From: Paractinoplanes bogorensis
GTDB taxonomy: Bacteria; Actinomycetota; Actinomycetes; Mycobacteriales; Micromonosporaceae
DNA: 64,000 bases
Reading direction: 5' to 3'
Assembly: GCF_018829635.1 (NCBI RefSeq)
Contig: NZ_JAHKKG010000019.1
Coordinates: 1 to 64,000 of the forward strand
The position numbers were made by a program, and so were the translations under genes. Shown one piece after another: positions 1-64,000 of the stretch (position 1 is its first letter; each line of letters opens with the position of its first letter). The notes below the pieces were generated by a model. It did not search any database. It worked only from the letters and a program-made list of their open reading frames with translations, and was not told the origin of the DNA.

Positions 1-1
1 T

Positions 2-350
2 GGCATGTCGGCGTCTGGTCGGCCCCGGGGGCATGCCGGTCGTGCGTGCTGCTGGCATGTCGGCGTCTGGTCGGCCCCGGGGGCATGCCGGTCGTGCGTG
101 CTGCTGGCATGTCGGCGTCTGGTCGGCCCCGGGGGCATGCCGGTCGTGCGTGCTGCTGGCATGTCGGCGTCTGGTCGGCCCCGGGGGCATGCCGGTCGTG
201 CGTGCTGCTGGCACGTCGGCGTCCGGCCGGCTCCGAGGGCATGCCGGTCGTGCGTGCTGCCGGCACGTCGGCGTCCGGCCGGCTCCGAGGGCAAGCTGGT
301 CGTGCGTGCCGCCGACATGTCGGCTTCCGGTCGGCCCCCGTGTGGCGTGG
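2..350. repeat. 52-bp tandem repeat array at window edge
   Basis: A 52-bp unit beginning GGCATGTCGGCGTC is repeated head to tail from base 2. Copies one to four (2-209) are identical as far as I can see. Copies five (210-261) and six (262-313) share substitutions, and a seventh degenerates after about 35 bases. The array probably extends past the left edge. Because 52 is not a multiple of three, the unit is open in more than one frame but encodes no constant peptide, so I do not regard it as coding. There are no unique spacers, so it is not a CRISPR array. Confidence 0.9.
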
Positions 351-525
351 CGACCTGCGCTTGATCTTTACGCCGCTGCGGAGGGAGCAACAGCGGCTGA
401 TCAATGCGAAGCGGCAATCACCGGGCCATTGTCGATCGGAGGTTGTGCGACCGCCTGTCCTCCCGTTCGTTGCGGAGGTGTTGGGCGAGCCGCCAGCCGT
501 GACAGCGCCGGAACGGCTCGCCCAT

Positions 526-644
526 CCTGGAACGTTCCAGGTGACCCTCGCAGAGTGTCCGGCGGCGCCGCTTCGGTCAAGGTGGCGGCCTGGAACGTTC
601 CAGGATTTGCGACAACGCCTGCGGGAGGACTGGAACGTTCCAGG
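526..644. promoter_or_regulatory. Three palindromic LacI-type operators
   Basis: The 16-bp palindrome CCTGGAACGTTCCAGG occurs at 526-541 and 589-604, with a 15/16 copy (first base A) at 629-644. Centre spacings are 63 and 40 bp, close to six and four helical turns. The core TGGAACGTTCCA has the central CpG typical of LacI-family operators. The last copy ends 21 bp before the GTG start of the LacI gene at 666, so autoregulation, probably with looping, is likely. The stretch from 361 to 525 shows no gene. Confidence 0.8.
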
Positions 645-665
645 CTGGATGGCTACGATGCGCTC

Positions 666-1673
666 GTGCGACCCACCTTGGCCGACGTGGCGACCCGGGC
701 CGGCGTCTCGAAGTCGCTGGTCTCCCTGGTCATGCGGGACGAGCCGGGGGCGAGCCCGGAGACCCGGCGGCGGGTGCTCGAGGCGGCCGGCGAGCTCGGC
801 TATCACCCGGACAGCCGGGCCCGGCTTCTGCGCAGTGGCCGGAGCCGGCTGCTCGGCGTGGTGTTCGGCATTCAGCACCCGTTCCACGCCGACCTGGTCA
901 CGGGGCTCTACACCGCGGCCCGCGAGACCGGCTATGAACTGGCCCTGAGCGCGGTCACCGCTGAGCGGGACGAGGCCGCCGCGATCGCGAGCCTCCTGCA
1001 GGACCGCTGCGAAGCCTTGATCCTGCTCGGTCCCCAGTCGACGGCGGCGTCCCTCGGCGGCCTTGCGGCACGCATGCCCGTGGTTGTCCTGGCGCGGTCG
1101 GTGCGGGTTACCGATCTCGACGTCGTCCGCACGGACGACGCGGAGGGTCTGCGCCTGGCTGTTGATCACCTGGTCGCCCTGGGGCACAGCCGCATCGCGC
1201 TCATCGACGGCGGTCGGGCCCCGGGAGCCGCCGACCGCCGCCGGGGCTACGGTGCCGCGATGCGCCGTCACGGATTGACCGCACATATCGAGATCGTCCC
1301 CGGCGGGCTGACCGAGGAGGACGGCGCCGAGGCGGCCCGGTCACTCCTGCTCGGCACCTCGGGTCCGGACGACCGGCCCACCGCCGTGACCGTCTTCAAT
1401 GACCGTTGTGCGACCGGGGTGCTCGACGTCTTCAACCGGCTCGGGCTCACCGGGCGCGAGTCGATCAGTGTGGTCGGCTTCGACGACAGCAGCCTGGCCC
1501 GTCTAGCCCACGTGAACCTGACGACGATCGCCCAGAACGTTCCCGAGATGACCCGTCAGGCCGTCGACCGGGCGCTGGCTCGCGCGCACGGCACGCCCGA
1601 CCCGGTTCGCGCGGCCGTCATCTCACCCCGCTTGGTGATCCGCGGCACGACCGCCCCGCCACCGCAACGGTGA
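666..1673 (+). CDS. LacI-family transcriptional regulator
   Basis: A 335-residue protein with an N-terminal LacI helix-turn-helix (LADVATRAGVSKSLVSLVM, residues about 4-22) followed by a periplasmic-binding-protein-like effector domain to the C-terminus; length is normal for the family. I chose the GTG at 666 because the HTH begins four residues later. The same frame stays open back to base 33, but that part is repeat and operator DNA. It probably binds the three palindromes just upstream and controls itself. No sugar operon in the same direction follows, so its other targets are probably outside the window. A short GC-rich hairpin (CCCGC/GCGGG, about 1675-1688) after the stop could terminate transcription. 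Confidence 0.88.
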   Translation: MRPTLADVATRAGVSKSLVSLVMRDEPGASPETRRRVLEAAGELGYHPDSRARLLRSGRSRLLGVVFGIQHPFHADLVTGLYTAARETGYELALSAVTAERDEAAAIASLLQDRCEALILLGPQSTAASLGGLAARMPVVVLARSVRVTDLDVVRTDDAEGLRLAVDHLVALGHSRIALIDGGRAPGAADRRRGYGAAMRRHGLTAHIEIVPGGLTEEDGAEAARSLLLGTSGPDDRPTAVTVFNDRCATGVLDVFNRLGLTGRESISVVGFDDSSLARLAHVNLTTIAQNVPEMTRQAVDRALARAHGTPDPVRAAVISPRLVIRGTTAPPPQR

Positions 1674-1762
1674 GCCCGCTTCCGCGGGGACGCTCGATGT
1701 TGACGCCGGAACGTCCGTCGAATCATTGACCGACCGCGCATGCCTACGCGATGCCAACGGTT

Positions 1763-2130
1763 GGTGCCGCGCAGGCCGCGGTAGCACGTCACGCCGTACG
1801 AGCGGTCGACAGGGACTCGGGCGGGCACTGCGGCGCTGCGAGGATCGCGGCTCGGGTACGGGGCGCGCAAGTGGTGGGGACGGTTTGGAGGCCGTGTAGG
1901 CCGCGGTGGCACGTGACGCCGTAAGGGCGATCGACGGCGCCTCAGGCGGGTACTGCGGCGCGGTGACGGGCCGCGACGATCGCGGTTCGGGTGCGGGACA
2001 CGCGAGTGGTGGGGACGGTTTGGTGCCGCGCAGGCCGCGGTAGCACGTCACGCCGTAGGAGCGATCGACTGCGACTCAGGCGGGCACTGCGGCGCGGCGA
2101 CGGGCCGCGACGATCGCGGCTCGGGCACGG
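1763..2130. repeat. Three direct repeats of about 125-134 bp copying a gene 3' end
   Basis: Three imperfect direct copies can be aligned on the block CACGTCACGCCGTA (1785, a variant at 1910, and 2044). Repeat distances are 125 and 134 bp. Each copy includes a stretch close to the last roughly 20 codons of the leftward membrane-protein gene that ends at 2076, plus DNA downstream of its stop. The 3' end of that gene and its flank therefore appear to have been tandemly duplicated twice, leaving two decayed copies in the otherwise gene-free 1674-2075 interval. Confidence 0.75.
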
Positions 2131-2822
2131 GGACCGCGAGCGGTGACGCTCGGCGAGGCGGCGGCGGTGCGGGCCTCGTCGGCCAGGCTGGCGGCGGTGC
2201 GGCGGGACAGCTCGGCGTCGTGCCACGTGCGCTGCTCGGTGAGCCGGGCCGCCTCGTAGCGCTGCCGCAGCCACGCGACCGAGGCGCGGGCGATGACCAA
2301 CTCCTGGTCGACCGGGTGCAGGCGGGCGTCCCAGCCGTTGCGGCCGGCCAGCGCGTCGGCGACGGCGGTGGGCGGGAGATCACCGCGGGCGGCCGCGGAC
2401 GAGACCGTGCGGTGCAGGAAACGCTCGCGTGCCGCGTATTCCTCGCACGTCCGCACCGACCAGGGCGTGCCCCAGGCCGCGGCCGAGGTCGCCGCCCGCA
2501 GGCGAGCGTCGGCGTCGAGCCAGGCCTGGTAGGCGTCGGCCACCGCGGTCTCGGACTGTTCCCACAGTTCGCGCCACCGCTGCGCCCCGGCCGCCGCGCG
2601 CTCGGCTGCGACGCGTACCTCCGAAGCGAAATGATCCTGCTCGTCGCGCTCGAGCTCGTCACCGAGCAGCGCGGCGACCAGGTCGCGCATCATCCGGCCG
2701 GGACGGCGCATCGCCTCGGGGCTGCCCAGCATCAGCAACGCCGGGAAGGTGAGCAGGATCAGCATGGCCCAGATGGCCATGGGCTTGGGGTCGGCCAGCA
2801 TCAGTTCGGCAACCGTGTTCAT
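2076..2822 (-). CDS. Single-pass membrane protein of unknown function
   Basis: A 248-residue protein with one hydrophobic helix near the N-terminus (about residues 16-34) and then a long Ala/Arg/Glu-rich helical tail, probably cytoplasmic. GGAAG lies about seven bases before the ATG. I do not recognise the family. The C-terminus (ending RRRAAVPA) lies in a DNA segment that is tandemly repeated downstream, so the protein end may vary between strains. It lies upstream of, and in the same direction as, no clear partner. Confidence 0.7.
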   Translation of the reverse strand: MNTVAELMLADPKPMAIWAMLILLTFPALLMLGSPEAMRRPGRMMRDLVAALLGDELERDEQDHFASEVRVAAERAAAGAQRWRELWEQSETAVADAYQAWLDADARLRAATSAAAWGTPWSVRTCEEYAARERFLHRTVSSAAARGDLPPTAVADALAGRNGWDARLHPVDQELVIARASVAWLRQRYEAARLTEQRTWHDAELSRRTAASLADEARTAAASPSVTARGPRARAAIVAARRRAAVPA

Positions 2823-2882
2823 GACAGGACTTCCGTTCGCGAGCGTCGTCGATGGTCACTGTGACCACCCGCGAGCGGACGG

Positions 2883-3062
2883 TCAGACGGTCGCGAACGG
2901 GGGAGCGCGGGAGCCGCGGACACCCGCGGTGAACTGCGCGCGAAGAATCGGGGTGCGGTCGGCCGGCGGCGGCGGGACCGCCGCCGTGGACACCAGGACC
3001 GGAGCGGGCCGGCGGAGCAGGAAGACGGCGGCGAGAAGCGTCAGTAGCGCCCTCATCACCAT
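2883..3062 (-). CDS. Small exported or membrane peptide
   Basis: A 59-residue reading frame starting MVMRALLTLLAAVFLL, i.e. a basic residue followed by a short hydrophobic stretch that looks like a signal or anchor, then a Pro-rich region ending in FATV. ATG codons at 3062 and 3056 are both possible; a GGTGGGA stretch precedes them. It sits just upstream of the membrane protein that ends at 2076, on the same strand. I do not recognise it and coding is only moderately supported. Confidence 0.4.
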   Translation of the reverse strand: MVMRALLTLLAAVFLLRRPAPVLVSTAAVPPPPADRTPILRAQFTAGVRGSRAPPFATV

Positions 3063-3072
3063 GCGTCCCACC

Positions 3073-4584
3073 CTAACGGCTGGTCGATGAACCGCCCACC
3101 GCAACACGCGGAGAATGGCAGGCGCAACCGGCGGCAACGGGAACAGCGCCCGAGGCGGGCCTGCTCCGGGCGGCGGCCTCGATGTCGGCCAGCATCCGGT
3201 GGCGGGCGGCGGAGTCGACCAGCGTGCCCCGTACGAGAACACTGTTGATCTTGGTGGTGTGCGAGATGTCCGTCAGCGGGTCGGCGTCGAGAAGGACCAG
3301 GTCGGCCACCTTGCCCCGGGCTATCGTGCCGGCGTCGTGGCGGCCCAGGCTGCGGGCGGGCTCGAGGGTCGCCGCCCGCAGCGCCTGCAACGGCGTCACG
3401 CCCGCGCGGACCAGCAGTTTCAGCTCGTCGTGGACGCTGAAGCCGGGCATCAGGTAGGACGTGCCGAGGTCGGTGCCGGTCATCAGCGGCACGCCGGCCC
3501 GGGCCAGCTCGCCGGCCAGGTGCAGACGCCGGGTGAACAGCTCGCGTCGTTCGGCGCTCTCCTTGGCCGTGCGGCCCTTGAGGTAGAACAGGTCGGTGGC
3601 CCATTTCCAGTACGCGATCATGTCCGCGCTGAAGTAGCGGAAGCGCGGGTCGTCCATGGGTACGTCCTGGGGTGTGTCGCAGGTCCAGTGCACGGTCAGG
3701 GTCGGCGTGACGCGGGTTCCGTTGCGGGCCAGGCGTTCGAAGACGCGGGCCGCCTTGTCGCGGTCGTAGGTGCGGGCGGCCGCGTACTCGACCGGGTGCA
3801 GCCCGGTGAACCAGCCCGCGTAATCGCCGCCGGCCACCTTGATCCGGGCGATCTCGCGGCGCAGGCGGGCCTCGTCGCGGGACGTGTCGTACCAGAACTC
3901 GAACAGGTGCTCGATCGTGTGCAGCCCGGCGTCGGCGGCCTCGGTGACCGGCACGAAGTCGGGGACGTGGCCGAGGAACGGCAAGCCTGCGCGGTGCGAT
4001 TCGGCCGCGATGGCGTGGAACGACTCGCGGTTGAGGCGGGTGTACGTCTTGATGAACGCCGCCCCGGCCGACGCCTGCTCCCGCACCGCCGCGCGGGCCT
4101 GGGCCGCGTTCGCCACCGACACGTACGGGACCCCGATGCCCTCCCACAGTGAGGGTGCGCCGTCCACGATCGCGCTGCCGATGATCCAGCGTGGTCCGAT
4201 CCGGTTCCCGCTGTCGATCTCCCGCTGCCAGCCCCGGGCCGGCTCGTTGGCGGACATCTCCCGGGTCGTGGTGACGCCGTTGACCACGTACAGCTCGGGG
4301 TCGGTGGGGTCGATGCCGGTCGCGTGCGAGTGCATGTCGGCCAGTCCGGGGATGAGGAACTTGCCCCGCCCGTCGACCACCCGCGCGTCGTGCGGCACGG
4401 ACACCCGTCCCACGTCGACGATGCGATCCCCGCGGACGAGGACGGTCTGGCCCCGCCGCCGCCCGTCCGCGTCGATGACGGTCACCCCGGTGATGGCGGT
4501 GACACCGGTGACCGGGCCGCCGGCCAAGGAAGCGAGAGGCGCAGCCGGGACAATGGACAGCAGAGTGCGTCGTGTGATTCCCAT
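3073..4584 (-). CDS. Tat-exported amidohydrolase
   Basis: A 503-residue metal-dependent hydrolase of the amidohydrolase superfamily (imidazolonepropionase/prolidase-like branch). The N-terminus carries a twin-arginine motif (ITRRTLLS) and a hydrophobic Ala-rich stretch, so export is likely. Metal-site motifs are in order: ADMHSH (H85, H87), a candidate carboxylated lysine K179 in FIKTY, H206 in LGHV, H226 in IEH and D372 in TGTDLG. The C-terminus returns to the small beta-sandwich (GTIARGKVADLVLLDADP). The substrate cannot be told from the sequence. The upstream neighbour is a divergent LLM oxidoreductase. Confidence 0.85.
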   Translation of the reverse strand: MGITRRTLLSIVPAAPLASLAGGPVTGVTAITGVTVIDADGRRRGQTVLVRGDRIVDVGRVSVPHDARVVDGRGKFLIPGLADMHSHATGIDPTDPELYVVNGVTTTREMSANEPARGWQREIDSGNRIGPRWIIGSAIVDGAPSLWEGIGVPYVSVANAAQARAAVREQASAGAAFIKTYTRLNRESFHAIAAESHRAGLPFLGHVPDFVPVTEAADAGLHTIEHLFEFWYDTSRDEARLRREIARIKVAGGDYAGWFTGLHPVEYAAARTYDRDKAARVFERLARNGTRVTPTLTVHWTCDTPQDVPMDDPRFRYFSADMIAYWKWATDLFYLKGRTAKESAERRELFTRRLHLAGELARAGVPLMTGTDLGTSYLMPGFSVHDELKLLVRAGVTPLQALRAATLEPARSLGRHDAGTIARGKVADLVLLDADPLTDISHTTKINSVLVRGTLVDSAARHRMLADIEAAARSRPASGAVPVAAGCACHSPRVAVGGSSTSR

Positions 4585-4681
4585 GAGGTGATCGTCGTCC
4601 GGGGCAGGTCCCCGGCCACGGGTGATGACACCCCGAAAGGGGTGGGCCCAGTACCTGTCTTCCCGGCATAGGCTGGCGATC

Positions 4682-5461
4682 ATGACTTCGAGGCCCGTCC
4701 GCATCGGCCTGCAGCTCCAGCCGCAGCACGCCGACTACCAGACCATCCGCCGCACTGCCGCCGAGGCCGAGGAGCTCGGCGTCGACGTGCTGTTCAACTG
4801 GGATCACTTCTATCCCCTGTACGGCGAGCCCGAGGGCGCCCATTTCGAATGCTGGACGATGCTGGCCGCCTGGGCCGAGCAGACGTCCCGGGTCGAGATC
4901 GGCGCCCTGGTCACCTGTAACAGCTACCGCAACCCGGAACTCCTGGCCGACATGGCCCGCACCGTCGACCACATCAGCGACGGGCGCCTCATCCTGGGCA
5001 TCGGCTCGGGCTGGTTCGAGAAGGACTACCAGGAGTACGGCTACGAGTTCGGCACCGCCGGCGGCCGGCTCGACAAGCTGGCCGAGGACCTGCCGCGGAT
5101 CGAGTCGCGGTTCGGCAAGCTCAACCCGGCCCCGACCCGCAAGATCCCGGTGCTGATCGGTGGCGGCGGCGAGAAGAAGACGCTGCGTCTGGTGGCCAGG
5201 CACGCCGACATCTGGCACAGCTTCGGCGACGCCGAGACGCTCGAGCGCAAGACCGGCATCCTGCGACAGCACTGCGCCGACGTGGGCCGTGATCCGGGCG
5301 AGATCGAGATCTCCACCGGCGTACGGGGAAAGCCTGCCGATTCCGGCCCGGAGCTGCTCAACCTGGGCGCCTCGTTGTTCACGGTGGGCGTCGGGGGCCC
5401 CGACTACAACCTCGATGAGCTGCGCGAATGGGTGGTGTGGCGGGACGCCGTCAACGGGTGA
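4682..5461 (+). CDS. LLM-class F420-dependent oxidoreductase
   Basis: A 259-residue luciferase-like (beta/alpha)8 flavin/F420 enzyme. Typical motifs are visible: an N-terminal strand VRIGLQLQPQ, GVDVLFNWDHF, the conserved LVTCNSYRNPELLADMARTV, and GRLILGIGSGWFEKDYQEYG. The ATG at 4682 is chosen because the first beta-strand follows immediately. The substrate is unknown. It is divergent from the amidohydrolase. Another LLM enzyme in this window (20147-21085) shares the NTYRNP/GAGWFE-type motifs but is not adjacent. Confidence 0.88.
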   Translation: MTSRPVRIGLQLQPQHADYQTIRRTAAEAEELGVDVLFNWDHFYPLYGEPEGAHFECWTMLAAWAEQTSRVEIGALVTCNSYRNPELLADMARTVDHISDGRLILGIGSGWFEKDYQEYGYEFGTAGGRLDKLAEDLPRIESRFGKLNPAPTRKIPVLIGGGGEKKTLRLVARHADIWHSFGDAETLERKTGILRQHCADVGRDPGEIEISTGVRGKPADSGPELLNLGASLFTVGVGGPDYNLDELREWVVWRDAVNG

Positions 5462-5501
5462 AGCGGGTTTGACGAAAGATCACGCGGGTACGACGCGGGG
5501 C

Positions 5502-5681
5502 ATGAGCATCCCGTCTGATCCGGACAAATACCCGCCGCTCGACCCGGGCGCGCCCATCCCGGACGACCCGGGCGAGCTCGAACCGGGCAGCCCCGACCCG
5601 CTGCCGCCCCCGCCGGCCGAGCCGTCACCCGTACCCACGGAGCCCGCGCCCGAGCCCGGCGGCGTACCAGAACCGGCCTAA
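5502..5681 (+). CDS. Small proline-rich acidic protein
   Basis: A 59-residue frame starting MSIPSDPDKYPPLDPG and consisting mainly of Pro, Glu, Asp and Gly, with no hydrophobic segment. A purine-rich GACGCGGGG precedes the ATG. Similar short PDPGEP-rich proteins are common as hypothetical genes in actinomycetes, but I cannot assign a role. It lies between the LLM enzyme and the haem fusion enzyme, 51 bp upstream of the latter, and could be co-transcribed with it. Confidence 0.5.
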   Translation: MSIPSDPDKYPPLDPGAPIPDDPGELEPGSPDPLPPPPAEPSPVPTEPAPEPGGVPEPA

Positions 5682-5732
5682 GAGGCCGATAGCCGACAGC
5701 ACCCCCGGCCCCCGGAGGTCCATAGTGTTGCG

Positions 5733-8459
5733 ATGACAACGGGGACCGGGGTGTTGTGGCGCGAGGTCTACCTGGGCGGCTCGCCCGAGGCCGAACGGCG
5801 GCTGTTCGAGCACATGGCCGTCCAGATCATGCAGACACAGCTCAAGAACGGCCGGCCCGTCAAGGCGGGATTCCAGGCCAAGGGCACGTACGCGGTGGAC
5901 GACGCCGAGCTCAGATTCCGCGACGACCTCCCGGCTGAGCTGCGGGTGGGCTTCGCCCAGCCCGGCGCGGTCTACCGGACGTCGGTGCGGTTCAGCAACG
6001 CCGAAGGCCGCATCCTCGACGATCGTGAGCCCGACCTTCGTGGGGCCGCCCTGCGGATAGCCGCATCCCCGGATGAGCAGCACGACCTGCTGATGACCAA
6101 CGCGCCCGTCTCGCACGCCCGCGACGCCCGCCAGTTCGCCGAGTTCGCGCTGGCCACCGCGGGCGGCGGGCTCGGCCGCTACCTGGGCCTGGTCCGGCTG
6201 GCCTTCGTGCTCGGCCCGGACGAGACGATCCGGATGGCCCGCAACGTCCTGGCCGCCCGCCGCCGGATCGACAGCGTGGCCACCGAGACGTATTGGAGTC
6301 GCACCCCGATCACGTGGGGCGGCGAGCACGCGGTCCAATACCTGCTGCGACCTCTCGAGAACGCCAAAGTAGAGGTGGCCGACGGGCCGGATTTCCTCAC
6401 CGCCGAGATGGGGGAGCGGCTCCGCACAGGAGACGTACGCTTCGAACTCTGCGTGCAGCGGTTCCGGAGTCCGGAGGAGACACCGATCGAGGACGCCGCG
6501 GTCGACTGGCGCTCGGAACACGCGAAACCGGAACCGATCGCCACCCTCACCATCCGGGCCGGATCCTGCGACAACGCGGTTGTCCACGCGATGCGCTTCA
6601 ACCCGTGGAACACCACCGAGGAGTTCCGGCCGCTGGGCAATCTGAACCGGGTCCGCAAGGTCGCCTACGACGCCAGTGCCGCCCACCGCGACCGGCAACG
6701 CTGGCTGACCGATGTGCCCGCCCGCAACCGGATCGCCAGTGCGGCCATGGTCTCGATCTTCGGCGTGGTCAACCGGTTCCGGCCCTGGCACCGGCTGCCC
6801 GACTCCCTGGCTCTGCTCAACCTGGCCGCCCTGCGTGACGTGCTGCGCCGCGACAATCTGATCGACACCGAGACCCGGGAGGCGCCGCCCCGGGTGCGCG
6901 ATGTCCCGGTTCCACCGAGCGAGGACGAGAGAGTTTTCCGTACGCACGAGGGCCGCGCGAACGACCTGTCCGCGCCCGAGATGGGCGCTGTAGGAGCCGC
7001 GTTCGGCCGCAACGTCCCCGCGATGCCTCATCCGGAGCTGGCCAACGAGCCCAACCCGCTGGTGGTCAGCCGCGAACTGCTGCGCCGCGACACGTTCCGC
7101 CCCGCCACGTCGCTGAACATCCTGGCCGCGACCTGGATCCAGTTCCAGGTCCACGACTGGGTCGTGCACCAGCGGCACCCGCTCGGCGTCGACGACGTCC
7201 GCGTCCCGCTACCGCCCGGTGTGCCCGGCTGGGTCAACACCCCAGGCGGGCCGCTCGAACCCGAGATGCGCATCGGTGGCAACATCGGGACCGGCAACGT
7301 CGCCTCGCACTGGTGGGACGGCTCCGAGGTCTACGGCACGAACACGGCCAAGGCCCGCGAGCTGCGCGACGGCGCCAAGATCCGGCTGACCCCCGAGGGC
7401 TATCTGCCGGTCGACGTGGCCGGCTCCGAGATCACCGGCTTCAACGAGGCCTGGTGGCTGGGTCTGAGCAGCATGCACACGCTCTTCGCCCGCGAGCACA
7501 ACGCGATGTGCGACGAGCTCACGAAAAGGAATCCCGACTGGGACGAAGAGCGCGTCTATCAGACCGCCCGGCTCATCGTGGCGGCGATGATCGCGAAGAT
7601 CCACACGGTCGAGTGGACGCCGGCGATCCTGGCCACCAAGGTGCTCGAGCGTGGCATGAACGTCAACTGGAACGGCGTACCGGCAAACGATCTTCTGAGT
7701 CGGATCGGTCTCTGGCTGACGGATGCCAATGCCTTGCACGGCATTCCGAAGACGACGCCCGACCACCACGGGACGCCCTATTCGCTGACCGAGGACTTCG
7801 TCACCGTCTACCGCATGCACCCGCTGATCCCGGACGACTACGCATTCTCCACACCGGACGGTCAGGATATCGGAACGCGCAAGTTCGAAGAGCTGTTGGG
7901 AAACAAGGCCGACGACGAGCTGCGCGAGCTGGGCCTGGGCAACGTGCTGCACTCGTTCGGCACGGCCCACCCGGGCGCGATCACGCTGCACAACTATCCC
8001 CTCGCACTGCTCAACCTGGAACGCGAGGGCGAACTGGTCGACCTGTCGGTGGTCGACCTGGTGCGCACCCGGATGCGCGGAGTGCCGCGCTACAACGACT
8101 TCCGCGCCGCCCTGCACCTGCCCCGGATCACGCGGTGGGAAGACCTGACCGCGGACCCCGCGTCGGTGGCGAAGCTCAAGGCCGTCTACCGCAGCATCGA
8201 CGAGGTCGACACGATGGTCGGGCTGTTCGCCGAGACGCCGCCCGAGGGGTTCGGCTTCTCCGACACGGCGTTCCGCGTCTTCATCCTGATGGCGTCACGG
8301 CGGCTGCAGAGCGACCGGTTCCTGACCGCCGACTACCGGCCCGAGATCTACACCCAGTTCGGCCTGGACCACATCGCGGCGACGACGATGAGCGACCTGA
8401 TCCGGCGGCACTGCCCGGGACTCGCGCCGGGGGAGAACGCCTTCAAGCCCTGGAGCTGA
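5733..8459 (+). CDS. Catalase-like / alpha-dioxygenase-like haem fusion enzyme
   Basis: A 908-residue two-domain haem protein. Residues about 40-325 match the catalase-related fold: VYRTSVRFSN, DLRGAALRI, DLLMTNAPV, TYWSRTPITWGG and FNPWNTTEEFRPLGNLNRVRK. The position of the distal His of catalases (HAKG) reads QAKG (Q48), while the distal Asn (N123) is kept. Residues about 410-900 are an animal-haem-peroxidase/cyclooxygenase-superfamily domain closest to fatty-acid alpha-dioxygenases: VHDWVVHQ (distal H474), MHTLFAREHNAMCDEL, and VYRMHPLIP, where Y693 and H696 fit the catalytic Tyr and proximal His of the family YxxH. Inference: the C-terminal half makes a fatty-acid hydroperoxide that the N-terminal half converts, as in known catalase-like/lipoxygenase fusions. 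The 3' end overlaps the convergent GntR gene by 17 bp. Confidence 0.85.
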   Translation: MTTGTGVLWREVYLGGSPEAERRLFEHMAVQIMQTQLKNGRPVKAGFQAKGTYAVDDAELRFRDDLPAELRVGFAQPGAVYRTSVRFSNAEGRILDDREPDLRGAALRIAASPDEQHDLLMTNAPVSHARDARQFAEFALATAGGGLGRYLGLVRLAFVLGPDETIRMARNVLAARRRIDSVATETYWSRTPITWGGEHAVQYLLRPLENAKVEVADGPDFLTAEMGERLRTGDVRFELCVQRFRSPEETPIEDAAVDWRSEHAKPEPIATLTIRAGSCDNAVVHAMRFNPWNTTEEFRPLGNLNRVRKVAYDASAAHRDRQRWLTDVPARNRIASAAMVSIFGVVNRFRPWHRLPDSLALLNLAALRDVLRRDNLIDTETREAPPRVRDVPVPPSEDERVFRTHEGRANDLSAPEMGAVGAAFGRNVPAMPHPELANEPNPLVVSRELLRRDTFRPATSLNILAATWIQFQVHDWVVHQRHPLGVDDVRVPLPPGVPGWVNTPGGPLEPEMRIGGNIGTGNVASHWWDGSEVYGTNTAKARELRDGAKIRLTPEGYLPVDVAGSEITGFNEAWWLGLSSMHTLFAREHNAMCDELTKRNPDWDEERVYQTARLIVAAMIAKIHTVEWTPAILATKVLERGMNVNWNGVPANDLLSRIGLWLTDANALHGIPKTTPDHHGTPYSLTEDFVTVYRMHPLIPDDYAFSTPDGQDIGTRKFEELLGNKADDELRELGLGNVLHSFGTAHPGAITLHNYPLALLNLEREGELVDLSVVDLVRTRMRGVPRYNDFRAALHLPRITRWEDLTADPASVAKLKAVYRSIDEVDTMVGLFAETPPEGFGFSDTAFRVFILMASRRLQSDRFLTADYRPEIYTQFGLDHIAATTMSDLIRRHCPGLAPGENAFKPWS

Positions 8460-9162
8460 CCCGGAACAGGTCGGCCTCGAACCGGTAGGCGTCGCCGCGG
8501 TATTTGTTGTGCCCGATGAGCACCGGGGTGCCGTCGGCCGTGTACGCGACCTCGTCGCCGACCAGCACCGGTGCGCCCGCGGTGATGCCCAGCAGCCGGG
8601 CCAGTTCGGTGTCGGCGCTCTCGGCGACCAGCGTGTACGCGCTGCGGTGCACTTCGATGCCGCATCGCTCGCGCAGCTCGTCGTACAGCGACTTGTCGGT
8701 CAGGTCGGAGTCCTGAAGCGCCAGGGCGGGCAGGATCACGACGTCGTAGCAGACGGGTGTGCCGTCCATGCCGCGCAGCCGGTCGATCTGCAGCACCGGA
8801 GCCGCGGGCGCGATGCGCAGCTTGGCCGCCTCGTCGAGGGAGGCCGGGCGGACCTCCTGCACCATGACCCGCGCGGTCGGCCGCAACCCCCGCGCCCGGG
8901 CCATCTCGGTGAACGACTGCAGCGTGCTGGGCGGCTCGCCGAGCACCTGGGTCGGCACGAACCAGCCGCGCTGGGCCGACCGCTGCAGCACCCCCTCGGA
9001 CTCGAGCCGGCTCAGCGCCAGGCGCAGCGTGGCCCGGCTGACCCCGAGCAAACCGGCCAGGTCGCGCTCACCGGGCAGCCGGGTGCCGGGGGCGTAGCGG
9101 CCGACGGTGAGGTCGCGAGTCAGCTGCTCGTAGGCCTGCGTCGAAGCGGTCACGGCGAGCAC
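8443..9162 (-). CDS. GntR-family (HutC/UTRA) regulator
   Basis: A 239-residue regulator with an N-terminal winged helix (GTRLPGERDLAGLLGVSRATLRLALSRL as key region, residues about 26-53) and a C-terminal UTRA ligand domain (PVLQIDRLR ... ITAGAPVLVGDEVAYTADGTPV). The start is GTG at 9162; a second in-frame GTG at 9153 is possible. It is divergent from the sugar-import operon beginning at 9301 and the 138-bp gap between them carries TGGT/ACCA operator elements, so it very probably represses that operon. UTRA members of this type (DasR, NagR, YvoA) often sense amino-sugar phosphates, which fits the neighbouring genes. Confidence 0.88.
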   Translation of the reverse strand: MLAVTASTQAYEQLTRDLTVGRYAPGTRLPGERDLAGLLGVSRATLRLALSRLESEGVLQRSAQRGWFVPTQVLGEPPSTLQSFTEMARARGLRPTARVMVQEVRPASLDEAAKLRIAPAAPVLQIDRLRGMDGTPVCYDVVILPALALQDSDLTDKSLYDELRERCGIEVHRSAYTLVAESADTELARLLGITAGAPVLVGDEVAYTADGTPVLIGHNKYRGDAYRFEADLFRVSSRA

Positions 9163-9164
9163 TG

Positions 9165-9226
9165 TACCAGTTAGCTCATTGGTGGGACCAGTTCTCGTTT
9201 CTGGTTCAGTACTGGACTAACTGGTA
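9165..9226. promoter_or_regulatory. GntR operator region
   Basis: A perfect 10-bp inverted repeat, TACCAGTTAG at 9165-9174 and CTAACTGGTA at 9217-9226, brackets further half-sites: ACCAG(9)CTGGT at 9187-9205 and ACTGG at 9211. Repeated ACCAGT/ACTGGT halves resemble the TGGTCTAGACCA-type sites of DasR/NagR-like GntR proteins but with altered spacing. The region lies in the shared promoter of the divergent regulator and transporter genes. Confidence 0.65.
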
Positions 9227-9300
9227 TAGGAAGGCTTAGTGTCCGGAGATCGGCCACGCGATCCCACCGGGCGAGGCCAGAGACACAACGGAGTGCACCT

Positions 9301-10647
9301 ATGAAGATCTATAAAGCGGGAATGGTCGCGGCTCTGCTCGCGCTCGGCCTGACCGCCTGCTCCCCGGGCAGTGGCACCAGCGCGACCGATGCCACCAAGG
9401 CCCCGGACACGGTGTCCACCGATGTCGCCAAGGCCGGCAACGTGACCCTCAAGCTGACCGACTTCTGGGGCGGCGCCGAGGGCGAGTGGATCAAGCAGGT
9501 CGTGGCCGACTTCCAGAAGAAGTACCCGAACGTCACGATCCAGCGCACCAACGAGGACTGGGGTCAGCTCAACTCGACCCTCAACCTGCAGCTGCAGGAC
9601 GACAGCGGGCCGGACATCGCGACCGCGAACAACGGCTGGCAGTCGCTCGGCACCCTGGCCAAGGGCGGTCTGGTGCGCAACCTGGACGCGTACGCGAAAG
9701 CCTATGGCTGGGACAAGAAAGTGCCGACCACGATCGCCCGGCAGAACCAGTTCAGCGGCGACTTCAAGACCATGGGCACCGGGTCGTGGTTCTCCACCCC
9801 GATGGCCCGGACGTCGCTGATCGGCCTCTACTACAACGCCGACAAGCTCAAGTCGCTCGGCCTCGAGCCGCCCAAGACGCTGGCCGACCTGGAGACGGCG
9901 GCGGCCAAGGCCAAGGCGGCGGGCGAGATTCCGTTCGAGTACGGGAGTCTGGACGGCTCGACCACCATCCTGCTCGGTACGCAGGCGATGCTGGCCGACA
10001 AGAAGAAGCTCAACGACTACATCTACGGCGACGCCTCGATCAAGGCGGGCGACATCGGGATGACCGACGCCATCACGCTGACCAAGAAGTGGGCCGACGC
10101 CGGATACTTCCCGCCCAAGTTCGAGGGCATCGACTACCAGACCGCGGTCGCCAACTACGTGGGTGGCAAGGGCGTGTTCCGGTGGGAGTACACCGGTTCG
10201 CTCGGTCTCGACGCGGCCAAGCAGGGCAAGTACGGCTACCTGCAGCTGGCCCAGGCGAGCGGCAGCGGGACGGTCGGCGTCGGTGCCGCGCCGGGGGCCA
10301 TGGTGATCTCGTCCAAGAGCAAGAACCCGGACGTGGCGGCCGCCTTCCTCGACTTCCTGATGTCGCCCGAGACCGGTCAGCTGGCCGCCGACCGGGGCCT
10401 GGTGCCGGCGCTGTCGCCCGACGTCAAGGTGCCCGCCACGTCGCTCAGCCTGACCGACGAGTCGAAGGGTGCGGCGACGCTCGACTCCGACGACGGCTAC
10501 GTGCCCTACTTCGACTGGTCCAGCCCGACGATGCTCGACACCATCAGCCAGAATCTTCAGCTGGTGTACGCGGGAAAGATGACGCCGGACAAGTTCACCG
10601 CGGCCGTCGACAAGGACCGCGACGCCTTCCTGGCCGGGCAGAGCTGA
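9301..10647 (+). CDS. Sugar ABC transporter substrate-binding lipoprotein
   Basis: A 448-residue extracellular solute-binding protein of the carbohydrate CUT1 class. It begins with a type II signal peptide and lipobox (LGLTACSP, cysteine 20), so it should be anchored outside the membrane. The mature part has the usual SBP features: VTLKLTDFWGGAEGEWIKQV, later GIDYQTAVANYVGGKGVFRW and the hinge-proximal ...NPDVAAAFLDFLM. First gene of the GntR-controlled operon; the permeases follow at once. No ATPase gene is in the operon, so a shared MsiK-type ATPase elsewhere is likely. Confidence 0.9.
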   Translation: MKIYKAGMVAALLALGLTACSPGSGTSATDATKAPDTVSTDVAKAGNVTLKLTDFWGGAEGEWIKQVVADFQKKYPNVTIQRTNEDWGQLNSTLNLQLQDDSGPDIATANNGWQSLGTLAKGGLVRNLDAYAKAYGWDKKVPTTIARQNQFSGDFKTMGTGSWFSTPMARTSLIGLYYNADKLKSLGLEPPKTLADLETAAAKAKAAGEIPFEYGSLDGSTTILLGTQAMLADKKKLNDYIYGDASIKAGDIGMTDAITLTKKWADAGYFPPKFEGIDYQTAVANYVGGKGVFRWEYTGSLGLDAAKQGKYGYLQLAQASGSGTVGVGAAPGAMVISSKSKNPDVAAAFLDFLMSPETGQLAADRGLVPALSPDVKVPATSLSLTDESKGAATLDSDDGYVPYFDWSSPTMLDTISQNLQLVYAGKMTPDKFTAAVDKDRDAFLAGQS

Positions 10648-10648
10648 C

Positions 10649-11581
<933 letters not shown>

Positions 11582-11583
11582 TC

Positions 11584-12396
11584 GTGATCTCGAGGATGGA
11601 ACGCGCGTTCAACTACGTGATCCTGACGATCCTGGCCGTGCTGGTGCTCTTCCCGGTCGGCACGTTCCTGGTCGCGGCGCTGAGCCCCGACCGCTCGGGC
11701 AAGCCGGTCGGCTTCTCCGACTTCGCCTGGGACAACTTCGCCACCGCCTGGCGCGACGCCGACTTCTCGCGGGCCATGACCGTCTCGCTGATCGTGGCCG
11801 TCTGCGTGGTGGCCGGCCAGGTCATCCTGGCCCTGCTCGGCGGGTACGCCTTCGGGGTGCTCGGCGTGGCCGGGGACAAGTGGCTCTTCCCGGTCGTCCT
11901 GCTCGGCATGATGATCTCGCTCGAGGCCATCATCGTGCCGCTCTACTACCAGTTCCGGACGTTCGGGCTGACCAACTCGCTGCCCGGCATCATCCTGATC
12001 CACCTCGGCATGGGTGTGCCGTTCGGGATCTTCTGGATGCGGGCCGCGTTCCGGGCCCTGCCGCGCTCGGCGTTCGAGTCGGCCGAACTGGATGGGGCCG
12101 GACCGCTGCGGATGCTGCGCTCGATGGCGGCGCCGATGGCCCGGCCCGCCATCTACACGCTGATCCTGCTCAGCTTCATGTGGACCTGGAACGACTATTT
12201 CCTCTCGCTGGTGTTCCTGCACGGGGACAACCAGACGGCCACCGTCGCCCTCGGCGTCTTCCAGGGCAAGTACGTCACCCAGATCAACCTGATGGCCGCC
12301 GGCGGTCTCATCGTCGCCGCGCCGGTCCTCGCCCTCTACGTCGTCTTCCAGCGCAAATTCATCTCCGGAATGCTGGCCGGCGCGATCAAGGAGTAA
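11584..12396 (+). CDS. Sugar ABC transporter permease (MalG-like)
   Basis: A 270-residue permease starting MISRMERAFNYVILTI with the GTG at 11584, preceded by GGAAAGG at the right distance. An ATG at 11596 is an alternative. Six membrane segments and the EAA motif FESAELDGAGPLRMLRSMAAP are present, with the usual MalG-type C-terminus ending in KE. Part of the transporter trio with the two genes upstream; NagB-like deaminase follows after four bases. Confidence 0.92.
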   Translation: MISRMERAFNYVILTILAVLVLFPVGTFLVAALSPDRSGKPVGFSDFAWDNFATAWRDADFSRAMTVSLIVAVCVVAGQVILALLGGYAFGVLGVAGDKWLFPVVLLGMMISLEAIIVPLYYQFRTFGLTNSLPGIILIHLGMGVPFGIFWMRAAFRALPRSAFESAELDGAGPLRMLRSMAAPMARPAIYTLILLSFMWTWNDYFLSLVFLHGDNQTATVALGVFQGKYVTQINLMAAGGLIVAAPVLALYVVFQRKFISGMLAGAIKE

Positions 12397-12400
12397 CACC

Positions 12401-13144
12401 GTGGCTCTCCAACCCCTTGTGCTGCCGGACACCGACGCCGTCGGTGACGCGGTGGCGGCGACGATCCTCGACCGTCTGGCCGCGACCGGCCACCGGCCGT
12501 TCCTGCTCGGCTGTCCCAGCGGCCGGACTGCGATGCCGGTCTACCGGGCCCTGGCCCGGCACGCGGCCGCCGGCGCCGACCTGTCCCGGCTGGTCATCGT
12601 GATGATGGACGACTACCTCGACGGCGACCAGCGGGTCGCGCCCGAACTGCCGTACTCGTGCCTGGGTTTCGCCCAGCGCGAGATCGCCGGGCCGCTCGGG
12701 GCGTCGAACGAGATCTGGGTGCCCGACCCGGCCGACCCGGCGGGCTACGACGAGGCCATCGACGCGGCCGGCGGGATCGACCTGTTCCTGCTGGCCAGCG
12801 GCGCGGGTGACGGTCACATCGCGTTCAACCAGCCGGGCACACCCCGAGACGCCCGTACGCATGTCACCCCGCTCGGCGAGGCCACCCGGCGCGACAACAT
12901 GGGGACCTTCCCCGAGTTCACCCGGCTCGACATGGTGCCCACCCACGGGGTGACGGTCGGCGTTGACACCATCGCCGGACTGTCCCGCGAGGTCATCATG
13001 ATCGTCTGCGGGGCGCACAAACACGCGGCGTACAACCGGATCAGCCGGGCCGGGGCCTATGAGCCGGACTGGCCGGCCACCGTCGTCGTCGAATGCAAGA
13101 ACCCCACGCTCATCGCGGACCACGCGGCTGTTGGAGGCAACTGA
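12401..13144 (+). CDS. NagB-like glucosamine-6-phosphate deaminase/isomerase
   Basis: A 247-residue member of the glucosamine-6-phosphate isomerase / 6-phosphogluconolactonase family. The NagB landmarks are there: CPSGRTAMPVY (phosphate loop), MMDDYLDG (NagB DEY-like acid), SGAGDGHIAFNQPG (active-site DGHIAFN) and a C-terminal GVTVGVDTI ... CGAHKHAA. The sequence is divergent from classical NagB and is slightly short, so the exact amino-sugar or ketose phosphate is open. In the operon it should act on the phosphorylated sugar produced by the kinase/GH4 genes downstream. GTG start. Confidence 0.82.
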   Translation: MALQPLVLPDTDAVGDAVAATILDRLAATGHRPFLLGCPSGRTAMPVYRALARHAAAGADLSRLVIVMMDDYLDGDQRVAPELPYSCLGFAQREIAGPLGASNEIWVPDPADPAGYDEAIDAAGGIDLFLLASGAGDGHIAFNQPGTPRDARTHVTPLGEATRRDNMGTFPEFTRLDMVPTHGVTVGVDTIAGLSREVIMIVCGAHKHAAYNRISRAGAYEPDWPATVVVECKNPTLIADHAAVGGN

Positions 13145-13146
13145 CC

Positions 13147-14448
13147 ATGGCAGGAATCAAGCTCGTCTACATCGGCGGCGGATCGTCGCGCGGCGCCGGG
13201 ACGATGGCGTCGATCCTGGCCCACGGCAAGGAGTTCGACGGCTCCGAGATCGTCATCCAGGACGTCGACCCCGACCGCCTGCACGCCGTCGAGACCATCG
13301 CCCGCAAGATCGCCCGGTCGCAGGGCCTGGACATCCGGATCTCGTCGACCACCGACCGGCGGGCCGCGCTCACCGACGCCGACGCCGTGCTGGCCAGCTT
13401 CCGCCCCGGCAACTTCGCCGCCCGCGCCCTGGACGAGCGGATCCCGCTCAAACACGGCGTGATCGGCCAGGAGACGCAGGGACCGGGCGGTTTCTTCATG
13501 GCGCTACGGTCGATCCACATCTACGAGGACATCATCCGCGACCTCGACGCGGTGGCGCCGAACGCCGTCATCTTCAACTACACCAACCCGGTCAACATCG
13601 TGTCGCAGGCGGTCACCCGCTTCACCGACCGCACGATCTGGTCGATGTGCGAGGGCCCGATCGTCTTCCCCAAGACCGTGCTCCACGCCGCGGGACTGGA
13701 CCCCGCGAAGGCCGACATCGTCATGTCGGGCATCAATCACAACATCTGGTCGGTCGAGCACACGTACGAGGGGAAGGATCTCATGCCCCTGCTCGACGCG
13801 GCCTGGGAAGCGCGCCGCGACGATCCGACGCTCAGCGTGCACGCCAAGCGGATGCTGCGGCTGGCCGTGGCGATGCGATCGGTGCCGGCCGACTACTTCC
13901 AGTACTACTACTTCCGCGAGGAGGTGCTGCGCGAACTGCAGGGCGCCCGCACCACCCGCGCCGAAGACCTCCTCGCGGCGCTGCCCGGCTACTGGCAGCA
14001 CTACGAGGAGCAGATGAACGTCGAGGTTCCCTCGCTCGACCCCGCTCGTTCGCGCGGCGGCATCCACGAGCTCGAGCTGGCGATCGACGTGATGAGCGCC
14101 TACTACAACAACAGGAGCGCCCGCCTGCCGGTCAATCTGCCCAACGCCGGGGGAGCGCTGCCCGGCTTCGACGACGATGTCGTGGTGGAGATGTGGTGCA
14201 CCGTCGACGGTCAAGGTGTGCGACCGCTGCCGCAGAAACCCCTTCCCCATGCCGTACGCGGTCTGGTGCAGCAACTCGCCGAATTCCAGTACCTCGCCGC
14301 CGAGGCCGCGTGGAAGGGCAACCGCGCCGACGGCATCCGGGCCATGGCCGCCAATCCGATGGTGCCGACGCTCGCGGTCGCCGAGGAGCTGTACGACGAG
14401 ATGGCGTACGCCCACCGCGCCTACCTGCCGGAGCGTCTGCTCAAGTGA
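13147..14448 (+). CDS. Family 4 glycoside hydrolase (NAD/metal-dependent)
   Basis: A 433-residue GH4 enzyme. The N-terminal Rossmann motif (KLVYIGGGSSRG) binds NAD, and the metal ligands expected in this family are visible as C168 in SMCEG and H198 in GINHNIW. Family members use redox-assisted elimination and mostly cleave 6-phospho-alpha- or beta-glucosides, galactosides or glucuronides. The position between a NagB-like enzyme and a sugar kinase suggests a phosphorylated (amino)disaccharide. The ATG at 13147 is two bases after the previous stop. Confidence 0.88.
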   Translation: MAGIKLVYIGGGSSRGAGTMASILAHGKEFDGSEIVIQDVDPDRLHAVETIARKIARSQGLDIRISSTTDRRAALTDADAVLASFRPGNFAARALDERIPLKHGVIGQETQGPGGFFMALRSIHIYEDIIRDLDAVAPNAVIFNYTNPVNIVSQAVTRFTDRTIWSMCEGPIVFPKTVLHAAGLDPAKADIVMSGINHNIWSVEHTYEGKDLMPLLDAAWEARRDDPTLSVHAKRMLRLAVAMRSVPADYFQYYYFREEVLRELQGARTTRAEDLLAALPGYWQHYEEQMNVEVPSLDPARSRGGIHELELAIDVMSAYYNNRSARLPVNLPNAGGALPGFDDDVVVEMWCTVDGQGVRPLPQKPLPHAVRGLVQQLAEFQYLAAEAAWKGNRADGIRAMAANPMVPTLAVAEELYDEMAYAHRAYLPERLLK

Positions 14449-15434
14449 GCCGCGCCTACCTGGCGGTGGACGCCGGAAACTCCAAGACGGTCGCCCTCGT
14501 CAACGACGCCGAGGGGACCGTCTTGGGCCGGGGCCGGGGTGGCAACGGCGACATCTACGGGGCGGCTTCAGTGCCCTCAGCACTCTCCTCGGTCTTCGAC
14601 GCCGTGGCCGCCGCGCTGTCGGATGCCGGCCTCACCCCGTCGGACATTGTCTCGGCCGCGTTCCGGATGGCCGGCGTCGACTATCCCGAGGACGCCGAAT
14701 TCTGGGACGGGCATATCCGTGAGCGGCTCGGTGGCCTGGGGCGGTGGAGCGTCAAGAACGACGCGTACGCCTCGCTGCGGCTGCTCGACGGCACCGGGAT
14801 CGCGGTGTCGATCACCGTCGGGACCGGGCCGGCCGTGGCGGCGCGCGCCGCTGATGGGCAGGAGGAGCACTCCGGCTTCTTCGTGTTCGACCATCTCGGC
14901 GGGGGCGGGCTCGGGGGTGAGGCGCTCAAGGCTGTTTGCCAGGCGTGGATGGGCATCGGGCCGGCGACCTCGCTGACGTCTGCTCTTTGCGAGCTGTACG
15001 ACGTGCCGGACGCCTGGCATCTGCGGCACGACTTCACGCGCCGGTTCGGGGCCCGGCCGGCCTCCGATCTGTGGCAGGCGTCGCGGGCCGTCCTGGCCGC
15101 TGCATCCGACGGCGATGCGGTCGCGGTCGGCCTGGTGGAGGCGCAGGCGACGGCGTTCGTCCGCTACGCCACCTGGTGTGCCGCGCGGGTCGGCACCGAA
15201 TTGGGCGACCTTCCGGTGCTGTTGAACGGATCGGTCGCCACCTCGGAGCACCCCGCGATGCGCAACGCGCTGATCGCGAAACTCGGGCCGGCCACCCGGG
15301 TCGTGGTAGCCGACGCCTCACCGCTGAGCGGCGTGGTGCTGGACGCGCTGGCCGAGGGCGGTGTCGCGATCGGCCCCGAACTGCTCGCCCGGGTCCGCAG
15401 CGCCCATCCCGACGACTTCCTCTCGACGCTCTGA
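14445..15434 (+). CDS. BadF/BadG-type ATPase, N-acetylglucosamine-kinase-like
   Basis: A 329-residue ASKHA-fold kinase starting with GTG at 14445, overlapping the GH4 stop (GTGA). Phosphate-binding strands are visible: AYLAVDAGNSKTVALV at the N-terminus and GIAVSITVGTGPAVAARA, followed by DHLGGGGLGGEAL. It resembles mammalian/bacterial GlcNAc kinases of the BcrAD/BadFG family. In this operon it probably phosphorylates an imported or released amino sugar; a role as glucosamine kinase is equally possible. Confidence 0.82.
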   Translation: MSRAYLAVDAGNSKTVALVNDAEGTVLGRGRGGNGDIYGAASVPSALSSVFDAVAAALSDAGLTPSDIVSAAFRMAGVDYPEDAEFWDGHIRERLGGLGRWSVKNDAYASLRLLDGTGIAVSITVGTGPAVAARAADGQEEHSGFFVFDHLGGGGLGGEALKAVCQAWMGIGPATSLTSALCELYDVPDAWHLRHDFTRRFGARPASDLWQASRAVLAAASDGDAVAVGLVEAQATAFVRYATWCAARVGTELGDLPVLLNGSVATSEHPAMRNALIAKLGPATRVVVADASPLSGVVLDALAEGGVAIGPELLARVRSAHPDDFLSTL

Positions 15435-15442
15435 AGGGCACC

Positions 15443-17722
15443 ATGATCGACGACATCGACGGCCTGACTTTGGAAGAGAAGGCGTCGCTGCTCTCCGGGC
15501 ACGACGAGTGGTACACCGAGACGATCGAGCGGCTCGGCATCCCGGCCATCGAGGTCGGCGACGGCCCGCACGGGCTGCGCAAGGAGACCGGCGTCGACAT
15601 GGTCTGGGTGCCCGCCACCGGGTTCCCGACAGCGTCGGCGATGGGTGCCTCGTGGGACCGCGACCTGGTCCGCCGGGTGGCGGTCGCGATCGGCGAGGAG
15701 GCGCGGGCCGAGGGTGTGCAGGTGGTGCTCGGGCCGGGCGTCAACATGAAACGGTCGCCGCTGTGCGGGCGCAATTTCGAGTACTTCTCCGAGGACCCGC
15801 TGCTGTCCGGCGAGCTCGGTACTGCGTACGTACGGGGAATGCAGTCGGTCGGGGTTGGCTCTTCGCTCAAGCACTTCGCGGCGAACAATCAGGAGATCGA
15901 ACGGACCCGCATCTCCGTCGAGGCCGATGACCGGACGTTGCGCGAGATCTATCTGGCCGCGTTCGAGCGGGTGGTGAAGGCGGCCGACCCGTGGACGGTG
16001 ATGTGCTCCTACAACCGGCTGCGCGGGGTGCACGCCTCGGAGAACCGGTGGCTGCTGACCGAGATCCTGCGCGACGAGTGGGGTTTCGACGGGGTGGTCG
16101 TCTCCGACTGGAACGCGGTGCACCACCGGGTGCCCGCCCTCGTCGCCGGGCTCGATCTCGAGATGCCGGGCGTCGGCGGGGCGACAGATCAAGAGATAAT
16201 TGCGGCCGTACGCGCGGGAGAGCTCGACGAACGCATAGTCGACGCGGCCGCCCGGCGGGTCCTGCGACTGGTCGCTCTTTGTCACCCGGGCCCGTCCCTG
16301 GTGAACGGCCCGATCATGGACCTCGGCGTCGCGCCCGGTGATCGGCTCTCGTCCGAGCAGTTGTCGTTGCTGCGCGCCGACGAGCACCACGCCCTCGCCC
16401 GGGAGGCCGCGGCCGGCTGCATCACGTTGCTGCGTAACGAGAGCGGGGTGCTGCCGCTCGCTTCTCCGGAGCGGATCGCGGTGATCGGGGCGTTCGCCGC
16501 GCACGCCCGGATCCAGGGCGGTGGCTCGTCCGGCGTCGACCCGACCCGCGTCGACAACGCGCTCGACCTGCTCATTTCCTCCTTCGGGGACCGCGTCGCG
16601 TACGCCCCTGGCTACGTCCACACGCCCAAGGACGCCTACCAGGACGACGTCGCCGCCTACCTGGCCGCGCACGACGCCACATTCGTCGACGACGGCCACG
16701 GTCCGGCCCGCCGGTCGGCCGCCCTCGCCGAGGCGCTGCGCCTGGCCGCGGCGGCGGAACGGGTGGCGGCCGGCCCGCTGTTCGCGCGGGCGACCGCGCT
16801 GATCGACGACGCGGTCGGCGTCGCGGCCGGCGCCGACGTGATCGTGGTCTTCGCCGGGCTGCCGCTCGCCTTCGAACAGGAGGCCGACGATCGCACGACG
16901 CTGGCCCTGCCCGCCGACCAGATCGAGCTGATCGGGCGGCTGGCCGACCTATCGGCGCCGGTGGTGGTCGTGCTGTCCAACGGCTCGGCCGTCACCATGG
17001 ACCCCTGGCACGACCGGGTCGACGCGATCGTCGAGGCCTGGCTGCCCGGACAGGCCGGTGCCGCCGCCGTGGTCGACGTCCTGCTGGGCCGGGTCAACCC
17101 GTCCGGCAAGGTGGCCGAGACGTTCCCCCTCGCGGTCGAGGACACCCCCGGCTACGTGACCTGGACGGGGGAGCGGGGCACGGTCCTCTACGGCGAGGGC
17201 GTGTTCATCGGATACCGCTGGTACGACGCTCTGCGCCGGGCGGTCCGCTATCCGTTCGGGCACGGGCTGTCCTACACCACCTTCGCGTACGACGACCTCG
17301 ACGTGTCCATCGTGGATGCGTTCGCGGGCGCGGTCCGTGTTTCGTGCACGGTCACCAACACGGGATCGGTGACCGGTAAGGAGGTCGTGCAGCTCTACGT
17401 CGGTGACCCGGACGCCGCGGTCCGCCGGCCGGCACGGGAACTGCGCGGCTTCGACAAGGTGACCCTCGAACCGGGGGAGAGCACGCGGGTCGTGTTCGAG
17501 CTGGCCGGCCGCGACTTCGCCTACTGGGACGTCGCCACCGGCGAGCGCGGCGCCTGGCGGCGCGAGGGCGGCGAGTTCGTCATCGAGGTCGGTGCTTCCT
17601 CCCGCGACCTGCGGCTACGTTCGGTTTTCGCTCTGCCGGACGACCCCGATCTGCCGCCGCTGATCCCGGACGAGGCGTTGCTCGACCACAAGTCGTCCCG
17701 CTTCACCGAGGGCCACCGCTGA
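15443..17722 (+). CDS. GH3 beta-glycosidase
   Basis: A 759-residue family 3 glycoside hydrolase without a signal peptide, so it acts in the cytoplasm on imported oligosaccharide. The (beta/alpha)8 domain includes KHFAANNQE and the nucleophile Asp222 in GVVVSDWNAVHH; the second alpha/beta domain and a C-terminal fibronectin-III-like domain (VSCTVTNTGSVTGKEVVQLYV) follow. The domain layout is that of beta-glucosidases rather than NagZ. Start ATG 15443 has GAAGGG just upstream. Last gene of the operon; a large palindromic terminator follows. Confidence 0.92.
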   Translation: MIDDIDGLTLEEKASLLSGHDEWYTETIERLGIPAIEVGDGPHGLRKETGVDMVWVPATGFPTASAMGASWDRDLVRRVAVAIGEEARAEGVQVVLGPGVNMKRSPLCGRNFEYFSEDPLLSGELGTAYVRGMQSVGVGSSLKHFAANNQEIERTRISVEADDRTLREIYLAAFERVVKAADPWTVMCSYNRLRGVHASENRWLLTEILRDEWGFDGVVVSDWNAVHHRVPALVAGLDLEMPGVGGATDQEIIAAVRAGELDERIVDAAARRVLRLVALCHPGPSLVNGPIMDLGVAPGDRLSSEQLSLLRADEHHALAREAAAGCITLLRNESGVLPLASPERIAVIGAFAAHARIQGGGSSGVDPTRVDNALDLLISSFGDRVAYAPGYVHTPKDAYQDDVAAYLAAHDATFVDDGHGPARRSAALAEALRLAAAAERVAAGPLFARATALIDDAVGVAAGADVIVVFAGLPLAFEQEADDRTTLALPADQIELIGRLADLSAPVVVVLSNGSAVTMDPWHDRVDAIVEAWLPGQAGAAAVVDVLLGRVNPSGKVAETFPLAVEDTPGYVTWTGERGTVLYGEGVFIGYRWYDALRRAVRYPFGHGLSYTTFAYDDLDVSIVDAFAGAVRVSCTVTNTGSVTGKEVVQLYVGDPDAAVRRPARELRGFDKVTLEPGESTRVVFELAGRDFAYWDVATGERGAWRREGGEFVIEVGASSRDLRLRSVFALPDDPDLPPLIPDEALLDHKSSRFTEGHR

Positions 17723-17725
17723 CGG

Positions 17726-17761
17726 CCGGTGCCGGCCCGCGACGTCGCGGGCCGGCACCGG
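17726..17761. terminator. Bidirectional terminator, perfect 36-bp palindrome
   Basis: The 18 bases CCGGTGCCGGCCCGCGAC are followed directly by their exact reverse complement. The hairpin lies between the stop of the GH3 operon and the stop of the convergent metalloprotease gene, where a terminator serving both strands is expected. No T-run is present, as is usual in high-GC actinomycetes. Confidence 0.85.
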
Positions 17762-17773
17762 GGCGGGCGAAGA

Positions 17774-18757
17774 TCAGCGGGTGATCGAGTAGATGCTGGC
17801 CAGCATCACCGGGTTCTGGCCGCCGAGGTCCTCACGCTTGTTGGCGGCGTAGTACATGACGTCGCCGCTGTAGAGGTTGTGGCCGAGCCCCAGGGCGTGG
17901 CCCAGCTCGTGGGTGGTGGTGTTGTTGCGGGTGCCGCCGATCGCGGCCGAGTCGTAGTAGTCGTTGAGCTGCACCATGGCGCCCGAGTTGGAGAACGCGC
18001 CGTACGAACCCGACGCGTAGTACAGCGTGGTCCGCCCGGTCCAGCCCGCGCCGTAGTTGCCCGAGAAGACGTCGATGCACCGGGAACCGGACACCGCCGG
18101 GCAGCTGTTCCAGCGGTACTCACTGTCGATGTTCTGCACCGTGTTCCACTTCGGCACGACCGAGGAGACCGGCCACGACGCGCCCGAGTGGTCGTTGAAC
18201 CGTACGTACGGGTCCTCCCAGCCCTGGTTGCGCCAGAACGACACCGGGCAGCTCCACGTCCGCGCGTTGCCGTACGAGCAGTCGCTGGCCGCCTTGGTCG
18301 AGACGCCGCCGGTCGACGCCGACTTGACGACGCGTACGGACGCCTTGCCCTGGGCCCGCAGCTTGGCCGCCAACTGGTCCGGCGTGAACCCCGGCGCCGG
18401 GTCGTAGGTGGTCACGCTGGTGCCCTCCGAGGTGACCTGCACGCTCTGCACGGTCACCGCCTCCGCGTCGGCCGGCTCGGCCTTGGCCGTCGCCGCCCGC
18501 ATCGCGTCCATCTGCTTGTCGGTGAGCTTGGGGTAGGCGGCAAGGTCGGTGGCCGGAGCCTTGGCCTTGGCGCCCGGGTCGGCCGAACCCGCCCAGCTGC
18601 CGTCCGTCTTCTTCTCCGCCAGGAAGGAGGCGTACTGCTGGTCCGGGTCGATGATCGCTCCGGCGGACGCCTGGGCGGCCCCCGGGAGGGTGACCACGGT
18701 CAGCACGATGGACGTGGCGGTGGCCAACAGCCACCGTGATCGGTGATTGACCTGCAT
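17774..18757 (-). CDS. Secreted metzincin-type zinc protease
   Basis: A 327-residue protein with a Sec signal peptide (about residues 1-31, ending AQASA), a propeptide-like Ala/Lys-rich segment, and a C-terminal catalytic domain. The zinc motif THELGHALGLGH (H283, E284, H287, H293) is the metzincin HExxHxxGxxH, with Met301 in SGDVMYY as the Met-turn. Several cysteines (CSYG, CPVS, CPAV, RCID) may form disulfides. It resembles small secreted actinomycete proteases of the snapalysin/matrixin type. It stands alone, convergent with the sugar operon. Confidence 0.88.
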   Translation of the reverse strand: MQVNHRSRWLLATATSIVLTVVTLPGAAQASAGAIIDPDQQYASFLAEKKTDGSWAGSADPGAKAKAPATDLAAYPKLTDKQMDAMRAATAKAEPADAEAVTVQSVQVTSEGTSVTTYDPAPGFTPDQLAAKLRAQGKASVRVVKSASTGGVSTKAASDCSYGNARTWSCPVSFWRNQGWEDPYVRFNDHSGASWPVSSVVPKWNTVQNIDSEYRWNSCPAVSGSRCIDVFSGNYGAGWTGRTTLYYASGSYGAFSNSGAMVQLNDYYDSAAIGGTRNNTTTHELGHALGLGHNLYSGDVMYYAANKREDLGGQNPVMLASIYSITR

Positions 18758-18964
18758 TTTTACCCCCGATGTCAGATCGGCATCGATCGATGCCGATCCC
18801 TACGCTAGGGCACGGAAGCCGAACGTAAATCGACCGAGTTCGATTGCTGACAGAAGTCGGGAGCGGGCTGACAAACGCGCACTTCTGGGCTAGCAAAAAG
18901 AGTGTGCAGCGCGGGGCGGTGGCCGATGCGTCGTTGAAGGTGAGGAGCACTGACGGGAGCGGGC

Positions 18965-19459
18965 GTGTCGTTCGAGGATTTCGTGGCGGGGTACGGCCGG
19001 TCGCTGGTGCGCCTGGCGTTCGCCCTGAGCGGTGACCGGCAGGTGGCGGAGGATCTCGCCCAGACCGTGCTGGCCGATGTCTACCGGCACTGGAAACGCG
19101 TTCGGGCGGCGGCCAACCCCGAGGCTTACGTACGCCGGATGCTGGTGAACGCGCATCTGAGCTGGCGCCGTCGGCGCTGGACGACGGAACGGCCCGCCGA
19201 CCTGCGCCCGGAGACCGGCGTCCCGGTGGCCGACCCGGCCGAGGCCGTCGCCGCCCGGGACCAGATGCGGATGCTGCTGAGCCGGCTCGCCCCGCGCGCC
19301 CGCACCGTGCTGGTCCTGCGGTACTACGCCGACCTGGACGACGCGGCGATCGCCGCCGCCATGGGCGTCAGTGAGAGCTCGGTGCGGGCCACCGCCTCGC
19401 GGGCCCTGGCCAGCCTGCGCGGTCCCGCGACCATCGACGCACAGAGGGAGACGCGATGA
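18965..19459 (+). CDS. SigE-family ECF RNA polymerase sigma factor
   Basis: A 164-residue ECF sigma factor. Region 2 (DFVAGYGRSLVRLAFALSG, then AEDLAQTVLADVYRHWKRV) and region 4 (TVLVLRYYADLDDAAIAAAMGVSESSVRATASRAL as key stretch) are complete. Members of this actinobacterial SigE-like group are usually followed by a short membrane partner, as here. Start GTG 18965. The stop overlaps the ATG of the next gene (ATGA), so the pair is translationally coupled. Confidence 0.9.
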   Translation: MSFEDFVAGYGRSLVRLAFALSGDRQVAEDLAQTVLADVYRHWKRVRAAANPEAYVRRMLVNAHLSWRRRRWTTERPADLRPETGVPVADPAEAVAARDQMRMLLSRLAPRARTVLVLRYYADLDDAAIAAAMGVSESSVRATASRALASLRGPATIDAQRETR

Positions 19460-20145
19460 GTCAGTCGATCGAACGCGAGCTGGCCGAGCTGTTCGCCGCC
19501 GACGCGGCCGCGGCCCCCGACGAGCAGGTCGTGGCCGCCGCGGCGGTGCGCCGGGTCCATCGCCGGCGCCGGGCCCTGGCGACGACGGCCGCGGCCGCGA
19601 CCGCGGTGATCGTCGGGGCGGGCGTGTACGGCGTCTCCCGGCCGGACGCCACGCCGCCGCAGGCGCAGCCGCCGGTCACGTCCTCGTCCGCGCCGGCCTG
19701 GGCGGCGCCGGCGGTCGCCCCGCCGGCCGGGGCCGAGCCGGGCGACCCGCTGACCTCCGGTGCGGCGCAGTGCGTCAAGGAGTATTCGGCCGAGACGCTC
19801 GCCGAGCAGGCCTTCGCCTTCGACGGCACCGTGACGGCCATCGGCCCGGCGCAGACCTCGCGTGACGAGCAACCACCGTTGGACCTGCGATCGGTGACCT
19901 TCCAGGTGCACACCTGGTTCAAGGGTGGCTCCGGCGCCACGGTCGCGGTGGACATGTCCGCGCCCGGCGGGGGCGATGTCACATCCGAGAACGCCCCGGC
20001 CTACCGGATCGGCACCCGGATGCTGGTGTCCGGCATGCCGCGCTGGGGCGGCGAGCCGCTCGCCGACCCGATCGCGTGGGGCTGCGGTTTCACTCGCTAC
20101 TACAGCCCCACGCTGGCCGCCGATTGGGCCACCGCGACGAAGTGA
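19456..20145 (+). CDS. Membrane-anchored partner of the ECF sigma factor
   Basis: A 229-residue protein with a cytoplasmic N-terminus of about 40 residues, a basic RRVHRRRRAL, one membrane helix (about residues 42-61) and a Pro/Ala linker leading to an extracellular domain of about 140 residues. By position and topology it is the likely anti-sigma or sensor partner of the preceding SigE-family factor; no zinc (ZAS) motif is present in the cytoplasmic part, so true anti-sigma activity is inferred only. Confidence 0.7.
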   Translation: MSQSIERELAELFAADAAAAPDEQVVAAAAVRRVHRRRRALATTAAAATAVIVGAGVYGVSRPDATPPQAQPPVTSSSAPAWAAPAVAPPAGAEPGDPLTSGAAQCVKEYSAETLAEQAFAFDGTVTAIGPAQTSRDEQPPLDLRSVTFQVHTWFKGGSGATVAVDMSAPGGGDVTSENAPAYRIGTRMLVSGMPRWGGEPLADPIAWGCGFTRYYSPTLAADWATATK

Positions 20146-20146
20146 C

Positions 20147-21085
20147 CTACTTGACGAGCGGCTTGAGGGCGGCGCCGACCGCCGAGACCACGCCGGGGCG
20201 GTGGCCGTTGGGCACCAGGTTGATGCAGATGCCGTCGATGCCGGCGCCCAGGATCTTCTCCTGGACCTGCTCGGCCACCTGGTCGGGGGTGCCGAGGAAG
20301 GCCCGGTTGCGCCGGTCCTCCGGGATCAGCTCACCGAGCTTCCTGGCCTCCTGCTCGGTCTCGCCCACCATGCCCATCACCAGGAAGCTGGTCGCCAGCG
20401 TGGCCGGGTCGCGGCCGATCTCCTCGCACCGCTCGCGCAGCACCGACACCTTGCGGGGCAGGTCGGTCACGTCGCAGATGATGTTCATGTGGTCGGCGAA
20501 GCGGGCGGCCAGCCGGAACGTCTTCTGCTCGCCGGAACCGCCCAGCATGATCGGGATGTTCGGCCGTACGCGCGGGTTGTTCATGGCGCCACGGGTCGTG
20601 TACCACTTGCCCTCGTGCGTCGAGCGCTCGCCCTTGAGCATCGGCGCGATGATGTTCAGGGCCTCGTCGAGCCGCTCGAACCGCTCGGTGAACGTGCCGA
20701 ACTCGTAGCCCATCTCGTGGTGCTCGAGCTCGAACCAGCCGGCCCCGATGCCCAGGATGGCCCGGCCCTTGGAGACCACGTCGAGCGTGGTCACGGTCTT
20801 GGCCAGCATCGCCGGGTTGCGGTAGGTGTTGCCGGTGACGAGCGTGGAGAGCTGGACCGTCGAGGTGACCCCGGAGAGCGCGCCCAGCGTCGTGTAGGAC
20901 TCCAGCATCGCGTGGTCGGGCGTCCCGATGCCGGGCAGCTGATAGAAGTGGTCCATCACCAGCACGGTGTCGAAGCCGGCGGCCTCGGCCTCGCGCGCCT
21001 GCGCGGCGACCGTGTCGAAGAGGTCCATGTCCGGAACCCCGGGATAGGTGAAGTTCGGAATCTGGTAGCCGAGCTTGATGCTCAC
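20147..21085 (-). CDS. LLM-class F420-dependent oxidoreductase
   Basis: A 312-residue luciferase-like enzyme with clear family motifs: IKLGYQIPNF, GFDTVLVMDHFYQLPG, LVTGNTYRNPAMLAKTV, GRAILGIGAGWFELEHHEMG and IPIMLGGSGEQKTFRLAA. It should use reduced F420 (or FMN) on an unknown substrate. It is divergent from a TetR regulator and their intergenic region has a TetR-type inverted repeat, so this is probably the regulated target. It ends two bases from the stop of the convergent sigma-partner gene. Confidence 0.9.
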   Translation of the reverse strand: MSIKLGYQIPNFTYPGVPDMDLFDTVAAQAREAEAAGFDTVLVMDHFYQLPGIGTPDHAMLESYTTLGALSGVTSTVQLSTLVTGNTYRNPAMLAKTVTTLDVVSKGRAILGIGAGWFELEHHEMGYEFGTFTERFERLDEALNIIAPMLKGERSTHEGKWYTTRGAMNNPRVRPNIPIMLGGSGEQKTFRLAARFADHMNIICDVTDLPRKVSVLRERCEEIGRDPATLATSFLVMGMVGETEQEARKLGELIPEDRRNRAFLGTPDQVAEQVQEKILGAGIDGICINLVPNGHRPGVVSAVGAALKPLVK

Positions 21086-21114
21086 GTCTTCCTCCGCGCT
21101 TGTCAGCCGTCTGA

Positions 21115-21160
21115 TGTAAGAGGCCTATCACTTGCTAATGTAAGAGCCTACTTACAAGTG
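21115..21160. promoter_or_regulatory. TetR operator in divergent promoter
   Basis: TGTAAGAGCCTACTTACA at 21139-21156 is a 6-bp inverted repeat (TGTAAG/CTTACA) around a 6-bp spacer. An outer pair, CACTTG at 21129 and CAAGTG at 21155, extends the symmetry, and TGTAAGAGGCCTA at 21115 repeats one arm directly. It lies between the LLM oxidoreductase and the TetR gene and probably controls both. Confidence 0.7.
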
Positions 21161-21179
21161 TCGCAAGCGGGAGGACCGG

Positions 21180-21734
21180 GTGTCGGAAAAACGTGGCTAT
21201 CACCACGGCGACCTCCGGGCCGCCCTGATCCAGGCCAGCTTCGACCTGCTCGCCGAGTGCGGGCTGCAGAACTTCTCGGTGGCCGCGGTGGCCCGTAGCC
21301 TCGGGGTCAGCTCGGCCGCGCCCTACCGGCACTTCCCCGACCGGGCGCGGCTGCTCAGCGCCGTCTCGGCCCAGGCCGCCCACGATCTGCGCGAGGAACT
21401 GGCGACGGCCGTCGACATGGCCGAGGGCGCCGGAGTCTATGTGCGCTTCGTCGCCCGTACGGGAGCCGGGTTTCAGGTCATCTTCGCCGGCGAGCTCTAC
21501 GCGGTGCCCGACGACGCCCGTCGCGTGCAGACCCGGGCGCTGATCACGCGGCTGTTCGAGCTGGCCGGCGGCCATAGCCCCGAGGAGTCGCTGAGCCTCA
21601 TCGACTCGACCATCGCGCTGGCCCACGGCTACGCCTCGCTCTATGCCGAGGGCTTCTTCGCGCGCAAGGCGCACACGGTCGACGACCTCGCCGCCCGCGC
21701 CGTGCAGGCCGCCCGCTACCTCGCCGCTCCCTGA
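21180..21734 (+). CDS. TetR-family transcriptional regulator
   Basis: A 184-residue TetR regulator with the N-terminal HTH (YHHGDLRAALIQASFDLL ... VAAVARSLGVSSAAPYRHF, residues about 6-53) and a helical ligand domain resembling the WHG/TetR_C_13-like group. GTG start at 21180, preceded by GGGAGGACC. It faces the LLM oxidoreductase across a palindromic operator. The last codons (YLAAP, stop) lie at the beginning of a 38-bp tandem repeat that copies this gene end. Confidence 0.88.
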   Translation: MSEKRGYHHGDLRAALIQASFDLLAECGLQNFSVAAVARSLGVSSAAPYRHFPDRARLLSAVSAQAAHDLREELATAVDMAEGAGVYVRFVARTGAGFQVIFAGELYAVPDDARRVQTRALITRLFELAGGHSPEESLSLIDSTIALAHGYASLYAEGFFARKAHTVDDLAARAVQAARYLAAP

Positions 21735-21845
21735 TCCTCCGCCGGTCGCCTCGCTGCCTCGCCGCTTCCTGATCCTCCGCCCGTCGCCTCGCTACCTCGC
21801 CGCTCCCTGATCCTCCGCCCGTCGCCTCGCTACCTCGCCGCTCCC
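21732..21845. repeat. 38-bp tandem repeat duplicating the TetR 3' end
   Basis: Three copies of a 38-bp unit beginning TGATCCTCCGCC (21732-21769, 21770-21807, 21808-21845) follow directly on the TetR gene; the first three bases are its stop codon. Each unit ends with CTACCTCGCCGCTCCC, the same sequence that encodes the last TetR residues. The array therefore arose by duplication across the gene terminus. Confidence 0.85.
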
Positions 21846-21890
21846 TGATCGGATCCGGTCCGGCACCCCGGCGCCCCGAGCCTTCTCGGG

Positions 21891-22982
21891 GTGACGACAC
21901 GACAGGAACTCCGACCGGACCACCAGGCCCGCGCCCGAGCCCGCCGGGCCATCACCCTGCCGATCGCGGCGGTGGCCCTCGGGCTCAGCGCTCTCGCGGC
22001 ACCGACTCCGGCCCAGGCCGCCCCGCCCGCGGTGGCGCAGACCTGGAACACGCTGATGTACCGCAGCCTCACCCGCCAGCAGGTGGCCGAGACGCTGCGC
22101 ACCACCATCGCCACCCAGCAGGGCACCGTGGTGACCCGTACGTCCGAGGTCACCAACGCCACCAACGCCGGCACCGTCGCCCAGGCCGCCCTGACTACCG
22201 CCACCAGCACCGACACCGCCGCCCGGGCCCGGGTCACCTCGGCCCAGACCGCCCTGACCACCGCCCAGAAGAACCTCACCAAGGCCGTCGCCAAGAAGAA
22301 GCCGAAGAGCACCGCCGCCGCCCTGACCAAGGCCAGGAACGCGGTCACCGCCGCGACCAGGACCCTCACCCTGCGCAAGACCGAGGCCGGGCAGACCGCG
22401 ACCTCCCTGACCGCCGCGCAGCTCAACGTCCGGACGGCGACCGGGACGCTCGCGACCGCCATCGCCAACCGGGACGCCGCCGCGGCCGCGGTCGTGGTGA
22501 CCCAGCAGAAGCTGGCCGTGCTGCCGACCGCGTACGCGCTGGCGACCCAGGCCAAGGCGATCAGCCGGGACGTGGTGACCCAGTCGCGGACCGGGTTCAC
22601 GACCGCCGACACGACGCAGGTCTACGGCATCACCGTCAACCGCAACGTGGCGTACGCGTTCAAGCGCATGCTCGACGACGCCCGGGCCAACGGGGTGACG
22701 CTGTCCGGCGGCGGGTTCCGCACGAGGGAGCGCCAGATCGAGCTGCGCAAGTCCAACGGCTGCCCCGACGTGTGGACCGCGCCGTCCTCGTCCTGCCGGG
22801 TGCCGACCGCCGTCCCGGGCCGTTCGCTGCACGAGCTGGGCATGGCCATCGACATCACCCAGAACGGCAAGACTCTGTCCCGCAACACGACCGGCTTCAA
22901 GTGGTTGTCGGCGCACGCGGCCGCGTACGGCTTCATCAACCTGCCGTCGGAGCCGTGGCACTGGTCGATCACCGGTAGCTGA
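21891..22982 (+). CDS. Secreted M15 (VanY-like) D,D-carboxypeptidase
   Basis: A 363-residue exported protein. It has a basic N-terminus and signal sequence ending APTPAQAAPP (about residues 20-47), a Thr/Ala-rich coiled-coil stalk (about 75-220) built of repeated TxAxxALTTA segments, and a C-terminal M15 peptidase domain. The metal and catalytic motifs are GGFRTRERQIELR, SLHELGMAID (SxHxxGxAxD) and EPWHW. It should trim peptidoglycan stem peptides outside the cell. GTG start at 21891. A hairpin terminator lies between it and the convergent ligase gene. Confidence 0.88.
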   Translation: MTTRQELRPDHQARARARRAITLPIAAVALGLSALAAPTPAQAAPPAVAQTWNTLMYRSLTRQQVAETLRTTIATQQGTVVTRTSEVTNATNAGTVAQAALTTATSTDTAARARVTSAQTALTTAQKNLTKAVAKKKPKSTAAALTKARNAVTAATRTLTLRKTEAGQTATSLTAAQLNVRTATGTLATAIANRDAAAAAVVVTQQKLAVLPTAYALATQAKAISRDVVTQSRTGFTTADTTQVYGITVNRNVAYAFKRMLDDARANGVTLSGGGFRTRERQIELRKSNGCPDVWTAPSSSCRVPTAVPGRSLHELGMAIDITQNGKTLSRNTTGFKWLSAHAAAYGFINLPSEPWHWSITGS

Positions 22983-22989
22983 AGTCCCG

Positions 22990-23018
22990 GGGGCGGGCGT
23001 CGTCATGGCGCCCGCCCC
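22990..23018. terminator. Bidirectional hairpin terminator
   Basis: GGGGCGGGCG at 22990-22999 and its exact complement CGCCCGCCCC at 23009-23018 form a 10-bp stem with a 9-base loop, located between the convergent M15 peptidase and CoA-ligase genes. Confidence 0.8.
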
Positions 23019-23024
23019 GCGGTG

Positions 23025-24488
23025 TCAGCGGTTGTCCACGATCCGTTTCGCCTTGCCGATGGAACGTTCCAGGGCGTCCGGCGGCAGCACCTCGACCGCG
23101 GCCGTGACACCGATGTTCTCCTTGATCAGGGCGGCCAGCTCGCGGCCCTCCGCGGTCGCGCCGGGGCGGGCCTCGACGCGTACGGTGAGCTCGTCCATGC
23201 GGCCCGGACGGGTGAGCACGCACTGGTAGTGCGGGGCCAGGCCGGGTACCCGCAGGATGAGCTCCTCGATCTGGGTCGGGAACACGTTGACGCCCCGGAC
23301 GATCATCATGTCGTCGGTGCGGCCGGTGATCCGTTGCATGCGCCGCATCGTGCGAGCCGTGCCCGGCAGCAGCCGGCTCAGGTCACGCGTGCGGTATCGG
23401 ATGATCGGCATGGCTTCCTTGGTGAGCGAGGTGAACACCAGCTCGCCCTCCGTGCCGTCGGCGCACACGCTCCCGTCGGCCGGGTCGATGATCTCCGGGT
23501 AGAAGTGGTCCTCCCAGACGTGCAGGCCGTCCTTGGTCTCGACGCACTCGGCAGCCACCCCGGGCCCGATCACCTCGGACAACCCGTAGATGTCGACCGC
23601 GTCCAGCCCGAGCCGGCCCTCCATCTCGGCCCGCATGTCCTCGGTCCACGGCTCGGCGCCGAAGATGCCCACCCGCAGCGTCGTCCCACGCGGGTCGAGC
23701 CCTTGCCGTTCCATCTCGTCGACGATGGTGAGCATGTAGCTCGGGGTCACCATGATGATGTCCGGCTCGAAGTCGGCGATCAGCCGCACCTGCCGCTCGG
23801 TCATGCCGCCGGACACCGGGATCACGGTGCAGCCGAGGCGTTCGGCGCCGTAGTGCGCGCCCAGGCCGCCGGTGAACAACCCGTAGCCGTACGCGACGTG
23901 GACGCGATCGCCCGGCCGCCCGCCCGCCGCGCGGATCGACCGGGCCACCACGTTCGCCCACATGTCGAGGTCACCCTGGGTGTAACCGACGACGGTGGGA
24001 CGGCCGGTGGTGCCGCTGGACGCGTGGATGCGGGCGATCCGCTCCCGCGGGACGGCGAACATGCCGTACGGGTACGTCTCACGCAGATCCTGCTTCGTCG
24101 TGAACGGGAACCGCGCGAGGTCGTCCAGACTGCGACAGTCTTCCGGGCGTACGCCGGCCTCGTCGAACTTACGGCGATAGAGAGGCACATTTCCGTACGC
24201 GTGTTGCAGTGTCCATTGCAGACGGGCCAGCTGGAGTGCCCGGAGTTCGTCCCGTGACGCCGTCTCGATCGATTCCGTCAGCGCCCCGGTCACCGGTGAC
24301 GTGGTGAGCCCTGTCATCGGTGACTTGCCGGGTTCCGTCGCCGGTGTGCCAGGCTCTATCACCGGTGACGTGTTGGAGTCTGTCACCGGTGACTCGCCGG
24401 GTTCCGCCGCCGGTGTGCCAGGCTCTATCACCGGTGACGTGTTGGAGTCTGTCACCGGTGACTCGTCGGGGTCCGCCGCCGGTGTCAT
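23025..24488 (-). CDS. PaaK-type acyl/aryl-CoA ligase (AMP-forming)
   Basis: A 487-residue adenylate-forming enzyme of the phenylacetate-CoA ligase family. Homology starts near residue 76 (SRDELRALQLARLQWTL, AYGNVPLYR) and includes the ATP loop HASSGTTGRPTVVGYT (about 155-170), the core IYGLSEVIGPGVAAEC and the C-terminal RTDDMMIVRGVNVFPTQIEE. The ATG at 24488 overlaps the stop of the upstream alpha-oxoamine synthase gene (ATGA), so the two are coupled. The first 75 residues are low-complexity (SPVTDSNTSPVIEPG repeated) and come from a 69-bp DNA repeat; a downstream start is possible. The substrate acid is unknown. Confidence 0.85.
   Translation of the reverse strand: MTPAADPDESPVTDSNTSPVIEPGTPAAEPGESPVTDSNTSPVIEPGTPATEPGKSPMTGLTTSPVTGALTESIETASRDELRALQLARLQWTLQHAYGNVPLYRRKFDEAGVRPEDCRSLDDLARFPFTTKQDLRETYPYGMFAVPRERIARIHASSGTTGRPTVVGYTQGDLDMWANVVARSIRAAGGRPGDRVHVAYGYGLFTGGLGAHYGAERLGCTVIPVSGGMTERQVRLIADFEPDIIMVTPSYMLTIVDEMERQGLDPRGTTLRVGIFGAEPWTEDMRAEMEGRLGLDAVDIYGLSEVIGPGVAAECVETKDGLHVWEDHFYPEIIDPADGSVCADGTEGELVFTSLTKEAMPIIRYRTRDLSRLLPGTARTMRRMQRITGRTDDMMIVRGVNVFPTQIEELILRVPGLAPHYQCVLTRPGRMDELTVRVEARPGATAEGRELAALIKENIGVTAAVEVLPPDALERSIGKAKRIVDNR
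24282..24480. repeat. 69-bp tandem repeat with TCACCGGTGAC palindromes
   Basis: Two near-identical 69-bp units (24343-24411 and 24412-24480) follow a more diverged third copy (about 24282-24342). The unit encodes the low-complexity N-terminus of the ligase. Each full unit contains two 10- to 11-bp palindromes CACCGGTG flanked by T and AC, and a further copy lies at about 24291. The array spans the junction of the two genes of the operon. Confidence 0.8.
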
Positions 24489-25717
24489 GCGGGGCGGCGT
24501 TGTTGGGGGATCGCGGGTCGCAGCGCGCCGTCGCGAGCCAGTTCGGTGAGCACGCTGTTGAGGTCGTCGACGTGCTGCTCGGTGTGCGCGGCGGTGAGCT
24601 GCACGCGGAAGCCGATCTCGTCGCGCGGCACGCCGGGGTAGGGCGCGAGCGTGACGTACTGGCCGGCCCGCCACAACCGCTCCGACACCTCGATCAGGTC
24701 GTGCTCCGGGGAGATGGGGATCTCGACGACCGGGGTGTCGTGGACGTTGAGGGTGTGGACGCCCATCCCGCGTACGTGGGAAAGAAGTTTGCTGGTCAGA
24801 CGGTAGAGATGGGTGCGGAGGTCGTCGCCGCGCTTCTCGTTGACGTCGAGGCCGGCCATCACGGTGGCCAGCGATGCCACCGGTGACGGGCCCGAGTAGA
24901 GGTAGGTCGGGGCGTCGACCTTGAGCTTGTTCTTGACCGCGGTCGGCAGGGCGAGGAAGGCGAGCAGCGACGAGTACGCCTTGGAGAAGCCGCCGACGAG
25001 GATGACGTTGTCGTACGACTCACCGCTGTGCTTGACGATCGCGTTGCCGCGCATGCCGTACGGGGAGGACTCGATCGGGCTGCGCTCACCGATGACACCG
25101 GTGCCATGAGCGTCGTCCACATAGAGGGTGGCGTCGTACTGGCGGCACAGGGCCGCGTACTTCTTGAGGTCGGGGATGTCGCCGGTCATGCTGTTGACGC
25201 CGTCCATGCAGACCATCACCGGGCGGGCGGTGGCCTCCTGCAACATCGTCTCGAGCTCGCCGAGGTCGCCGCTGCGGAACCGGCGCATGGTCGCGCCCTG
25301 ACCGCGCGCGAACACGCAGCCGTCGTAGATGGTGCGGTGGGCGCGGCTCTCCATGATGACCGTGCCCTTGCCGATGAGCGCGGGGATCACGCCCAGGTGG
25401 ATCTGCGAGATCGTCGGGAGGAGCAGCACGTCCTCGGCGCCGAGCAGTTCGGTCAGGCGCTCCTCGAGCTGCGGATAGAGCCGCGGGCTGCCGAGCATGC
25501 GCGACCAGCTGGGGTGAGTGCCCCACCGGCGCAGCTGTGGCTCGACGGCCTCGATGATCTCTTCGTCCAGGTCGAACCCGAGATAGTTGCAGGACGCCCA
25601 ATCGACGAGCCAGTCCTGTCCGATCCGGATCCGGCGGCCGTCGATCTCCTCAATGACGGCGTCGTACATCCGGCTGTTGAGCCGGAGGTCTTCAATGTCA
25701 TGGGTCTGGGCCGGCAC
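24485..25717 (-). CDS. Alpha-oxoamine synthase (PLP, KBL/BioF/SPT type)
   Basis: A 410-residue fold-type I PLP enzyme. Family motifs are clear: NYLGFDLDEEI, WGTHPSWSRMLGSPRLY, DDAHGTGVIGERSP (D201-H204 for PLP), and the Schiff-base lysine K246 in VGGFSKAYSS. Family members join an acyl-CoA to an amino acid with loss of CO2. Start GTG 25717 has AAAGGGG 12 bases upstream. It overlaps by four bases with the PaaK-type ligase, which probably supplies the acyl-CoA, so the pair may make an alpha-amino ketone. Biotin or sphingolipid synthesis is less likely because no other genes of those pathways are nearby. Confidence 0.85.
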   Translation of the reverse strand: MPAQTHDIEDLRLNSRMYDAVIEEIDGRRIRIGQDWLVDWASCNYLGFDLDEEIIEAVEPQLRRWGTHPSWSRMLGSPRLYPQLEERLTELLGAEDVLLLPTISQIHLGVIPALIGKGTVIMESRAHRTIYDGCVFARGQGATMRRFRSGDLGELETMLQEATARPVMVCMDGVNSMTGDIPDLKKYAALCRQYDATLYVDDAHGTGVIGERSPIESSPYGMRGNAIVKHSGESYDNVILVGGFSKAYSSLLAFLALPTAVKNKLKVDAPTYLYSGPSPVASLATVMAGLDVNEKRGDDLRTHLYRLTSKLLSHVRGMGVHTLNVHDTPVVEIPISPEHDLIEVSERLWRAGQYVTLAPYPGVPRDEIGFRVQLTAAHTEQHVDDLNSVLTELARDGALRPAIPQQRRPA

Positions 25718-25994
25718 TACGTACCCCTTTCACGTTTTTGGATCATCAACGCCGTACCCGGGAGATCGTCGATCAACCGGAATGGTCTGATCGATCGCTA
25801 TCCCGTCTCTGTCCCGCTACCGTCAGTTCTCTTGCGGTGCGGTGGGGTGCCGGTCTTGTGGCTTTCCTCCCCTGCGGTCGTCCGGTTTGTCGCCGCTTGG
25901 TCGTCCACCTTCTCAGCGGGAACGCGATGGTCGTGAGCGACGTCTCATGAGGCACGGCGCGCGGAGGCGTGGCGTCAGGAGGCGGTGACGGGGG

Positions 25995-26423
25995 ATGGCT
26001 GTGCGGCAGTGGGGCGTCGTGATCTTAGTGGCGGGCGGACTGGCCGGATGCGGCGGAGGCGGTGAGCCCGCGGTGACCTGGGCGGAGCCGGCTCGGTACA
26101 GCTACGTGCTCGATTCCGCCTGCGGGGAGCGGGCCCTGATCGGCCGATATCGCATCACCGTGGCCGACGGGCGTGTCACCGATGTCAGGGGGTTGGACGC
26201 GCCGGGAGCGCGGACTGTCGCCGACTCGCCACGGGAGGTCATACCGACGCTGCGTCAGCTGGTCGACGAGTTGAACGCCGCCCGGGCGGCCGGCGCCGAG
26301 GTGGCCGACATCGACACCGACCCCGCAACCGGACACCCGACCCGGATAACCATCGACCCGTCGTCGAACTCGCTCGATGACGAGTCGTGCTACACGATCA
26401 CCGTCCTCGAACCGGTGGGGTGA
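25995..26423 (+). CDS. Small lipoprotein, DUF6174-like
   Basis: A 142-residue protein with a signal peptide and lipobox (GGLAGCGG, cysteine 19). The mature part YSYVLDSACGERALIGRYRITVADG... resembles the DUF6174 family of short secreted lipoproteins; two cysteines (in SACGE and ESCYT) could pair. The function is unknown. It is transcribed away from the oxoamine synthase, with a gap of about 280 bp in which I see no gene. Confidence 0.75.
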   Translation: MAVRQWGVVILVAGGLAGCGGGGEPAVTWAEPARYSYVLDSACGERALIGRYRITVADGRVTDVRGLDAPGARTVADSPREVIPTLRQLVDELNAARAAGAEVADIDTDPATGHPTRITIDPSSNSLDDESCYTITVLEPVG

Positions 26424-26512
26424 TCTGGGTTCGCTCGGCCTTCGGCCCGGCCCGGCTTGTGCCGGGGCCCGCCTTTAGCCGGCCCAGGCAGGCCTGATTT
26501 GTCTCGATCGGT

Positions 26513-26657
26513 TGTGCCGGACGTCGTGTCGTTCGGGTGCGCCGGTTCGTGTCGGTCGGGTGTGCCGGACGTCGTGTCGTTCGGGCGTGCCGGTTCGTGT
26601 CGGTCGGGTGTGCCGGACGTCGTGTCGTTCAAGTGCGCCGGTTTCGTGTCGGTCGGC
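26513..26657. repeat. 48-bp tandem repeat
   Basis: Three copies of a 48-bp unit starting TGTGCCGGACGTCGTGTCG (26513, 26561, 26609; the third one base longer near its end) lie between the lipoprotein stop and the start of the DUF2255-like gene at 26681. The array ends about 24 bp before that ATG, so it forms most of the promoter/leader region. The unit is a multiple of three and stays open in several frames, but there is no start signal and I do not regard it as coding. Confidence 0.85.
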
Positions 26658-26680
26658 TGTGGCGGGGGCAGACTCGGGTC

Positions 26681-27058
26681 ATGAGCGAGATGTGGACGCC
26701 CGCGGATCTGCGGCAGATCCAGGACAGCGACGAGCTGGAGATCGCCGTTCCGCGGGTGGACGGAAGCCTGCGCAAGTGGACACCGATCTGGGTGGTCCGC
26801 GTCGGTGGCGAGGTGTTCGTGCGGACCTGGCATCGGCGGGACACCGGCTGGTACGGCGACGCGGTGCGGTCGGGGCGGGGCCGGATCCGGGTTCCCGGTG
26901 TCGAGGCCGCCGTGACCGTGACGGAGGCCGGTGCGGAGTCGCGGGCCGAGGTCGATGAGGCTTACCACAGCAAGTACGGACGCTACGGCACCGACACAGT
27001 CGGCCAGATGGTGTCCGACGAGGCCGTCGCGTCGACGTTGCGCCTCACCCGCGAGTGA
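26681..27058 (+). CDS. DUF2255-like protein
   Basis: A 125-residue soluble protein starting MSEMWTPADLRQIQDSDEL. The pattern VDGSLRKWTPIWVVRVGGEVFVRTWH and AYHSKYGRYG matches the DUF2255 family, small flavin-split-barrel-like proteins of unknown role. The ATG at 26681 is chosen over upstream in-frame codons because those lie inside the 48-bp repeat. Its last 14 bases overlap the convergent acetyltransferase gene. Confidence 0.75.
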   Translation: MSEMWTPADLRQIQDSDELEIAVPRVDGSLRKWTPIWVVRVGGEVFVRTWHRRDTGWYGDAVRSGRGRIRVPGVEAAVTVTEAGAESRAEVDEAYHSKYGRYGTDTVGQMVSDEAVASTLRLTRE

Positions 27059-27554
27059 CGACGGGTTTCAGGTCGAGGTGGAACCAGGTGCCGGGCTTGC
27101 CGCCGACCTCGCTCGGGTCGGCTGGGCCGACGGGGAGGAAACCGGCCTTGGTCAGCACCCGGCGCGACGCGGTGTTCTGGTCGGATGTGGCTGCTCGGAG
27201 CGTGTGCAGTCCGTGGTGGACTACCGCCAGCCGGCACAGCTGGAGGACTGCGGCGGTTGCCACGCCCCGGCCGGTCGAGTGCTGGGCGACCCGGTAACCG
27301 AGGTCGGCCTGGCGGTCGTCGAGGTCGTACAGGTTGAAGCGGCCCACCACCGAGCCGTCGTTGTCGAGCAGGAGGTAGAAGGCGAGAACACCGGCCTCCT
27401 GTTCGGCCAGCACGGCGTCGAAATGGACGGGGAACTGCTCGAAATAGTCATCGCCGCGGTCGGAGATCGAGGAGGCGAACCAGGCGCGGTTCACTTGTTC
27501 GAAGGCCAGGACGACCGCGGCGTGATCGGCGTGCAGCTTCGTCAGTTCGAGCAT
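27045..27554 (-). CDS. GNAT-family N-acetyltransferase
   Basis: A 169-residue GNAT protein of the RimJ/RimL type. The acetyl-CoA region is DLGYRVAQHSTGRGVATAAVLQLC (motif A, about residues 84-107), with ATSDQNTASRRVLTKAGF as motif B. The substrate is unknown. It lies 138 bp downstream of the E2 gene on the same strand, behind a terminator hairpin, so it is probably transcribed on its own. Confidence 0.85.
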   Translation of the reverse strand: MLELTKLHADHAAVVLAFEQVNRAWFASSISDRGDDYFEQFPVHFDAVLAEQEAGVLAFYLLLDNDGSVVGRFNLYDLDDRQADLGYRVAQHSTGRGVATAAVLQLCRLAVVHHGLHTLRAATSDQNTASRRVLTKAGFLPVGPADPSEVGGKPGTWFHLDLKPVVTRG

Positions 27555-27579
27555 CGTCCGACCCTACTGATGACGTGGG

Positions 27580-27611
27580 CCCGGCAGCACGTGGTTTCCG
27601 GCGCTGCCGGG
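27580..27611 (-). terminator. Hairpin terminator after the 2-oxoacid dehydrogenase operon
   Basis: CCCGGCAGC at 27580-27588 and GCTGCCGGG at 27603-27611 form a perfect 9-bp stem with a 14-base loop, 82 bp beyond the E2 stop on the minus strand. Confidence 0.7.
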
Positions 27612-27692
27612 CGGTTGTCCGCGGCCCGGCGAGCCGCGACCTGTCGTCCTCGTCGTAGCGGGGTCAGGAAGGCGTGAACAGGCCGCGACCCG

Positions 27693-29186
27693 TCACAAAC
27701 GCGCGATCGCCGACGCCGGGTCCTCGATGGCGTCGGCGACGCTGCGCATGAAGCCGGCCGCCGTCCCGCCGTCGCAGACGCGGTGGTCGAACACGAAGCT
27801 CATCTGCGTGATCTTGCGGACGCGGACCTCGCCGTCGACCACCCACGGGCGGTCGAGGATGCGGCCGAAACCGAGGATCGCCACCTGCGGATGGTTGATG
27901 ATGGCGGCGCTGCCGTCCACCCGGAAACCGCCGTAGTTGTTGAGCGTGAACGTGCCGTTGCCGACCACGGTGCCCTGGCGGGCGCTCTCGGTGATGCGGC
28001 GGATCTCCGTGTCCAGCCCCATCGTGGTCAGACGGCCCGCATCGGTCACGGCGGGAACGACCAGACCCCGATTTCCCTGTACGGCGATGCCGAGATCGAC
28101 GCGTTCGAGTTGCACGATCTCCTGGCGTTCGGTGTCCACTCGCGCATTCAGCACCGGGTACTCGCGCAGTGCGGCCACGGTGAAACGCGCAATGTAAGCC
28201 AGGATGCCCGGCCCGGGACGGGTGGCTTCGCGCAGTTCCCACAACCGCGTGGCGTCGACGTCGACCCACACGGTGGCCTCGGGGATCTCGGCCCGGCTGC
28301 GGGTGAGCGCCGCGGACACCGCCTTGCGGAACCCGGTGAGCGGAATGCGCACTTCCCCCGCCGCGCCCGCACCGCCGGAGCCGGCCACCGGCGGTGTCGG
28401 CAGCGTACGTTCCGCATCCGCGCGCACGATGTGGCCGTCGGCCACCGGCGGCGTCGACAACGCACGTTCCGCATCCGCGCGAACGATGTGGCCGTCGGCC
28501 ACCGGCGGTGTCGGCAGCGTACGTTCCGCATCCGCGCGCACGATGTGGCCGTCGGCCACCGGCGGCGTCGACAACGCACGTTCCGCATCCGCGCGCACGT
28601 TGAGGCCGTCGGCTACCGGCGGCGCCGACAACGCACGTTCCACATCCGCGCGAACGATGAGGCCGTCGGCGCCGCTGCCGTCGAGAACGCGCAGATCCAC
28701 GCCGCGGTTGCGAGCGAGCCGCCGCACGAGCGGGGACACCACGAGCGGCACCGAGCGAGCAGCCGCGGCCGCAGGCGCAGGCGCCGGCGCAGGTGCGGGC
28801 GCAGGTGCGGGAACGGCGTGGACGGTCGGGTTGCGCGGACGGCGGCGACGGCCGGGCGCCGGCGGGGCGGACGTGGTGCCGTACCCGATGAGGACGTTGC
28901 CCGATCCGGCCCGCTCCTCCTCGCGATAGGTCTCGGCGGCACTCTCGGCCAAGGCGACCGTCAGCAACGGCTTCCCCACTTCGAGCACCGAACCCTCAGG
29001 CGCGTGGCGGGTGGACACCTTCCCCGCGTACGGCGTCGGAACCTCGACCATCGATTTGGCCGTCTCGACCTCGACCACCGGCTGGTCCACGGCCACGGTT
29101 TCGCCCTCGGCCACCAGCCACCGCACGACCTCCGCCTCGGTCAGGCCCTCGCCGAGGTCGGGCAGCGTGAACACCTGGTCGCTCAC
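27693..29186 (-). CDS. bkdC: 2-Oxoacid dehydrogenase E2 (dihydrolipoyl acyltransferase)
   Basis: A 497-residue E2 subunit. It has one lipoyl domain (FTLPDLGEG ... EVETAKSMVEV, lipoyl Lys44), an Ala/Pro linker, a peripheral subunit-binding domain (VSPLVRRLARNRGVDLRVLDGSG at its core) and a C-terminal acyltransferase domain ending with the catalytic FDHRVCDGGTAAGF. The start GTG at 29186 overlaps the E1-beta stop. The segment between binding domain and catalytic domain is enlarged by five 19-residue repeats (ADAERALSTPPVADGHIVR type) that copy the last helix of the binding domain. A branched-chain rather than pyruvate role is inferred from the Lrp/AsnC neighbour. Confidence 0.88.
   Translation of the reverse strand: MSDQVFTLPDLGEGLTEAEVVRWLVAEGETVAVDQPVVEVETAKSMVEVPTPYAGKVSTRHAPEGSVLEVGKPLLTVALAESAAETYREEERAGSGNVLIGYGTTSAPPAPGRRRRPRNPTVHAVPAPAPAPAPAPAPAAAAARSVPLVVSPLVRRLARNRGVDLRVLDGSGADGLIVRADVERALSAPPVADGLNVRADAERALSTPPVADGHIVRADAERTLPTPPVADGHIVRADAERALSTPPVADGHIVRADAERTLPTPPVAGSGGAGAAGEVRIPLTGFRKAVSAALTRSRAEIPEATVWVDVDATRLWELREATRPGPGILAYIARFTVAALREYPVLNARVDTERQEIVQLERVDLGIAVQGNRGLVVPAVTDAGRLTTMGLDTEIRRITESARQGTVVGNGTFTLNNYGGFRVDGSAAIINHPQVAILGFGRILDRPWVVDGEVRVRKITQMSFVFDHRVCDGGTAAGFMRSVADAIEDPASAIARL
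28384..28668. repeat. 57-bp coding tandem repeat inside E2
   Basis: Five units of 57 bp beginning at 28384, 28441, 28498, 28555 and 28612, read as 19 codons each in the E2 gene. Units alternate between two versions (…GGCAGCGTACG… and …GACAACGCACG…), suggesting duplication of a pair. In the protein the unit repeats the D-G-x-I-V-R-A-D-x-E-R-A-L end of the subunit-binding domain. Confidence 0.88.
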
Positions 29187-30166
29187 GAGTCCTCCCACTG
29201 CAGGTCGTCGACGGCGTCGAGCACCCGGTCGACCCCGGGCAGGTGCAGGTGCTCGAGTTTCGGCGGGGGATAGGGGATGTCGAAGCCGGTCACCCGCCGG
29301 ATCGGCGCGGCCAGCGAGTGGAAGCACCGCTCGGTGACCCGGGCGACGATCTCGGACGACACACTGGCGAACCCGGACGCCTCGGCCACCACCACGGCCC
29401 GCCCGGTCGAGCGCACCGCCGCGCACACCGTCTCGTCGTCGAACGGCACGATCGAGCGCAGGTCGACCACCTGCAGGCTGCGCCCCTCACGGTCGGCCAC
29501 CTCGGCCGCCTCCAACGCCACCGGCACACTCGGCCCGTAAGCGATGAGCGTCGCGTCCGTCCCGGGCCGGCGGATCACCGCCTTTCCGATCGACGGGGAA
29601 ACGGCGCCGAGAGCAACCTCGTCCTTGGCCCAGTACAGCTTCTTGGGCTCGAGGAACACGACCGGGTCGGGCGAGGCGATCGACTCGCGGAGCAGCGCGT
29701 ACGCGTCCCCGGGCGTCGACGGCGCGACCACGTGCAGTCCGGGTGTGTGCGCGTAGTAGGCCTCGGACGAGTCGCAGTGGTGTTCCACTCCGCCGATCCC
29801 GCCCGCGTACGGAATCCGGATCGTCATCGGCAGTGCCACCTTGCCGCGGGTGCGGTTGCGCATCTTGGCGACGTGACTGACGATCTGCTCGAACGCGGGG
29901 TAGGCGAACGCGTCGAACTGCATCTCGACGACCGGGCGCATCCCGTTCATCGCCATCCCGACCGCGACGCCGACGATGCCCGATTCGGCCAGTGGCGTGT
30001 CGAAGCAGCGTTCGCCGAACTGCGCGCTCAGCCCGTCGGTGACCCGGAAGACGCCGCCGAGCGGGCCGACGTCCTCGCCGAACACCACGACCGACTCGTC
30101 CTCGGTCATCGAGTCGCGCAACGCCCGGTTGAGTGCCTGCGCCATGGTCAGCTTTTCGTGCATCAT
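29183..30166 (-). CDS. bkdB: 2-Oxoacid dehydrogenase E1 beta subunit
   Basis: A 327-residue transketolase-like subunit starting MMHEKLTMAQALNRALRDSM. Typical E1-beta motifs: VFGEDVGPLGGVFRVT, ERCFDTPLAESGIVGVAVG, IPYAGGIGGVEHHCDSSEAYY and the C-terminal VVVAEASGFASVSSEIVA. It pairs with E1-alpha to bind thiamine diphosphate and decarboxylate the 2-oxoacid. The ATG at 30166 overlaps the E1-alpha stop (ATGA) and its own stop overlaps the E2 start, so the three genes form one coupled operon. Confidence 0.92.
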   Translation of the reverse strand: MMHEKLTMAQALNRALRDSMTEDESVVVFGEDVGPLGGVFRVTDGLSAQFGERCFDTPLAESGIVGVAVGMAMNGMRPVVEMQFDAFAYPAFEQIVSHVAKMRNRTRGKVALPMTIRIPYAGGIGGVEHHCDSSEAYYAHTPGLHVVAPSTPGDAYALLRESIASPDPVVFLEPKKLYWAKDEVALGAVSPSIGKAVIRRPGTDATLIAYGPSVPVALEAAEVADREGRSLQVVDLRSIVPFDDETVCAAVRSTGRAVVVAEASGFASVSSEIVARVTERCFHSLAAPIRRVTGFDIPYPPPKLEHLHLPGVDRVLDAVDDLQWEDS

Positions 30167-31281
30167 CGCGCAGCTCCGTCCCGCAGAAGTTCGTCCGCGA
30201 TGAGCGCTTCCTGTTCGCGCAGTTGCGCGGTCGGCGCGGCGTAGACATGAGCGAACAGTTGCGCGGCGTCCGGCTCGACGTCGCGGTTGAGCCCGTCGCG
30301 CAGATGGGCGGCGACCCGCTCGGCCTCGTCGTTCATCGCGGTCATGTCGTCGGCCGGCAGGTCCAGGAAAGTGGACAACCGGGTGAGCGGATCGCGCATC
30401 ACCCACGCCTCCACCTCGTCGGCCGTGCGGTAGCGGGTGGCGTCGTCCGCGTTGGTGTGCGCCTGCATCCGGTAGGTGTGCGCCTCGACCAGTTGCGGTC
30501 CCTCACCGGCCCGTGCCCGCGCCACCGCCGAACCGAGCACGCTCAGCAAAGCGGCCACGTCGTTGCCGTCGACCCGTTCGGACGGGATGCCGTAGCCGAT
30601 GCCCTTGTAGGCCAGCGACGGCGCCGCGGTCTGCCGGGCCAGCGGCACGCTGATCGCGTACTCGTTGTTCTGGATCAGGAAGACGACCGGGGCGCGCAGA
30701 ACGGCCGCGAAGTTGAGCGCTTCGTGGAAGTCGCCCTCGCTGGTGCCGCCGTCGCCGCACAGCGCCATCACCACGGTCGGTTCACCGCGCATCCGGGCCG
30801 CGTGGGCGACCCCGACGGCGTGCGGCAGCTGCGTGGCCAGGGGCGTGGCGTGCGGGGCGACCCGGTGTTCGTACGGGTCCCAGCCGCAGTGCCAGTCGCC
30901 CTTGAGCAGGGTCAGCGCCTCGACCGGGTCGACGCCGCGGCCGACCACGGCCACCGTGTCGCGGTAGGTCGGGAACAGCCAGTCGCCGTCGGCGAGGACC
31001 TGCGCCGAGGCGACCTGGCAGGCCTCCTGCCCGTGTGACGACGGGTAGACGGCCAGCCGGCCCTGCCGGACCAGCGCGTACGCCTGGTCGTTGAGCCGCC
31101 GGGCGGTGATCAGCGCGGCCAGGGCCCGGCGCAGGTCGCCGGGGGCGGGAAGGGAGTGGGCCGGGTCGGCGACGGGGTGGCCGTCGGGGCCGATCAGGCT
31201 CACGGGAGTGGCGGTGGGCAGAAGGTGGTGTGCGTCACCTGTCATGACGTCATGCTGGTCGCGTTGCCATTTGGATTCCAC
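30163..31281 (-). CDS. bkdA: 2-Oxoacid dehydrogenase E1 alpha subunit
   Basis: A 372-residue E1-alpha subunit with the thiamine-diphosphate motif GDGGTSEGDFHEALNFAAV ... QNN and the substrate-site stretch YPSSHGQEACQVASA. GTG at 31281 gives the full length; an ATG at 31245 (MTGDAHH) would remove 12 residues and is equally plausible. First gene of the E1-alpha/E1-beta/E2 operon; no E3 gene is nearby, so the housekeeping lipoamide dehydrogenase is probably shared. In actinomycetes such operons supply branched starter acyl-CoAs for fatty acids. Confidence 0.9.
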   Translation of the reverse strand: MESKWQRDQHDVMTGDAHHLLPTATPVSLIGPDGHPVADPAHSLPAPGDLRRALAALITARRLNDQAYALVRQGRLAVYPSSHGQEACQVASAQVLADGDWLFPTYRDTVAVVGRGVDPVEALTLLKGDWHCGWDPYEHRVAPHATPLATQLPHAVGVAHAARMRGEPTVVMALCGDGGTSEGDFHEALNFAAVLRAPVVFLIQNNEYAISVPLARQTAAPSLAYKGIGYGIPSERVDGNDVAALLSVLGSAVARARAGEGPQLVEAHTYRMQAHTNADDATRYRTADEVEAWVMRDPLTRLSTFLDLPADDMTAMNDEAERVAAHLRDGLNRDVEPDAAQLFAHVYAAPTAQLREQEALIADELLRDGAAR

Positions 31282-31376
31282 TACTGGGCATTAACCGAGA
31301 AGATGTACTTCAATCGCCGGAGCAGGAAAGCCGAACGTCCAGGAATCCGGCACCGCGACCGGGGGAGGCGAGACAA

Positions 31377-31817
31377 GTGGCAGGGACCCTCGACGACATC
31401 GACCGGCGGATCCTGGCCGAGCTGACCCAGGACGGGCGCATGTCGATGCGCACCCTGGCCGAGCGTCTGCACATCTCCCGCGCCAATGCCTATGCCCGGG
31501 TCGAGCGACTTCGTACCGCCGAAGTGATCCGTGGCTTCCGCGCGGACGTAGACCCTGTTGCGGCGGGGCTCGGCACCACGGCGTACGTGACGGTGAATCT
31601 GAATCAGGCCGAGTGGCGGGACGTGGCCGACCGGTTGCGCGCGCTGCCCGGGGTCGTGCACATCGCGCTGGTCGGCGGTGAGTTCGACGTGATCATGCTG
31701 GTGCGGGCCGAGGACAACGCTGCGCTCGGCCGCCTGGTGCTCGACGAGATCCAGGGGATGCCGGGCGTCGTGAACACACGCACGCTGCTCGTCTTCGAAG
31801 AGGCCGAGCCGGGGTAA
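31377..31817 (+). CDS. bkdR: Lrp/AsnC-family regulator of the bkd operon
   Basis: A 146-residue Lrp/AsnC protein: N-terminal HTH (LDDIDRRILAELTQDGRMS, MRTLAERLHISRANAYARVERL) and a C-terminal RAM domain (TAYVTVNLNQAEW ... VHIALVGGEFDVIMLVRAED). It is divergent from the dehydrogenase genes, the arrangement known for BkdR regulators that respond to branched-chain amino acids. The 95-bp gap carries both promoters. GTG start. A lipoprotein gene follows nine bases later and may be co-transcribed. Confidence 0.85.
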   Translation: MAGTLDDIDRRILAELTQDGRMSMRTLAERLHISRANAYARVERLRTAEVIRGFRADVDPVAAGLGTTAYVTVNLNQAEWRDVADRLRALPGVVHIALVGGEFDVIMLVRAEDNAALGRLVLDEIQGMPGVVNTRTLLVFEEAEPG

Positions 31818-31826
31818 AGGACGACG

Positions 31827-33098
31827 ATGAGGACGAAAGCACCGGCGGCGCTGGCCGTGGCACTGCTCCTGGCCACGACGGCCGCCTGCTCCACCGACGA
31901 GCCGGCCGCGGCTCCGGCCGCACCGGTCGAGCCGACCGCCAGTACGACCACGAAGGGCCTGGTCAGCACGGAGGTCAAGGGCAGCGACGGCCACACCGTC
32001 AAAGCTCCACCCGGCTGGACGGTCAGTGTCTGGGCCAAGATCCCCGGCGCCCGTCTGATGGCCTGGACCCCGGACGACCGGTTGCTCGTTTCGCGGCCCG
32101 AATCCGGCGATGTACTCATTCTCGATCAGGACGGCCGGCCGCAGACACTGGTCGGCTCGCTCAACCAGCCGCACGGCCTGGCCTTCGACGGCGACACCCT
32201 CTATGTGGCCGAGAGCGACCAGGTCGATTCCTTCCGGTACGCGGGAGGGAAGGCAACGGCCAAGACCGTGGTGATCGACGACCTGCCCGACGCCAAGAGC
32301 CTCGAACTGGGCGGCAAATACGCACATGCGCTCAAGAGTGTGGCCGTCGGCGCGGACAAGTCGCTGTACGTCTCGATCGGTTCGACCGGCAACATCTCGG
32401 CCGAGGACCGTGAGGCCAAGCCGGAGCGGGCCGCCATCCTGCGTAAACCGCCGACCGGAAACGTGCAGACTTTTGCGCGCGGCGTGCGCAACGGCACCGG
32501 TCTGGCCATCGATCCCGACGGCGGGGTGTGGACGGCCGTGAACAACCGGGACAACACCGCGAACCCGGAGAACGGTGATGTCGAGGAGTCGTACGTCAAC
32601 GACCACCCGCTCGAACCGCTCGCGCTGCTCACCGAGGGCCGTGACCTGGGCTGGCCGTACTGCAATCCCGACCCCGACCTGGACGCCGGCGCGCGGGCCT
32701 ACACCGCCCGGCCGTTCATCCGCGACGTGCAGACCAACCGGGACGGCAGGAACCTGGACTGCTCGAAGCTGAAGCCGTCCGAGCAGGGCATGGGCGCGCA
32801 TTCGGCCCCGCTCGGCCTGAGCTTCGCCGCCGACGTGCCCGGCGGTTACGGGCCGGGCGCGCTGGTCGGCGTCCACGGCTCGTGGAACCGCAACCCGCCC
32901 CGCCCACCCGAGGTCTCGTTCTTCGCCTGGCGGGACGGCACCCTCGGCCCGCAGCAGACGCTGCTCACCGGCTTCCAGCGTGAGGACGGTTCCCGCTGGG
33001 GCCGGCCGGTGATGGCCGTGATGGGCCCGGACGGTTCGCTCTACGTGAGCGACGACTTCGCCGGGGTCGTCTACCGGGTGACCGTTTCGTCCTCCTGA
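31827..33098 (+). CDS. Sorbosone-dehydrogenase-like beta-propeller lipoprotein
   Basis: A 423-residue secreted lipoprotein (lipobox ATTAACST, cysteine about 21) with a beta-propeller of the glucose/sorbosone dehydrogenase family. Visible landmarks are NQPHGLAFDGDTLYVAES, the ARGVRNGTGLAID segment, GAHSAPLGLSF and a final VSDDFAGVVYRVT. Family members use PQQ or bind it poorly; which sugar is oxidised cannot be told. It lies nine bases after the regulator and upstream of the beta-glucan cluster, but a link with either is not shown. Confidence 0.8.
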   Translation: MRTKAPAALAVALLLATTAACSTDEPAAAPAAPVEPTASTTTKGLVSTEVKGSDGHTVKAPPGWTVSVWAKIPGARLMAWTPDDRLLVSRPESGDVLILDQDGRPQTLVGSLNQPHGLAFDGDTLYVAESDQVDSFRYAGGKATAKTVVIDDLPDAKSLELGGKYAHALKSVAVGADKSLYVSIGSTGNISAEDREAKPERAAILRKPPTGNVQTFARGVRNGTGLAIDPDGGVWTAVNNRDNTANPENGDVEESYVNDHPLEPLALLTEGRDLGWPYCNPDPDLDAGARAYTARPFIRDVQTNRDGRNLDCSKLKPSEQGMGAHSAPLGLSFAADVPGGYGPGALVGVHGSWNRNPPRPPEVSFFAWRDGTLGPQQTLLTGFQREDGSRWGRPVMAVMGPDGSLYVSDDFAGVVYRVTVSSS

Positions 33099-33318
33099 GG
33101 CCCGAAGATTACTTAATGTAGTCAGTGAAGTCGATCACAGGGTTGATCTAGTTCTCGAGAAGCCACTACTGTGCGACGTCAACCAGCGCTGTCAACGCAG
33201 GTCAGACCCGCAGTAGATGGTTACGGCGATGACACACGGTGATGTCGATCAGGTTGCCAGCCGGCGCCGGTCGACATCACTGATTGTCACCGTTTGTCGA
33301 GAGGACCAGAAGCCCCCC

Positions 33319-34995
33319 GTGATCGACTACGACGCCTACAGCCGCCTCGCCGGCCCGGCGGCGGCCGAACAGGCGGCCGGAAAGGGCCCGATCGCCATGC
33401 GCCGCCTGGCCGGCCGCCGCCCGGTCGGCAACGTGGCCATCACCCTGTTCGCGTTCCTGTTCGAGGCCACGTTCGTGACCTGGCTGCTCACCTCGATCGC
33501 GGTGCCCGACGCAGGCTTGCACCCGGTGCTGCACGCGGCGACCTGGTTCATGATCGTCGCGACCCTGCTGATCGAGGTGTTCCGCCTGGTCAACGTGGTC
33601 ACGCTGTGCCTGGCCACGATCTGGGCGCGCGACCCGGTCCCGGTCGAGCCCGATCCCACGCTGCGGGTGGCGTTCCTGACCACGATCGTGCCCAGCAAGG
33701 AACCGATCGCCATGGTCGAGCGCACGCTGGTCGCCGCCACCAAGATCCGGCACGCGGGCCCGTACGACGTCTGGCTGCTCGACGAGGGCGACGACGACGA
33801 GGTCAAGGCCATGTGCGAGCGGATCGGCGTGCGCCACTTCAGCCGCAAGGGCCGCCCGCTCGACAACACCCCGGCCGGCGCCTTCAAGGAGAAGACCAAG
33901 CACGGCAACTACAACTCGTGGATCCGCAGGCACGGCCAGGACTACGACGTCTTCCTGTCGGTCGACCCCGACCACGTGCCGCTGCCCAACTTCGCCGAAC
34001 GGCTGCTCGGCTACTTCGCCGACCCCGAGGTGGCCTTCGTGGTCGGCCCGCAGATCTACGGCAACTACGACAACGTGGTGACCCGCTGGGCCGAGTCGCA
34101 GCAGTACCTGTTCCACTCGTTGCTCCAGCGGGCCGGCAACCGGTTCGGCGCGGCCATGCTGGTGGGGACCAACAACGCCGTACGCATAGAAGCTCTTCGC
34201 CGGATCGGTGGCATCCAGGACTCGATCACCGAGGACATGGCGACCAGCCTGGCCCTGCACGCCGCGGGCTGGCGCTCGGTCTACACGCCCGATGTGCTGG
34301 CCGTGGGGGAGGGGCCGTCCTCCTGGACCGACTACTTCAGCCAGCAGTACCGCTGGTCGCGCGGCACCGACGAGGTCGCTGTGGCGAAGTTCGCGGGAAT
34401 GGTGCGCCGTCTCGGCGTACGGCGAAGCCTCTTTTATGGCCTTTTGATGTCCTACTACCCGCTGACCGCGCTGGCCTGGATCCTCGGTGCCGTCAACGCG
34501 GTCTGTTATCTCGTGCTCGGCGCCAAGGGCGTGCAGGTGCCGCAGCAGGTCTGGCTGATGCTGTACGTCGATGCCGCGCTCTTCCAGTTCCTGCTCTATC
34601 TGTGGAACCGGCGGCACAACGTGAGCCCGCACGAGGTGGCCGGCTCGTCCGGTCTGGCCGGCATGCTCGTCTCGACGCTGTCCACGCCGGTCTACGTGTC
34701 CGCGTTCCTGTCCGCGCTGCTGCGCCGGCCGGCCCGGTTCGTGGTCACGCCCAAGGGTGAATCGGCCAGCCCCGACACCGTTCGGACGTTCAAGCACGGC
34801 CTGCGCTGGGCCGCGTTCTACGCCGTACTGCTGTCGCTCGCCCCGATGTTCGGACACGTCGACGGGTTCATGTGGCTGTGGCCGCTGCTCAACGTCGTCA
34901 TCAGCCTGCTGCCGTCGCTCGTGTGGCTCACCCATCGGCGCCGTGCGGCCGTGCCCACCATCAAGATCGAAGAGCCAGTGGAGACGTACGCATGA
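33319..34995 (+). CDS. cslA: CslA-type glycan synthase (GT2, cellulose-synthase-like)
   Basis: A 558-residue membrane glycosyltransferase. N-terminal helices (about 38-60 and 72-100) precede the GT2 domain with LLDEGDDDE (D155), the VDPDH metal motif (216-218), TED (304-306, general base) and QQYRW (342-346), then four more C-terminal helices. GTG 33319 is chosen because upstream in-frame codons (from 33217) have low third-position GC unlike the gene; GAGAGGA lies about 15 bases before it. The order with glxA and a GH6 gene is the same as the Streptomyces cslA-glxA-cslZ cluster that makes a beta-glucan at hyphal tips. Confidence 0.92.
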   Translation: MIDYDAYSRLAGPAAAEQAAGKGPIAMRRLAGRRPVGNVAITLFAFLFEATFVTWLLTSIAVPDAGLHPVLHAATWFMIVATLLIEVFRLVNVVTLCLATIWARDPVPVEPDPTLRVAFLTTIVPSKEPIAMVERTLVAATKIRHAGPYDVWLLDEGDDDEVKAMCERIGVRHFSRKGRPLDNTPAGAFKEKTKHGNYNSWIRRHGQDYDVFLSVDPDHVPLPNFAERLLGYFADPEVAFVVGPQIYGNYDNVVTRWAESQQYLFHSLLQRAGNRFGAAMLVGTNNAVRIEALRRIGGIQDSITEDMATSLALHAAGWRSVYTPDVLAVGEGPSSWTDYFSQQYRWSRGTDEVAVAKFAGMVRRLGVRRSLFYGLLMSYYPLTALAWILGAVNAVCYLVLGAKGVQVPQQVWLMLYVDAALFQFLLYLWNRRHNVSPHEVAGSSGLAGMLVSTLSTPVYVSAFLSALLRRPARFVVTPKGESASPDTVRTFKHGLRWAAFYAVLLSLAPMFGHVDGFMWLWPLLNVVISLLPSLVWLTHRRRAAVPTIKIEEPVETYA

Positions 34996-36938
34996 TTCCC
35001 CGCCCCCGCCCGAGTCTCGCTCGTCGCCTGGGCAGCGGCCTGGTCGCGCTGGTCGTCCTCACCGTGGTCGTGGTGGTGAACCGGCCGATGGTCGCGTTCG
35101 GTGCCGACGCCTACCACACGTTCGCGATCAACCGGCAGTCCTACAAGGAGCAGTACGGCCACTGGGCGCGCCTGCCCGTGCCGGCCGGGTTCCAGGTCAA
35201 CGCGATCCACGCCGCACTGCTCAACACGGGCAAGGTGCTGATCATCGCGGGCAGCGGCAACAACCGGGAGAACTTCGAGGCGGGCACCTTCCGCACCATC
35301 CTGTACGACCCCGCCGGTGACGTGTTCTTCGAGGTGCCGACGCCGACCGACGTCTTCTGCGCCGGGCACACGTTCCTGCCCAACGGCAACCTGCTGATCG
35401 CCGGCGGCACCAAGAGCTACGAGGTGCTCGAGGGCGACATCACCAACGCCGCCGGAGTCATGAAGATCAAGAACGAATCGGCAACTTCCGGCTCCCGTAC
35501 GTTCGTCAAAGGCACCCGGCTCGAGTCGCCGACCGGGTTCGTCTACGAGACACGTGCGGACGTCACCGTTCCACCCGCGTACCAGATGAACCATGACGGT
35601 CTGATGATGCAGCACGCGGGCGAGGCCGAGGTGTGGGTCGACGCCATGCTCCCCGGCAACGCCGCGATCGTCGACCAGCCCGCCCAGTACGCGATCCAGG
35701 GCCTCACCGGTGCCGACAAGAACAACCTGTACGGCGTGTCCGACAAGATCACGCGGGAGAAGCAGGAGTACGGCGGGGACAACACGTCGTACGAGTTCGA
35801 CCCGGTCACCGAGCGGTACGTGCGCACCGCCGACATGGTGCGGAGCCGCTGGTACCCGACCCTGGCCGAACTGCCCGACGGCGACGTGCTGGCCGTGTCC
35901 GGGCTCGACCATTTCGGCCGGATCCTGCCCGGCGACAACGAGAAGTACCTGCGCGACGAGAAGAAGTGGGTGGCCGCGCCCGAGCTCCAGCGCTACTTCC
36001 CGACCTATCCGGCGCTGCACCTGATGGCCGACGACCGGCTGTTCTACTCGGGATCGAACTCGGGCTACGGCAGCGACACCGAAGGGCGTACCCCCGGGCT
36101 CTGGAACCTGAAGGACAACACGTTCGAGGTGGTGCCCGGCCTCGCGCAGCCGCGGATGACCGAGACGAGCTCGTCCGTGCTGCTCGCCCCGGCCCAGGAC
36201 CAGAAGGTCATGCTGTTCGGCGGCGGCGAGGTGGGGGAGTCGCCGATCTCGACCACCCGTACGGCCATCGCCGACCTCGACACGTCCAACCCGATCTATC
36301 AGCCCGGACCCGACCTGCCCCAGCCCGCGCGTTACCTGAGCACCGTGCTGCTTCCGGACGACACCGTGTTCACCACCGGCGGGTCGTCCGGGTACCGCGG
36401 TGGTCCGTACATGGGAAAGCCGCGCAGCGACCTGTTCAACTCGCAGATCTACCAGCCGTCGACGAACGCGTTCGTCACCGCGGCCGAATCGACCGTGGGC
36501 CGCAACTACCACTCCGAGGCGATCCTGCTGCCCGACGGCCGGGTCATCACGCTCGGCAGCGACTCGCTCTACGACGAGACCGGCCGGAATCCCGGAAGCT
36601 TCGAGAAGCGGATCGAGGTCTACAGCCCGCCGTACCTCTTCCAGGGCACCCGGCCGGTCATCACCGGCGGGCCTGACACGGTTTCGCGCGGTGCGACGGT
36701 AAAGTTCCTCTCTCCGAGCAAGAACGTGCAGCGTGCCCGCCTGGTGCGGCCGAGCGCGGTGACCCATGTGGTCGACGTCGACCAGCGGTCGGTCGCGGTC
36801 GACCTCACGCCGGCGGAGGACGGATTGGCTCTGCGGATTCCCGAGTCGAAGGGCCTGGTGCCGTCCGGCTGGTACATGCTCTTCCTGGTCGATGACAAGG
36901 GTGTGCCCTCGGTCGCCCGGTGGGTGCGGGTCGAGTAG
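34992..36938 (+). CDS. glxA: GlxA-type mononuclear copper-radical oxidase
   Basis: A 648-residue exported or membrane-anchored oxidase (signal anchor about residues 13-30) of the galactose oxidase/glyoxal oxidase family, with a kelch-like propeller and C-terminal immunoglobulin-like domain. By eye the copper-radical residues are Cys123 in VFCAGH (thioether partner), Tyr288 in SRWYPTLAELPDG, the YH pair in GRNYHSEAILLPDG, and His in AVTHVVDVDQR. In Streptomyces GlxA oxidises the glycan made by CslA and is needed for its deposition. The ATG overlaps the cslA stop (ATGA). Confidence 0.93.
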   Translation: MIPRPRPSLARRLGSGLVALVVLTVVVVVNRPMVAFGADAYHTFAINRQSYKEQYGHWARLPVPAGFQVNAIHAALLNTGKVLIIAGSGNNRENFEAGTFRTILYDPAGDVFFEVPTPTDVFCAGHTFLPNGNLLIAGGTKSYEVLEGDITNAAGVMKIKNESATSGSRTFVKGTRLESPTGFVYETRADVTVPPAYQMNHDGLMMQHAGEAEVWVDAMLPGNAAIVDQPAQYAIQGLTGADKNNLYGVSDKITREKQEYGGDNTSYEFDPVTERYVRTADMVRSRWYPTLAELPDGDVLAVSGLDHFGRILPGDNEKYLRDEKKWVAAPELQRYFPTYPALHLMADDRLFYSGSNSGYGSDTEGRTPGLWNLKDNTFEVVPGLAQPRMTETSSSVLLAPAQDQKVMLFGGGEVGESPISTTRTAIADLDTSNPIYQPGPDLPQPARYLSTVLLPDDTVFTTGGSSGYRGGPYMGKPRSDLFNSQIYQPSTNAFVTAAESTVGRNYHSEAILLPDGRVITLGSDSLYDETGRNPGSFEKRIEVYSPPYLFQGTRPVITGGPDTVSRGATVKFLSPSKNVQRARLVRPSAVTHVVDVDQRSVAVDLTPAEDGLALRIPESKGLVPSGWYMLFLVDDKGVPSVARWVRVE

Positions 36939-37966
36939 TGGCTGCCCATCGCGCCGCCCGCCCCGCTTTCCGTGCGCGCTTCATTCTTCTTGTTCTTCTG
37001 GCCGGGGCTCTCGTCGCGGCTTGGTTCCTGCTTCGGCCGGCATCTTCTCCGACCGCGGTTCCCGCCACGCCGCCTTCGGCCAAACCCCTTTCCCTGTACG
37101 TCGATCCGACCGGCCCGGCCGTCGACCAGCTCCGCGCTTACGAGGCCGCCGGTCAGACCGCCGACGCCACCCTGATCCGGAAGATCGCCGACCGCCCGGT
37201 CGCGGCCTGGTTCGCCGACGAGACAACGGATCCCGCCGTGCGGGCCCGAGCCCTGGTGACGGCGGCGTCCGCCGCGGGCCAGATGCCGGTGCTGACGCTC
37301 TACCGCATTCCCCAACGCGACTGCGGCAGCCACTCCGGCGGCGGCGCCACGACGGCGGCCGAGTACGAGGCGTGGGTGGCTTCGATCGCCGCCGCCATCG
37401 CCGGTCACCGCGCGATCGTCATCGTCGAGCCGGACTCGGTCGCCCAGGCCGTGCAGGGCTGCCTGAACAACACCGAACGCACCCAGCGCTACGCCATGCT
37501 GGGCAAGGCGATCGACACGCTGGCCGCCAACCCTTTGCTGCGCGTCTATCTGGACGGCGGCAACCCCAGCTGGATCACCGATACTGCTCGCATGGGCGAA
37601 GCCCTCAAGAAGGCCGGCGTCCAGCGGGCCGACGGGTTCGCCCTGAACGTGGCCAACTTCGAGACCACGGCGTCGAACCTCAAATACGGCACCAAGCTGT
37701 CCGCCCACCTGAACAACGCTCACTTCGTGGTCGACACCAGCCGCAACGGCAACGGCCCGGCTCGCAAGACAAACCATGACGGCCACTGGTGCAACCCGGC
37801 CGGCCGAGCCCTGGGCGACGTCCCGACCCTGCACACCGGCCACAAACTGGCCGACGCCTACCTCTGGATCAAACGCCCCGGCGAATCCGACGGCCCGTGC
37901 GGAGCCGGCGCCCCGGCGGCCGGCCAGTGGTATCCCCAGTACGCCCTGGACCTGGCCCGCAACTAA
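36938..37966 (+). CDS. cslZ: GH6 endoglucanase of the cslA cluster
   Basis: A 342-residue family 6 glycoside hydrolase with an N-terminal membrane anchor/signal (FILLVLLAGALVAAWFLL). GH6 motifs: LTLYRIPQRDCGSHSGGG (acid Asp region), IVIVEPDSVAQ, YLDGGNPSWI, GFALNVANFETT, and VVDTSRNGNGP followed by WCNPAGRALG. The GTG at 36938 shares a base with the glxA stop, so the three genes are coupled. It probably trims or releases the CslA glucan, as proposed for the Streptomyces homologue. Confidence 0.9.
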   Translation: MAAHRAARPAFRARFILLVLLAGALVAAWFLLRPASSPTAVPATPPSAKPLSLYVDPTGPAVDQLRAYEAAGQTADATLIRKIADRPVAAWFADETTDPAVRARALVTAASAAGQMPVLTLYRIPQRDCGSHSGGGATTAAEYEAWVASIAAAIAGHRAIVIVEPDSVAQAVQGCLNNTERTQRYAMLGKAIDTLAANPLLRVYLDGGNPSWITDTARMGEALKKAGVQRADGFALNVANFETTASNLKYGTKLSAHLNNAHFVVDTSRNGNGPARKTNHDGHWCNPAGRALGDVPTLHTGHKLADAYLWIKRPGESDGPCGAGAPAAGQWYPQYALDLARN

Positions 37967-37981
37967 GGCCTTTTCACAACT

Positions 37982-38016
37982 GAGGCGGGGCTGCGGAGGG
38001 GTCCAGACCCCGCCTC
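37982..38016 (+). terminator. Hairpin terminator after the cslA cluster
   Basis: GAGGCGGGG at 37982-37990 and CCCCGCCTC at 38008-38016 form a 9-bp perfect stem with a 17-base loop, 16 bp after the GH6 stop. Confidence 0.75.
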
Positions 38017-38019
38017 GGC

Positions 38020-38300
38020 CTTGAGGACCTGAGGTTTTGTCGATGTGGCCGGGCTGCTCCTGGGCGTCCTTCCCGGCGGCCAGATCGTCGCCCGACTCGT
38101 CCTCGAGCCGCTTCTTCGATGTGGTCGGCTTGCCTGGCGGTCTACGTCCCGATTGCTTTCTCCGGTGTAGCCGGCCCACCCGCGACCCGGCTCCTTGAAC
38201 CACCGGACGAGACGCACGAGCACCAGATCGCCGCGGCGCTGGTCGTATCCGTTGCGTGGCGGTTGCCCCGACCGCCGTCCGTCGGCCATGTCGTCGTCGG
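38020..38300 (-). pseudogene. Possible decayed small gene between terminator and kinase-HAD gene
   Basis: The 500-bp stretch from 37967 to 38470 has no intact gene I can support. On the minus strand a frame starting MADGRRSGQPPRNGYDQRRG at about 38289 has GC-rich third positions for some 45 codons (to GWAGYTGE). After that the good codon pattern continues in another frame as KKRLEDESGDDLAAGKDAQE. This looks like a frameshifted remnant of a short charged protein of unknown family. It may also be chance; support is weak. Confidence 0.25.
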
Positions 38301-38470
38301 GCGCGCCGGTTCCTGGAGCTGACCGTCTGTGGCCGCCATTGGTGGGAGTTGGACGTTCCTGGTGGGTCGGCCTTCGGGGTCAGGTTGGGTGTTGGCGGGT
38401 TTTGGACGTTTGCGTGTGGCGGGTTCGGACGGTGATCGGGACTGGTCGAGCGAGGGTGGTGCCGGCGCGG

Positions 38471-40075
38471 TCAGGGCCGTCCGGGCGTGAGGTGGATCCG
38501 GCCGTCGGCGGTGGTGATGCTCAGGCGGTCGAGGCCGTCGGTGATGAGGTCGGCCTCCTTCAGTTCGTCGGCGGGGGAGGTGCCCGTGACGGCCAGGACT
38601 GTGCAACCGGCGGCGCGGGCGGATCGGATTCCGGCGGGCGCGTCCTCGACGGCCAGACACCGCCGAGGGTCGACGCCGAGACGCTCGGCCGCCAGGAGGA
38701 ACGGCTCGGGGTCGGGCTTGCCGTGCCGGACGTCGTCGGCCGTGACCATGACATCGGGCAGCGGCAGTCCCGCGGCCCGCAGCCGGGCGGTGGCCAGCGG
38801 ACGGGTGCCGGAGGTGACAATCGCGCGGCGCGCGGCGGGCACGGCACCATAGAAGTCGGCCGCACCCAGAGCCGGACGCACCGTCGCCGCATCGGTCATC
38901 TCGAGGTCGGTGACACGAGCCAACCCTTCCTCCGTACGGTCGTACGGCAGCAACTTCTCCAGAAGCGCCCGCGCCGGCCGCCCGTGATTCTCGGCCACCG
39001 CTTGCGCAGAGACGCCCATCTCGTCGGCGAAGCGCCGCCACGACCGCAACACCGACGCCGTCGAGTCAGCGAGCGTCCCGTCCAGATCGAACAACACCGC
39101 ATCGAAGTCGCGCCCGAGCAGAACCCCGGTCGTGTCACCGGTGGCACCGCTGGCACCGAGGTCGATGTCACCGGCGGCACCGAGGTCGATGTCACCGGCG
39201 GCGCCGGGGTCGATGTCACCGGTGGCACCGAGGTTGGTGGCACCGCCGGCACCGACGTCGATGTCGCCGGTGGCGCCGAGGTTAGTGGCACCGCTGGCAC
39301 CGCTGGCACCGGGGTCGATGTCACCGGTGGCACCGGGGTGGATGTCGCCGGTGGCACGGAGGTTGGTGGCACCGCTGGCACCGGGGTCGATGTCATCGGT
39401 GGCGCCGCTGACGCCGAGGTCAATGTCACCGGTGGCGCCGCTGGTGCCGAGGTCGTTGTTGCCGGTGGCGTGAGGAACGCCGGCGGAGTCGAAGCGTGTG
39501 AACACCAACGGACGGCGCAGGCCGAGGGCCACCAATGCTCGCAGCAGTTGTTGCTCTGTGGTCAGCTCGGCGTCGATGCGGATCACCGGCACGGCGGGTG
39601 GCTCGAGCGGCTCGGGCACGCGGTGACGGTCGCGGGGCTCGGTGCGGATGGCTCGGCGGGTGGCGAAGAGGTCGTCGGTGCCCTCGAGGTGGATCACGGT
39701 TACGGCGCCCGCGGCCGCAGACAAAGCGGTCCACTCCGGGCCTCCGCGGAGCTCGGCGGTGAACGGGGCTACCAGCACGGCGCGGCCGGCGGTGGCGATG
39801 ACGTCATGTGCGGCTGCGCGTAAAGCTGCATATCGGCCGTCGCGGATGAGGGCGGCGTGCGGCGACGCCAGCCAGTGGCCGCCCAGCGCGTCGGGCGGCA
39901 GCGCGTCGAGCAGGGGATTGGTCAGGGAATCCAGGTCGAGCAGGGGTGCGGCCAAGGCCGTCGCGAGGGCCCGGCCGAGCGTCGACTTGCCGCTGCCGGC
40001 CACGCCGGAGACGACCACGGTGAGCCGGTCGGGCGGTTGACAATCCGTCGGGGAGCGCCACATCATGAGCGTCAT
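38471..40075 (-). CDS. P-loop kinase - HAD phosphatase fusion
   Basis: A 534-residue two-domain enzyme. The N-terminal 180 residues are a P-loop kinase of the gluconokinase/shikimate-kinase-like AAA group (VVVSGVAGSGKSTLGRALA). The C-terminal 215 residues are a HAD-superfamily hydrolase of the beta-phosphoglucomutase type: FDLDGTLADS (catalytic Asp pair), VTSGTRPL, and GKPDPEPFLLAAERLGVDP...CLAVEDAPAG. They are joined by about 115 residues of ATGDIDPGA-like repeats. It is divergent from the FGGY kinase with operators between them, so it belongs to the polyol/ketose locus. It could phosphorylate and dephosphorylate pathway sugars; the actual substrates are unknown. Confidence 0.82.
   Translation of the reverse strand: MTLMMWRSPTDCQPPDRLTVVVSGVAGSGKSTLGRALATALAAPLLDLDSLTNPLLDALPPDALGGHWLASPHAALIRDGRYAALRAAAHDVIATAGRAVLVAPFTAELRGGPEWTALSAAAGAVTVIHLEGTDDLFATRRAIRTEPRDRHRVPEPLEPPAVPVIRIDAELTTEQQLLRALVALGLRRPLVFTRFDSAGVPHATGNNDLGTSGATGDIDLGVSGATDDIDPGASGATNLRATGDIHPGATGDIDPGASGASGATNLGATGDIDVGAGGATNLGATGDIDPGAAGDIDLGAAGDIDLGASGATGDTTGVLLGRDFDAVLFDLDGTLADSTASVLRSWRRFADEMGVSAQAVAENHGRPARALLEKLLPYDRTEEGLARVTDLEMTDAATVRPALGAADFYGAVPAARRAIVTSGTRPLATARLRAAGLPLPDVMVTADDVRHGKPDPEPFLLAAERLGVDPRRCLAVEDAPAGIRSARAAGCTVLAVTGTSPADELKEADLITDGLDRLSITTADGRIHLTPGRP
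39120..39470. repeat. Irregular coding repeats in the kinase-HAD linker
   Basis: About 350 bp made of short irregular copies of GTCACCGGTGGCACCG- and GAGGTCGATGTCACC-like units. On the minus strand it reads as GATGDIDLGASGATN-type repeats, a flexible acidic Gly/Ala/Thr linker. Unit lengths vary, so many independent slippage events are likely. Confidence 0.8.
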
Positions 40076-40114
40076 GTTACCGGTGTCATGGTCAATCGCG
40101 ACACCGGTGACATG
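40073..40114. promoter_or_regulatory. Paired LacI-type operators between kinase genes
   Basis: CATGTTACCGGTGTCATG at 40073-40090 and CGCGACACCGGTGACATG at 40097-40114 are two imperfect 18-bp palindromes, 24 bp centre to centre, in the 68-bp gap between the divergent kinase-HAD and FGGY kinase genes. They match the sites at 44111-44175, so the LacI protein at 42927-43913 is the likely regulator. Confidence 0.75.
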
Positions 40115-40143
40115 ACCAACTCGAAGCGGCTAGGAGAACGCCT

Positions 40144-41682
40144 GTGGTGAACCCGGCACGCCTGGTCGCGGGCATCGATCTCGGCAGCACGGGCATGAAG
40201 ATGCTCGTCACCGACGAGGCCGGCGACGTGGTCTCCGCCGCCCAGGTGTCCACCCCCTGGCGGTCGGGACCGGGCGGCACGACCGAGATGGACGCCGGCG
40301 CCCTGTTGACCGCCGTCCATGACCTGATCGGCACGGCCGCACGCCGGGCGGCCGAGGTCACCGACGCGCCGATCGTCGCCGTCGCGCTGGCCGGCATGGG
40401 CGAGACCGGCATGCTGATCGACGCGAACGGCGTCCCGGTCGCTCCGGCCTACGCCTGGTTCGATCCGCGCGGGGCCGAGCAGGCCGCGGCCTTCCCGCCG
40501 CGGATCCGGGCCGACTTCGCCGGCCGCACCGGCCTGCCCCTCGGCGCCCAGGTGAGCGTGGCCAAGCTGGCCTACCTGCGCGATCAGGGCCGATCGCTGG
40601 CCGGGTTGCGCTGGCTCAACCTGCCCGAGTTCGTGGCCCTGTCGCTCGGCGGTCGCGCGGTAAGTGAGTACTCACTTGCCTCGCGCACCGGACTGCTGGA
40701 CCAGGACACCGGCTTGCCGTGGACGGACATGCTGCACCACCTCGGCGTCGACGATTCGTTCCTGCCGCCCCTCGTGGACGCCGGAACACCACTCGGTGTC
40801 ATCGGTGACATGGCGATGCTCGAAGCGGCCGTCGCAGGCGCCGAAAGCGTTGCCGGAGCAGCCGTCGCAGGCGCCGAAAGCGTTGCCCGAGCAGCCGGTG
40901 TCGGACCGGACCGTGCTGGTGCAGGTCGTGTCCAAGTGAGCCGTGGAGGCGCGAACCGTGGGGGAGTGACGCGGGGAGAGCTGCCGGACAACGTCGTCGG
41001 TGCGCTGCTGACCGTGGCGGGGCACGACCATCTGGTGGCGGCGGAAGCGACCGGCGGGCTGCCCGGCGGCCACTACCACGTCTCGCTCGGCACGGCCGAA
41101 GTTCTGTTGCGGGTCATCGACGCCCCGCTCGGGTTCGAGGCCCGTGGGCGCCTGGCCGAGCATCTGATCAATGAGGTCCGCCACGTCGTGCCGGGTAAGC
41201 ATGTCCTCGTCGCCGGCGTGAAGACCGGGCTGCTGCTTCGGCGCGTGTTGCAGAGCGCCGGCATCCATGACCGCCCCGGCCGGGACGCCTTGGACATGGC
41301 CGCAATGGCGCTGCCGTATGAAGGGGAACTCCCGGCCGGGGCCATCGACGTCATCGGCGCGCGTAACGACGACGGCGTCCTGCATCTGACCGTGCGCGCC
41401 GACGGTGTGAGCCCGGCGGAGATCTTCGGTGCCGTGCTGCGGCACAGCAACGACGAGATCGCACTGCTCATCGAAGCCATGGACCGTGAGCTCCCACCGG
41501 CCACCACATCGACCATCACCGGCGGGTGGGCCGGGATGGCCGCGGTTCGCCGTGCCCGCGAGAAGGTCCTGCCCGCCATGACCGCCTCGACCCGCGAGGA
41601 AGAGACCGCCTACGGCGCCACCCGCGTCGCCGCCCGTCTGCTGAGCACCCCCGCTGATGCAGAGCCGCTGCCCGCCCGCTGA
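40144..41682 (+). CDS. FGGY-family carbohydrate kinase
   Basis: A 512-residue sugar kinase with the FGGY ASKHA fold: AGIDLGSTGMKMLVTDEAG (phosphate 1), ALAGMGETGMLID, a C-terminal GHDHLVAAEATGGL and the TITGGWAGMAAV adenosine motif. Typical substrates in the family are xylulose, ribulose, glycerol or other polyols/ketoses. A roughly 40-residue low-complexity insert (AAVAGAESVAGAAVAGAESV, then Gly/Arg-rich) interrupts the middle of the protein. GTG start at 40144 (a second at 40147) with GGAGAA upstream. It leads to the LacD-type aldolase and LacI gene in the same direction. Confidence 0.85.
   Translation: MVNPARLVAGIDLGSTGMKMLVTDEAGDVVSAAQVSTPWRSGPGGTTEMDAGALLTAVHDLIGTAARRAAEVTDAPIVAVALAGMGETGMLIDANGVPVAPAYAWFDPRGAEQAAAFPPRIRADFAGRTGLPLGAQVSVAKLAYLRDQGRSLAGLRWLNLPEFVALSLGGRAVSEYSLASRTGLLDQDTGLPWTDMLHHLGVDDSFLPPLVDAGTPLGVIGDMAMLEAAVAGAESVAGAAVAGAESVARAAGVGPDRAGAGRVQVSRGGANRGGVTRGELPDNVVGALLTVAGHDHLVAAEATGGLPGGHYHVSLGTAEVLLRVIDAPLGFEARGRLAEHLINEVRHVVPGKHVLVAGVKTGLLLRRVLQSAGIHDRPGRDALDMAAMALPYEGELPAGAIDVIGARNDDGVLHLTVRADGVSPAEIFGAVLRHSNDEIALLIEAMDRELPPATTSTITGGWAGMAAVRRAREKVLPAMTASTREEETAYGATRVAARLLSTPADAEPLPAR
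40828..40893. repeat. 33-bp coding duplication in the FGGY kinase
   Basis: Two copies of a 33-bp unit starting GCCGTCGCAGGCGCCGAAAG (40828-40860, 40861-40893, one base different) encode AVAGAESVAGA twice, at the start of an insert not expected in FGGY kinases. Confidence 0.85.
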
Positions 41683-41950
41683 ACACCACCCCCGGAAGAC
41701 CGGCTGATCACCACTCCCGGAAGGCCGGCTGAGCACGACCCGTGGAAGACCTGCTGGGCATCACCCCGGAGGACCTGTTGGGCACTACGCCTGGAAGGCC
41801 GGCTGAGCACGACCCGTGGAAGACCTGCTGGGCATCACCCCGGAGGACCTGTTGGGCACTACGCCTGGAAGGCCGGCTGAGCACCACCCCCTGGAAGACC
41901 TGCTGAGCACCACCCCGGAAGACCTGCTGAGTAACACCCCTGAAGAAGAT
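41683..41950. repeat. 74-bp/24-bp nested tandem repeats before the aldolase
   Basis: The 280-bp gap between the FGGY kinase and the aldolase is filled with degenerate units of about 24 bp (GAAGACCTGCTGAGCACCACC type). Within it a 74-bp block is perfectly duplicated (41721-41794 and 41795-41868). The repeats remain in frame with the aldolase over the last 49 codons, reading EDLLSTTP-like units. They could be a leader, a spacer or an N-terminal extension. Confidence 0.88.
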
Positions 41951-41962
41951 TGGAACCGCACC

Positions 41963-42853
41963 GTGAACAAGCTGACCACCCTCGAACGCCGCGGCATGTC
42001 TGCGATCTCGACCCCGGGCGGGCGGATGCTCATCGTCGCCGCTGATCAGCGCAACGGCATGAAGGCCGCGATGAAGGATGCGCCCGGCGGCCCCGACTCG
42101 ATCAGCGCGGCCGAGCTGGCCGAGGCGAAGGCCGACCTGCTGCGCTATCTCGCCAACAACGCACCGGCCATCCTGCTCGACCCCGAGGTGGCCCTGCCCG
42201 CGGTGGTCGACGACGGCGTGCTGGCCCGCGGCACGTCGCTGGTCGTGGGCATGGACGCGTCCGGGTACGAGACGGACGACGGCCTGCGGTTCGCGCGCTA
42301 CGTGCCGGGGATGACGGCTCGGCGCGTACGGGAACTCGGGGGTGATGTCGCCAAGATGTTGTGGCACATCCGCCCGGATCGGCAGGGTGCCGATTCCCGT
42401 GTGGCCGACGAGATGCGCGAGCTGGTGGCCGCGTGCGCCGACGAGGGGCTGCTGCTCATCGTCGAGCTGCTGACCTATCAGCTCAAGGGCGAGACCGAGG
42501 AGGAGTACGCGGCCAAGTTCCCCCAGCTCGTGGCGGACGGCGCGAAACTGGCCGTGGAGTGCGGGGCCAAGGTGCTCAAGCTGCAGTACCCGGGGTCGGC
42601 CGAGGCGTGCGCGGCGGTCACCGCGGCCGCCAGCGGTGTGCCGTGGGCCGTGCTGTCGGCCGGCGTCGACCACGAGACGTTCCTCGGCCAGGTCGCCACC
42701 GCGATGGCGAACGGCGCGAGCGGGGCGATGGCCGGGCGGTCGCTGTGGAAGGACAGCCTGTCGATCTCGCACGACCTCCGCAAGGACTACCTCACCAAGC
42801 GGGCGCTGCCCCGCCTGCACGAACTCGCCGACGTGGTCGATGGGCGTAACTGA
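41963..42853 (+). CDS. LacD/YihT-type class I aldolase
   Basis: A 296-residue aldolase of the tagatose-1,6-bisphosphate aldolase (LacD) / sulfofructose-phosphate aldolase family. Visible segments: AISTPGGRMLIVAADQRNGMK, LLDPEVALPAVVDD, VAKMLWHIRPD, LLIVELLTYQL and VLKLQYPGSAEA, where the Lys in VLKLQYP fits the Schiff-base position. The GTG at 41963 gives a length like YihT (about 290). A GTG at 41816 would add 49 residues of repeat sequence. With a ketose kinase and polyol dehydrogenases nearby it probably splits a phosphorylated ketose. Confidence 0.82.
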   Translation: MNKLTTLERRGMSAISTPGGRMLIVAADQRNGMKAAMKDAPGGPDSISAAELAEAKADLLRYLANNAPAILLDPEVALPAVVDDGVLARGTSLVVGMDASGYETDDGLRFARYVPGMTARRVRELGGDVAKMLWHIRPDRQGADSRVADEMRELVAACADEGLLLIVELLTYQLKGETEEEYAAKFPQLVADGAKLAVECGAKVLKLQYPGSAEACAAVTAAASGVPWAVLSAGVDHETFLGQVATAMANGASGAMAGRSLWKDSLSISHDLRKDYLTKRALPRLHELADVVDGRN

Positions 42854-42926
42854 CCCGGGAGTGCGACCGGAGCGGCGGCGATTCCGATATGCTGCGGCGG
42901 TTTCGACGGACGTGCGGAGGTGAGCC

Positions 42927-43913
42927 ATGGCGACCATGCGAGACGTTGCCGCCCGAGCCGGAGTCTCGGCGAAGACGGTTTCCCGGGTCTTCAACGATGA
43001 CCCGCACGTGCTGCCTGAGACCAGGGCACACGTCGAGCAGATCATGCGGGAGCTCAACTACGTCCCGAACATCCTGGCCACCACCTTCCGGTCGGGGAAG
43101 TCGTCGGCGATCGGGATCGCGGTGCCCGACATCGTCGACCCGTTCTTCGCCGCCATCGCCCGCGCGGTCGACGACGTCGCCCGGAAGAGGGGCGTGGCCA
43201 CCCTGCTCACCAATCTGGGTGACGACCCGGCCCGCGAGCGTGACGTGCTGGAGTCGTTGCTCAGCCGGCGCCTGGCCGGCCTGATCGTCGCCCCGATCGG
43301 CACCGACCACTCGTGGCTGAAGCGGTGGACCGACAGCACTCCGGTCGTGTTCGTCGACCGGTCACCGACCGGGCTGTCGGCCGACATCTTCACCGACAAC
43401 GACGAGGCCGGCGCCTACCTCGCGACCGGTCACCTGATCGACCACGGGCACCGGCGGATCGCGTACGTGGGCGACAGCTTCCACCTGTCGACCGAGGTGA
43501 GCCGTCTCGCGGGCTACCGCCGGGCGCTGGACGAGGCCGGCATCCCGTTCGACGAGCAGCTCGTGGCCTCGTACGTGAAGGATCGGGACTCGACCCAGGC
43601 CGCGGTCACCCGGCTGATGGCGGCCCCGGACAGGCCCACCGCCGTGTTCTCGTCGAACGCGCGTAGCTCCATGCATCTGCTGCGCGTGCTGCCCGAGGAA
43701 TCGGTGGCCGTGGTCGGCTTCGGTGACTTCCCGATGGCCGACCTGTTGCGGCCGGCCCTCACGGTCGTCGACCAGGATCCCGACCAGATCGGCATGCTGG
43801 CCGCCAATCGCGTGTTCGAGCGGGCCGATTTCCCCCGGCGCCGTCTGAAGCGCACCAACATCCTGGACGTCTCGCTCATCGAGCGCGAGTCCTGCAAGGT
43901 CGCCAAGCCGTAA
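42927..43913 (+). CDS. LacI-family regulator of the polyol locus
   Basis: A 328-residue LacI-family repressor: HTH MRDVAARAGVSAKTVSRVFN (residues about 4-23) and hinge YVPNILATTFRSGKSSAIG, then a complete effector domain (VPDIVDPFFAAIARAV ... VVGFGDFPMADLLRPALTVV). The ATG at 42927 has GGAGGTGAGCC upstream. It follows the aldolase by 73 bp. Five CATGACACCGGTGACATG-like palindromes occur nearby, before the FGGY kinase and before the dehydrogenase/transporter operon, and are its likely binding sites. Confidence 0.88.
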   Translation: MATMRDVAARAGVSAKTVSRVFNDDPHVLPETRAHVEQIMRELNYVPNILATTFRSGKSSAIGIAVPDIVDPFFAAIARAVDDVARKRGVATLLTNLGDDPARERDVLESLLSRRLAGLIVAPIGTDHSWLKRWTDSTPVVFVDRSPTGLSADIFTDNDEAGAYLATGHLIDHGHRRIAYVGDSFHLSTEVSRLAGYRRALDEAGIPFDEQLVASYVKDRDSTQAAVTRLMAAPDRPTAVFSSNARSSMHLLRVLPEESVAVVGFGDFPMADLLRPALTVVDQDPDQIGMLAANRVFERADFPRRRLKRTNILDVSLIERESCKVAKP

Positions 43914-44110
43914 GGCCTGCGCCGAGGCCCAGGCGGCGCCTGACGGCGTCCGTAGAACGGCCAATCGGCCGACGTCAGCCACCACCTGGTCCGCACCGCA
44001 GACCCGCGTGATCCACCGGACAGACCTTAGCCCTGCCTGCGAAAGCACCGGTCGCGGAAGCGCGCGTCCGGTGCTGGGTGCTGCCCTCGGCCGACCTGCC
44101 GGAGCATGAC

Positions 44111-44175
44111 CATGACACCGATGACATGGTGTTGAAGATTTAGCCATGACACCGGTGACAAACACCGGTGACATG
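44111..44175. promoter_or_regulatory. Cluster of three LacI-type operators
   Basis: CATGACACCGATGACATG at 44111-44128 (one mismatch to the palindromic consensus), CATGACACCGGTGACAAA at 44145-44162, and a half-conserved copy ending ACACCGGTGACATG at 44175. They lie 215-280 bp upstream of the zinc dehydrogenase start. The preceding stretch 43914-44110 shows no gene. Confidence 0.78.
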
Positions 44176-44232
44176 CCCTACTGTGCGTTTCAAACGAGTT
44201 AACAAGTGGTCCCGCTCACAGGGCCGAAAGCC

Positions 44233-44347
44233 AGGCCGAGCAGGACCGGAAGCACGAGCCGAGCAAGACCGGAAGCACAAGCCGGGCAGGACCGGAAGCG
44301 CAAGCCGAGCAAGGTCGGAAGCACGAGCCGAGCAGGACCGGAAGCCA
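44233..44347. repeat. 23-bp tandem repeat in the dehydrogenase leader
   Basis: Five copies of a 23-bp unit of the form GAGCCGAGCAGGACCGGAAG plus three bases start at 44233, 44256, 44279, 44302 and 44325. They occupy the leader between the operators and the dehydrogenase ATG at 44390. Because 23 is not a multiple of three the frame cycles and no constant peptide is made. Confidence 0.88.
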
Positions 44348-44389
44348 CGCCGATCAGGGCTGGAAACGAAGCCAGGAAGGGGAATTCGC

Positions 44390-45421
44390 ATGGAAGCGCA
44401 CGCCGCTCGCCGAGCCGTAGTAACCGAGCCCGGCCGGGTCGAGATCCAGCCCGCCGAGGTGCCGGCACCCGGCCCCGGCCAGGTCGTCATCCGTATGCGG
44501 ATGGTCGGCATCTGCGGCTCCGACGTGCACGCCTTCCACGCCCGGCACCCGTTCGTGTCCCTGCCCTACAGCCCCGGCCACGAGATCTTCGGCGTTGTCG
44601 AAGCAGTCGGCCCCGATGTCACCGGTGTCACCGCAAACGCACGGGTCGTCGTCGAGCCGATTCTGTCCTGCGGCGACTGCAAGTACTGCCGGGACGGCCG
44701 CTACAACCTCTGCACCACCATGTCGTTCTTCGGCTGCACCACGGCCGACGGCGGACTCGCCGACTACCTCGTCGTCCCGGCCGACCGTGTCGTCGCCGTC
44801 CCCGACGAGGTCAGCGATCTGGCCGCCGTCCTGGTCGAACCGCTCTCCACCCCGGTCCACGCGGTCCGGCTGGCCGGACCCGACCTCACCGGCCGCACCG
44901 TCGCCATCCTCGGCGCCGGCACCATCGGCCTGCTCACCCTCGTCGCCGCCCGTCACGCCGGCGCCGCCCGGATCGCCGTCAGCGACCTCGCCCCCGGCAA
45001 ACGCGAGCTGGCCCGCGCCCTCGGCGCCGACTCCGTGCACGACGCGGCGTCGGCGTCGATGGTCCAGGACATCCGGGACGACCTCGGCACCAGCGCCGAC
45101 ATCGTTTTCGACTGCGTGGCCGTGCAGAGCTCGGTCGATCAGGCCATCGCCATCGCGCTCAAGGGCGGCACCGTCATGATCGTCGGTGTGCCGGCCGCGC
45201 CGGTCACCGTTCCGCTGCCCGAGATCCAGGACCTTCAGGTACGCGTCCAGGGCAGCGCCACCTACACCCGCGACGACATCGAGAACGCCGTCGCCCTGCT
45301 CGCCGCCGGGGCCGTCGACCCCGAGCGGATCATCACCGCCCGCTACCCGCTGGCCGAGATTGACGAGGCCTTCGCCGCCGCGTGCAGCGGCCGTCACGTC
45401 AAGGTCGTCGTCACCGCATAG
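44390..45421 (+). CDS. Zinc-dependent polyol/sorbitol-type dehydrogenase (MDR)
   Basis: A 343-residue medium-chain dehydrogenase. Catalytic zinc ligands C42 (GICGSDVH) and H64-E65 (SPGHEIFG), the structural-zinc cysteines C94, C97, C100 and C108, and the NAD motif AILGAGTIGLLTL are all present. It resembles sorbitol/xylitol/threonine dehydrogenases. The ATG at 44390 follows AGGAAGGGG; the frame is open farther upstream only through the 23-bp repeat. It starts the dehydrogenase-transporter-SDR operon. Confidence 0.9.
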   Translation: MEAHAARRAVVTEPGRVEIQPAEVPAPGPGQVVIRMRMVGICGSDVHAFHARHPFVSLPYSPGHEIFGVVEAVGPDVTGVTANARVVVEPILSCGDCKYCRDGRYNLCTTMSFFGCTTADGGLADYLVVPADRVVAVPDEVSDLAAVLVEPLSTPVHAVRLAGPDLTGRTVAILGAGTIGLLTLVAARHAGAARIAVSDLAPGKRELARALGADSVHDAASASMVQDIRDDLGTSADIVFDCVAVQSSVDQAIAIALKGGTVMIVGVPAAPVTVPLPEIQDLQVRVQGSATYTRDDIENAVALLAAGAVDPERIITARYPLAEIDEAFAAACSGRHVKVVVTA

Positions 45422-45490
45422 CCGCAGTTCCGCAAAAAACCGAGAGAGAAGCCCTCCCCGGCTGATACACGCATTTCTGGAGGTCACACC

Positions 45491-46849
45491 ATGGGGAAAT
45501 CGAGAATAGCCGTCGCCGCCGCCGCGGCCTGCGCACTGGCGCTGTCGGCCTGTTCCGGCGCCGGGACGTCGGACAACGCGAGCTCTTCCGACGGGGGAGC
45601 GCAGGAGATCACCGTCCTGATGGTCGGCAACCCGCAGATGGAGGACATCCAGAAGCTGACCGCCGACAACTTCACCAAGCAGACCGGCATCACGGTGAAG
45701 TACACGATCCTGCCGGAGAACGAACTGCGCGACAAGGTGACCCAGGACGTCGCCAACCAGGGCGGCCAGTACGACGTGGTCACCATCGGGGCGTACGAGG
45801 TGCCGATCTGGTCGAAGAACGGCTGGCTGCACGAGCTGTCCACGCAGATGGACGCCGACACCGCGTACGACAAGGCCGACCTGCTCAAGCCGATGGTCAC
45901 CGTGGCCAGCGGCGAGGACGGCAAGATGTACGGCGCTCCGTTCTACGGCGAGTCGTCGCTGCTCATGTACAACAAGGAGATGTTCGCGGCCAAGGGCCTG
46001 ACGATGCCCGAGCGCCCCACGTGGGAGCAGGTGGCCGACCTGGCCGCCAAGGTCGACGACAAGGCCGGCGGCGTCGCGGGCATCTGTCTGCGCGGGCTGC
46101 CCGGGTGGGGTGAGGGCGTCGCGTCGCTGACCACCATCGTGAACACGTACGGGGGAACCTGGTTCGAAAAGGACTGGACCCCCAAGCTGAACGCACCCGA
46201 GTTCAAGGAAGCCACCAAGTTCTACGTCGACCTGGCCCGTGCGCACGGCGAGCCCGGTGTGGCGCAGTCCGGCTTCACCGAGTGCCTGAACATCTTCAGC
46301 CAGGGCAAGTCGGCCATGTGGTACGACGCCACGTCCGCCGCCGGCACGGTCGAAGACCCGAACGCTTCGAAGGTCGCGGGCAAGGTCGGTTACGTGTACG
46401 CCCCGGTGAACAAGACCAAGTACTCGGGCTGGCTCTGGTCGTGGGACTGGGCGATGCCCAAGACCACCAAGAAGGCCGACGCCTCGTGGAAGTTCATCAG
46501 CTGGGCCACCAGCAAGGACTACGAGCAGCTGGTCGGCAAGGAGCTGGGCTGGTCGCGCGTCCCGGCCGGCAAGCGCACCTCGACGTACTCGATCCCGGAG
46601 TACAAGGACTCCGCCAAGGCGTTCGCGGACATCACGCTCGACTCGATCGCCAACGCCGACCCGGCCAACCCGGGCCTGCAGCCGCGACCGGCGACCGGCG
46701 TCCAGTTCGTGGCCATCCCCGAGTTCCAGGACCTCGGCACCAAGGTGTCGCAGGAGATCGCGGCCGCGCTCACCGGTCGTAAGACGGTCGACCAGGCGCT
46801 CGACGAGAGCCAGAAGCTGGCCGAGGCCGTGGCCAAGAACTACAAGTAG
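45491..46849 (+). CDS. Polyol ABC transporter substrate-binding lipoprotein
   Basis: A 452-residue binding protein with a lipoprotein signal (LALSACSG, cysteine 21). The C-terminal pattern GLQPRPATGVQFVAIPEFQDLGTKVSQEI and the AMWYDATSAAGTVEDP segment are typical of sorbitol/mannitol-binding proteins (SmoE/MtlE type). This fits the dehydrogenases at both ends of the operon. The stop TAG directly abuts the GTG of the first permease. Confidence 0.9.
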   Translation: MGKSRIAVAAAAACALALSACSGAGTSDNASSSDGGAQEITVLMVGNPQMEDIQKLTADNFTKQTGITVKYTILPENELRDKVTQDVANQGGQYDVVTIGAYEVPIWSKNGWLHELSTQMDADTAYDKADLLKPMVTVASGEDGKMYGAPFYGESSLLMYNKEMFAAKGLTMPERPTWEQVADLAAKVDDKAGGVAGICLRGLPGWGEGVASLTTIVNTYGGTWFEKDWTPKLNAPEFKEATKFYVDLARAHGEPGVAQSGFTECLNIFSQGKSAMWYDATSAAGTVEDPNASKVAGKVGYVYAPVNKTKYSGWLWSWDWAMPKTTKKADASWKFISWATSKDYEQLVGKELGWSRVPAGKRTSTYSIPEYKDSAKAFADITLDSIANADPANPGLQPRPATGVQFVAIPEFQDLGTKVSQEIAAALTGRKTVDQALDESQKLAEAVAKNYK

Positions 46850-47779
46850 GTGACCACTACGGTCGCCCGGCCGGACAGGCGCACCCAGCCGCCTGTCCGG
46901 CCCGTCAAGGGCGGAGCCAAGGACCGTTGGGTACGCCGGGCACCGTTGCTGCCGGCTCTGATCTTCGCGATCGTCGTGACCCAGGTGCCGTTCCTGGTCA
47001 CGCTCTATCTCTCCACGCAGGGCTGGAACGCGCTGCGGCCGGGCCAGCGCAAATTCGTCGGCCTCGACAACTACGCGTCCGTCCTCACCGACTCGCGGCT
47101 GCGGGCGGCGCTGGCCAACACGGTGCTGCTGACCGCGGGTGCGGTGATCTTCTCGCTGATCCTGGGTCTGGCGCTGGCCGTCCTGCTCGATCGCAAGTTC
47201 ATCGGCCGGTCGGTGGTGCGCACCATGCTCATCACACCGTTCCTGGTGATGCCGATCGCCGCCGCGCTCCTCTGGAAACACGCGATCTACAACCCGACGT
47301 ACGGGCTCATCAATGGTCTTTTCGGTGGCTCGACCGACTGGGTGTCCTCGTATCCGAAGGCGGCCGTGATCGCCACGCTGGTGTGGCAGTGGACGCCGTT
47401 CATGATGCTGATCCTGCTGGCCGGCCTGCAGTCGCAGTCGGAGGAGGTGCTCGAGGCGGCCAAGGTCGACGGCGCCAACGCGTGGCAGATCTTCCGCCGG
47501 ATGACGTTGCCGCACCTGCGGATGTACCTCGAACTGGGTGCGCTGCTCGGTTCCATCTATCTGGTCAACACGTTCGACGCGGTCTTCACGATCACGCAGG
47601 GCGGCCCGGGCACGGCGACGACCAATCTGCCGTACGAGATCTATCTGACGATGTTCCGCAAGTTCGAGTACGGCGAGGCGTCCGCGGCCGGTGTGATCGT
47701 GGTGCTGCTGACCCTGATCGTCGCGACCTTCGCGCTGCGCGTCATCTCGGGTCTGTTCAAGATGGAGGACAGCCGATGA
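46850..47779 (+). CDS. Polyol ABC transporter permease (SmoF-like)
   Basis: A 309-residue MalF-type permease with six membrane helices; the EAA loop reads LEAAKVDGANAWQIFRRMTLPHL. Its GTG begins on the base after the binding-protein stop and it overlaps the second permease by four bases (ATGA). Same transporter as its neighbours; no ATPase gene is present in the operon. Confidence 0.92.
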   Translation: MTTTVARPDRRTQPPVRPVKGGAKDRWVRRAPLLPALIFAIVVTQVPFLVTLYLSTQGWNALRPGQRKFVGLDNYASVLTDSRLRAALANTVLLTAGAVIFSLILGLALAVLLDRKFIGRSVVRTMLITPFLVMPIAAALLWKHAIYNPTYGLINGLFGGSTDWVSSYPKAAVIATLVWQWTPFMMLILLAGLQSQSEEVLEAAKVDGANAWQIFRRMTLPHLRMYLELGALLGSIYLVNTFDAVFTITQGGPGTATTNLPYEIYLTMFRKFEYGEASAAGVIVVLLTLIVATFALRVISGLFKMEDSR

Positions 47780-48582
47780 TTCGCCGTTCCTTGTGGGGTG
47801 TCGTCGCCTGGATCGCGGGGATCGTCTTCGTGTTCCCGGTCATCTGGATGGTGCTGACCGCCTTCAAGCAGGAGAACGCGGCCGCCACCAACCCGCCGAC
47901 GTGGTTCTTCACGCCCACGCTGGACCAGTTCGCGCTGGTGTTCGACCGCAACATGACCCCGTTCCTGCTGAACAGCCTGATGGCCTCGCTGTTCTCCACG
48001 CTCATCGTGGTGCTGCTGGCGACCCCCGCCGCGTACGCGCTCTCCCTGCGCCCCGTGGCCAAGTGGAGCGACTCGCTGTTCTTCTTCATCAGCACCAAGA
48101 TGATGCCCGCGGTGGCCGCCTTCCTGCCGGTCTATCTGCTGGTCAAGCACCTGGGCATGCTCGACAACGTGTGGACGATGGTCATCCTCTACACGTCGAT
48201 GAACCTGCCGCTCGCCGTCTGGATGATGCGGTCGTTCCTGCTCGAGGTGCCGCGCGAGGTACTCGAGGCGGGCGAGGTCGACGGCGCGTCCCTGATCACC
48301 TCGATCCGCAAGATCATTCTGCCGATCGTGAGTCCCGGGCTGGCCGCCACCGCGCTGATCTGCTTCATCTTCAGCTGGAACGAGTTCTTCCTCGCCCTCA
48401 ACCTGACCGCCACCAACGCCAGCACCGCCCCGATCTTCCTGGTCGGCTTCATCTCCAGCGAGGGTGCCTTCCTGGCCCGGCTGTGCGCGGCGGCCACCAT
48501 CGTGTCCCTGCCCGTGCTCATCGCCGGCTGGGTGGCCCAGAACAAACTCGTCCGCGGTCTTTCCATGGGCGCCGTCAAATAG
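47776..48582 (+). CDS. Polyol ABC transporter permease (SmoG-like)
   Basis: A 268-residue MalG-type permease. The motifs FFISTKMMPAVAAFLPVYLLVK and the EAA loop LEAGEVDGASLITSIRKIILP are characteristic of sorbitol/mannitol permeases. It overlaps the preceding permease by four bases, and the SDR gene follows after five bases. Confidence 0.92.
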   Translation: MIRRSLWGVVAWIAGIVFVFPVIWMVLTAFKQENAAATNPPTWFFTPTLDQFALVFDRNMTPFLLNSLMASLFSTLIVVLLATPAAYALSLRPVAKWSDSLFFFISTKMMPAVAAFLPVYLLVKHLGMLDNVWTMVILYTSMNLPLAVWMMRSFLLEVPREVLEAGEVDGASLITSIRKIILPIVSPGLAATALICFIFSWNEFFLALNLTATNASTAPIFLVGFISSEGAFLARLCAAATIVSLPVLIAGWVAQNKLVRGLSMGAVK

Positions 48583-48587
48583 GTGTG

Positions 48588-49325
48588 ATGATCAACTTCA
48601 TGGACCTTTCCCACCGTACGATCCTGGTCACCGGCGCCTCCGGAAACATCGGTGCCGCCACCGTCCGGCTCCTGGTCGCCAGTGGAGCCAAGGTGATCGC
48701 CGCGGGCCCGAGCGACGAACTCCTCGCTCCTCTGGTGGCCGAGACCGGCGTACGCGGCCTGGCCTTCGACCTCACCTCGGAGGACGCGGTCCGCCGGGCG
48801 CTGAGCGACCTGCCGCTGGACGGCGTGGTCAACTGCGCCGGCCTCGGCGGCGTGGTCGGCCCGCTGGTCGACGCCGACCTCGACGTCTACGACAGCGTCA
48901 TGGCGGTGAACACCCGCGGCGCCTTCCTGGTGACCAAGTACGCGTCCCGCACGATGATCGCGGCCGGTCGCGGCGGCGCGATCGTCAACGTGTCGAGCCA
49001 GGCCGCCCTGGTCGCACTCCAGGGGCACATGGCGTACGGCGCCTCGAAAGCGGCCCTGGACAGCATGACCCGGGTGGCCGCGCTGGAACTGGGCCCGCAC
49101 AACATCCGGGTCAACAGCGTCAACCCCACCGTCGTGATGACCCCGATGTCGGCGTCCTACTGGGGGCGCCCCGAGATCCAGGACCCGTTCCTGTCCCAGA
49201 TGCCGCTGGGCCGATACGCCACCGAGGAGGAGATCGCCGCCCCGATCGTTTTCCTGCTGAGCGACGCGGCCGCAATGATCACCGGAGTGGTCCTCCCCAT
49301 TGACGGCGGCTACACCGCGCGCTGA
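48588..49325 (+). CDS. SDR dehydrogenase, L-xylulose-reductase-like
   Basis: A 245-residue short-chain dehydrogenase: GASGNIG cofactor motif (residues 16-22), catalytic Ser136/137, Tyr150 and Lys154 (YGASK). The stretch IVNVSSQAA ... ALELGPHNIRVNSVNPTVVMTPM is strikingly like dicarbonyl/L-xylulose reductases, which interconvert xylitol-type polyols and ketopentoses. Last gene of the operon, closed by a strong hairpin. With the zinc dehydrogenase it would allow polyol/ketose interconversion before phosphorylation by the FGGY kinase. Confidence 0.87.
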   Translation: MINFMDLSHRTILVTGASGNIGAATVRLLVASGAKVIAAGPSDELLAPLVAETGVRGLAFDLTSEDAVRRALSDLPLDGVVNCAGLGGVVGPLVDADLDVYDSVMAVNTRGAFLVTKYASRTMIAAGRGGAIVNVSSQAALVALQGHMAYGASKAALDSMTRVAALELGPHNIRVNSVNPTVVMTPMSASYWGRPEIQDPFLSQMPLGRYATEEEIAAPIVFLLSDAAAMITGVVLPIDGGYTAR

Positions 49326-49377
49326 TTCTTTCCGGTATTGACGGTCGCCGACCCGATTGACGCATTGTCCGGCCCTG

Positions 49378-49406
49378 AGGTGGGCGCGATAATATCGCGC
49401 CCACCT
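49378..49406 (+). terminator. Strong hairpin terminator of the polyol operon
   Basis: AGGTGGGCGCGATA, one A, then its exact complement TATCGCGCCCACCT: a 14-bp perfect stem 53 bp after the SDR stop. Confidence 0.88.
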
Positions 49407-49517
49407 TCCGCATTTCTATCGCTGGAATCGTGGACCGATAACCGGTCACCGGGAGGCTATTCTCACAACGCCGGGCACATTCCGATGTGGGACAAATCTG
49501 AGCGAGGCGATGAAGCG

Positions 49518-51024
49518 ATGTCCCCTCTCGACTCCTCGTACACGGTCTGGGGCGGCGTTCCCTCGCGTAATCCCGACTTCACCGGCCGCGGCGACTTGCT
49601 CGCGGCCCTCGATGAGAGGCTGCGGACGCAGAGCGTGACGGCCTTGCTGCCGCGGGCTCTGCACGGCATGGGTGGTGTCGGCAAGTCGCAGATCGCCACC
49701 GAGTACGCGTACCGGCATCGCGACGACTACGACATCGTCTGGTGGATCCCGTCGGAGCAACCCGCCCAGATCCTGCGGGCGTTGATCCAGCTCGGGGAGG
49801 CGCTCGAGCCTCGGGCGGGACGATCCGCAGACGCTGAAAGCCGCGCGGTGGCTCGGATTCATCCAGCGCGTCCTCGGCGACTTCGCGGAGGCGCGGGACA
49901 TCAACGCGGAGTCGCTGACCCGGCTGCGAGCGAGTCTCGGGGCGAACCATGAGGAGACGCTCGACGCGATGGCCCTGGTCGCCGGGGACCTGCGCGCTCA
50001 GGGCCGGTTCGAGCAGGCCCGGGACCTGGACCAGGAGACGCTGGACACGTGCCGTGCCACCTTCGGCCCGGACTATCCGGCGACTCTGAGCGCGGCGCAC
50101 GGCCTAGGGGTCAGCCTGCGGCTGACCGGCGAGTTCCGGACGGCCCTGGAGCGGGATTCGGACACATCGCGCCGGCTGGCCGACGTGCTCGGCATCAACC
50201 ACCCGCTCACCCTGTCCACGTTGAACGGCCTCACGCTGGATCTACGTGAGTGCGGGCGTTACATCGAGGCCCACATCGACCAGGAGAAGCTCTACGCTCG
50301 GACCCGGACCGTGCTGGGTGAGGATCACCCGCAAACGCTAATGGCGGCGCGGAATCTCGCAGTGTCCAGGCGGCGGGCCGGTGAGCACGAAACCGCGCGC
50401 AAACTCGCTCATGACACCATGACCCGATTGGCGCAGCGGTTCGGCCCGCTCAATCCGGAGACCGTCGCGGCGGCTCTGAACTACGCGGTCGACCTGCGCG
50501 AGGACGACCGGCTCGAGGAATCACTGGCGCTGGCCGTTCAGGCCCGGGAGAACTACGAACACCTCCTCGGTCCGAACCACCCCTACACGCTGTACGCCCG
50601 CACCAACCTGGGCATCGTGTTGCGGCTGCTCGGGCGGCTGGACGAGGCTCGGCAGCACGACTCGGCGGCCTACGACGGCCTCCGGGCGCGGCTCGGCCCC
50701 GACCACGCGATGACGCTGGCCGCCGCCACCAACCTGGCCGGCGACTACGCGGCCCAGGGAGACCCGGCCACCGCCCACGAGATCGACCGGGATGCGTGGT
50801 CGCGGTCCCGGGTTCGGCTGGGCGAAGACCATCCGTCGACGCTGGCCTGCGCGCTGAATCTCCACTTCGACCTGATTGCCCTGGGCCGGGCGGGCGAGGC
50901 TCGCGAGATCTACCGGGCCGTCATGGACGGCTGTCGCCGGGTGCTCGGTGATCAGCACCCGGCGATCCGGGCGGCCGAGGCGGGGGAGCGGGCCAACGGT
51001 GACGTCGACCCGATGCCGCTCTGA
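49518..51024 (+). pseudogene. fxsT: Decayed FxsT-like NB-ARC/TPR gene
   Basis: The first 98 codons from ATG 49518 read as the start of an FxSxx-system NB-ARC/TPR protein: NPDFTGRGDLLAALDERL, then the P-loop HGMGGVGKSQIATEYAYRH (residues 50-57 are the Walker A) and WWIPSEQPAQILRAL. Near 49800-49812 the match ends. Homology resumes in a different frame with SLGRDDPQTLKAARWLGFIQ and runs as six or more TPR units (EDHPQTL-type) to the stop at 51024. Roughly 300 or more residues of the NTPase domain are missing and the frame is shifted, so this is best read as a deletion pseudogene. It is convergent with the HExxH gene. Confidence 0.8.
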
Positions 51025-51026
51025 CG

Positions 51027-52856
51027 CTAGTCCGGAAGCGCCCGGCCCACCCACTCGGCGAGCTCCCGGGGTGCCGGATTCTCGCCCGGTCCGGCGAGCA
51101 GACGGCGATGAACGGCCAGGACGATCTCCGGTCGTTCATGGAGGGCGCGTGCGGCCCGCCCCGGCTTCAGAGCGAGGCCGAGCCCGGTCCAGGCGTCCAC
51201 GTCTTCGGGATCGTCGATCAGCCGGTCGGCGAATCCCTTGGCCGCGGTGTCGCGCTCGCCGAGGAACAGCGCCAGGTCGGCGTCGGTCAGGCCGGCCGCC
51301 CAGTCCTCGGCGCGGACGTCGTGGAAGTGGTCCGGCGCGATCAACCGGCGCCGCGCGAGGCCGAGCCGGCCCGCGGACCAGTACCGCATCTCCGGATCGG
51401 GCAGGACCGTCGACGGCCGGACAATCGCAGCCGGGGCGCCGTCCGACCAGAGCCGGGCCAGCGCCTCGATGTCCTCCGCCTCGGGCCGGCAGTGCCGGAT
51501 CCGCCACCCGGCCCGATGACCGTCGGCGACCAGCCTGGCCAGGGCGGCCGCCTCGCCGTCGACCTCGTCGTGCTGCCACGAGGCGAGCTCCTCGAGAAGG
51601 CCGTCGATGAACCGGACACCCTGGTCGGTCAGGCCGCCGGCCTGTCGTGCGGTGGCGAGCGCCTCGGTGGTCTGCATCCGGGCGTAGGCGTACTCGAAGT
51701 GGTGGAGCCGGCGGCCGGACCGCTTCCGCTCCCGCCAGAACGCCGTGATTCCGAGGAATGCGTAGACCCCCTGCAGCAGGCCGCCGGGCGGGCGGGGGTC
51801 GTCGCGCCACGGCGCGTACAACGAAGGGTTCCCGGCCGGGGTGGTCAGCGGGACCAGGTGCATGAGGCCGCCGAGCTTGATGTGCATGAACTCGTGGACG
51901 AGCGACACCGCGAGAGTCTCGGCGTCGGGCGGGGGCGAGCACATGACGGCGCCGAACGCCTCGCCGGTGGAGGCGCTGCGAGTGTCCCATCCGTCGCCGA
52001 CCGGCAGCGGGACGAGCGAGGTCACGCCGGCGGCGAGAGATGCCGCGAGCTCGGCGTGGTCGCGGGTGAGAATCGTCCACGCGTCGTCGAGCAGCTCGGT
52101 CCACCGGCCGAGCTCGGCCGGGCTCAAGGGGGCCGGGTCGACCGGGTCGGCCAGGTCCCGCATCGGATCGAGGCGGTCGAGCCAGACGATCAGTTCCGGT
52201 CCGGTGCCGACGGACACCTGCGGCAGCGGCCACCAGCCGTCGGCCTCGCCACCGTCGTCCGGCACGTCGATCCGCTGGTCGCCGTGGCTGAACCAGATGC
52301 GGCCGCCCGCGGTGCCGGCCTCGGCCACGTCGTAGCCCGTGCCGCGGGAGAAATGCGCCATGCCCAGCCGCGGCACCATCACCCGACCGTCGCGCAGCGG
52401 CACGACCGTGGTGAACGGCTGTCGTGCCGCGGCGGCGGCCGCGAGGGCGAGGGTATTGAACTGGCCGAAGTCGGTGTGGAGGGGCGCCGGGCTCGCGGCC
52501 CCGCCGAGCTGCCGGCGCAGGGCGTAGGCGAGCCAGTTGCCGACCTGGGGATGCATGATCAGCGCGGCCACCTCGGCCGGCGCGCTGACCTGTGCATCCT
52601 CCAGGGCGTGCCAGGCCGTGTCCACCGGTGGGAGTGGACCGAACAGGCCGGGATCCTGGGTGACGGCCCGGCGGAACGCGAGGAGCATGACCAGGCGTCT
52701 GTTCCACTGACCGTCCCACAGGGTGCGCACGACAGCGGGTGACCCGTTGCCGTGCGCGAGCTCTGCGAACGCCGATCCCGGCAGCTGCATCCGTGCCCGC
52801 TGTTCGGCGGCCGTCTCGTTCTCTGTCACGGTTTTTCGTAGCTCCTCAAGCGTCAC
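51027..52856 (-). CDS. HExxH-motif peptide-modifying enzyme (putative peptide beta-hydroxylase)
   Basis: A 609-residue protein with the family motif VHEFMHIKLGGLMHLV (H321, E322, H325). The N-terminal FAELAHGNGSPAVVRTLWDGQWNRRLVMLLAF is characteristic of HExxH-domain proteins found with FxSxx-COOH peptide systems, which are described as 2-oxoglutarate-type peptide hydroxylases. Start GTG 52856; ATG 52790 is possible. It lies 32 bp downstream of a 59-codon candidate precursor gene on the same strand and convergent with a decayed fxsT. No radical SAM partner (FxsB) is in the window. I infer modification of the small peptide. Confidence 0.82.
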   Translation of the reverse strand: MTLEELRKTVTENETAAEQRARMQLPGSAFAELAHGNGSPAVVRTLWDGQWNRRLVMLLAFRRAVTQDPGLFGPLPPVDTAWHALEDAQVSAPAEVAALIMHPQVGNWLAYALRRQLGGAASPAPLHTDFGQFNTLALAAAAAARQPFTTVVPLRDGRVMVPRLGMAHFSRGTGYDVAEAGTAGGRIWFSHGDQRIDVPDDGGEADGWWPLPQVSVGTGPELIVWLDRLDPMRDLADPVDPAPLSPAELGRWTELLDDAWTILTRDHAELAASLAAGVTSLVPLPVGDGWDTRSASTGEAFGAVMCSPPPDAETLAVSLVHEFMHIKLGGLMHLVPLTTPAGNPSLYAPWRDDPRPPGGLLQGVYAFLGITAFWRERKRSGRRLHHFEYAYARMQTTEALATARQAGGLTDQGVRFIDGLLEELASWQHDEVDGEAAALARLVADGHRAGWRIRHCRPEAEDIEALARLWSDGAPAAIVRPSTVLPDPEMRYWSAGRLGLARRRLIAPDHFHDVRAEDWAAGLTDADLALFLGERDTAAKGFADRLIDDPEDVDAWTGLGLALKPGRAARALHERPEIVLAVHRRLLAGPGENPAPRELAEWVGRALPD

Positions 52857-52888
52857 GCAAGGGGCGAGCTTCGATGAACGGTTCGCGA

Positions 52889-53068
52889 TCAGTCGGCGCG
52901 TCCGGGCGGGCCGGAGCCGCCCAGGTTGGCGCGCGGCCGCTCAACTTGTCGCAAGACTAGTCTAACGGCTCCGTTCAGATCTTTCCGGGCGTTCGAGCGC
53001 AGTTCGAGCAGTGAGTAGTCGTTCAAATCCGGTAGTTCCGTGGTGATGTCACGCTGAGCGAATGTCAC
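52889..53068 (-). CDS. Candidate RiPP precursor peptide for the HExxH enzyme
   Basis: A 59-codon gene, GTG at 53068 to TGA at 52889, not previously obvious because of its size. The peptide starts MTFAQRDITTELPDLNDYSL, continues with a helical leader (LLELRSNARKDLNGAVRLVL) and ends with RQVERPRANLGGSGPPGRAD. The leader has the LPDL...L..L pattern seen at the start of FxSxx-COOH peptides, but the C-terminus lacks FxSxx and is instead Gly/Pro-rich with Arg, Asn and Asp, plausible hydroxylation sites. GGAAA lies eight bases before the start, and the HExxH gene follows after 32 bp. Recognition is by position and pattern only. Confidence 0.65.
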   Translation of the reverse strand: MTFAQRDITTELPDLNDYSLLELRSNARKDLNGAVRLVLRQVERPRANLGGSGPPGRAD

Positions 53069-53588
53069 GACGTTTCCGTTCTTCTAGAACTCCACAGTCA
53101 TGGGTTAATGGCCGGCACCCGGCGGTGGGCGCGGCACATCCAACCACATCGGACCGGTAAAAGGTTCGAACCAGGAGTGTCGTGTCCCGTCACGGCTGGT
53201 CATGTCCACCCTAGGTGCGTTGTCGATCATACGATGGTTCGCGGCGCGGGTCGGCTGCTCCGCTTCATCTCCCTCTTTCCTGCAATTGTTTCGGGGAAGA
53301 ATGCGTTCTCCGAAAATTGGAAATGGAGAATGAGAAAGTGACGCACGGCAAAATTCGAAAGGACCGCCCCGCCCGGAAGCGGCACTCCGCGCGAGCAGAG
53401 AAGCGTCCGCGGACACGTCACGCGGGCCGGCCACCCCATGACTCCGGTGTCGTTGCCGGAATGGGTGGTCTGAGTGTTCCGAATCGGACTCCGAAGAGGC
53501 CCAACCCGGCGCGCGCCGCTGCCGAACCGGGGGTGCTTGCCGCAAGCTTCAACCACCGATCGCAACCTGCGGACGAAAGGAGCCCTCG
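53069..53588. other. Gene-poor, locally AT-richer intergenic region
   Basis: About 520 bp without a gene I can support. It should hold the promoter of the leftward precursor/HExxH operon and of the rightward gene at 53589. The segment 53250-53360 is clearly richer in A and T than its surroundings. It contains an interrupted inverted repeat, TTCTCC around 53310 and GGAGAA around 53325. Reading frames on both strands here have no credible start or codon pattern. Confidence 0.5.
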
Positions 53589-54695
53589 GTGGGCACTGCC
53601 AACGCTCGTACGGTGCATCTCCAGACCGCCGCGGCACGGCGTGGTCCTCGGAACGTGCAGCCGGGCCTCTACGCCTCCCGCACCGCACGTCCCGGTGACA
53701 GCCAGGCCGACCCGGGCCGCCGGCTTCGGGAGCTCGCCGCGGCCGGGCGACTGGCCGCCGCGGCTGCCGAGGGGAGTCCGGAGCGGGCCTCGCTCACGTC
53801 GGCGGCGTACACCCTGGTCTGGCCGATCGTTTTCTCCCGGGTGACCCGGCGGTTCGAGCGGCAGCGCGGCCACGCCGCGTGTGCGGCCGCGGTGACCAAT
53901 CTGGCCGACGAGTGCCTGGACCGGTTCCACGACGACGTCGAGGCCGTGGTCGAGGATCTGCTCGTGCACGCCGACCGGCCGGTCCGGCACGTCGAGGCCT
54001 GGGTCGCGACCCGGGTCAACGCGGCCACCATCAACGCGCACCGGCGGCGGCGCGGGGAGCGGGGGGCGTTGCAGCGTCCGCGGCTGCCGGGCTGGCTGGC
54101 CGACGGGCTGGGCGGGGACGCGTGGCTGACCGCGCTGGCCGTCGACATCCTGAACTGGGTGGGAGTGAGCGGTACGGCGGGTAGTGAGCTGTGGCCGGTG
54201 GAGGCGTGGGCGCAGGCCCGTGCGGCGTGCACAGGGGACTGGGCCGGCAGCGACCCGGCGGCGGTGCGGCGCGACATCGACCACGTGCTCGCGGTCATGC
54301 GGCGGCGCCCGCACTGGTATGCGTCGTTCGTGGAACGTCCGCTCGGCGCCAAGCAGGCTCCGGTGGTCGCGATGGCGACCGACCCGTACGGGGAACCGGT
54401 CGCCCCGCTGGGCCTGGGCGAACCCGACGACCGGGTCGAGTCGGAGCTGCGCCGGCTGGCCGCGGACGCCGTACGTGCGATCGGCGACCGCATCCACCGG
54501 GGCGAGCCGGCCGAGCCCGCGGTCGTCGAGGTCGTCCGCACGGTGTTCGGTGGCGTCTTCACCGGCACCCTCGACCAGGCCCCGCACGGCGGCGCCGACC
54601 CGCTCGGCGGGGTCACCGGCGCGCTGTCCGACCAGCGACGGGTCAACGCGATCGTGTCGGCCGCGCTGACCATCATCGAGGACAGTGACCGCTGA
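53589..54695 (+). CDS. Protein of unknown function, paralogue of the gene at 55933
   Basis: A 368-residue soluble protein. After about 45 residues it aligns along its length with the protein at 55933-56910: LRELAAAGRL, AYTLVWPIVFSRVTRR, RGHAACAAAVTNL, DDVEAVVEDLL, AWVATRVNAATINAHRRRRG, QRPR and HVLAVMRRRPHWY...VERPLG. The segment with the basic HRRRRG after a helix recalls region 2 of sigma factors, but I cannot assign the family. GTG 53589 is supported by AAAGGAG six bases upstream. It is convergent with the regulator-like gene at 54706. Confidence 0.7.
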   Translation: MGTANARTVHLQTAAARRGPRNVQPGLYASRTARPGDSQADPGRRLRELAAAGRLAAAAAEGSPERASLTSAAYTLVWPIVFSRVTRRFERQRGHAACAAAVTNLADECLDRFHDDVEAVVEDLLVHADRPVRHVEAWVATRVNAATINAHRRRRGERGALQRPRLPGWLADGLGGDAWLTALAVDILNWVGVSGTAGSELWPVEAWAQARAACTGDWAGSDPAAVRRDIDHVLAVMRRRPHWYASFVERPLGAKQAPVVAMATDPYGEPVAPLGLGEPDDRVESELRRLAADAVRAIGDRIHRGEPAEPAVVEVVRTVFGGVFTGTLDQAPHGGADPLGGVTGALSDQRRVNAIVSAALTIIEDSDR

Positions 54696-54705
54696 CGACG
54701 GCGGC

Positions 54706-55677
54706 TCAACGGTGTGACTCCATGCCGCTCTCTGACGGACAGAAACTCCAGGCCAACCCGTACGCGTGACCCTCGCGCAGCCCGTGGAACTCGCGGAACA
54801 CCTCCCCGTGCGCGGTCGGGGTGACCGCCGGGCGTTCCGGCGAGCGGGCGTCCATCTCCATGTAGGGGACCTCGTCGAGCAGCCACACCTCGTCCGGCAT
54901 GCGGTCGGCCGCGAACCGCACCCGTACGGTGCCGTAGTCGCACGGTGCGAGCGGCACGATCGCGTAGTGCGGGCTGGTCGGCTGGTCCTCCGGCAGGGTG
55001 ACGTGCAACCAGAACTCGTGCTTCTCGTCGCGTTCGAGCGGGCGCGGCAGGTCGAGAGTCAGCAGGCGGCTGCGTTCGAGGCGTTCGTTCTTCCGTACGC
55101 CGGCCCCGAACAGGGCGTTGACCACCGGTTCGCCGACGCCGGGCGGGGGTTCGGGGAAGCTGATCCGGATGACGACCTCGCGGAGTTCGCGGGTGGCCAC
55201 GATGGTACGGATCTCGTAGAGCTCCGGGGTCGGGGTGTCCAGCCGGTACAGCGAGCACAGCGACGACACCCGCCACCCCGAGCCGGCGGTGTCGACGTCG
55301 ATGGCGCGATCGTCCTCCCCGGCCGCCGCGGCGAGGGCGTTCAGGGCCTGGTCGGCCAGTCTCCGGGCGGTACGGGTGGAGACGCGCTGCAGCCGGGCCA
55401 GTTCGCCGATGCGGGCCCCGAGCGTCTGCAGCCCGAATTCCCGGCCGACCGCGAACGACACCAGGACGGCCTGGCCGTGATCCTTGGTCAGCGTGCCGGC
55501 CAGTTCGGTCAGCCAGGCCTGCACGACCGTCCGTGTCTTGGCGTCGTTCTCCCGTTTGAGCAGCCCGCACAGCGTCCGGATCCGGGGGCCGAGGTAGTCG
55601 TGCAGATTGCCGCGCTGGACGCCCTCACGGCTGCGGAGCGTCTTGAGTTCCTGAAAGAAGGCGGAGTCGGGGGCCAT
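54706..55677 (-). CDS. Regulator-like protein of unknown family
   Basis: A 323-residue protein. The N-terminal 120 residues are helical, with LGPRIRTLCGLLKRENDAKTR and an HTH-like LARLQRVSTRTARRLADQALNAL; the C-terminal half is beta-rich (VVIRISFPEPPPGVGEP, FWLHVTLPEDQ, YGTVRVRFAADRMPDEVW). AGGAG lies five bases before the ATG. It sits between two paralogous genes and is divergent from the second. I do not recognise the family; a DNA-binding regulator of its neighbours is a guess. Confidence 0.6.
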   Translation of the reverse strand: MAPDSAFFQELKTLRSREGVQRGNLHDYLGPRIRTLCGLLKRENDAKTRTVVQAWLTELAGTLTKDHGQAVLVSFAVGREFGLQTLGARIGELARLQRVSTRTARRLADQALNALAAAAGEDDRAIDVDTAGSGWRVSSLCSLYRLDTPTPELYEIRTIVATRELREVVIRISFPEPPPGVGEPVVNALFGAGVRKNERLERSRLLTLDLPRPLERDEKHEFWLHVTLPEDQPTSPHYAIVPLAPCDYGTVRVRFAADRMPDEVWLLDEVPYMEMDARSPERPAVTPTAHGEVFREFHGLREGHAYGLAWSFCPSESGMESHR

Positions 55678-55693
55678 GGAACTCCTAGCAGTA

Positions 55694-55717
55694 CTGTCTG
55701 TCGTCTACTAAAGACAG
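55694..55717. promoter_or_regulatory. Inverted repeat in a divergent promoter
   Basis: CTGTCT at 55694-55699 and AGACAG at 55712-55717 form an inverted repeat with a 12-bp spacer, 17 bp upstream of the regulator-like gene start on the minus strand. It could be an operator in the 255-bp region shared with the paralogue at 55933. Confidence 0.45.
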
Positions 55718-55932
55718 AACGTAGTGCACGTTGCTCTCTGTGGCGACCGTCCTGTAGGGAACCGGTCAGCGTGAGCTACCGAGGGTGACGGAATTTGCCA
55801 GACCGCTGGCCACAAAAAGGCCAGCGAAGGGCCTCGATCCGGGTAAATGCCTGGCCAGACTGGCAGGATGATCTGGGGGGCTACGATCACTCTGCGTCAC
55901 TTTGTGATGACAGTGCCACTGGAGTGCCGGTG

Positions 55933-56910
55933 GTGACAACGAGCAACGACGCTCGCTTGCGCGAGCTGGCCGGACGAGGACACCTCGGACGGCTCAACGA
56001 GGCCGAGCGCGAAAGGTTGCGCCCGGCCGCCTACGAACTGGCGTACCGCATCGTCTACGACGTGGTGATCCGCCGCGTCGCCCGGGGCCGGGGCCATCAC
56101 GCCTGCGCCGCCGGGCTGCACCGGATGCGGGAGTGCTGCCTCGACGGCTATTACGACGATCTCGAGGCGACCGTCGACCGGCTGCTCACCAGCACCGAGC
56201 GGATCGGTGACCTGGAGGCGTGGCTGGCCAAGCGGGCCAAGGGCGCGGCCATCGACGCCTACCGCCGCCGCCGGGGCGCGACCGGTGCCCCGCAACGCCC
56301 GCGGATGACCAAGGCGCTGTCGCGAGGGCTGGGGCACGATCCGTGGCTGTGCGACCTCGCGCTCAAGATCCTGGACTGGGTCGGCATCCCGGCCGGGCTC
56401 GGCGCCACGGTGTGGCCGGTGGACAGCTGGGCCGCCGACCGGGCCGCCCGCACCGGCGACCATCACGGCAGCACGCCGGCGCGGGTGGTGGCCGACGTGG
56501 ACCGGGTGCTCGGCGTGATGCGCCGGCGGCCGGACTGGTTCCACCGGCACGTCGAACGGCCGCTCGGCCGCAAGACGGCACCGGTCGGCGGGTGCCCCGG
56601 CGAGGGGCCGGGCGATCCGCGGCCGCTGCTGGCCGATCCGGGCGACGCCGACGAGGCGCGGGTGCGGGAACTGGCCGCGGCCGCCGTCGAGGCGATCCGG
56701 GCCGGGCTGGGGCGGGGCGAGGACGCCGCAGCCGCGGTGGAGACGGTTCTCTCCGAGTTGTTCCTGGGCGGCACCGGAGCCGACCAGATCGGCCGGATGC
56801 CGGGCCACGGAGAGGTCACGGAGCGGGTGTCAGTGCTGCTCGGTGACCGCGTCGCCTTCGCCGCCCTGGTCCAGCGGATCCTGCCGATCGTGGACGGGTC
56901 CGCCGGCTAG
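55933..56910 (+). CDS. Protein of unknown function, paralogue of the gene at 53589
   Basis: A 325-residue protein similar along its length to the 53589 product: LRELAGRGHLGRL, AYELAYRIVYDVVIRRV, GHHACAAGLHRM, YDDLEATVDRLL, AWLAKRAKGAAIDAYRRRRG, QRPRMTKAL and RVLGVMRRRPDWF...VERPLGRKTAPV. GTG 55933 is preferred because GGAG lies eight bases upstream; GTG 55924 or a start at 55795 would lengthen it. The shared RRRRG segment resembles sigma region 2 but there is no region 4. The 3' end overlaps a small gene on the other strand. Confidence 0.7.
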   Translation: MTTSNDARLRELAGRGHLGRLNEAERERLRPAAYELAYRIVYDVVIRRVARGRGHHACAAGLHRMRECCLDGYYDDLEATVDRLLTSTERIGDLEAWLAKRAKGAAIDAYRRRRGATGAPQRPRMTKALSRGLGHDPWLCDLALKILDWVGIPAGLGATVWPVDSWAADRAARTGDHHGSTPARVVADVDRVLGVMRRRPDWFHRHVERPLGRKTAPVGGCPGEGPGDPRPLLADPGDADEARVRELAAAAVEAIRAGLGRGEDAAAAVETVLSELFLGGTGADQIGRMPGHGEVTERVSVLLGDRVAFAALVQRILPIVDGSAG

Positions 56911-57081
56911 GGCCTCGAGTGCGCGGCGGCGGTCGGCGACCAGATCGCCGACCGCCGCCGCGTCGGTTCGCTCGAGGGCGTCGCGCAGAGCCTGCCGCAG
57001 TTCGTCCTCGAGGAGACGCTGCAACTGGTCCTGCTGCCCCGGCGTGAGTTCCATGACGCGGCCTACCCCGCCGCTCGGCAT
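56830..57081 (-). CDS. Small charged helical protein
   Basis: An 83-residue frame starting MPSGGVGRVMELTPGQQDQL and continuing as an amphipathic, Leu/Arg/Glu/Asp-rich helix. AAGGA seven bases before the ATG supports translation. The last 27 codons overlap the 3' end of the convergent paralogue gene. I do not recognise it; the overlap lowers confidence. Confidence 0.4.
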   Translation of the reverse strand: MPSGGVGRVMELTPGQQDQLQRLLEDELRQALRDALERTDAAAVGDLVADRRRALEALAGGPVHDRQDPLDQGGEGDAVTEQH

Positions 57082-57140
57082 CGCACATCCTTGATCATGT
57101 CCGGATTATTCACGGCCCCGCCCTTCTCGTCGACGACTCA

Positions 57141-57235
57141 CTCAGAACTGGCGGACGAGCTGAGAACTGGCGGACGAGCTCAGAACTGGGGGACGAGCTC
57201 AGAACAGGCGGACGAGCTCAGAACTGGCGGACGGG
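57141..57235. repeat. 19-bp tandem repeat abutting a truncated LacI gene
   Basis: Five copies of CTCAGAACTGGCGGACGAG with one or two changes each, starting at 57141, 57160, 57179, 57198 and 57217. The array ends four bases before the stop codon of the truncated LacI gene on the minus strand, so its expansion may mark the deletion point. Confidence 0.9.
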
Positions 57236-57238
57236 GAG

Positions 57239-57757
57239 TCAGGCGGCCGCGACCAGCCGATCGACGGCCAGTCGTCCCAACGTGTCGGCCGTCTCGAGAT
57301 CGATGTCGGCGGGCAGCTCGACCAGCACGCTGGGCCGCGACAGCCGAACCGGCCGCGGCGCGTTGGCCACCTCCATCGCCACGATCCCGTCGACCAGCGC
57401 GCTGTCGGCCACCCGCCGGAGCCCGTCCGCGGGCACCAGCAGCACGTCGTACCCGCAGGCCCGGGCCGCCTCGACCACCGCCGCCGCGAACCGCAGCACC
57501 GCCGTCACACTCACCTCCGAGCGCAGCGGCAGGGCGAGCGCGATGATGTGCGACCGGTTCCCGGCCAGTGCCCGCGCGCCCGCGTGCGGATGGAAGCCGA
57601 GCGCCCGCACACTCGCCAGCACCCGCGCCCGGGTCACGGCCGAGATCGCCCGTTTGCCGCTGAGCACGTAGGAGACCGTGCTGGCCGACACGCCGGCGTG
57701 CCGGGCGACATCGGCGATCGTGACCGGCGCGGGCTCACGACCGGAACGTGACCGCAC
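57239..57757 (-). pseudogene. C-terminally truncated LacI-family regulator
   Basis: Only 172 residues: an intact HTH (VTIADVARHAGVSASTVSYVL, about residues 12-32) and hinge, then the first half of the effector domain, ending in ADTLGRLAVDRLVAAA where a full LacI protein continues for another 160 residues or so. The stop is followed by a 19-bp tandem array and no further LacI coding is visible in any frame. The GTG start overlaps the GH3 stop, so it is co-expressed with GH3. It may still bind the palindromes upstream of GH3 but should be unable to sense its sugar normally. Confidence 0.75.
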
Positions 57758-60482
57758 TGACCCGGCTGCCCGCGTCCATGGCCAGATACAGATCGTGGAC
57801 GCCCTCCACTCCGGGCACGCTCACCGTCTCGCCCGGCGGGACCAGAGCGAAATCGATTTCGCCGTACGGGTCGTCGAGCCGCAGAGCGACCGGCGGGCCG
57901 GACCCGTCGACGGACACCGCCCGTACGCGGGAAAGGTCGGTGCCGTTGAAACAACACCAGGCGCCGTCCTCGGTCGCCCGCACCGCCTCACCCCGCACCG
58001 GATCGCCCGTGGCCACCAGCGTGATCCCGCTGTACTCGTCGTGGTCGCCGGCCCGGATCGTGCTGTCCACCGCCCGCCGCGCCCCGATCCGCCGCCCCCG
58101 CACGGGCAGGGTGCCGGTGAGCCGGATGTCGCTGGCCGAACGCCCGACCAGGATCTTGTGCCGGGCCGTCTCGACCACGAACCGGTTGGACGTCACGTCC
58201 CAGAACGCCAGCTCGGCCACGTCGAGGGTCAGGCGGACGAGACGCGACTCGCCGGGCTCGAGGCCCACCTTGCCGAACGCCCGCAGGCGCCGCAACGGCT
58301 GCTTGACCCGGGACACCTGCTGGTGGGTGTAGAGCTGGACGACCTCGGTGCCGGCCCGCCGCCCGGTGTTGGTCACCCAGACGGTCACCGTGACCTGGTC
58401 GCCGGCCGCCGCCGTGGCGTGCGAGATGTCGAGATTCGAGTAGTCGAACGAAGCGTACGAGAGGCCGTGCCCGAAGGGATAGAGCGGCGTGCCCCGGTAG
58501 TACTGGTAGGTCGCGTCGTTGGTGATGATGTCGTAGTCGAGGATGTCCGGCAGTTCGCACGCGCTGCGGTACCAGGTCTGGGTGAGCCGCCCGCCCGGGT
58601 CGGCCCGCCCGGTGAGCACATCGGCCAGGGCGTGGCCGAGTTCCTGCCCGGCGTGCGACATCCACAGCACGGCCGGCAGGTGGGTGTCGGCCCAGCCGAT
58701 CGCGTAGGGGTAGCTCGAGACCAGCACCAGCGCGGTGTTCCGGTTGGCCGCGTAGACCTCGCGCAGCAGCCGGTCGTGGGCCGACGGGAGTTCGAGGTCG
58801 GCCCGGTCCTCGGTCTCGCGCCCGTTGACCAGCGGGTGGTTGCCGATCACGACGATCACCGCGTCGGCCGTGGCGGCCAGGTCGGCCGCGTCCGAGGCGC
58901 CGTCGACGATCGTCTCCATGGTGAACCGGGCCGCGCGCGGGCCCAGCGTCAGTTGCGCCGTCACCGCGCCGCGGTCGGGATTGCCGGGGGAGCTGTGCGT
59001 CCGCAGGGCCACCGAGCCGTCCGGACGGCGGTCGATCCGGAACATCTCGTGGACGACCCAGTCCGAGGGGCCTGCGGAATCGGCGACGAGCTTTCCCTCG
59101 TACGCGCGAAGGAACTTGCCGTTGATCGTCGATCGCAGGGTGACGACTCCGCCACCCCAGTCGAACACGTCGAACGCCGCCGGCTCGGGACTCAGCCGCA
59201 GGCCGTGCTCGTCGGCGGCCAGATGGAGCGCTCCCAAGGTGAGCACGACGCGATCGGCGCCCTCGGCGTGCACCACCTCCGGCAGCACTTCGGCCAGGCC
59301 GGCGCGGGCGGTGACCGCGTACGGGAGGGTGCCGCTGTACCAGTCGGTGAAGACGCGGTCGGCGTGCGGCCCGACGACGGCGACCGTGCGATGGCGGGCC
59401 GGGTCGAGCGGGAGCAGGCAGCATTCCGACTTGAGCAGCGTGATCGAGGCGCGCGCCGCTTCCTTGGCCAGTCCTCTGTGCGCTTCTTCGTCGATCTTTG
59501 TTTCCCCGTACGGATTCTGGCCGCTCGAATCGAACTCGCCGAGCCGGACGCGCATGGTCAGCGCCCGGCGCACCGCCCGATCGACGTCCTCCTCCTTGAT
59601 CAGTTCGCGCCGCAGGGCCTCGGTGATCCGCTCGACGGTGACCTCGGTGCGCTGATCGGCGTCGGTGAAGCTGTCGATGCCCGCGCGCAGGGCGGCCGCG
59701 TGGCTCTCGGCGTGGTCGGCGAACCAGGCCTGCTGCATCGGATCGGCCAGATTGGTCGGGGCGTAGGCGTCGGAAACCACGAAGATCTCGTCCCCGGTCC
59801 ACGTCCGCAGTTCGTCCTCGAGATAGGGGGTGACGTGCGCCGGACGGCCGTTGACCAGGTTGTACGACGCCATCACGGCCACCGCCGAACCGCGCTCGAT
59901 CGCCGGGCGGTAGGCGGGCAGTTCGTACTCGTGCAGCACCCGCGGGCTCAGGTTGCTCGACGTGAGGCAGCGGTCGGTCTCGTTGTTGTAGCCGAGGAAG
60001 TGCTTGAGGGTCGGCGCCGTCCGCAGCACCCGGGGGTGGTCGCCGGCCAGGCCCCGCGCGTACGCGTCGCCCATCAGGCCGCTGAGCAGCGGGTCTTCGG
60101 CGTAGCCCTCCTCGTTTCGCCCCCACCGCGGATCGCGCAGCGGGTTGACCACCGGCGCCCAGACGTTGAGGCCGCACCGGCCCTGTTGATGGAGGGCTCG
60201 CACCTGGTCGCTAGTGGCCGCGCCGACCCGCTTCAGCAGGTCGAGGTCCCAACTGGTGGCCAGACCGATCGCCTGGGGGAAGACGGTCGCCTCGCCCAGC
60301 CAGGCGACGCCGTGCAGGCCCTCGGTGCCGGTGCGGAAGGCAGCGATCCCGAGCCGGTCGATCGCGGGCTGGTGCTGGTGGAGCATCGCCACCTTCTCGG
60401 GCAGCGTGAGCCGGGCCAGAAGGTCGTCGACGCGCTCGGTGAGGGGTGCGTCGTGCCGGCGGAACAGCGGTGTCTCACTCAT
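57735..60482 (-). CDS. GH3 beta-glycosidase with inserted beta-trefoil-like domain
   Basis: A 915-residue cytoplasmic family 3 glycoside hydrolase. The catalytic domain includes GRNEEGYAEDPLL, KHFLGYNNETDR and the nucleophile Asp238 in FVVSDAYAP. Residues about 410-525 are an insert resembling a fascin-like beta-trefoil (VVTLRSTINGKFLRAYEGKLVADS ... HEMFRIDRR), possibly carbohydrate-binding, where other GH3 enzymes carry PA14. The second alpha/beta domain and fibronectin-III-like end follow (VTVTVWVTNTGRRAGTEVVQLY). ATG 60482; two palindromic operators lie just upstream and a truncated LacI gene downstream. Confidence 0.88.
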   Translation of the reverse strand: MSETPLFRRHDAPLTERVDDLLARLTLPEKVAMLHQHQPAIDRLGIAAFRTGTEGLHGVAWLGEATVFPQAIGLATSWDLDLLKRVGAATSDQVRALHQQGRCGLNVWAPVVNPLRDPRWGRNEEGYAEDPLLSGLMGDAYARGLAGDHPRVLRTAPTLKHFLGYNNETDRCLTSSNLSPRVLHEYELPAYRPAIERGSAVAVMASYNLVNGRPAHVTPYLEDELRTWTGDEIFVVSDAYAPTNLADPMQQAWFADHAESHAAALRAGIDSFTDADQRTEVTVERITEALRRELIKEEDVDRAVRRALTMRVRLGEFDSSGQNPYGETKIDEEAHRGLAKEAARASITLLKSECCLLPLDPARHRTVAVVGPHADRVFTDWYSGTLPYAVTARAGLAEVLPEVVHAEGADRVVLTLGALHLAADEHGLRLSPEPAAFDVFDWGGGVVTLRSTINGKFLRAYEGKLVADSAGPSDWVVHEMFRIDRRPDGSVALRTHSSPGNPDRGAVTAQLTLGPRAARFTMETIVDGASDAADLAATADAVIVVIGNHPLVNGRETEDRADLELPSAHDRLLREVYAANRNTALVLVSSYPYAIGWADTHLPAVLWMSHAGQELGHALADVLTGRADPGGRLTQTWYRSACELPDILDYDIITNDATYQYYRGTPLYPFGHGLSYASFDYSNLDISHATAAAGDQVTVTVWVTNTGRRAGTEVVQLYTHQQVSRVKQPLRRLRAFGKVGLEPGESRLVRLTLDVAELAFWDVTSNRFVVETARHKILVGRSASDIRLTGTLPVRGRRIGARRAVDSTIRAGDHDEYSGITLVATGDPVRGEAVRATEDGAWCCFNGTDLSRVRAVSVDGSGPPVALRLDDPYGEIDFALVPPGETVSVPGVEGVHDLYLAMDAGSRVSAVTFRS

Positions 60483-60507
60483 GCGGGGTCACATCCGTGG
60501 GCTGTCG

Positions 60508-60567
60508 TCGAAGCGCTTCAACGGCGTCCACGAGACGGGCTTGCCGTCCGCCTTCGAAGCGCTTCGA
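60508..60567. promoter_or_regulatory. Two LacI-type operators upstream of GH3
   Basis: TCGAAGCGCTTCAA at 60508-60521 and the perfect palindrome TCGAAGCGCTTCGA at 60554-60567 are 46 bp apart centre to centre. They share the GAAGCGCTTC core with the central CpG of LacI operators, and start 26 bp before the GH3 ATG on the minus strand. Confidence 0.75.
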
Positions 60568-60796
60568 CACGGGGGTGGCGTTCATGTCGTCCGTGTTTCA
60601 GCTGATTGACGAACTGTCTACCCGAGCGGCGCCGGGCCCGTCAAGAGATCATCCTCGATCCCCGGCTGGACGTCCTTCTGCCGCCGTGAGCTATGTGGAG
60701 TTGTCTCAGTGCTCCGCTGTGCGCACCGGGTGGAGCCCGGGCTCGGGCGGATCCGCATCCCGGTGACCGGCGTCGAGCGTGCGCAGGGTCATGCGG

Positions 60797-61969
60797 TCAT
60801 CGTGCCAGCGGCGGCGGCAGTGTGCCCGCGTCGATCGCGTCCAGCACCCGGGTCGCCCCGCCGGCCGCGGCCGCGCTCGTGTCGAGGGCCGAGGCGACGA
60901 TGCGGGTGCCGCCGCAGTCGGCTGCGACCGAGCGCGCCTCCAGTTCCGCGGTGGCGGGCGGGATCAGCCACGGTGACAGCACGGCGAAGTGCCCGCCCAG
61001 GGCCACGCAGGCCGGGTTGACCAGGTTGGCCAGCAGCGAGATGGCGTGCCCGAGGTGGCGGCCCACGTCGGTCAGCGCGGCCAGCACCCGCTCGTCGCCC
61101 GCCTTGGCCAGCCGGTGGATCTCGTCGAGGTGGGGTCCGAACTCCGAGGGGGAGAGGGTGGCGTCGGGCAGGGCGCGGCGGATGACGGCACCCAGTCCCG
61201 CGTACGCCTCCAGGCAGCCCCGCCGCCCGCACGAGCAGACCGGGCCGGCCGGGTCGAGCGGCAAGTGCCCGAACTCGCCCGCGAACCCGCGTGTGCCGCG
61301 CAGCAGCCGGCCGTCGCTGATGATGCCGGCCCCGATACTCGTGCCACCGGTGACATAGGCCAGGTCGGCCGTCTGTGGCGAGGCGCCCAGGCGTTGTTCG
61401 GCCAGGACGGCCAGGTTGGCGTCGTTCTCGACCAGCAGCGGGTAGGCGGGTTCGCCGAGGGCGGCCGCCAGCGACTTGGCGAAGCCGGGTTCGACCAGCC
61501 CGGGCACGGCGACGGTCAGGCCGAGCACCTGGCGGCCCTCGCGTTCCAGTTTGCCGACGGCGCGCCGGGCGAGCGCGGCCAAAGATGCGACGGCCTGGCC
61601 GGTGAACGCGCGGCGCCACGACAGCAGCCGTTCGCCGGCCAGGTCGAGGGCGACGGCGGTCAGGTAGTCGGTGTTGATCTCCAGCCCCACCGCCGCGTAC
61701 GGGGAACCGTCCAGAACCAGCATCGTGGCCGGGCGGCCGATCCGGTTTTCGGTCATCCCGATCTCGCGGACCAGGCGCCGGTCGATCAGGTCGGTGACCA
61801 GCGACGACACGGTTGCCTTGTTGAGGCCGGTGGTGGCCGCGATGTCGGCCCGCGAGCAGGGCGCCTCGGTCCGCAGATGTCGCAGCACGACGGCCAGGTT
61901 GGTCGCCCGGACGTCGGCGAAGTCGGCCGGTTGCGGACCGCTGTCCCTAGTGATCACCAACGCCCCCAC
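60797..61969 (-). CDS. ROK-family transcriptional regulator
   Basis: A 390-residue ROK repressor: N-terminal winged HTH (CSRADIAATTGLNKATVSSLVTDLI, about residues 38-62) and a ROK sugar-kinase-like domain with VGLEINTDYL, the GTSIGAGIISDGRLLRG loop, GEFGHLPLD and the zinc cluster CSCGRRGCLEAYAG. It is divergent from a sugar ABC importer; an inverted repeat lies between them, so it probably controls that importer in response to a sugar ligand. Confidence 0.9.
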   Translation of the reverse strand: MGALVITRDSGPQPADFADVRATNLAVVLRHLRTEAPCSRADIAATTGLNKATVSSLVTDLIDRRLVREIGMTENRIGRPATMLVLDGSPYAAVGLEINTDYLTAVALDLAGERLLSWRRAFTGQAVASLAALARRAVGKLEREGRQVLGLTVAVPGLVEPGFAKSLAAALGEPAYPLLVENDANLAVLAEQRLGASPQTADLAYVTGGTSIGAGIISDGRLLRGTRGFAGEFGHLPLDPAGPVCSCGRRGCLEAYAGLGAVIRRALPDATLSPSEFGPHLDEIHRLAKAGDERVLAALTDVGRHLGHAISLLANLVNPACVALGGHFAVLSPWLIPPATAELEARSVAADCGGTRIVASALDTSAAAAGGATRVLDAIDAGTLPPPLAR

Positions 61970-62021
61970 TCACCCCCGCAGCCTACGGCACCAGCCGCTC
62001 CCGGGGCTTGTGGCCCCGGCG

Positions 62022-62046
62022 TTAGTTCGTTTACCGTCCCAACTAA
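62022..62046. promoter_or_regulatory. Putative ROK operator
   Basis: TTAGTT at 62022-62027 and AACTAA at 62041-62046 form an inverted repeat with a 13-bp spacer, the AT-rich arms with GC-rich centre expected for NagC/Mlc-like ROK sites. It lies between the divergent ROK gene and the binding-protein gene. Confidence 0.6.
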
Positions 62047-62071
62047 AGATTACCCGAGACGGAGCGAGACA

Positions 62072-63748
62072 GTGAACTCTTTCGATAGACGACGGTTCTT
62101 GGGGCTCGCCGGGCTCGGCGCCCTGTCGATGGCCGGCGGCGGCCTCCTGACCGCGTGCGGCGACGCCAAACCGTCCGGCGGCCCCGGCACCACCACCCAG
62201 GATCAACTGCAGAAACTGCTTCCCGCGTACGCCCCGAACGAGCTCGTCAAGGCCGACATCCCGAGCGTCACCGGTGCGAACGGCTTCTTCAGCAACCCGG
62301 CCTTCCTGAAGTACCCGGCCAGCCCGGTCACGACCACGTCCGGCGTGCCCGGCAAGGGCGGCACGTACACGACGATGACCCCGCTGTGGGGCGCGATCCC
62401 GTCGGCGAGCGGCAACGCGTACTACGCGGCCGTCAACAAGGCGATCGGCGCGACGCTCAAGCTGCAGCCGGCCGACGGCAACAACTACGACAAGGTGCTG
62501 CCCACCCTGTTCGCCGGGGACAAGCTGCCCGACTGGGTGCAGGTGCCGAGCTGGAACATGGGCAACCTCGGGTTCGCCGACGCGGTCAACAAGTTCGCCG
62601 ACCTCGGGCCCTACCTGTCCGGGGACGCGATCAAGGCGTATCCGAACCTGGCCGCCATCCCGACCAGCGCCTGGCAGTGCTGCATCTGGAACGGCAAGCT
62701 GTTCGGCCTGCCCGTCTACTACAGCGGCGCGACCATCGCCGGGACGATCTTCCACCGCAAGGACATCCTGGCCAAGGAGGGGATCAACCCGGACGACATC
62801 AAGACCCCGGACGACCTGGCCGAGCTGGGCAAGCAGCTGACCAGTGCGGCGGCCGGGCGGTGGGCGTTCGACGACGTGTTCGACGCGACCGGCCAGATCT
62901 TCAAGTTCCCGGTCGACCCGAACCGCTGGGTCATCGACGAGAGCGGCAAGATCATTCACCGGTACGAGACCCCGGGCATCCTCGCCGCCCTGGAGTGGTA
63001 CCAGGCCCAGGCCAAGGCCGGACACGTGCACCCGGACGCCCTGGCCGACAAGAACCAGGAGGCCAAGCAGCGCTTCTGGAGCGGCAAGGTGGCCATCACC
63101 GGGGACGGCCCGGGCGCCTGGAAGGGCGACGACGCCAAGAGCGGCAAGGCGGCCAATCCCTCGTACGAGCGGCAGGCCTTCAAACTGCTGTCCACCGACG
63201 GCAAGCCGCAGATCTGGATGAACCCGAGCGCCGGCATGTACAGCTTCCTCAACGCGAAGCTGAGCGCCGACCAGATCAAGGAATGCCTGTCGATCGCCAA
63301 CTACCTGGCCGCGCCGTACGGGTCGGCCGAATACCTCACGGTCAACTTCGGGGTCGAGGGAACCGACTACACGATGGTCGACGGCAATCCGGTGCTGACC
63401 GAGCGCGGCAGCAAGGAGGTCGCCACGACCTATCAGTTCCTGATCACGCCGATCAGCCCGACCACCGTCATCGCCGGGCAGACCCAGGTGGTCAAGGACT
63501 ACGCCGCGTGGGAGGCCGACATGGTCAAGTACGCGGCCAAGCCGGCCTTCTACGGCATGAACGTCACCGAGCCGGCCCAGTACGCAAACATCAACCAGCC
63601 GATGGTCGACCTGATCAAGGACATCCGGTACGGGCGCAAGCCGGTCTCGGCGTACGCGGACGGCCTCAAGACCTGGAAGGCGCAGGGCGGGGAGCAGCTG
63701 CGCGCGTTCTACGAGGACATCCGCAGCAAGTACGGCACCGGCCAGTGA
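62072..63748 (+). CDS. Sugar ABC transporter substrate-binding lipoprotein (LplA-like)
   Basis: A 558-residue large binding protein of the LplA/YtcQ type used for complex oligosaccharides. The N-terminus combines a twin-arginine motif (DRRRFLGLAG) with a lipobox (GLLTACGD, cysteine about 29). Landmarks include TTTSGVPGKGGTYTTM, the DWVQVPSW segment and the C-terminal DYAAWEADMVKYA. GTG 62072 follows GGAGCGAGACA. The next permease gene overlaps its stop by four bases. Confidence 0.9.
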   Translation: MNSFDRRRFLGLAGLGALSMAGGGLLTACGDAKPSGGPGTTTQDQLQKLLPAYAPNELVKADIPSVTGANGFFSNPAFLKYPASPVTTTSGVPGKGGTYTTMTPLWGAIPSASGNAYYAAVNKAIGATLKLQPADGNNYDKVLPTLFAGDKLPDWVQVPSWNMGNLGFADAVNKFADLGPYLSGDAIKAYPNLAAIPTSAWQCCIWNGKLFGLPVYYSGATIAGTIFHRKDILAKEGINPDDIKTPDDLAELGKQLTSAAAGRWAFDDVFDATGQIFKFPVDPNRWVIDESGKIIHRYETPGILAALEWYQAQAKAGHVHPDALADKNQEAKQRFWSGKVAITGDGPGAWKGDDAKSGKAANPSYERQAFKLLSTDGKPQIWMNPSAGMYSFLNAKLSADQIKECLSIANYLAAPYGSAEYLTVNFGVEGTDYTMVDGNPVLTERGSKEVATTYQFLITPISPTTVIAGQTQVVKDYAAWEADMVKYAAKPAFYGMNVTEPAQYANINQPMVDLIKDIRYGRKPVSAYADGLKTWKAQGGEQLRAFYEDIRSKYGTGQ

Positions 63749-64000
63749 CCGCCCTGCAGTCGCGTCCGACCCGCCAGGCCGAGGTCGCGCCCGTGAAGAC
63801 GCGCCGGTGGAGACGCGACCGCTCGCTGCTGATCATGGTCGTGCCGGCCGTGGTGCTGCTGTTCGTCTTCAACTACATCCCCATGTTCGGCACGACGACG
63901 GCGTTCCAGCGCTACAGCATCTACGCCGGCTTCTGGCACAGCCCGTGGACCGGTTTCGAGACGTTCCGGCTCATGTTCGCGGACCCGCTGTTCTGGGCCT
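63745..64000 (+). CDS. Sugar ABC transporter permease (LplB-like), partial
   Basis: The start of a permease whose GTG at 63745 overlaps the binding-protein stop (GTGA). The visible 85 residues comprise a basic cytoplasmic N-terminus, one membrane helix (LLIMVVPAVVLLFVFNYIPMFG) and the LplB-typical FQRYSIYAGFWHSPWTGFETF. The gene continues beyond the right edge of the window. Confidence 0.85.
   Translation, partial: MTALQSRPTRQAEVAPVKTRRWRRDRSLLIMVVPAVVLLFVFNYIPMFGTTTAFQRYSIYAGFWHSPWTGFETFRLMFADPLFWA

What the first reader, a model, noticed from the sequence alone, without database searches (positions are those of the whole stretch)
52889..53068. Unannotated 59-residue candidate precursor peptide next to an HExxH hydroxylase
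Seen: a short gene with Shine-Dalgarno-like GGAAA, 32 bp upstream of the HExxH-domain gene on the same strand; leader with LPDL...LLEL pattern and a core-like end PRANLGGSGPPGRAD. Known: HExxH-domain proteins accompany FxSxx-COOH peptides. This peptide lacks FxSxx, so the core differs from the described class. Inference: a two-gene ribosomal-peptide system in which residues such as Asn, Asp or Pro near the C-terminus are hydroxylated.
Basis: partly seen in the sequence, partly recalled or inferred. Interest (0 to 1): 0.8.

Follow-up and report, generated by a model that had tools for sequence, protein, structure and literature searches.

The report
RxD-type precursor peptide beside HExxH oxygenase
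The small gene is a real precursor peptide whose last residues are strongly conserved in related soil bacteria, and it is paired with an iron enzyme that probably oxidises those residues as part of an immune-like gene system.

Summary
Observation confirmed: the 59-codon ORF at 52889-53068(-) is a real gene. Homologues share a C-terminus PRxN[LI]G..GPPGR[AV]D-stop behind a drifting leader (11 invariant columns in 19 of 19). Its neighbour is an aKG-HExxH-type enzyme (TIGR04267, 167.5 bits).

Of 44 precursor places in the genus (window included), 40 have a HExxH gene and 38 an NB-ARC-TPR match covering at least 71% of the query. The leader is shared with other core types, including FxSxx. A leader-only profile finds 71 ORFs in 64 of 80 named HExxH loci; 54 end R-x-[D/E], against 48 of 10,551 control frames. 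This fits the 'RxD type' peptides named by Kaur et al. 2020, so the type is not new. It is the peptide arm of an NB-ARC-TPR (often VMAP) conflict system, not a lone two-gene cassette. In the window the NB-ARC-TPR partner is broken and no VMAP gene was found.

Best mechanism (inferred, not shown): leader-guided oxidation next to the C-terminal R-x-D. Boldest version: Gly hydroxylation with amidating cleavage, as PosC does at ARMD.

The parts
52889..53068 (-). Precursor peptide ORF, 59 residues plus stop (RxD type, GPPGRAD ending)
52937..53068 (-). Leader, residues 1-44; related to leaders of FxSxx-COOH and other RxD-type precursors
   Evidence: leader-only profile finds other core types; weak, leader-side TIGR04268 matches in relatives, none in the window peptide
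52892..52936 (-). Conserved C-terminal segment PRANLGGSGPPGRAD, residues 45-59
   Evidence: P45 R46 N48 G53 P54 P55 G56 R57 D59 invariant in 19 of 19; pN 0.088-0.153 against pS 0.55-0.57 in the last 7 codons
52892..52903 (-). GRAD, residues 56-59: R-x-D end with Gly immediately before Arg; proposed oxidation/cleavage site (inferred)
   Evidence: analogy to ARMD of PosA and Pro before R(V/T)DN of PesA
51027..52829 (-). aKG-HExxH-type peptide oxygenase (listed ORF runs to 52856; start at 52829 preferred)
   Evidence: TIGR04267 167.5 bits; model pLDDT 91.5; best structural match SjiH 22ob, TM 0.89 by target
51882..51896 (-). HEFMH, HExxH motif
49533..49850 (+). Remnant of the NB-ARC part of the partner STAND gene (matches residues 429-534 of the 1256-aa relative)
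   Evidence: weak NB-ARC match
49819..51024 (+). Remnant of the TPR part of the partner STAND gene (matches residues 856-1256)
   Evidence: full proteins of relatives match NF040586 FxSxx_TPR

Best explanation
The ORF encodes an RxD-type ribosomal precursor peptide, and the gene after it is its maturation enzyme, an aKG-dependent HExxH oxygenase. Shown by sequence: a conserved gene, frequent pairing, a shared leader with exchangeable cores, core type following enzyme clade, and association with NB-ARC-TPR (STAND) genes. Inferred: the leader docks on the enzyme, the C-terminal R-x-D presents the residues just before Arg to the iron, and these (Gly56, else Pro54/55) are oxidised. With Gly there, alpha-hydroxylation can lead to backbone cleavage and a C-terminal amide (...GPP-NH2), as reported for PosC. 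Inferred: the product stays in the cell and acts as ligand or licence for the TPR sensor of the NB-ARC protein that controls a PNP-nucleosidase/VMAP effector. In this window the NB-ARC-TPR gene is broken, so the pair is an orphan or serves the two other systems of the same genome that have full NB-ARC-TPR genes (L036, L037).
For: Conservation. Pairing: all 44 places that the A1 profile listed in 67 genomes of the genus were examined; 40 have HExxH in the stretch, and 38 have an NB-ARC-TPR match over at least 71% of the query, the window a partial one (61%), 5 none. With 15 of 38 places outside the genus (fetched by choice) the figures are 55 of 59 and 53 of 59. Leader-only profile, trained without the core: 71 ORFs in 64 of 80 HExxH loci, 54 ending R-x-[DE], against 48 of 10,551 other frames and 14 of 1,371 long frames. 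Leaving out ORFs identical to training members and the GPPGR type, 23 of 39 still end so. Core label on the enzyme tree: 14 changes, shuffled mean 47.2, 0 of 200 as low; GPPGR label 5 against 26.3, 0 of 500 as low (quick tree, near-copies present). Fold: SjiH 22ob TM 0.89, ChlH 8s5f TM 0.71 by target. R351, D353, R355 and P356 are shared with both (roles not tested). Three published systems place the reaction at the residue before an Arg: Ala of ARMD (PosC/PflC), Pro before R(V/T)DN (PesO), and, inferred from biphenomycin C, oTyr before Arg-Ser (BipH).
Against: No biochemical data. PosC and PflC also hydroxylate several Gln upstream, and in PosA the Arg, Met and Asp of ARMD are each dispensable. 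The ChlH sites (His and Asp in a cyclophane peptide) were not checked for a following Arg. The residue before Arg varies: among 68 distinct R-x-[DE] tails G 40, Q 16, K 5, S 3, E 3, T 1, so one reaction cannot hold for all. PosA-A91G was cleaved only in part. 17 of 71 leader-only ORFs, and 16 of the 39 in the stricter set, do not end R-x-[DE]. L055 carries a precursor without HExxH in 20 kb; L124 has precursor and HExxH but no NB-ARC-TPR. ChlH has His where this family and SjiH have Gln. The PNP and STAND roles are from homology only.
Confidence: 0.68

Rival explanations
1. The enzyme beta-hydroxylates the invariant Asn48 (PRxN), with R-x-D only as a docking end.
For: Asn48 is invariant in 19 of 19, and an Asn is also present in the SGYNPQR type. 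PosC hydroxylates Asn in a PosA variant.
Against: Asn keeps a fixed distance to the leader but a variable linker to the R-x-D block, which suits a recognition element. Some RxD types (for example SGSQAKRVD) show no Asn in the last nine residues. The 44 of 44 is partly circular, because PRxN was one of the two selection patterns.
Confidence: 0.25
2. The enzyme is a zincin peptidase that hydrolyses the precursor and frees a C-terminal peptide, as PMC7159879 states.
For: HExxH motif; PMC7159879 section 24. PflC hydrolyses truncated peptides without the leader.
Against: NCBIfam describes TIGR04267 as an aKG-HExxH-type peptide beta-hydroxylase, and the solved ChlH is titled an aKG-dependent oxygenase (the SjiH title names no activity). 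PflC oxidises when the leader is present.
Confidence: 0.12
3. In this genome the pair is a decaying leftover of a system that lost its effector and no longer acts.
For: No VMAP match in the window; the NB-ARC-TPR gene is truncated and its two matched parts lie in different frames.
Against: Peptide and enzyme are intact with the invariant residues of A1 and A2; the window enzyme's end branch equals that of its nearest relative, 0.25 each; pN is low in the core against L040.
Confidence: 0.2

Closest known systems
RxD-motif-type peptide-processing systems of VMAP-ternary conflict systems (Kaur et al. 2020, PMC7159879)
   Same: Small variable precursor, conserved R-x-D C-terminus, zincin-type HExxH gene, AP-ATPase with TPRs fused to the vWA-side protein, VMAP protein in relatives.
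   Different: That paper calls the enzyme a peptidase; here it fits the aKG oxygenase family. A MoxR-type gene was found in only 7 of 36 sequences of this core type. No VMAP gene and no intact AP-ATPase-TPR were found in the window. Its sequence list (source data) was not available to me.
FxSxx-COOH cyclophane RiPPs (TIGR04268; FxsB/FxsBH)
   Same: Related leader, HExxH enzyme, FxSxx_TPR protein family.
   Different: No FxSxx end, no aromatic residue in the window's core, no radical SAM gene among the adjacent ORFs scanned.
PosA/PosC and PflA/PflC (PMC12636437)
   Same: aKG-HExxH enzyme and a C-terminal xRxD (ARMD).
   Different: The paper reports an NHLP-type leader (PflA), a Gln string and an MNIO-nitroreductase; here one tailoring enzyme seen, Gly before Arg, and a STAND partner.
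Nitrilobacillins, PesA/PesO (PMC13060819)
   Same: HExxH enzyme acts on the residue before R(V/T)DN.
   Different: Further MNIO and nitrile-forming enzymes; Pro instead of Gly before Arg.

Membership tests
aKG-HExxH peptide oxygenase (TIGR04267) | Family profile over cut-off | tested here: met
   167.5 bits, cut-off 40
aKG-HExxH peptide oxygenase (TIGR04267) | HExxH motif and fold of solved members | tested here: met
   HEFMH; 22ob TM 0.89 and 8s5f TM 0.71 by target length
aKG-HExxH peptide oxygenase (TIGR04267) | Fe(II)/aKG-dependent peptide oxidation | not testable with these tools
   needs co-expression and mass spectrometry
FxSxx-COOH precursor (TIGR04268) | C-terminal FxSxx | tested here: not met
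   ends GPPGRAD
FxSxx-COOH precursor (TIGR04268) | Profile score over 28 bits | tested here: not met
   window: no match; 3 of 19 members weak, best E 0.009; L158 14.4 bits over residues 13-40
FxSxx-COOH precursor (TIGR04268) | Neighbouring FxsB radical SAM gene | tested here: not met
   none in the adjacent ORFs scanned, 49338-56910; the rest of the window was not scanned
RxD-type precursor (PMC7159879) | C-terminal R-x-D | tested here: met
   R57-A58-D59
RxD-type precursor (PMC7159879) | Adjacent zincin (HExxH) gene | tested here: met
RxD-type precursor (PMC7159879) | VMAP system with AP-ATPase-TPR at the locus | tested here: inconclusive
   window: AP-ATPase-TPR broken, no VMAP match. Relatives: VMAP-M0, VMAP-C, SAV_2336 N-terminus, NB-ARC and TPR
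RxD-type precursor (PMC7159879) | Sequence listed in the paper's source data | not testable with these tools

The most novel reading that the evidence does not exclude
A single HExxH oxygenase makes C-terminally amidated peptides inside actinobacterial cells by oxidising the Gly before R[A/V]D (a one-enzyme analogue of animal peptide-hormone amidation). The amidated ...GPP-NH2 peptide is then the endogenous ligand that sets or releases an NB-ARC-TPR sensor controlling a PNP-nucleosidase effector. The R-x-D end would be a general aiming signal for HExxH oxygenases, found again in Pseudomonas (ARMD) and Peribacillus (R[V/T]DN) precursors.
Probability: 0.18. Interest if true: 0.85.

Novelty: new variant of a known kind. 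Interest (0 to 1): 0.58.

Why it matters
It gives the R-x-D class a concrete, single-enzyme, easily expressed test case. Do HExxH oxygenases read a C-terminal R-x-D and act on the residue before it? Does a modified self-peptide regulate bacterial NLR-like (STAND) proteins? It also shows that such precursors can be found by leader homology while their cores change with the enzyme clade.

Tried and rejected
Single-sequence scan of genome contigs with the window enzyme: 20 pattern stretches, no relative. The alignment query gave 199 relatives, of which the tool kept the best 80. The 59-aa query in 60 relatives at E up to 1 listed many weak matches; for A1 only fetched loci with tblastn E under 1e-4 were used. 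Outside the genus I fetched 10 of 13 places and 5 of 25, chosen by hand, so counts that include them are not an unbiased sample. PADLOC gave only matches to an 'effector, PN-superfamily' and a candidate model for the PNP part, and a weak IetA match for the MoxR-type ATPase. Plasmid records: the L238 precursor ends ENSWTA, not R-x-D, and no gene is listed there in the PLSDB table. L240 was not used. One search's pN for 31 motif-selected sequences was replaced. A chance ORF was rejected.

Literature: ten searches showed no experimental study of RxD-type peptides in the held library; the only paper that I know to use RxD in this sense was PMC7159879. Its other eLife hit, PMC8195603, uses 'RxD motif' for a Death-domain helix (passages); the remaining six were seen as listing only. 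The 2024 ChlBH paper appears only as a reference and was not read. Seen: PMC7159879 passages and section 24; PMC12636437 abstract and passages; PMC13060819 abstract, passages and section 6; PMC12707348 and PMC12257519 passages; PMC8195603 passages; all others listing only.

Full report
Observation. The 59-codon ORF 52889-53068(-) exists as described, with GTG start, GGAAA four bases upstream and TGA stop. The enzyme gene after it carries HEFMH and is over the cut-off of TIGR04267. The stated 32-bp gap becomes 59 bp if the enzyme starts at GTG 52829 behind GAGGAG. That is likelier, because residues 1-19 of the long form are modelled with pLDDT under 50.

It is a real gene. A search of 60 relatives with the peptide and inspection of 20 fetched loci gave 18 homologues with tblastn E under 1e-4. 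The two fetched loci without one, L038 and L039, are further HExxH genes of the window's genome, taken because. In the 19-sequence alignment the leader drifts, while T10, Q41, P45, R46, N48, G53, P54, P55, G56, R57 and D59 are invariant in 19 of 19. Over the last seven codons, pooled over pairs and picked by leader alone, pS is 0.565 and pN 0.153 for all 36 sequences of this core type, or 0.554 and 0.088 without the two truncated ones. One search had given pN 0.038, but for 31 of 34 sequences picked by the motif itself. Window against L040: leader pN 0.28, core pN 0.05. A profile of A1 matched 26 of 67 genomes of the genus. It matched 14 of 397 in the order, where three genomes (own, G378, G271) gave matches running through the GPPG end, and 24 of 394 in the class at E up to 0.01. 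Of the 38 places outside the genus in those two calls, 30 end at model position 52 or before.

It goes with the enzyme. All 44 places were examined, the window being one; 40 have a HExxH gene in the same stretch. The four without are L055, L131, L132 and L137; L131 and L137 are short contigs, and the L131 and L132 peptides stop after PRINL. The 15 places that I chose outside the genus all have one, which makes 55 of 59. The peptide lies directly before the enzyme or some kilobases from it. The alignment query in named genomes gave 80 loci. A profile trained on several cores finds 88 precursor ORFs in 78 of 80, and 60 of 88 end R-x-[DE], against 48 of 10,551 other frames of 40-200 aa and 14 of 1,371 long frames. 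With the leader alone: 71 ORFs in 64 of 80 loci, 54 of 71 ending R-x-[DE]. Without the 13 identical to training members: 41 of 58. Without the GPPGR type as well: 23 of 39. The cores differ by clade: GPPGR[AV]D, SGYNPQR[VIL]D, PPKRFD, NPAERFD, AKRVD, and FxSxx-like ends in L144, L148, L149, L153 and L155. On the enzyme tree (91 rows, 89 labelled) the core label needs 14 changes against a shuffled mean of 47.2, with 0 of 200 shuffles as low. The labels are mine, the tree is a quick one, and near-copies contribute to such clustering.

Neighbourhood. An NB-ARC-TPR match over at least 71% of the query lies in 38 of the 44 genus places and in 53 of all 59; the window has a partial one (61%), and L055, L124, L131, L132 and L137 have none. 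Representative proteins match VMAP-M0, VMAP-C, PNP_UDP_1, NB-ARC, DUF7779, TPR and EAD2 in Pfam, and NF040586 and NF041121 in NCBIfam. By tblastn with the L042 and L037 proteins, 28 of the 36 sequences of this core type (window included) have the PNP-type part and 7 have the MoxR-type ATPase. The 22 loci L135, L136 and L138-L157, which bear other cores, gave no PNP match at E up to 1e-6; remote PNP domains there were not sought. The few flanking genes scanned are unrelated (methionine synthase, a DNA polymerase A, GGDEF/EAL and others). I saw no transporter or further peptidase among them, which is weak support for an intracellular product.

The window copy is incomplete. Against L040, only residues 429-534 and 856-1256 of the 1256-aa NB-ARC-TPR protein are matched, in different frames around 49800, and neither VMAP query matched the window. 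Peptide and enzyme remain intact, and the window enzyme's end branch equals that of L158 (0.25 each). The same genome holds two further precursor-HExxH loci with full NB-ARC-TPR genes, L036 and L037, and two HExxH genes without a detected precursor, L038 and L039.

Mechanism. The enzyme's model (pLDDT 91.5) matches SjiH (22ob) and ChlH (8s5f); the ChlH title calls it an aKG-dependent oxygenase, the SjiH title names no activity. In three published systems the reaction falls at the residue directly before an Arg. PosC and PflC act at Ala of ARMD, giving a C-terminal amide, with Gly partly accepted and larger residues beta-hydroxylated; they also hydroxylate upstream Gln. PesO acts at Pro before R(V/T)DN. 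BipH acts at the C-terminal oTyr, which Arg-Ser follows in biphenomycin C (the precursor sequence itself was not seen). The ChlH sites were not checked. The comparison is mine; I did not see it stated in the passages I read. In this core type 31 of 36 sequences end GR[AVI]D, the rest being RINL 2 (truncated), GHSD, QRID and TRAD. The PRxN block sits at a fixed distance from the leader (19 of 19), but in 47 tails that fit my pattern, of 118 distinct ones, 4-8 residues separate it from the R-x-D block. I therefore favour oxidation at Gly56 or Pro54/55 over Asn48, without certainty. Against it: single Ala substitutions of R, M or D in PosA were tolerated, and the residue before Arg differs in other RxD types.

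What it works like and what it is. It works like a leader-guided HExxH RiPP pair. It meets the visible criteria of the RxD type of PMC7159879 (R-x-D end, zincin neighbour) and fails those of FxSxx-COOH (end, profile, no radical SAM gene in the scanned neighbours). The VMAP criterion holds in relatives but not in the window. Novelty: the type was named in 2020 from sequence.

Noticed in passing
window 53655-54695(+) and 56017-56910(+): Two paralogous proteins (45% identity) without Pfam match, either side of a minus-strand gene with a weak MerR-type match; the second has a sub-threshold sigma-70 match.
   Followed up: partly
L055 (G010:C88): Precursor of the GPPGRAD type with no HExxH gene and no NB-ARC-TPR match in 20 kb.
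   Followed up: partly
L131 and L132: Precursor-like frames that stop right after PRINL, lacking the GPPGRxD block, with no HExxH in the stretch.
   Followed up: partly
L208, L209, L212, L213, L215, L217, L228, L235, L236, L237 (Streptomyces): Two divergent precursor-HExxH pairs side by side with different cores: 6 of 10 plus-strand precursors end R-F-D, the minus-strand ones carry PQR[DE] near the end.
   Followed up: partly
window enzyme residue Q362: This family and SjiH have Gln after GLL/GLF where ChlH has His; it may bear on the metal site.
   Followed up: no
L238 6980-8866 (NZ_CP109170.1): PLSDB lists a predicted small multidrug resistance pump (qacH) over the whole HExxH gene, evidently a wrong annotation.
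   Followed up: no
L208 5618-5812: This precursor gives a weak match (E 0.036) to NF038399, an Os1348-family NHLP model; may be chance.
   Followed up: no
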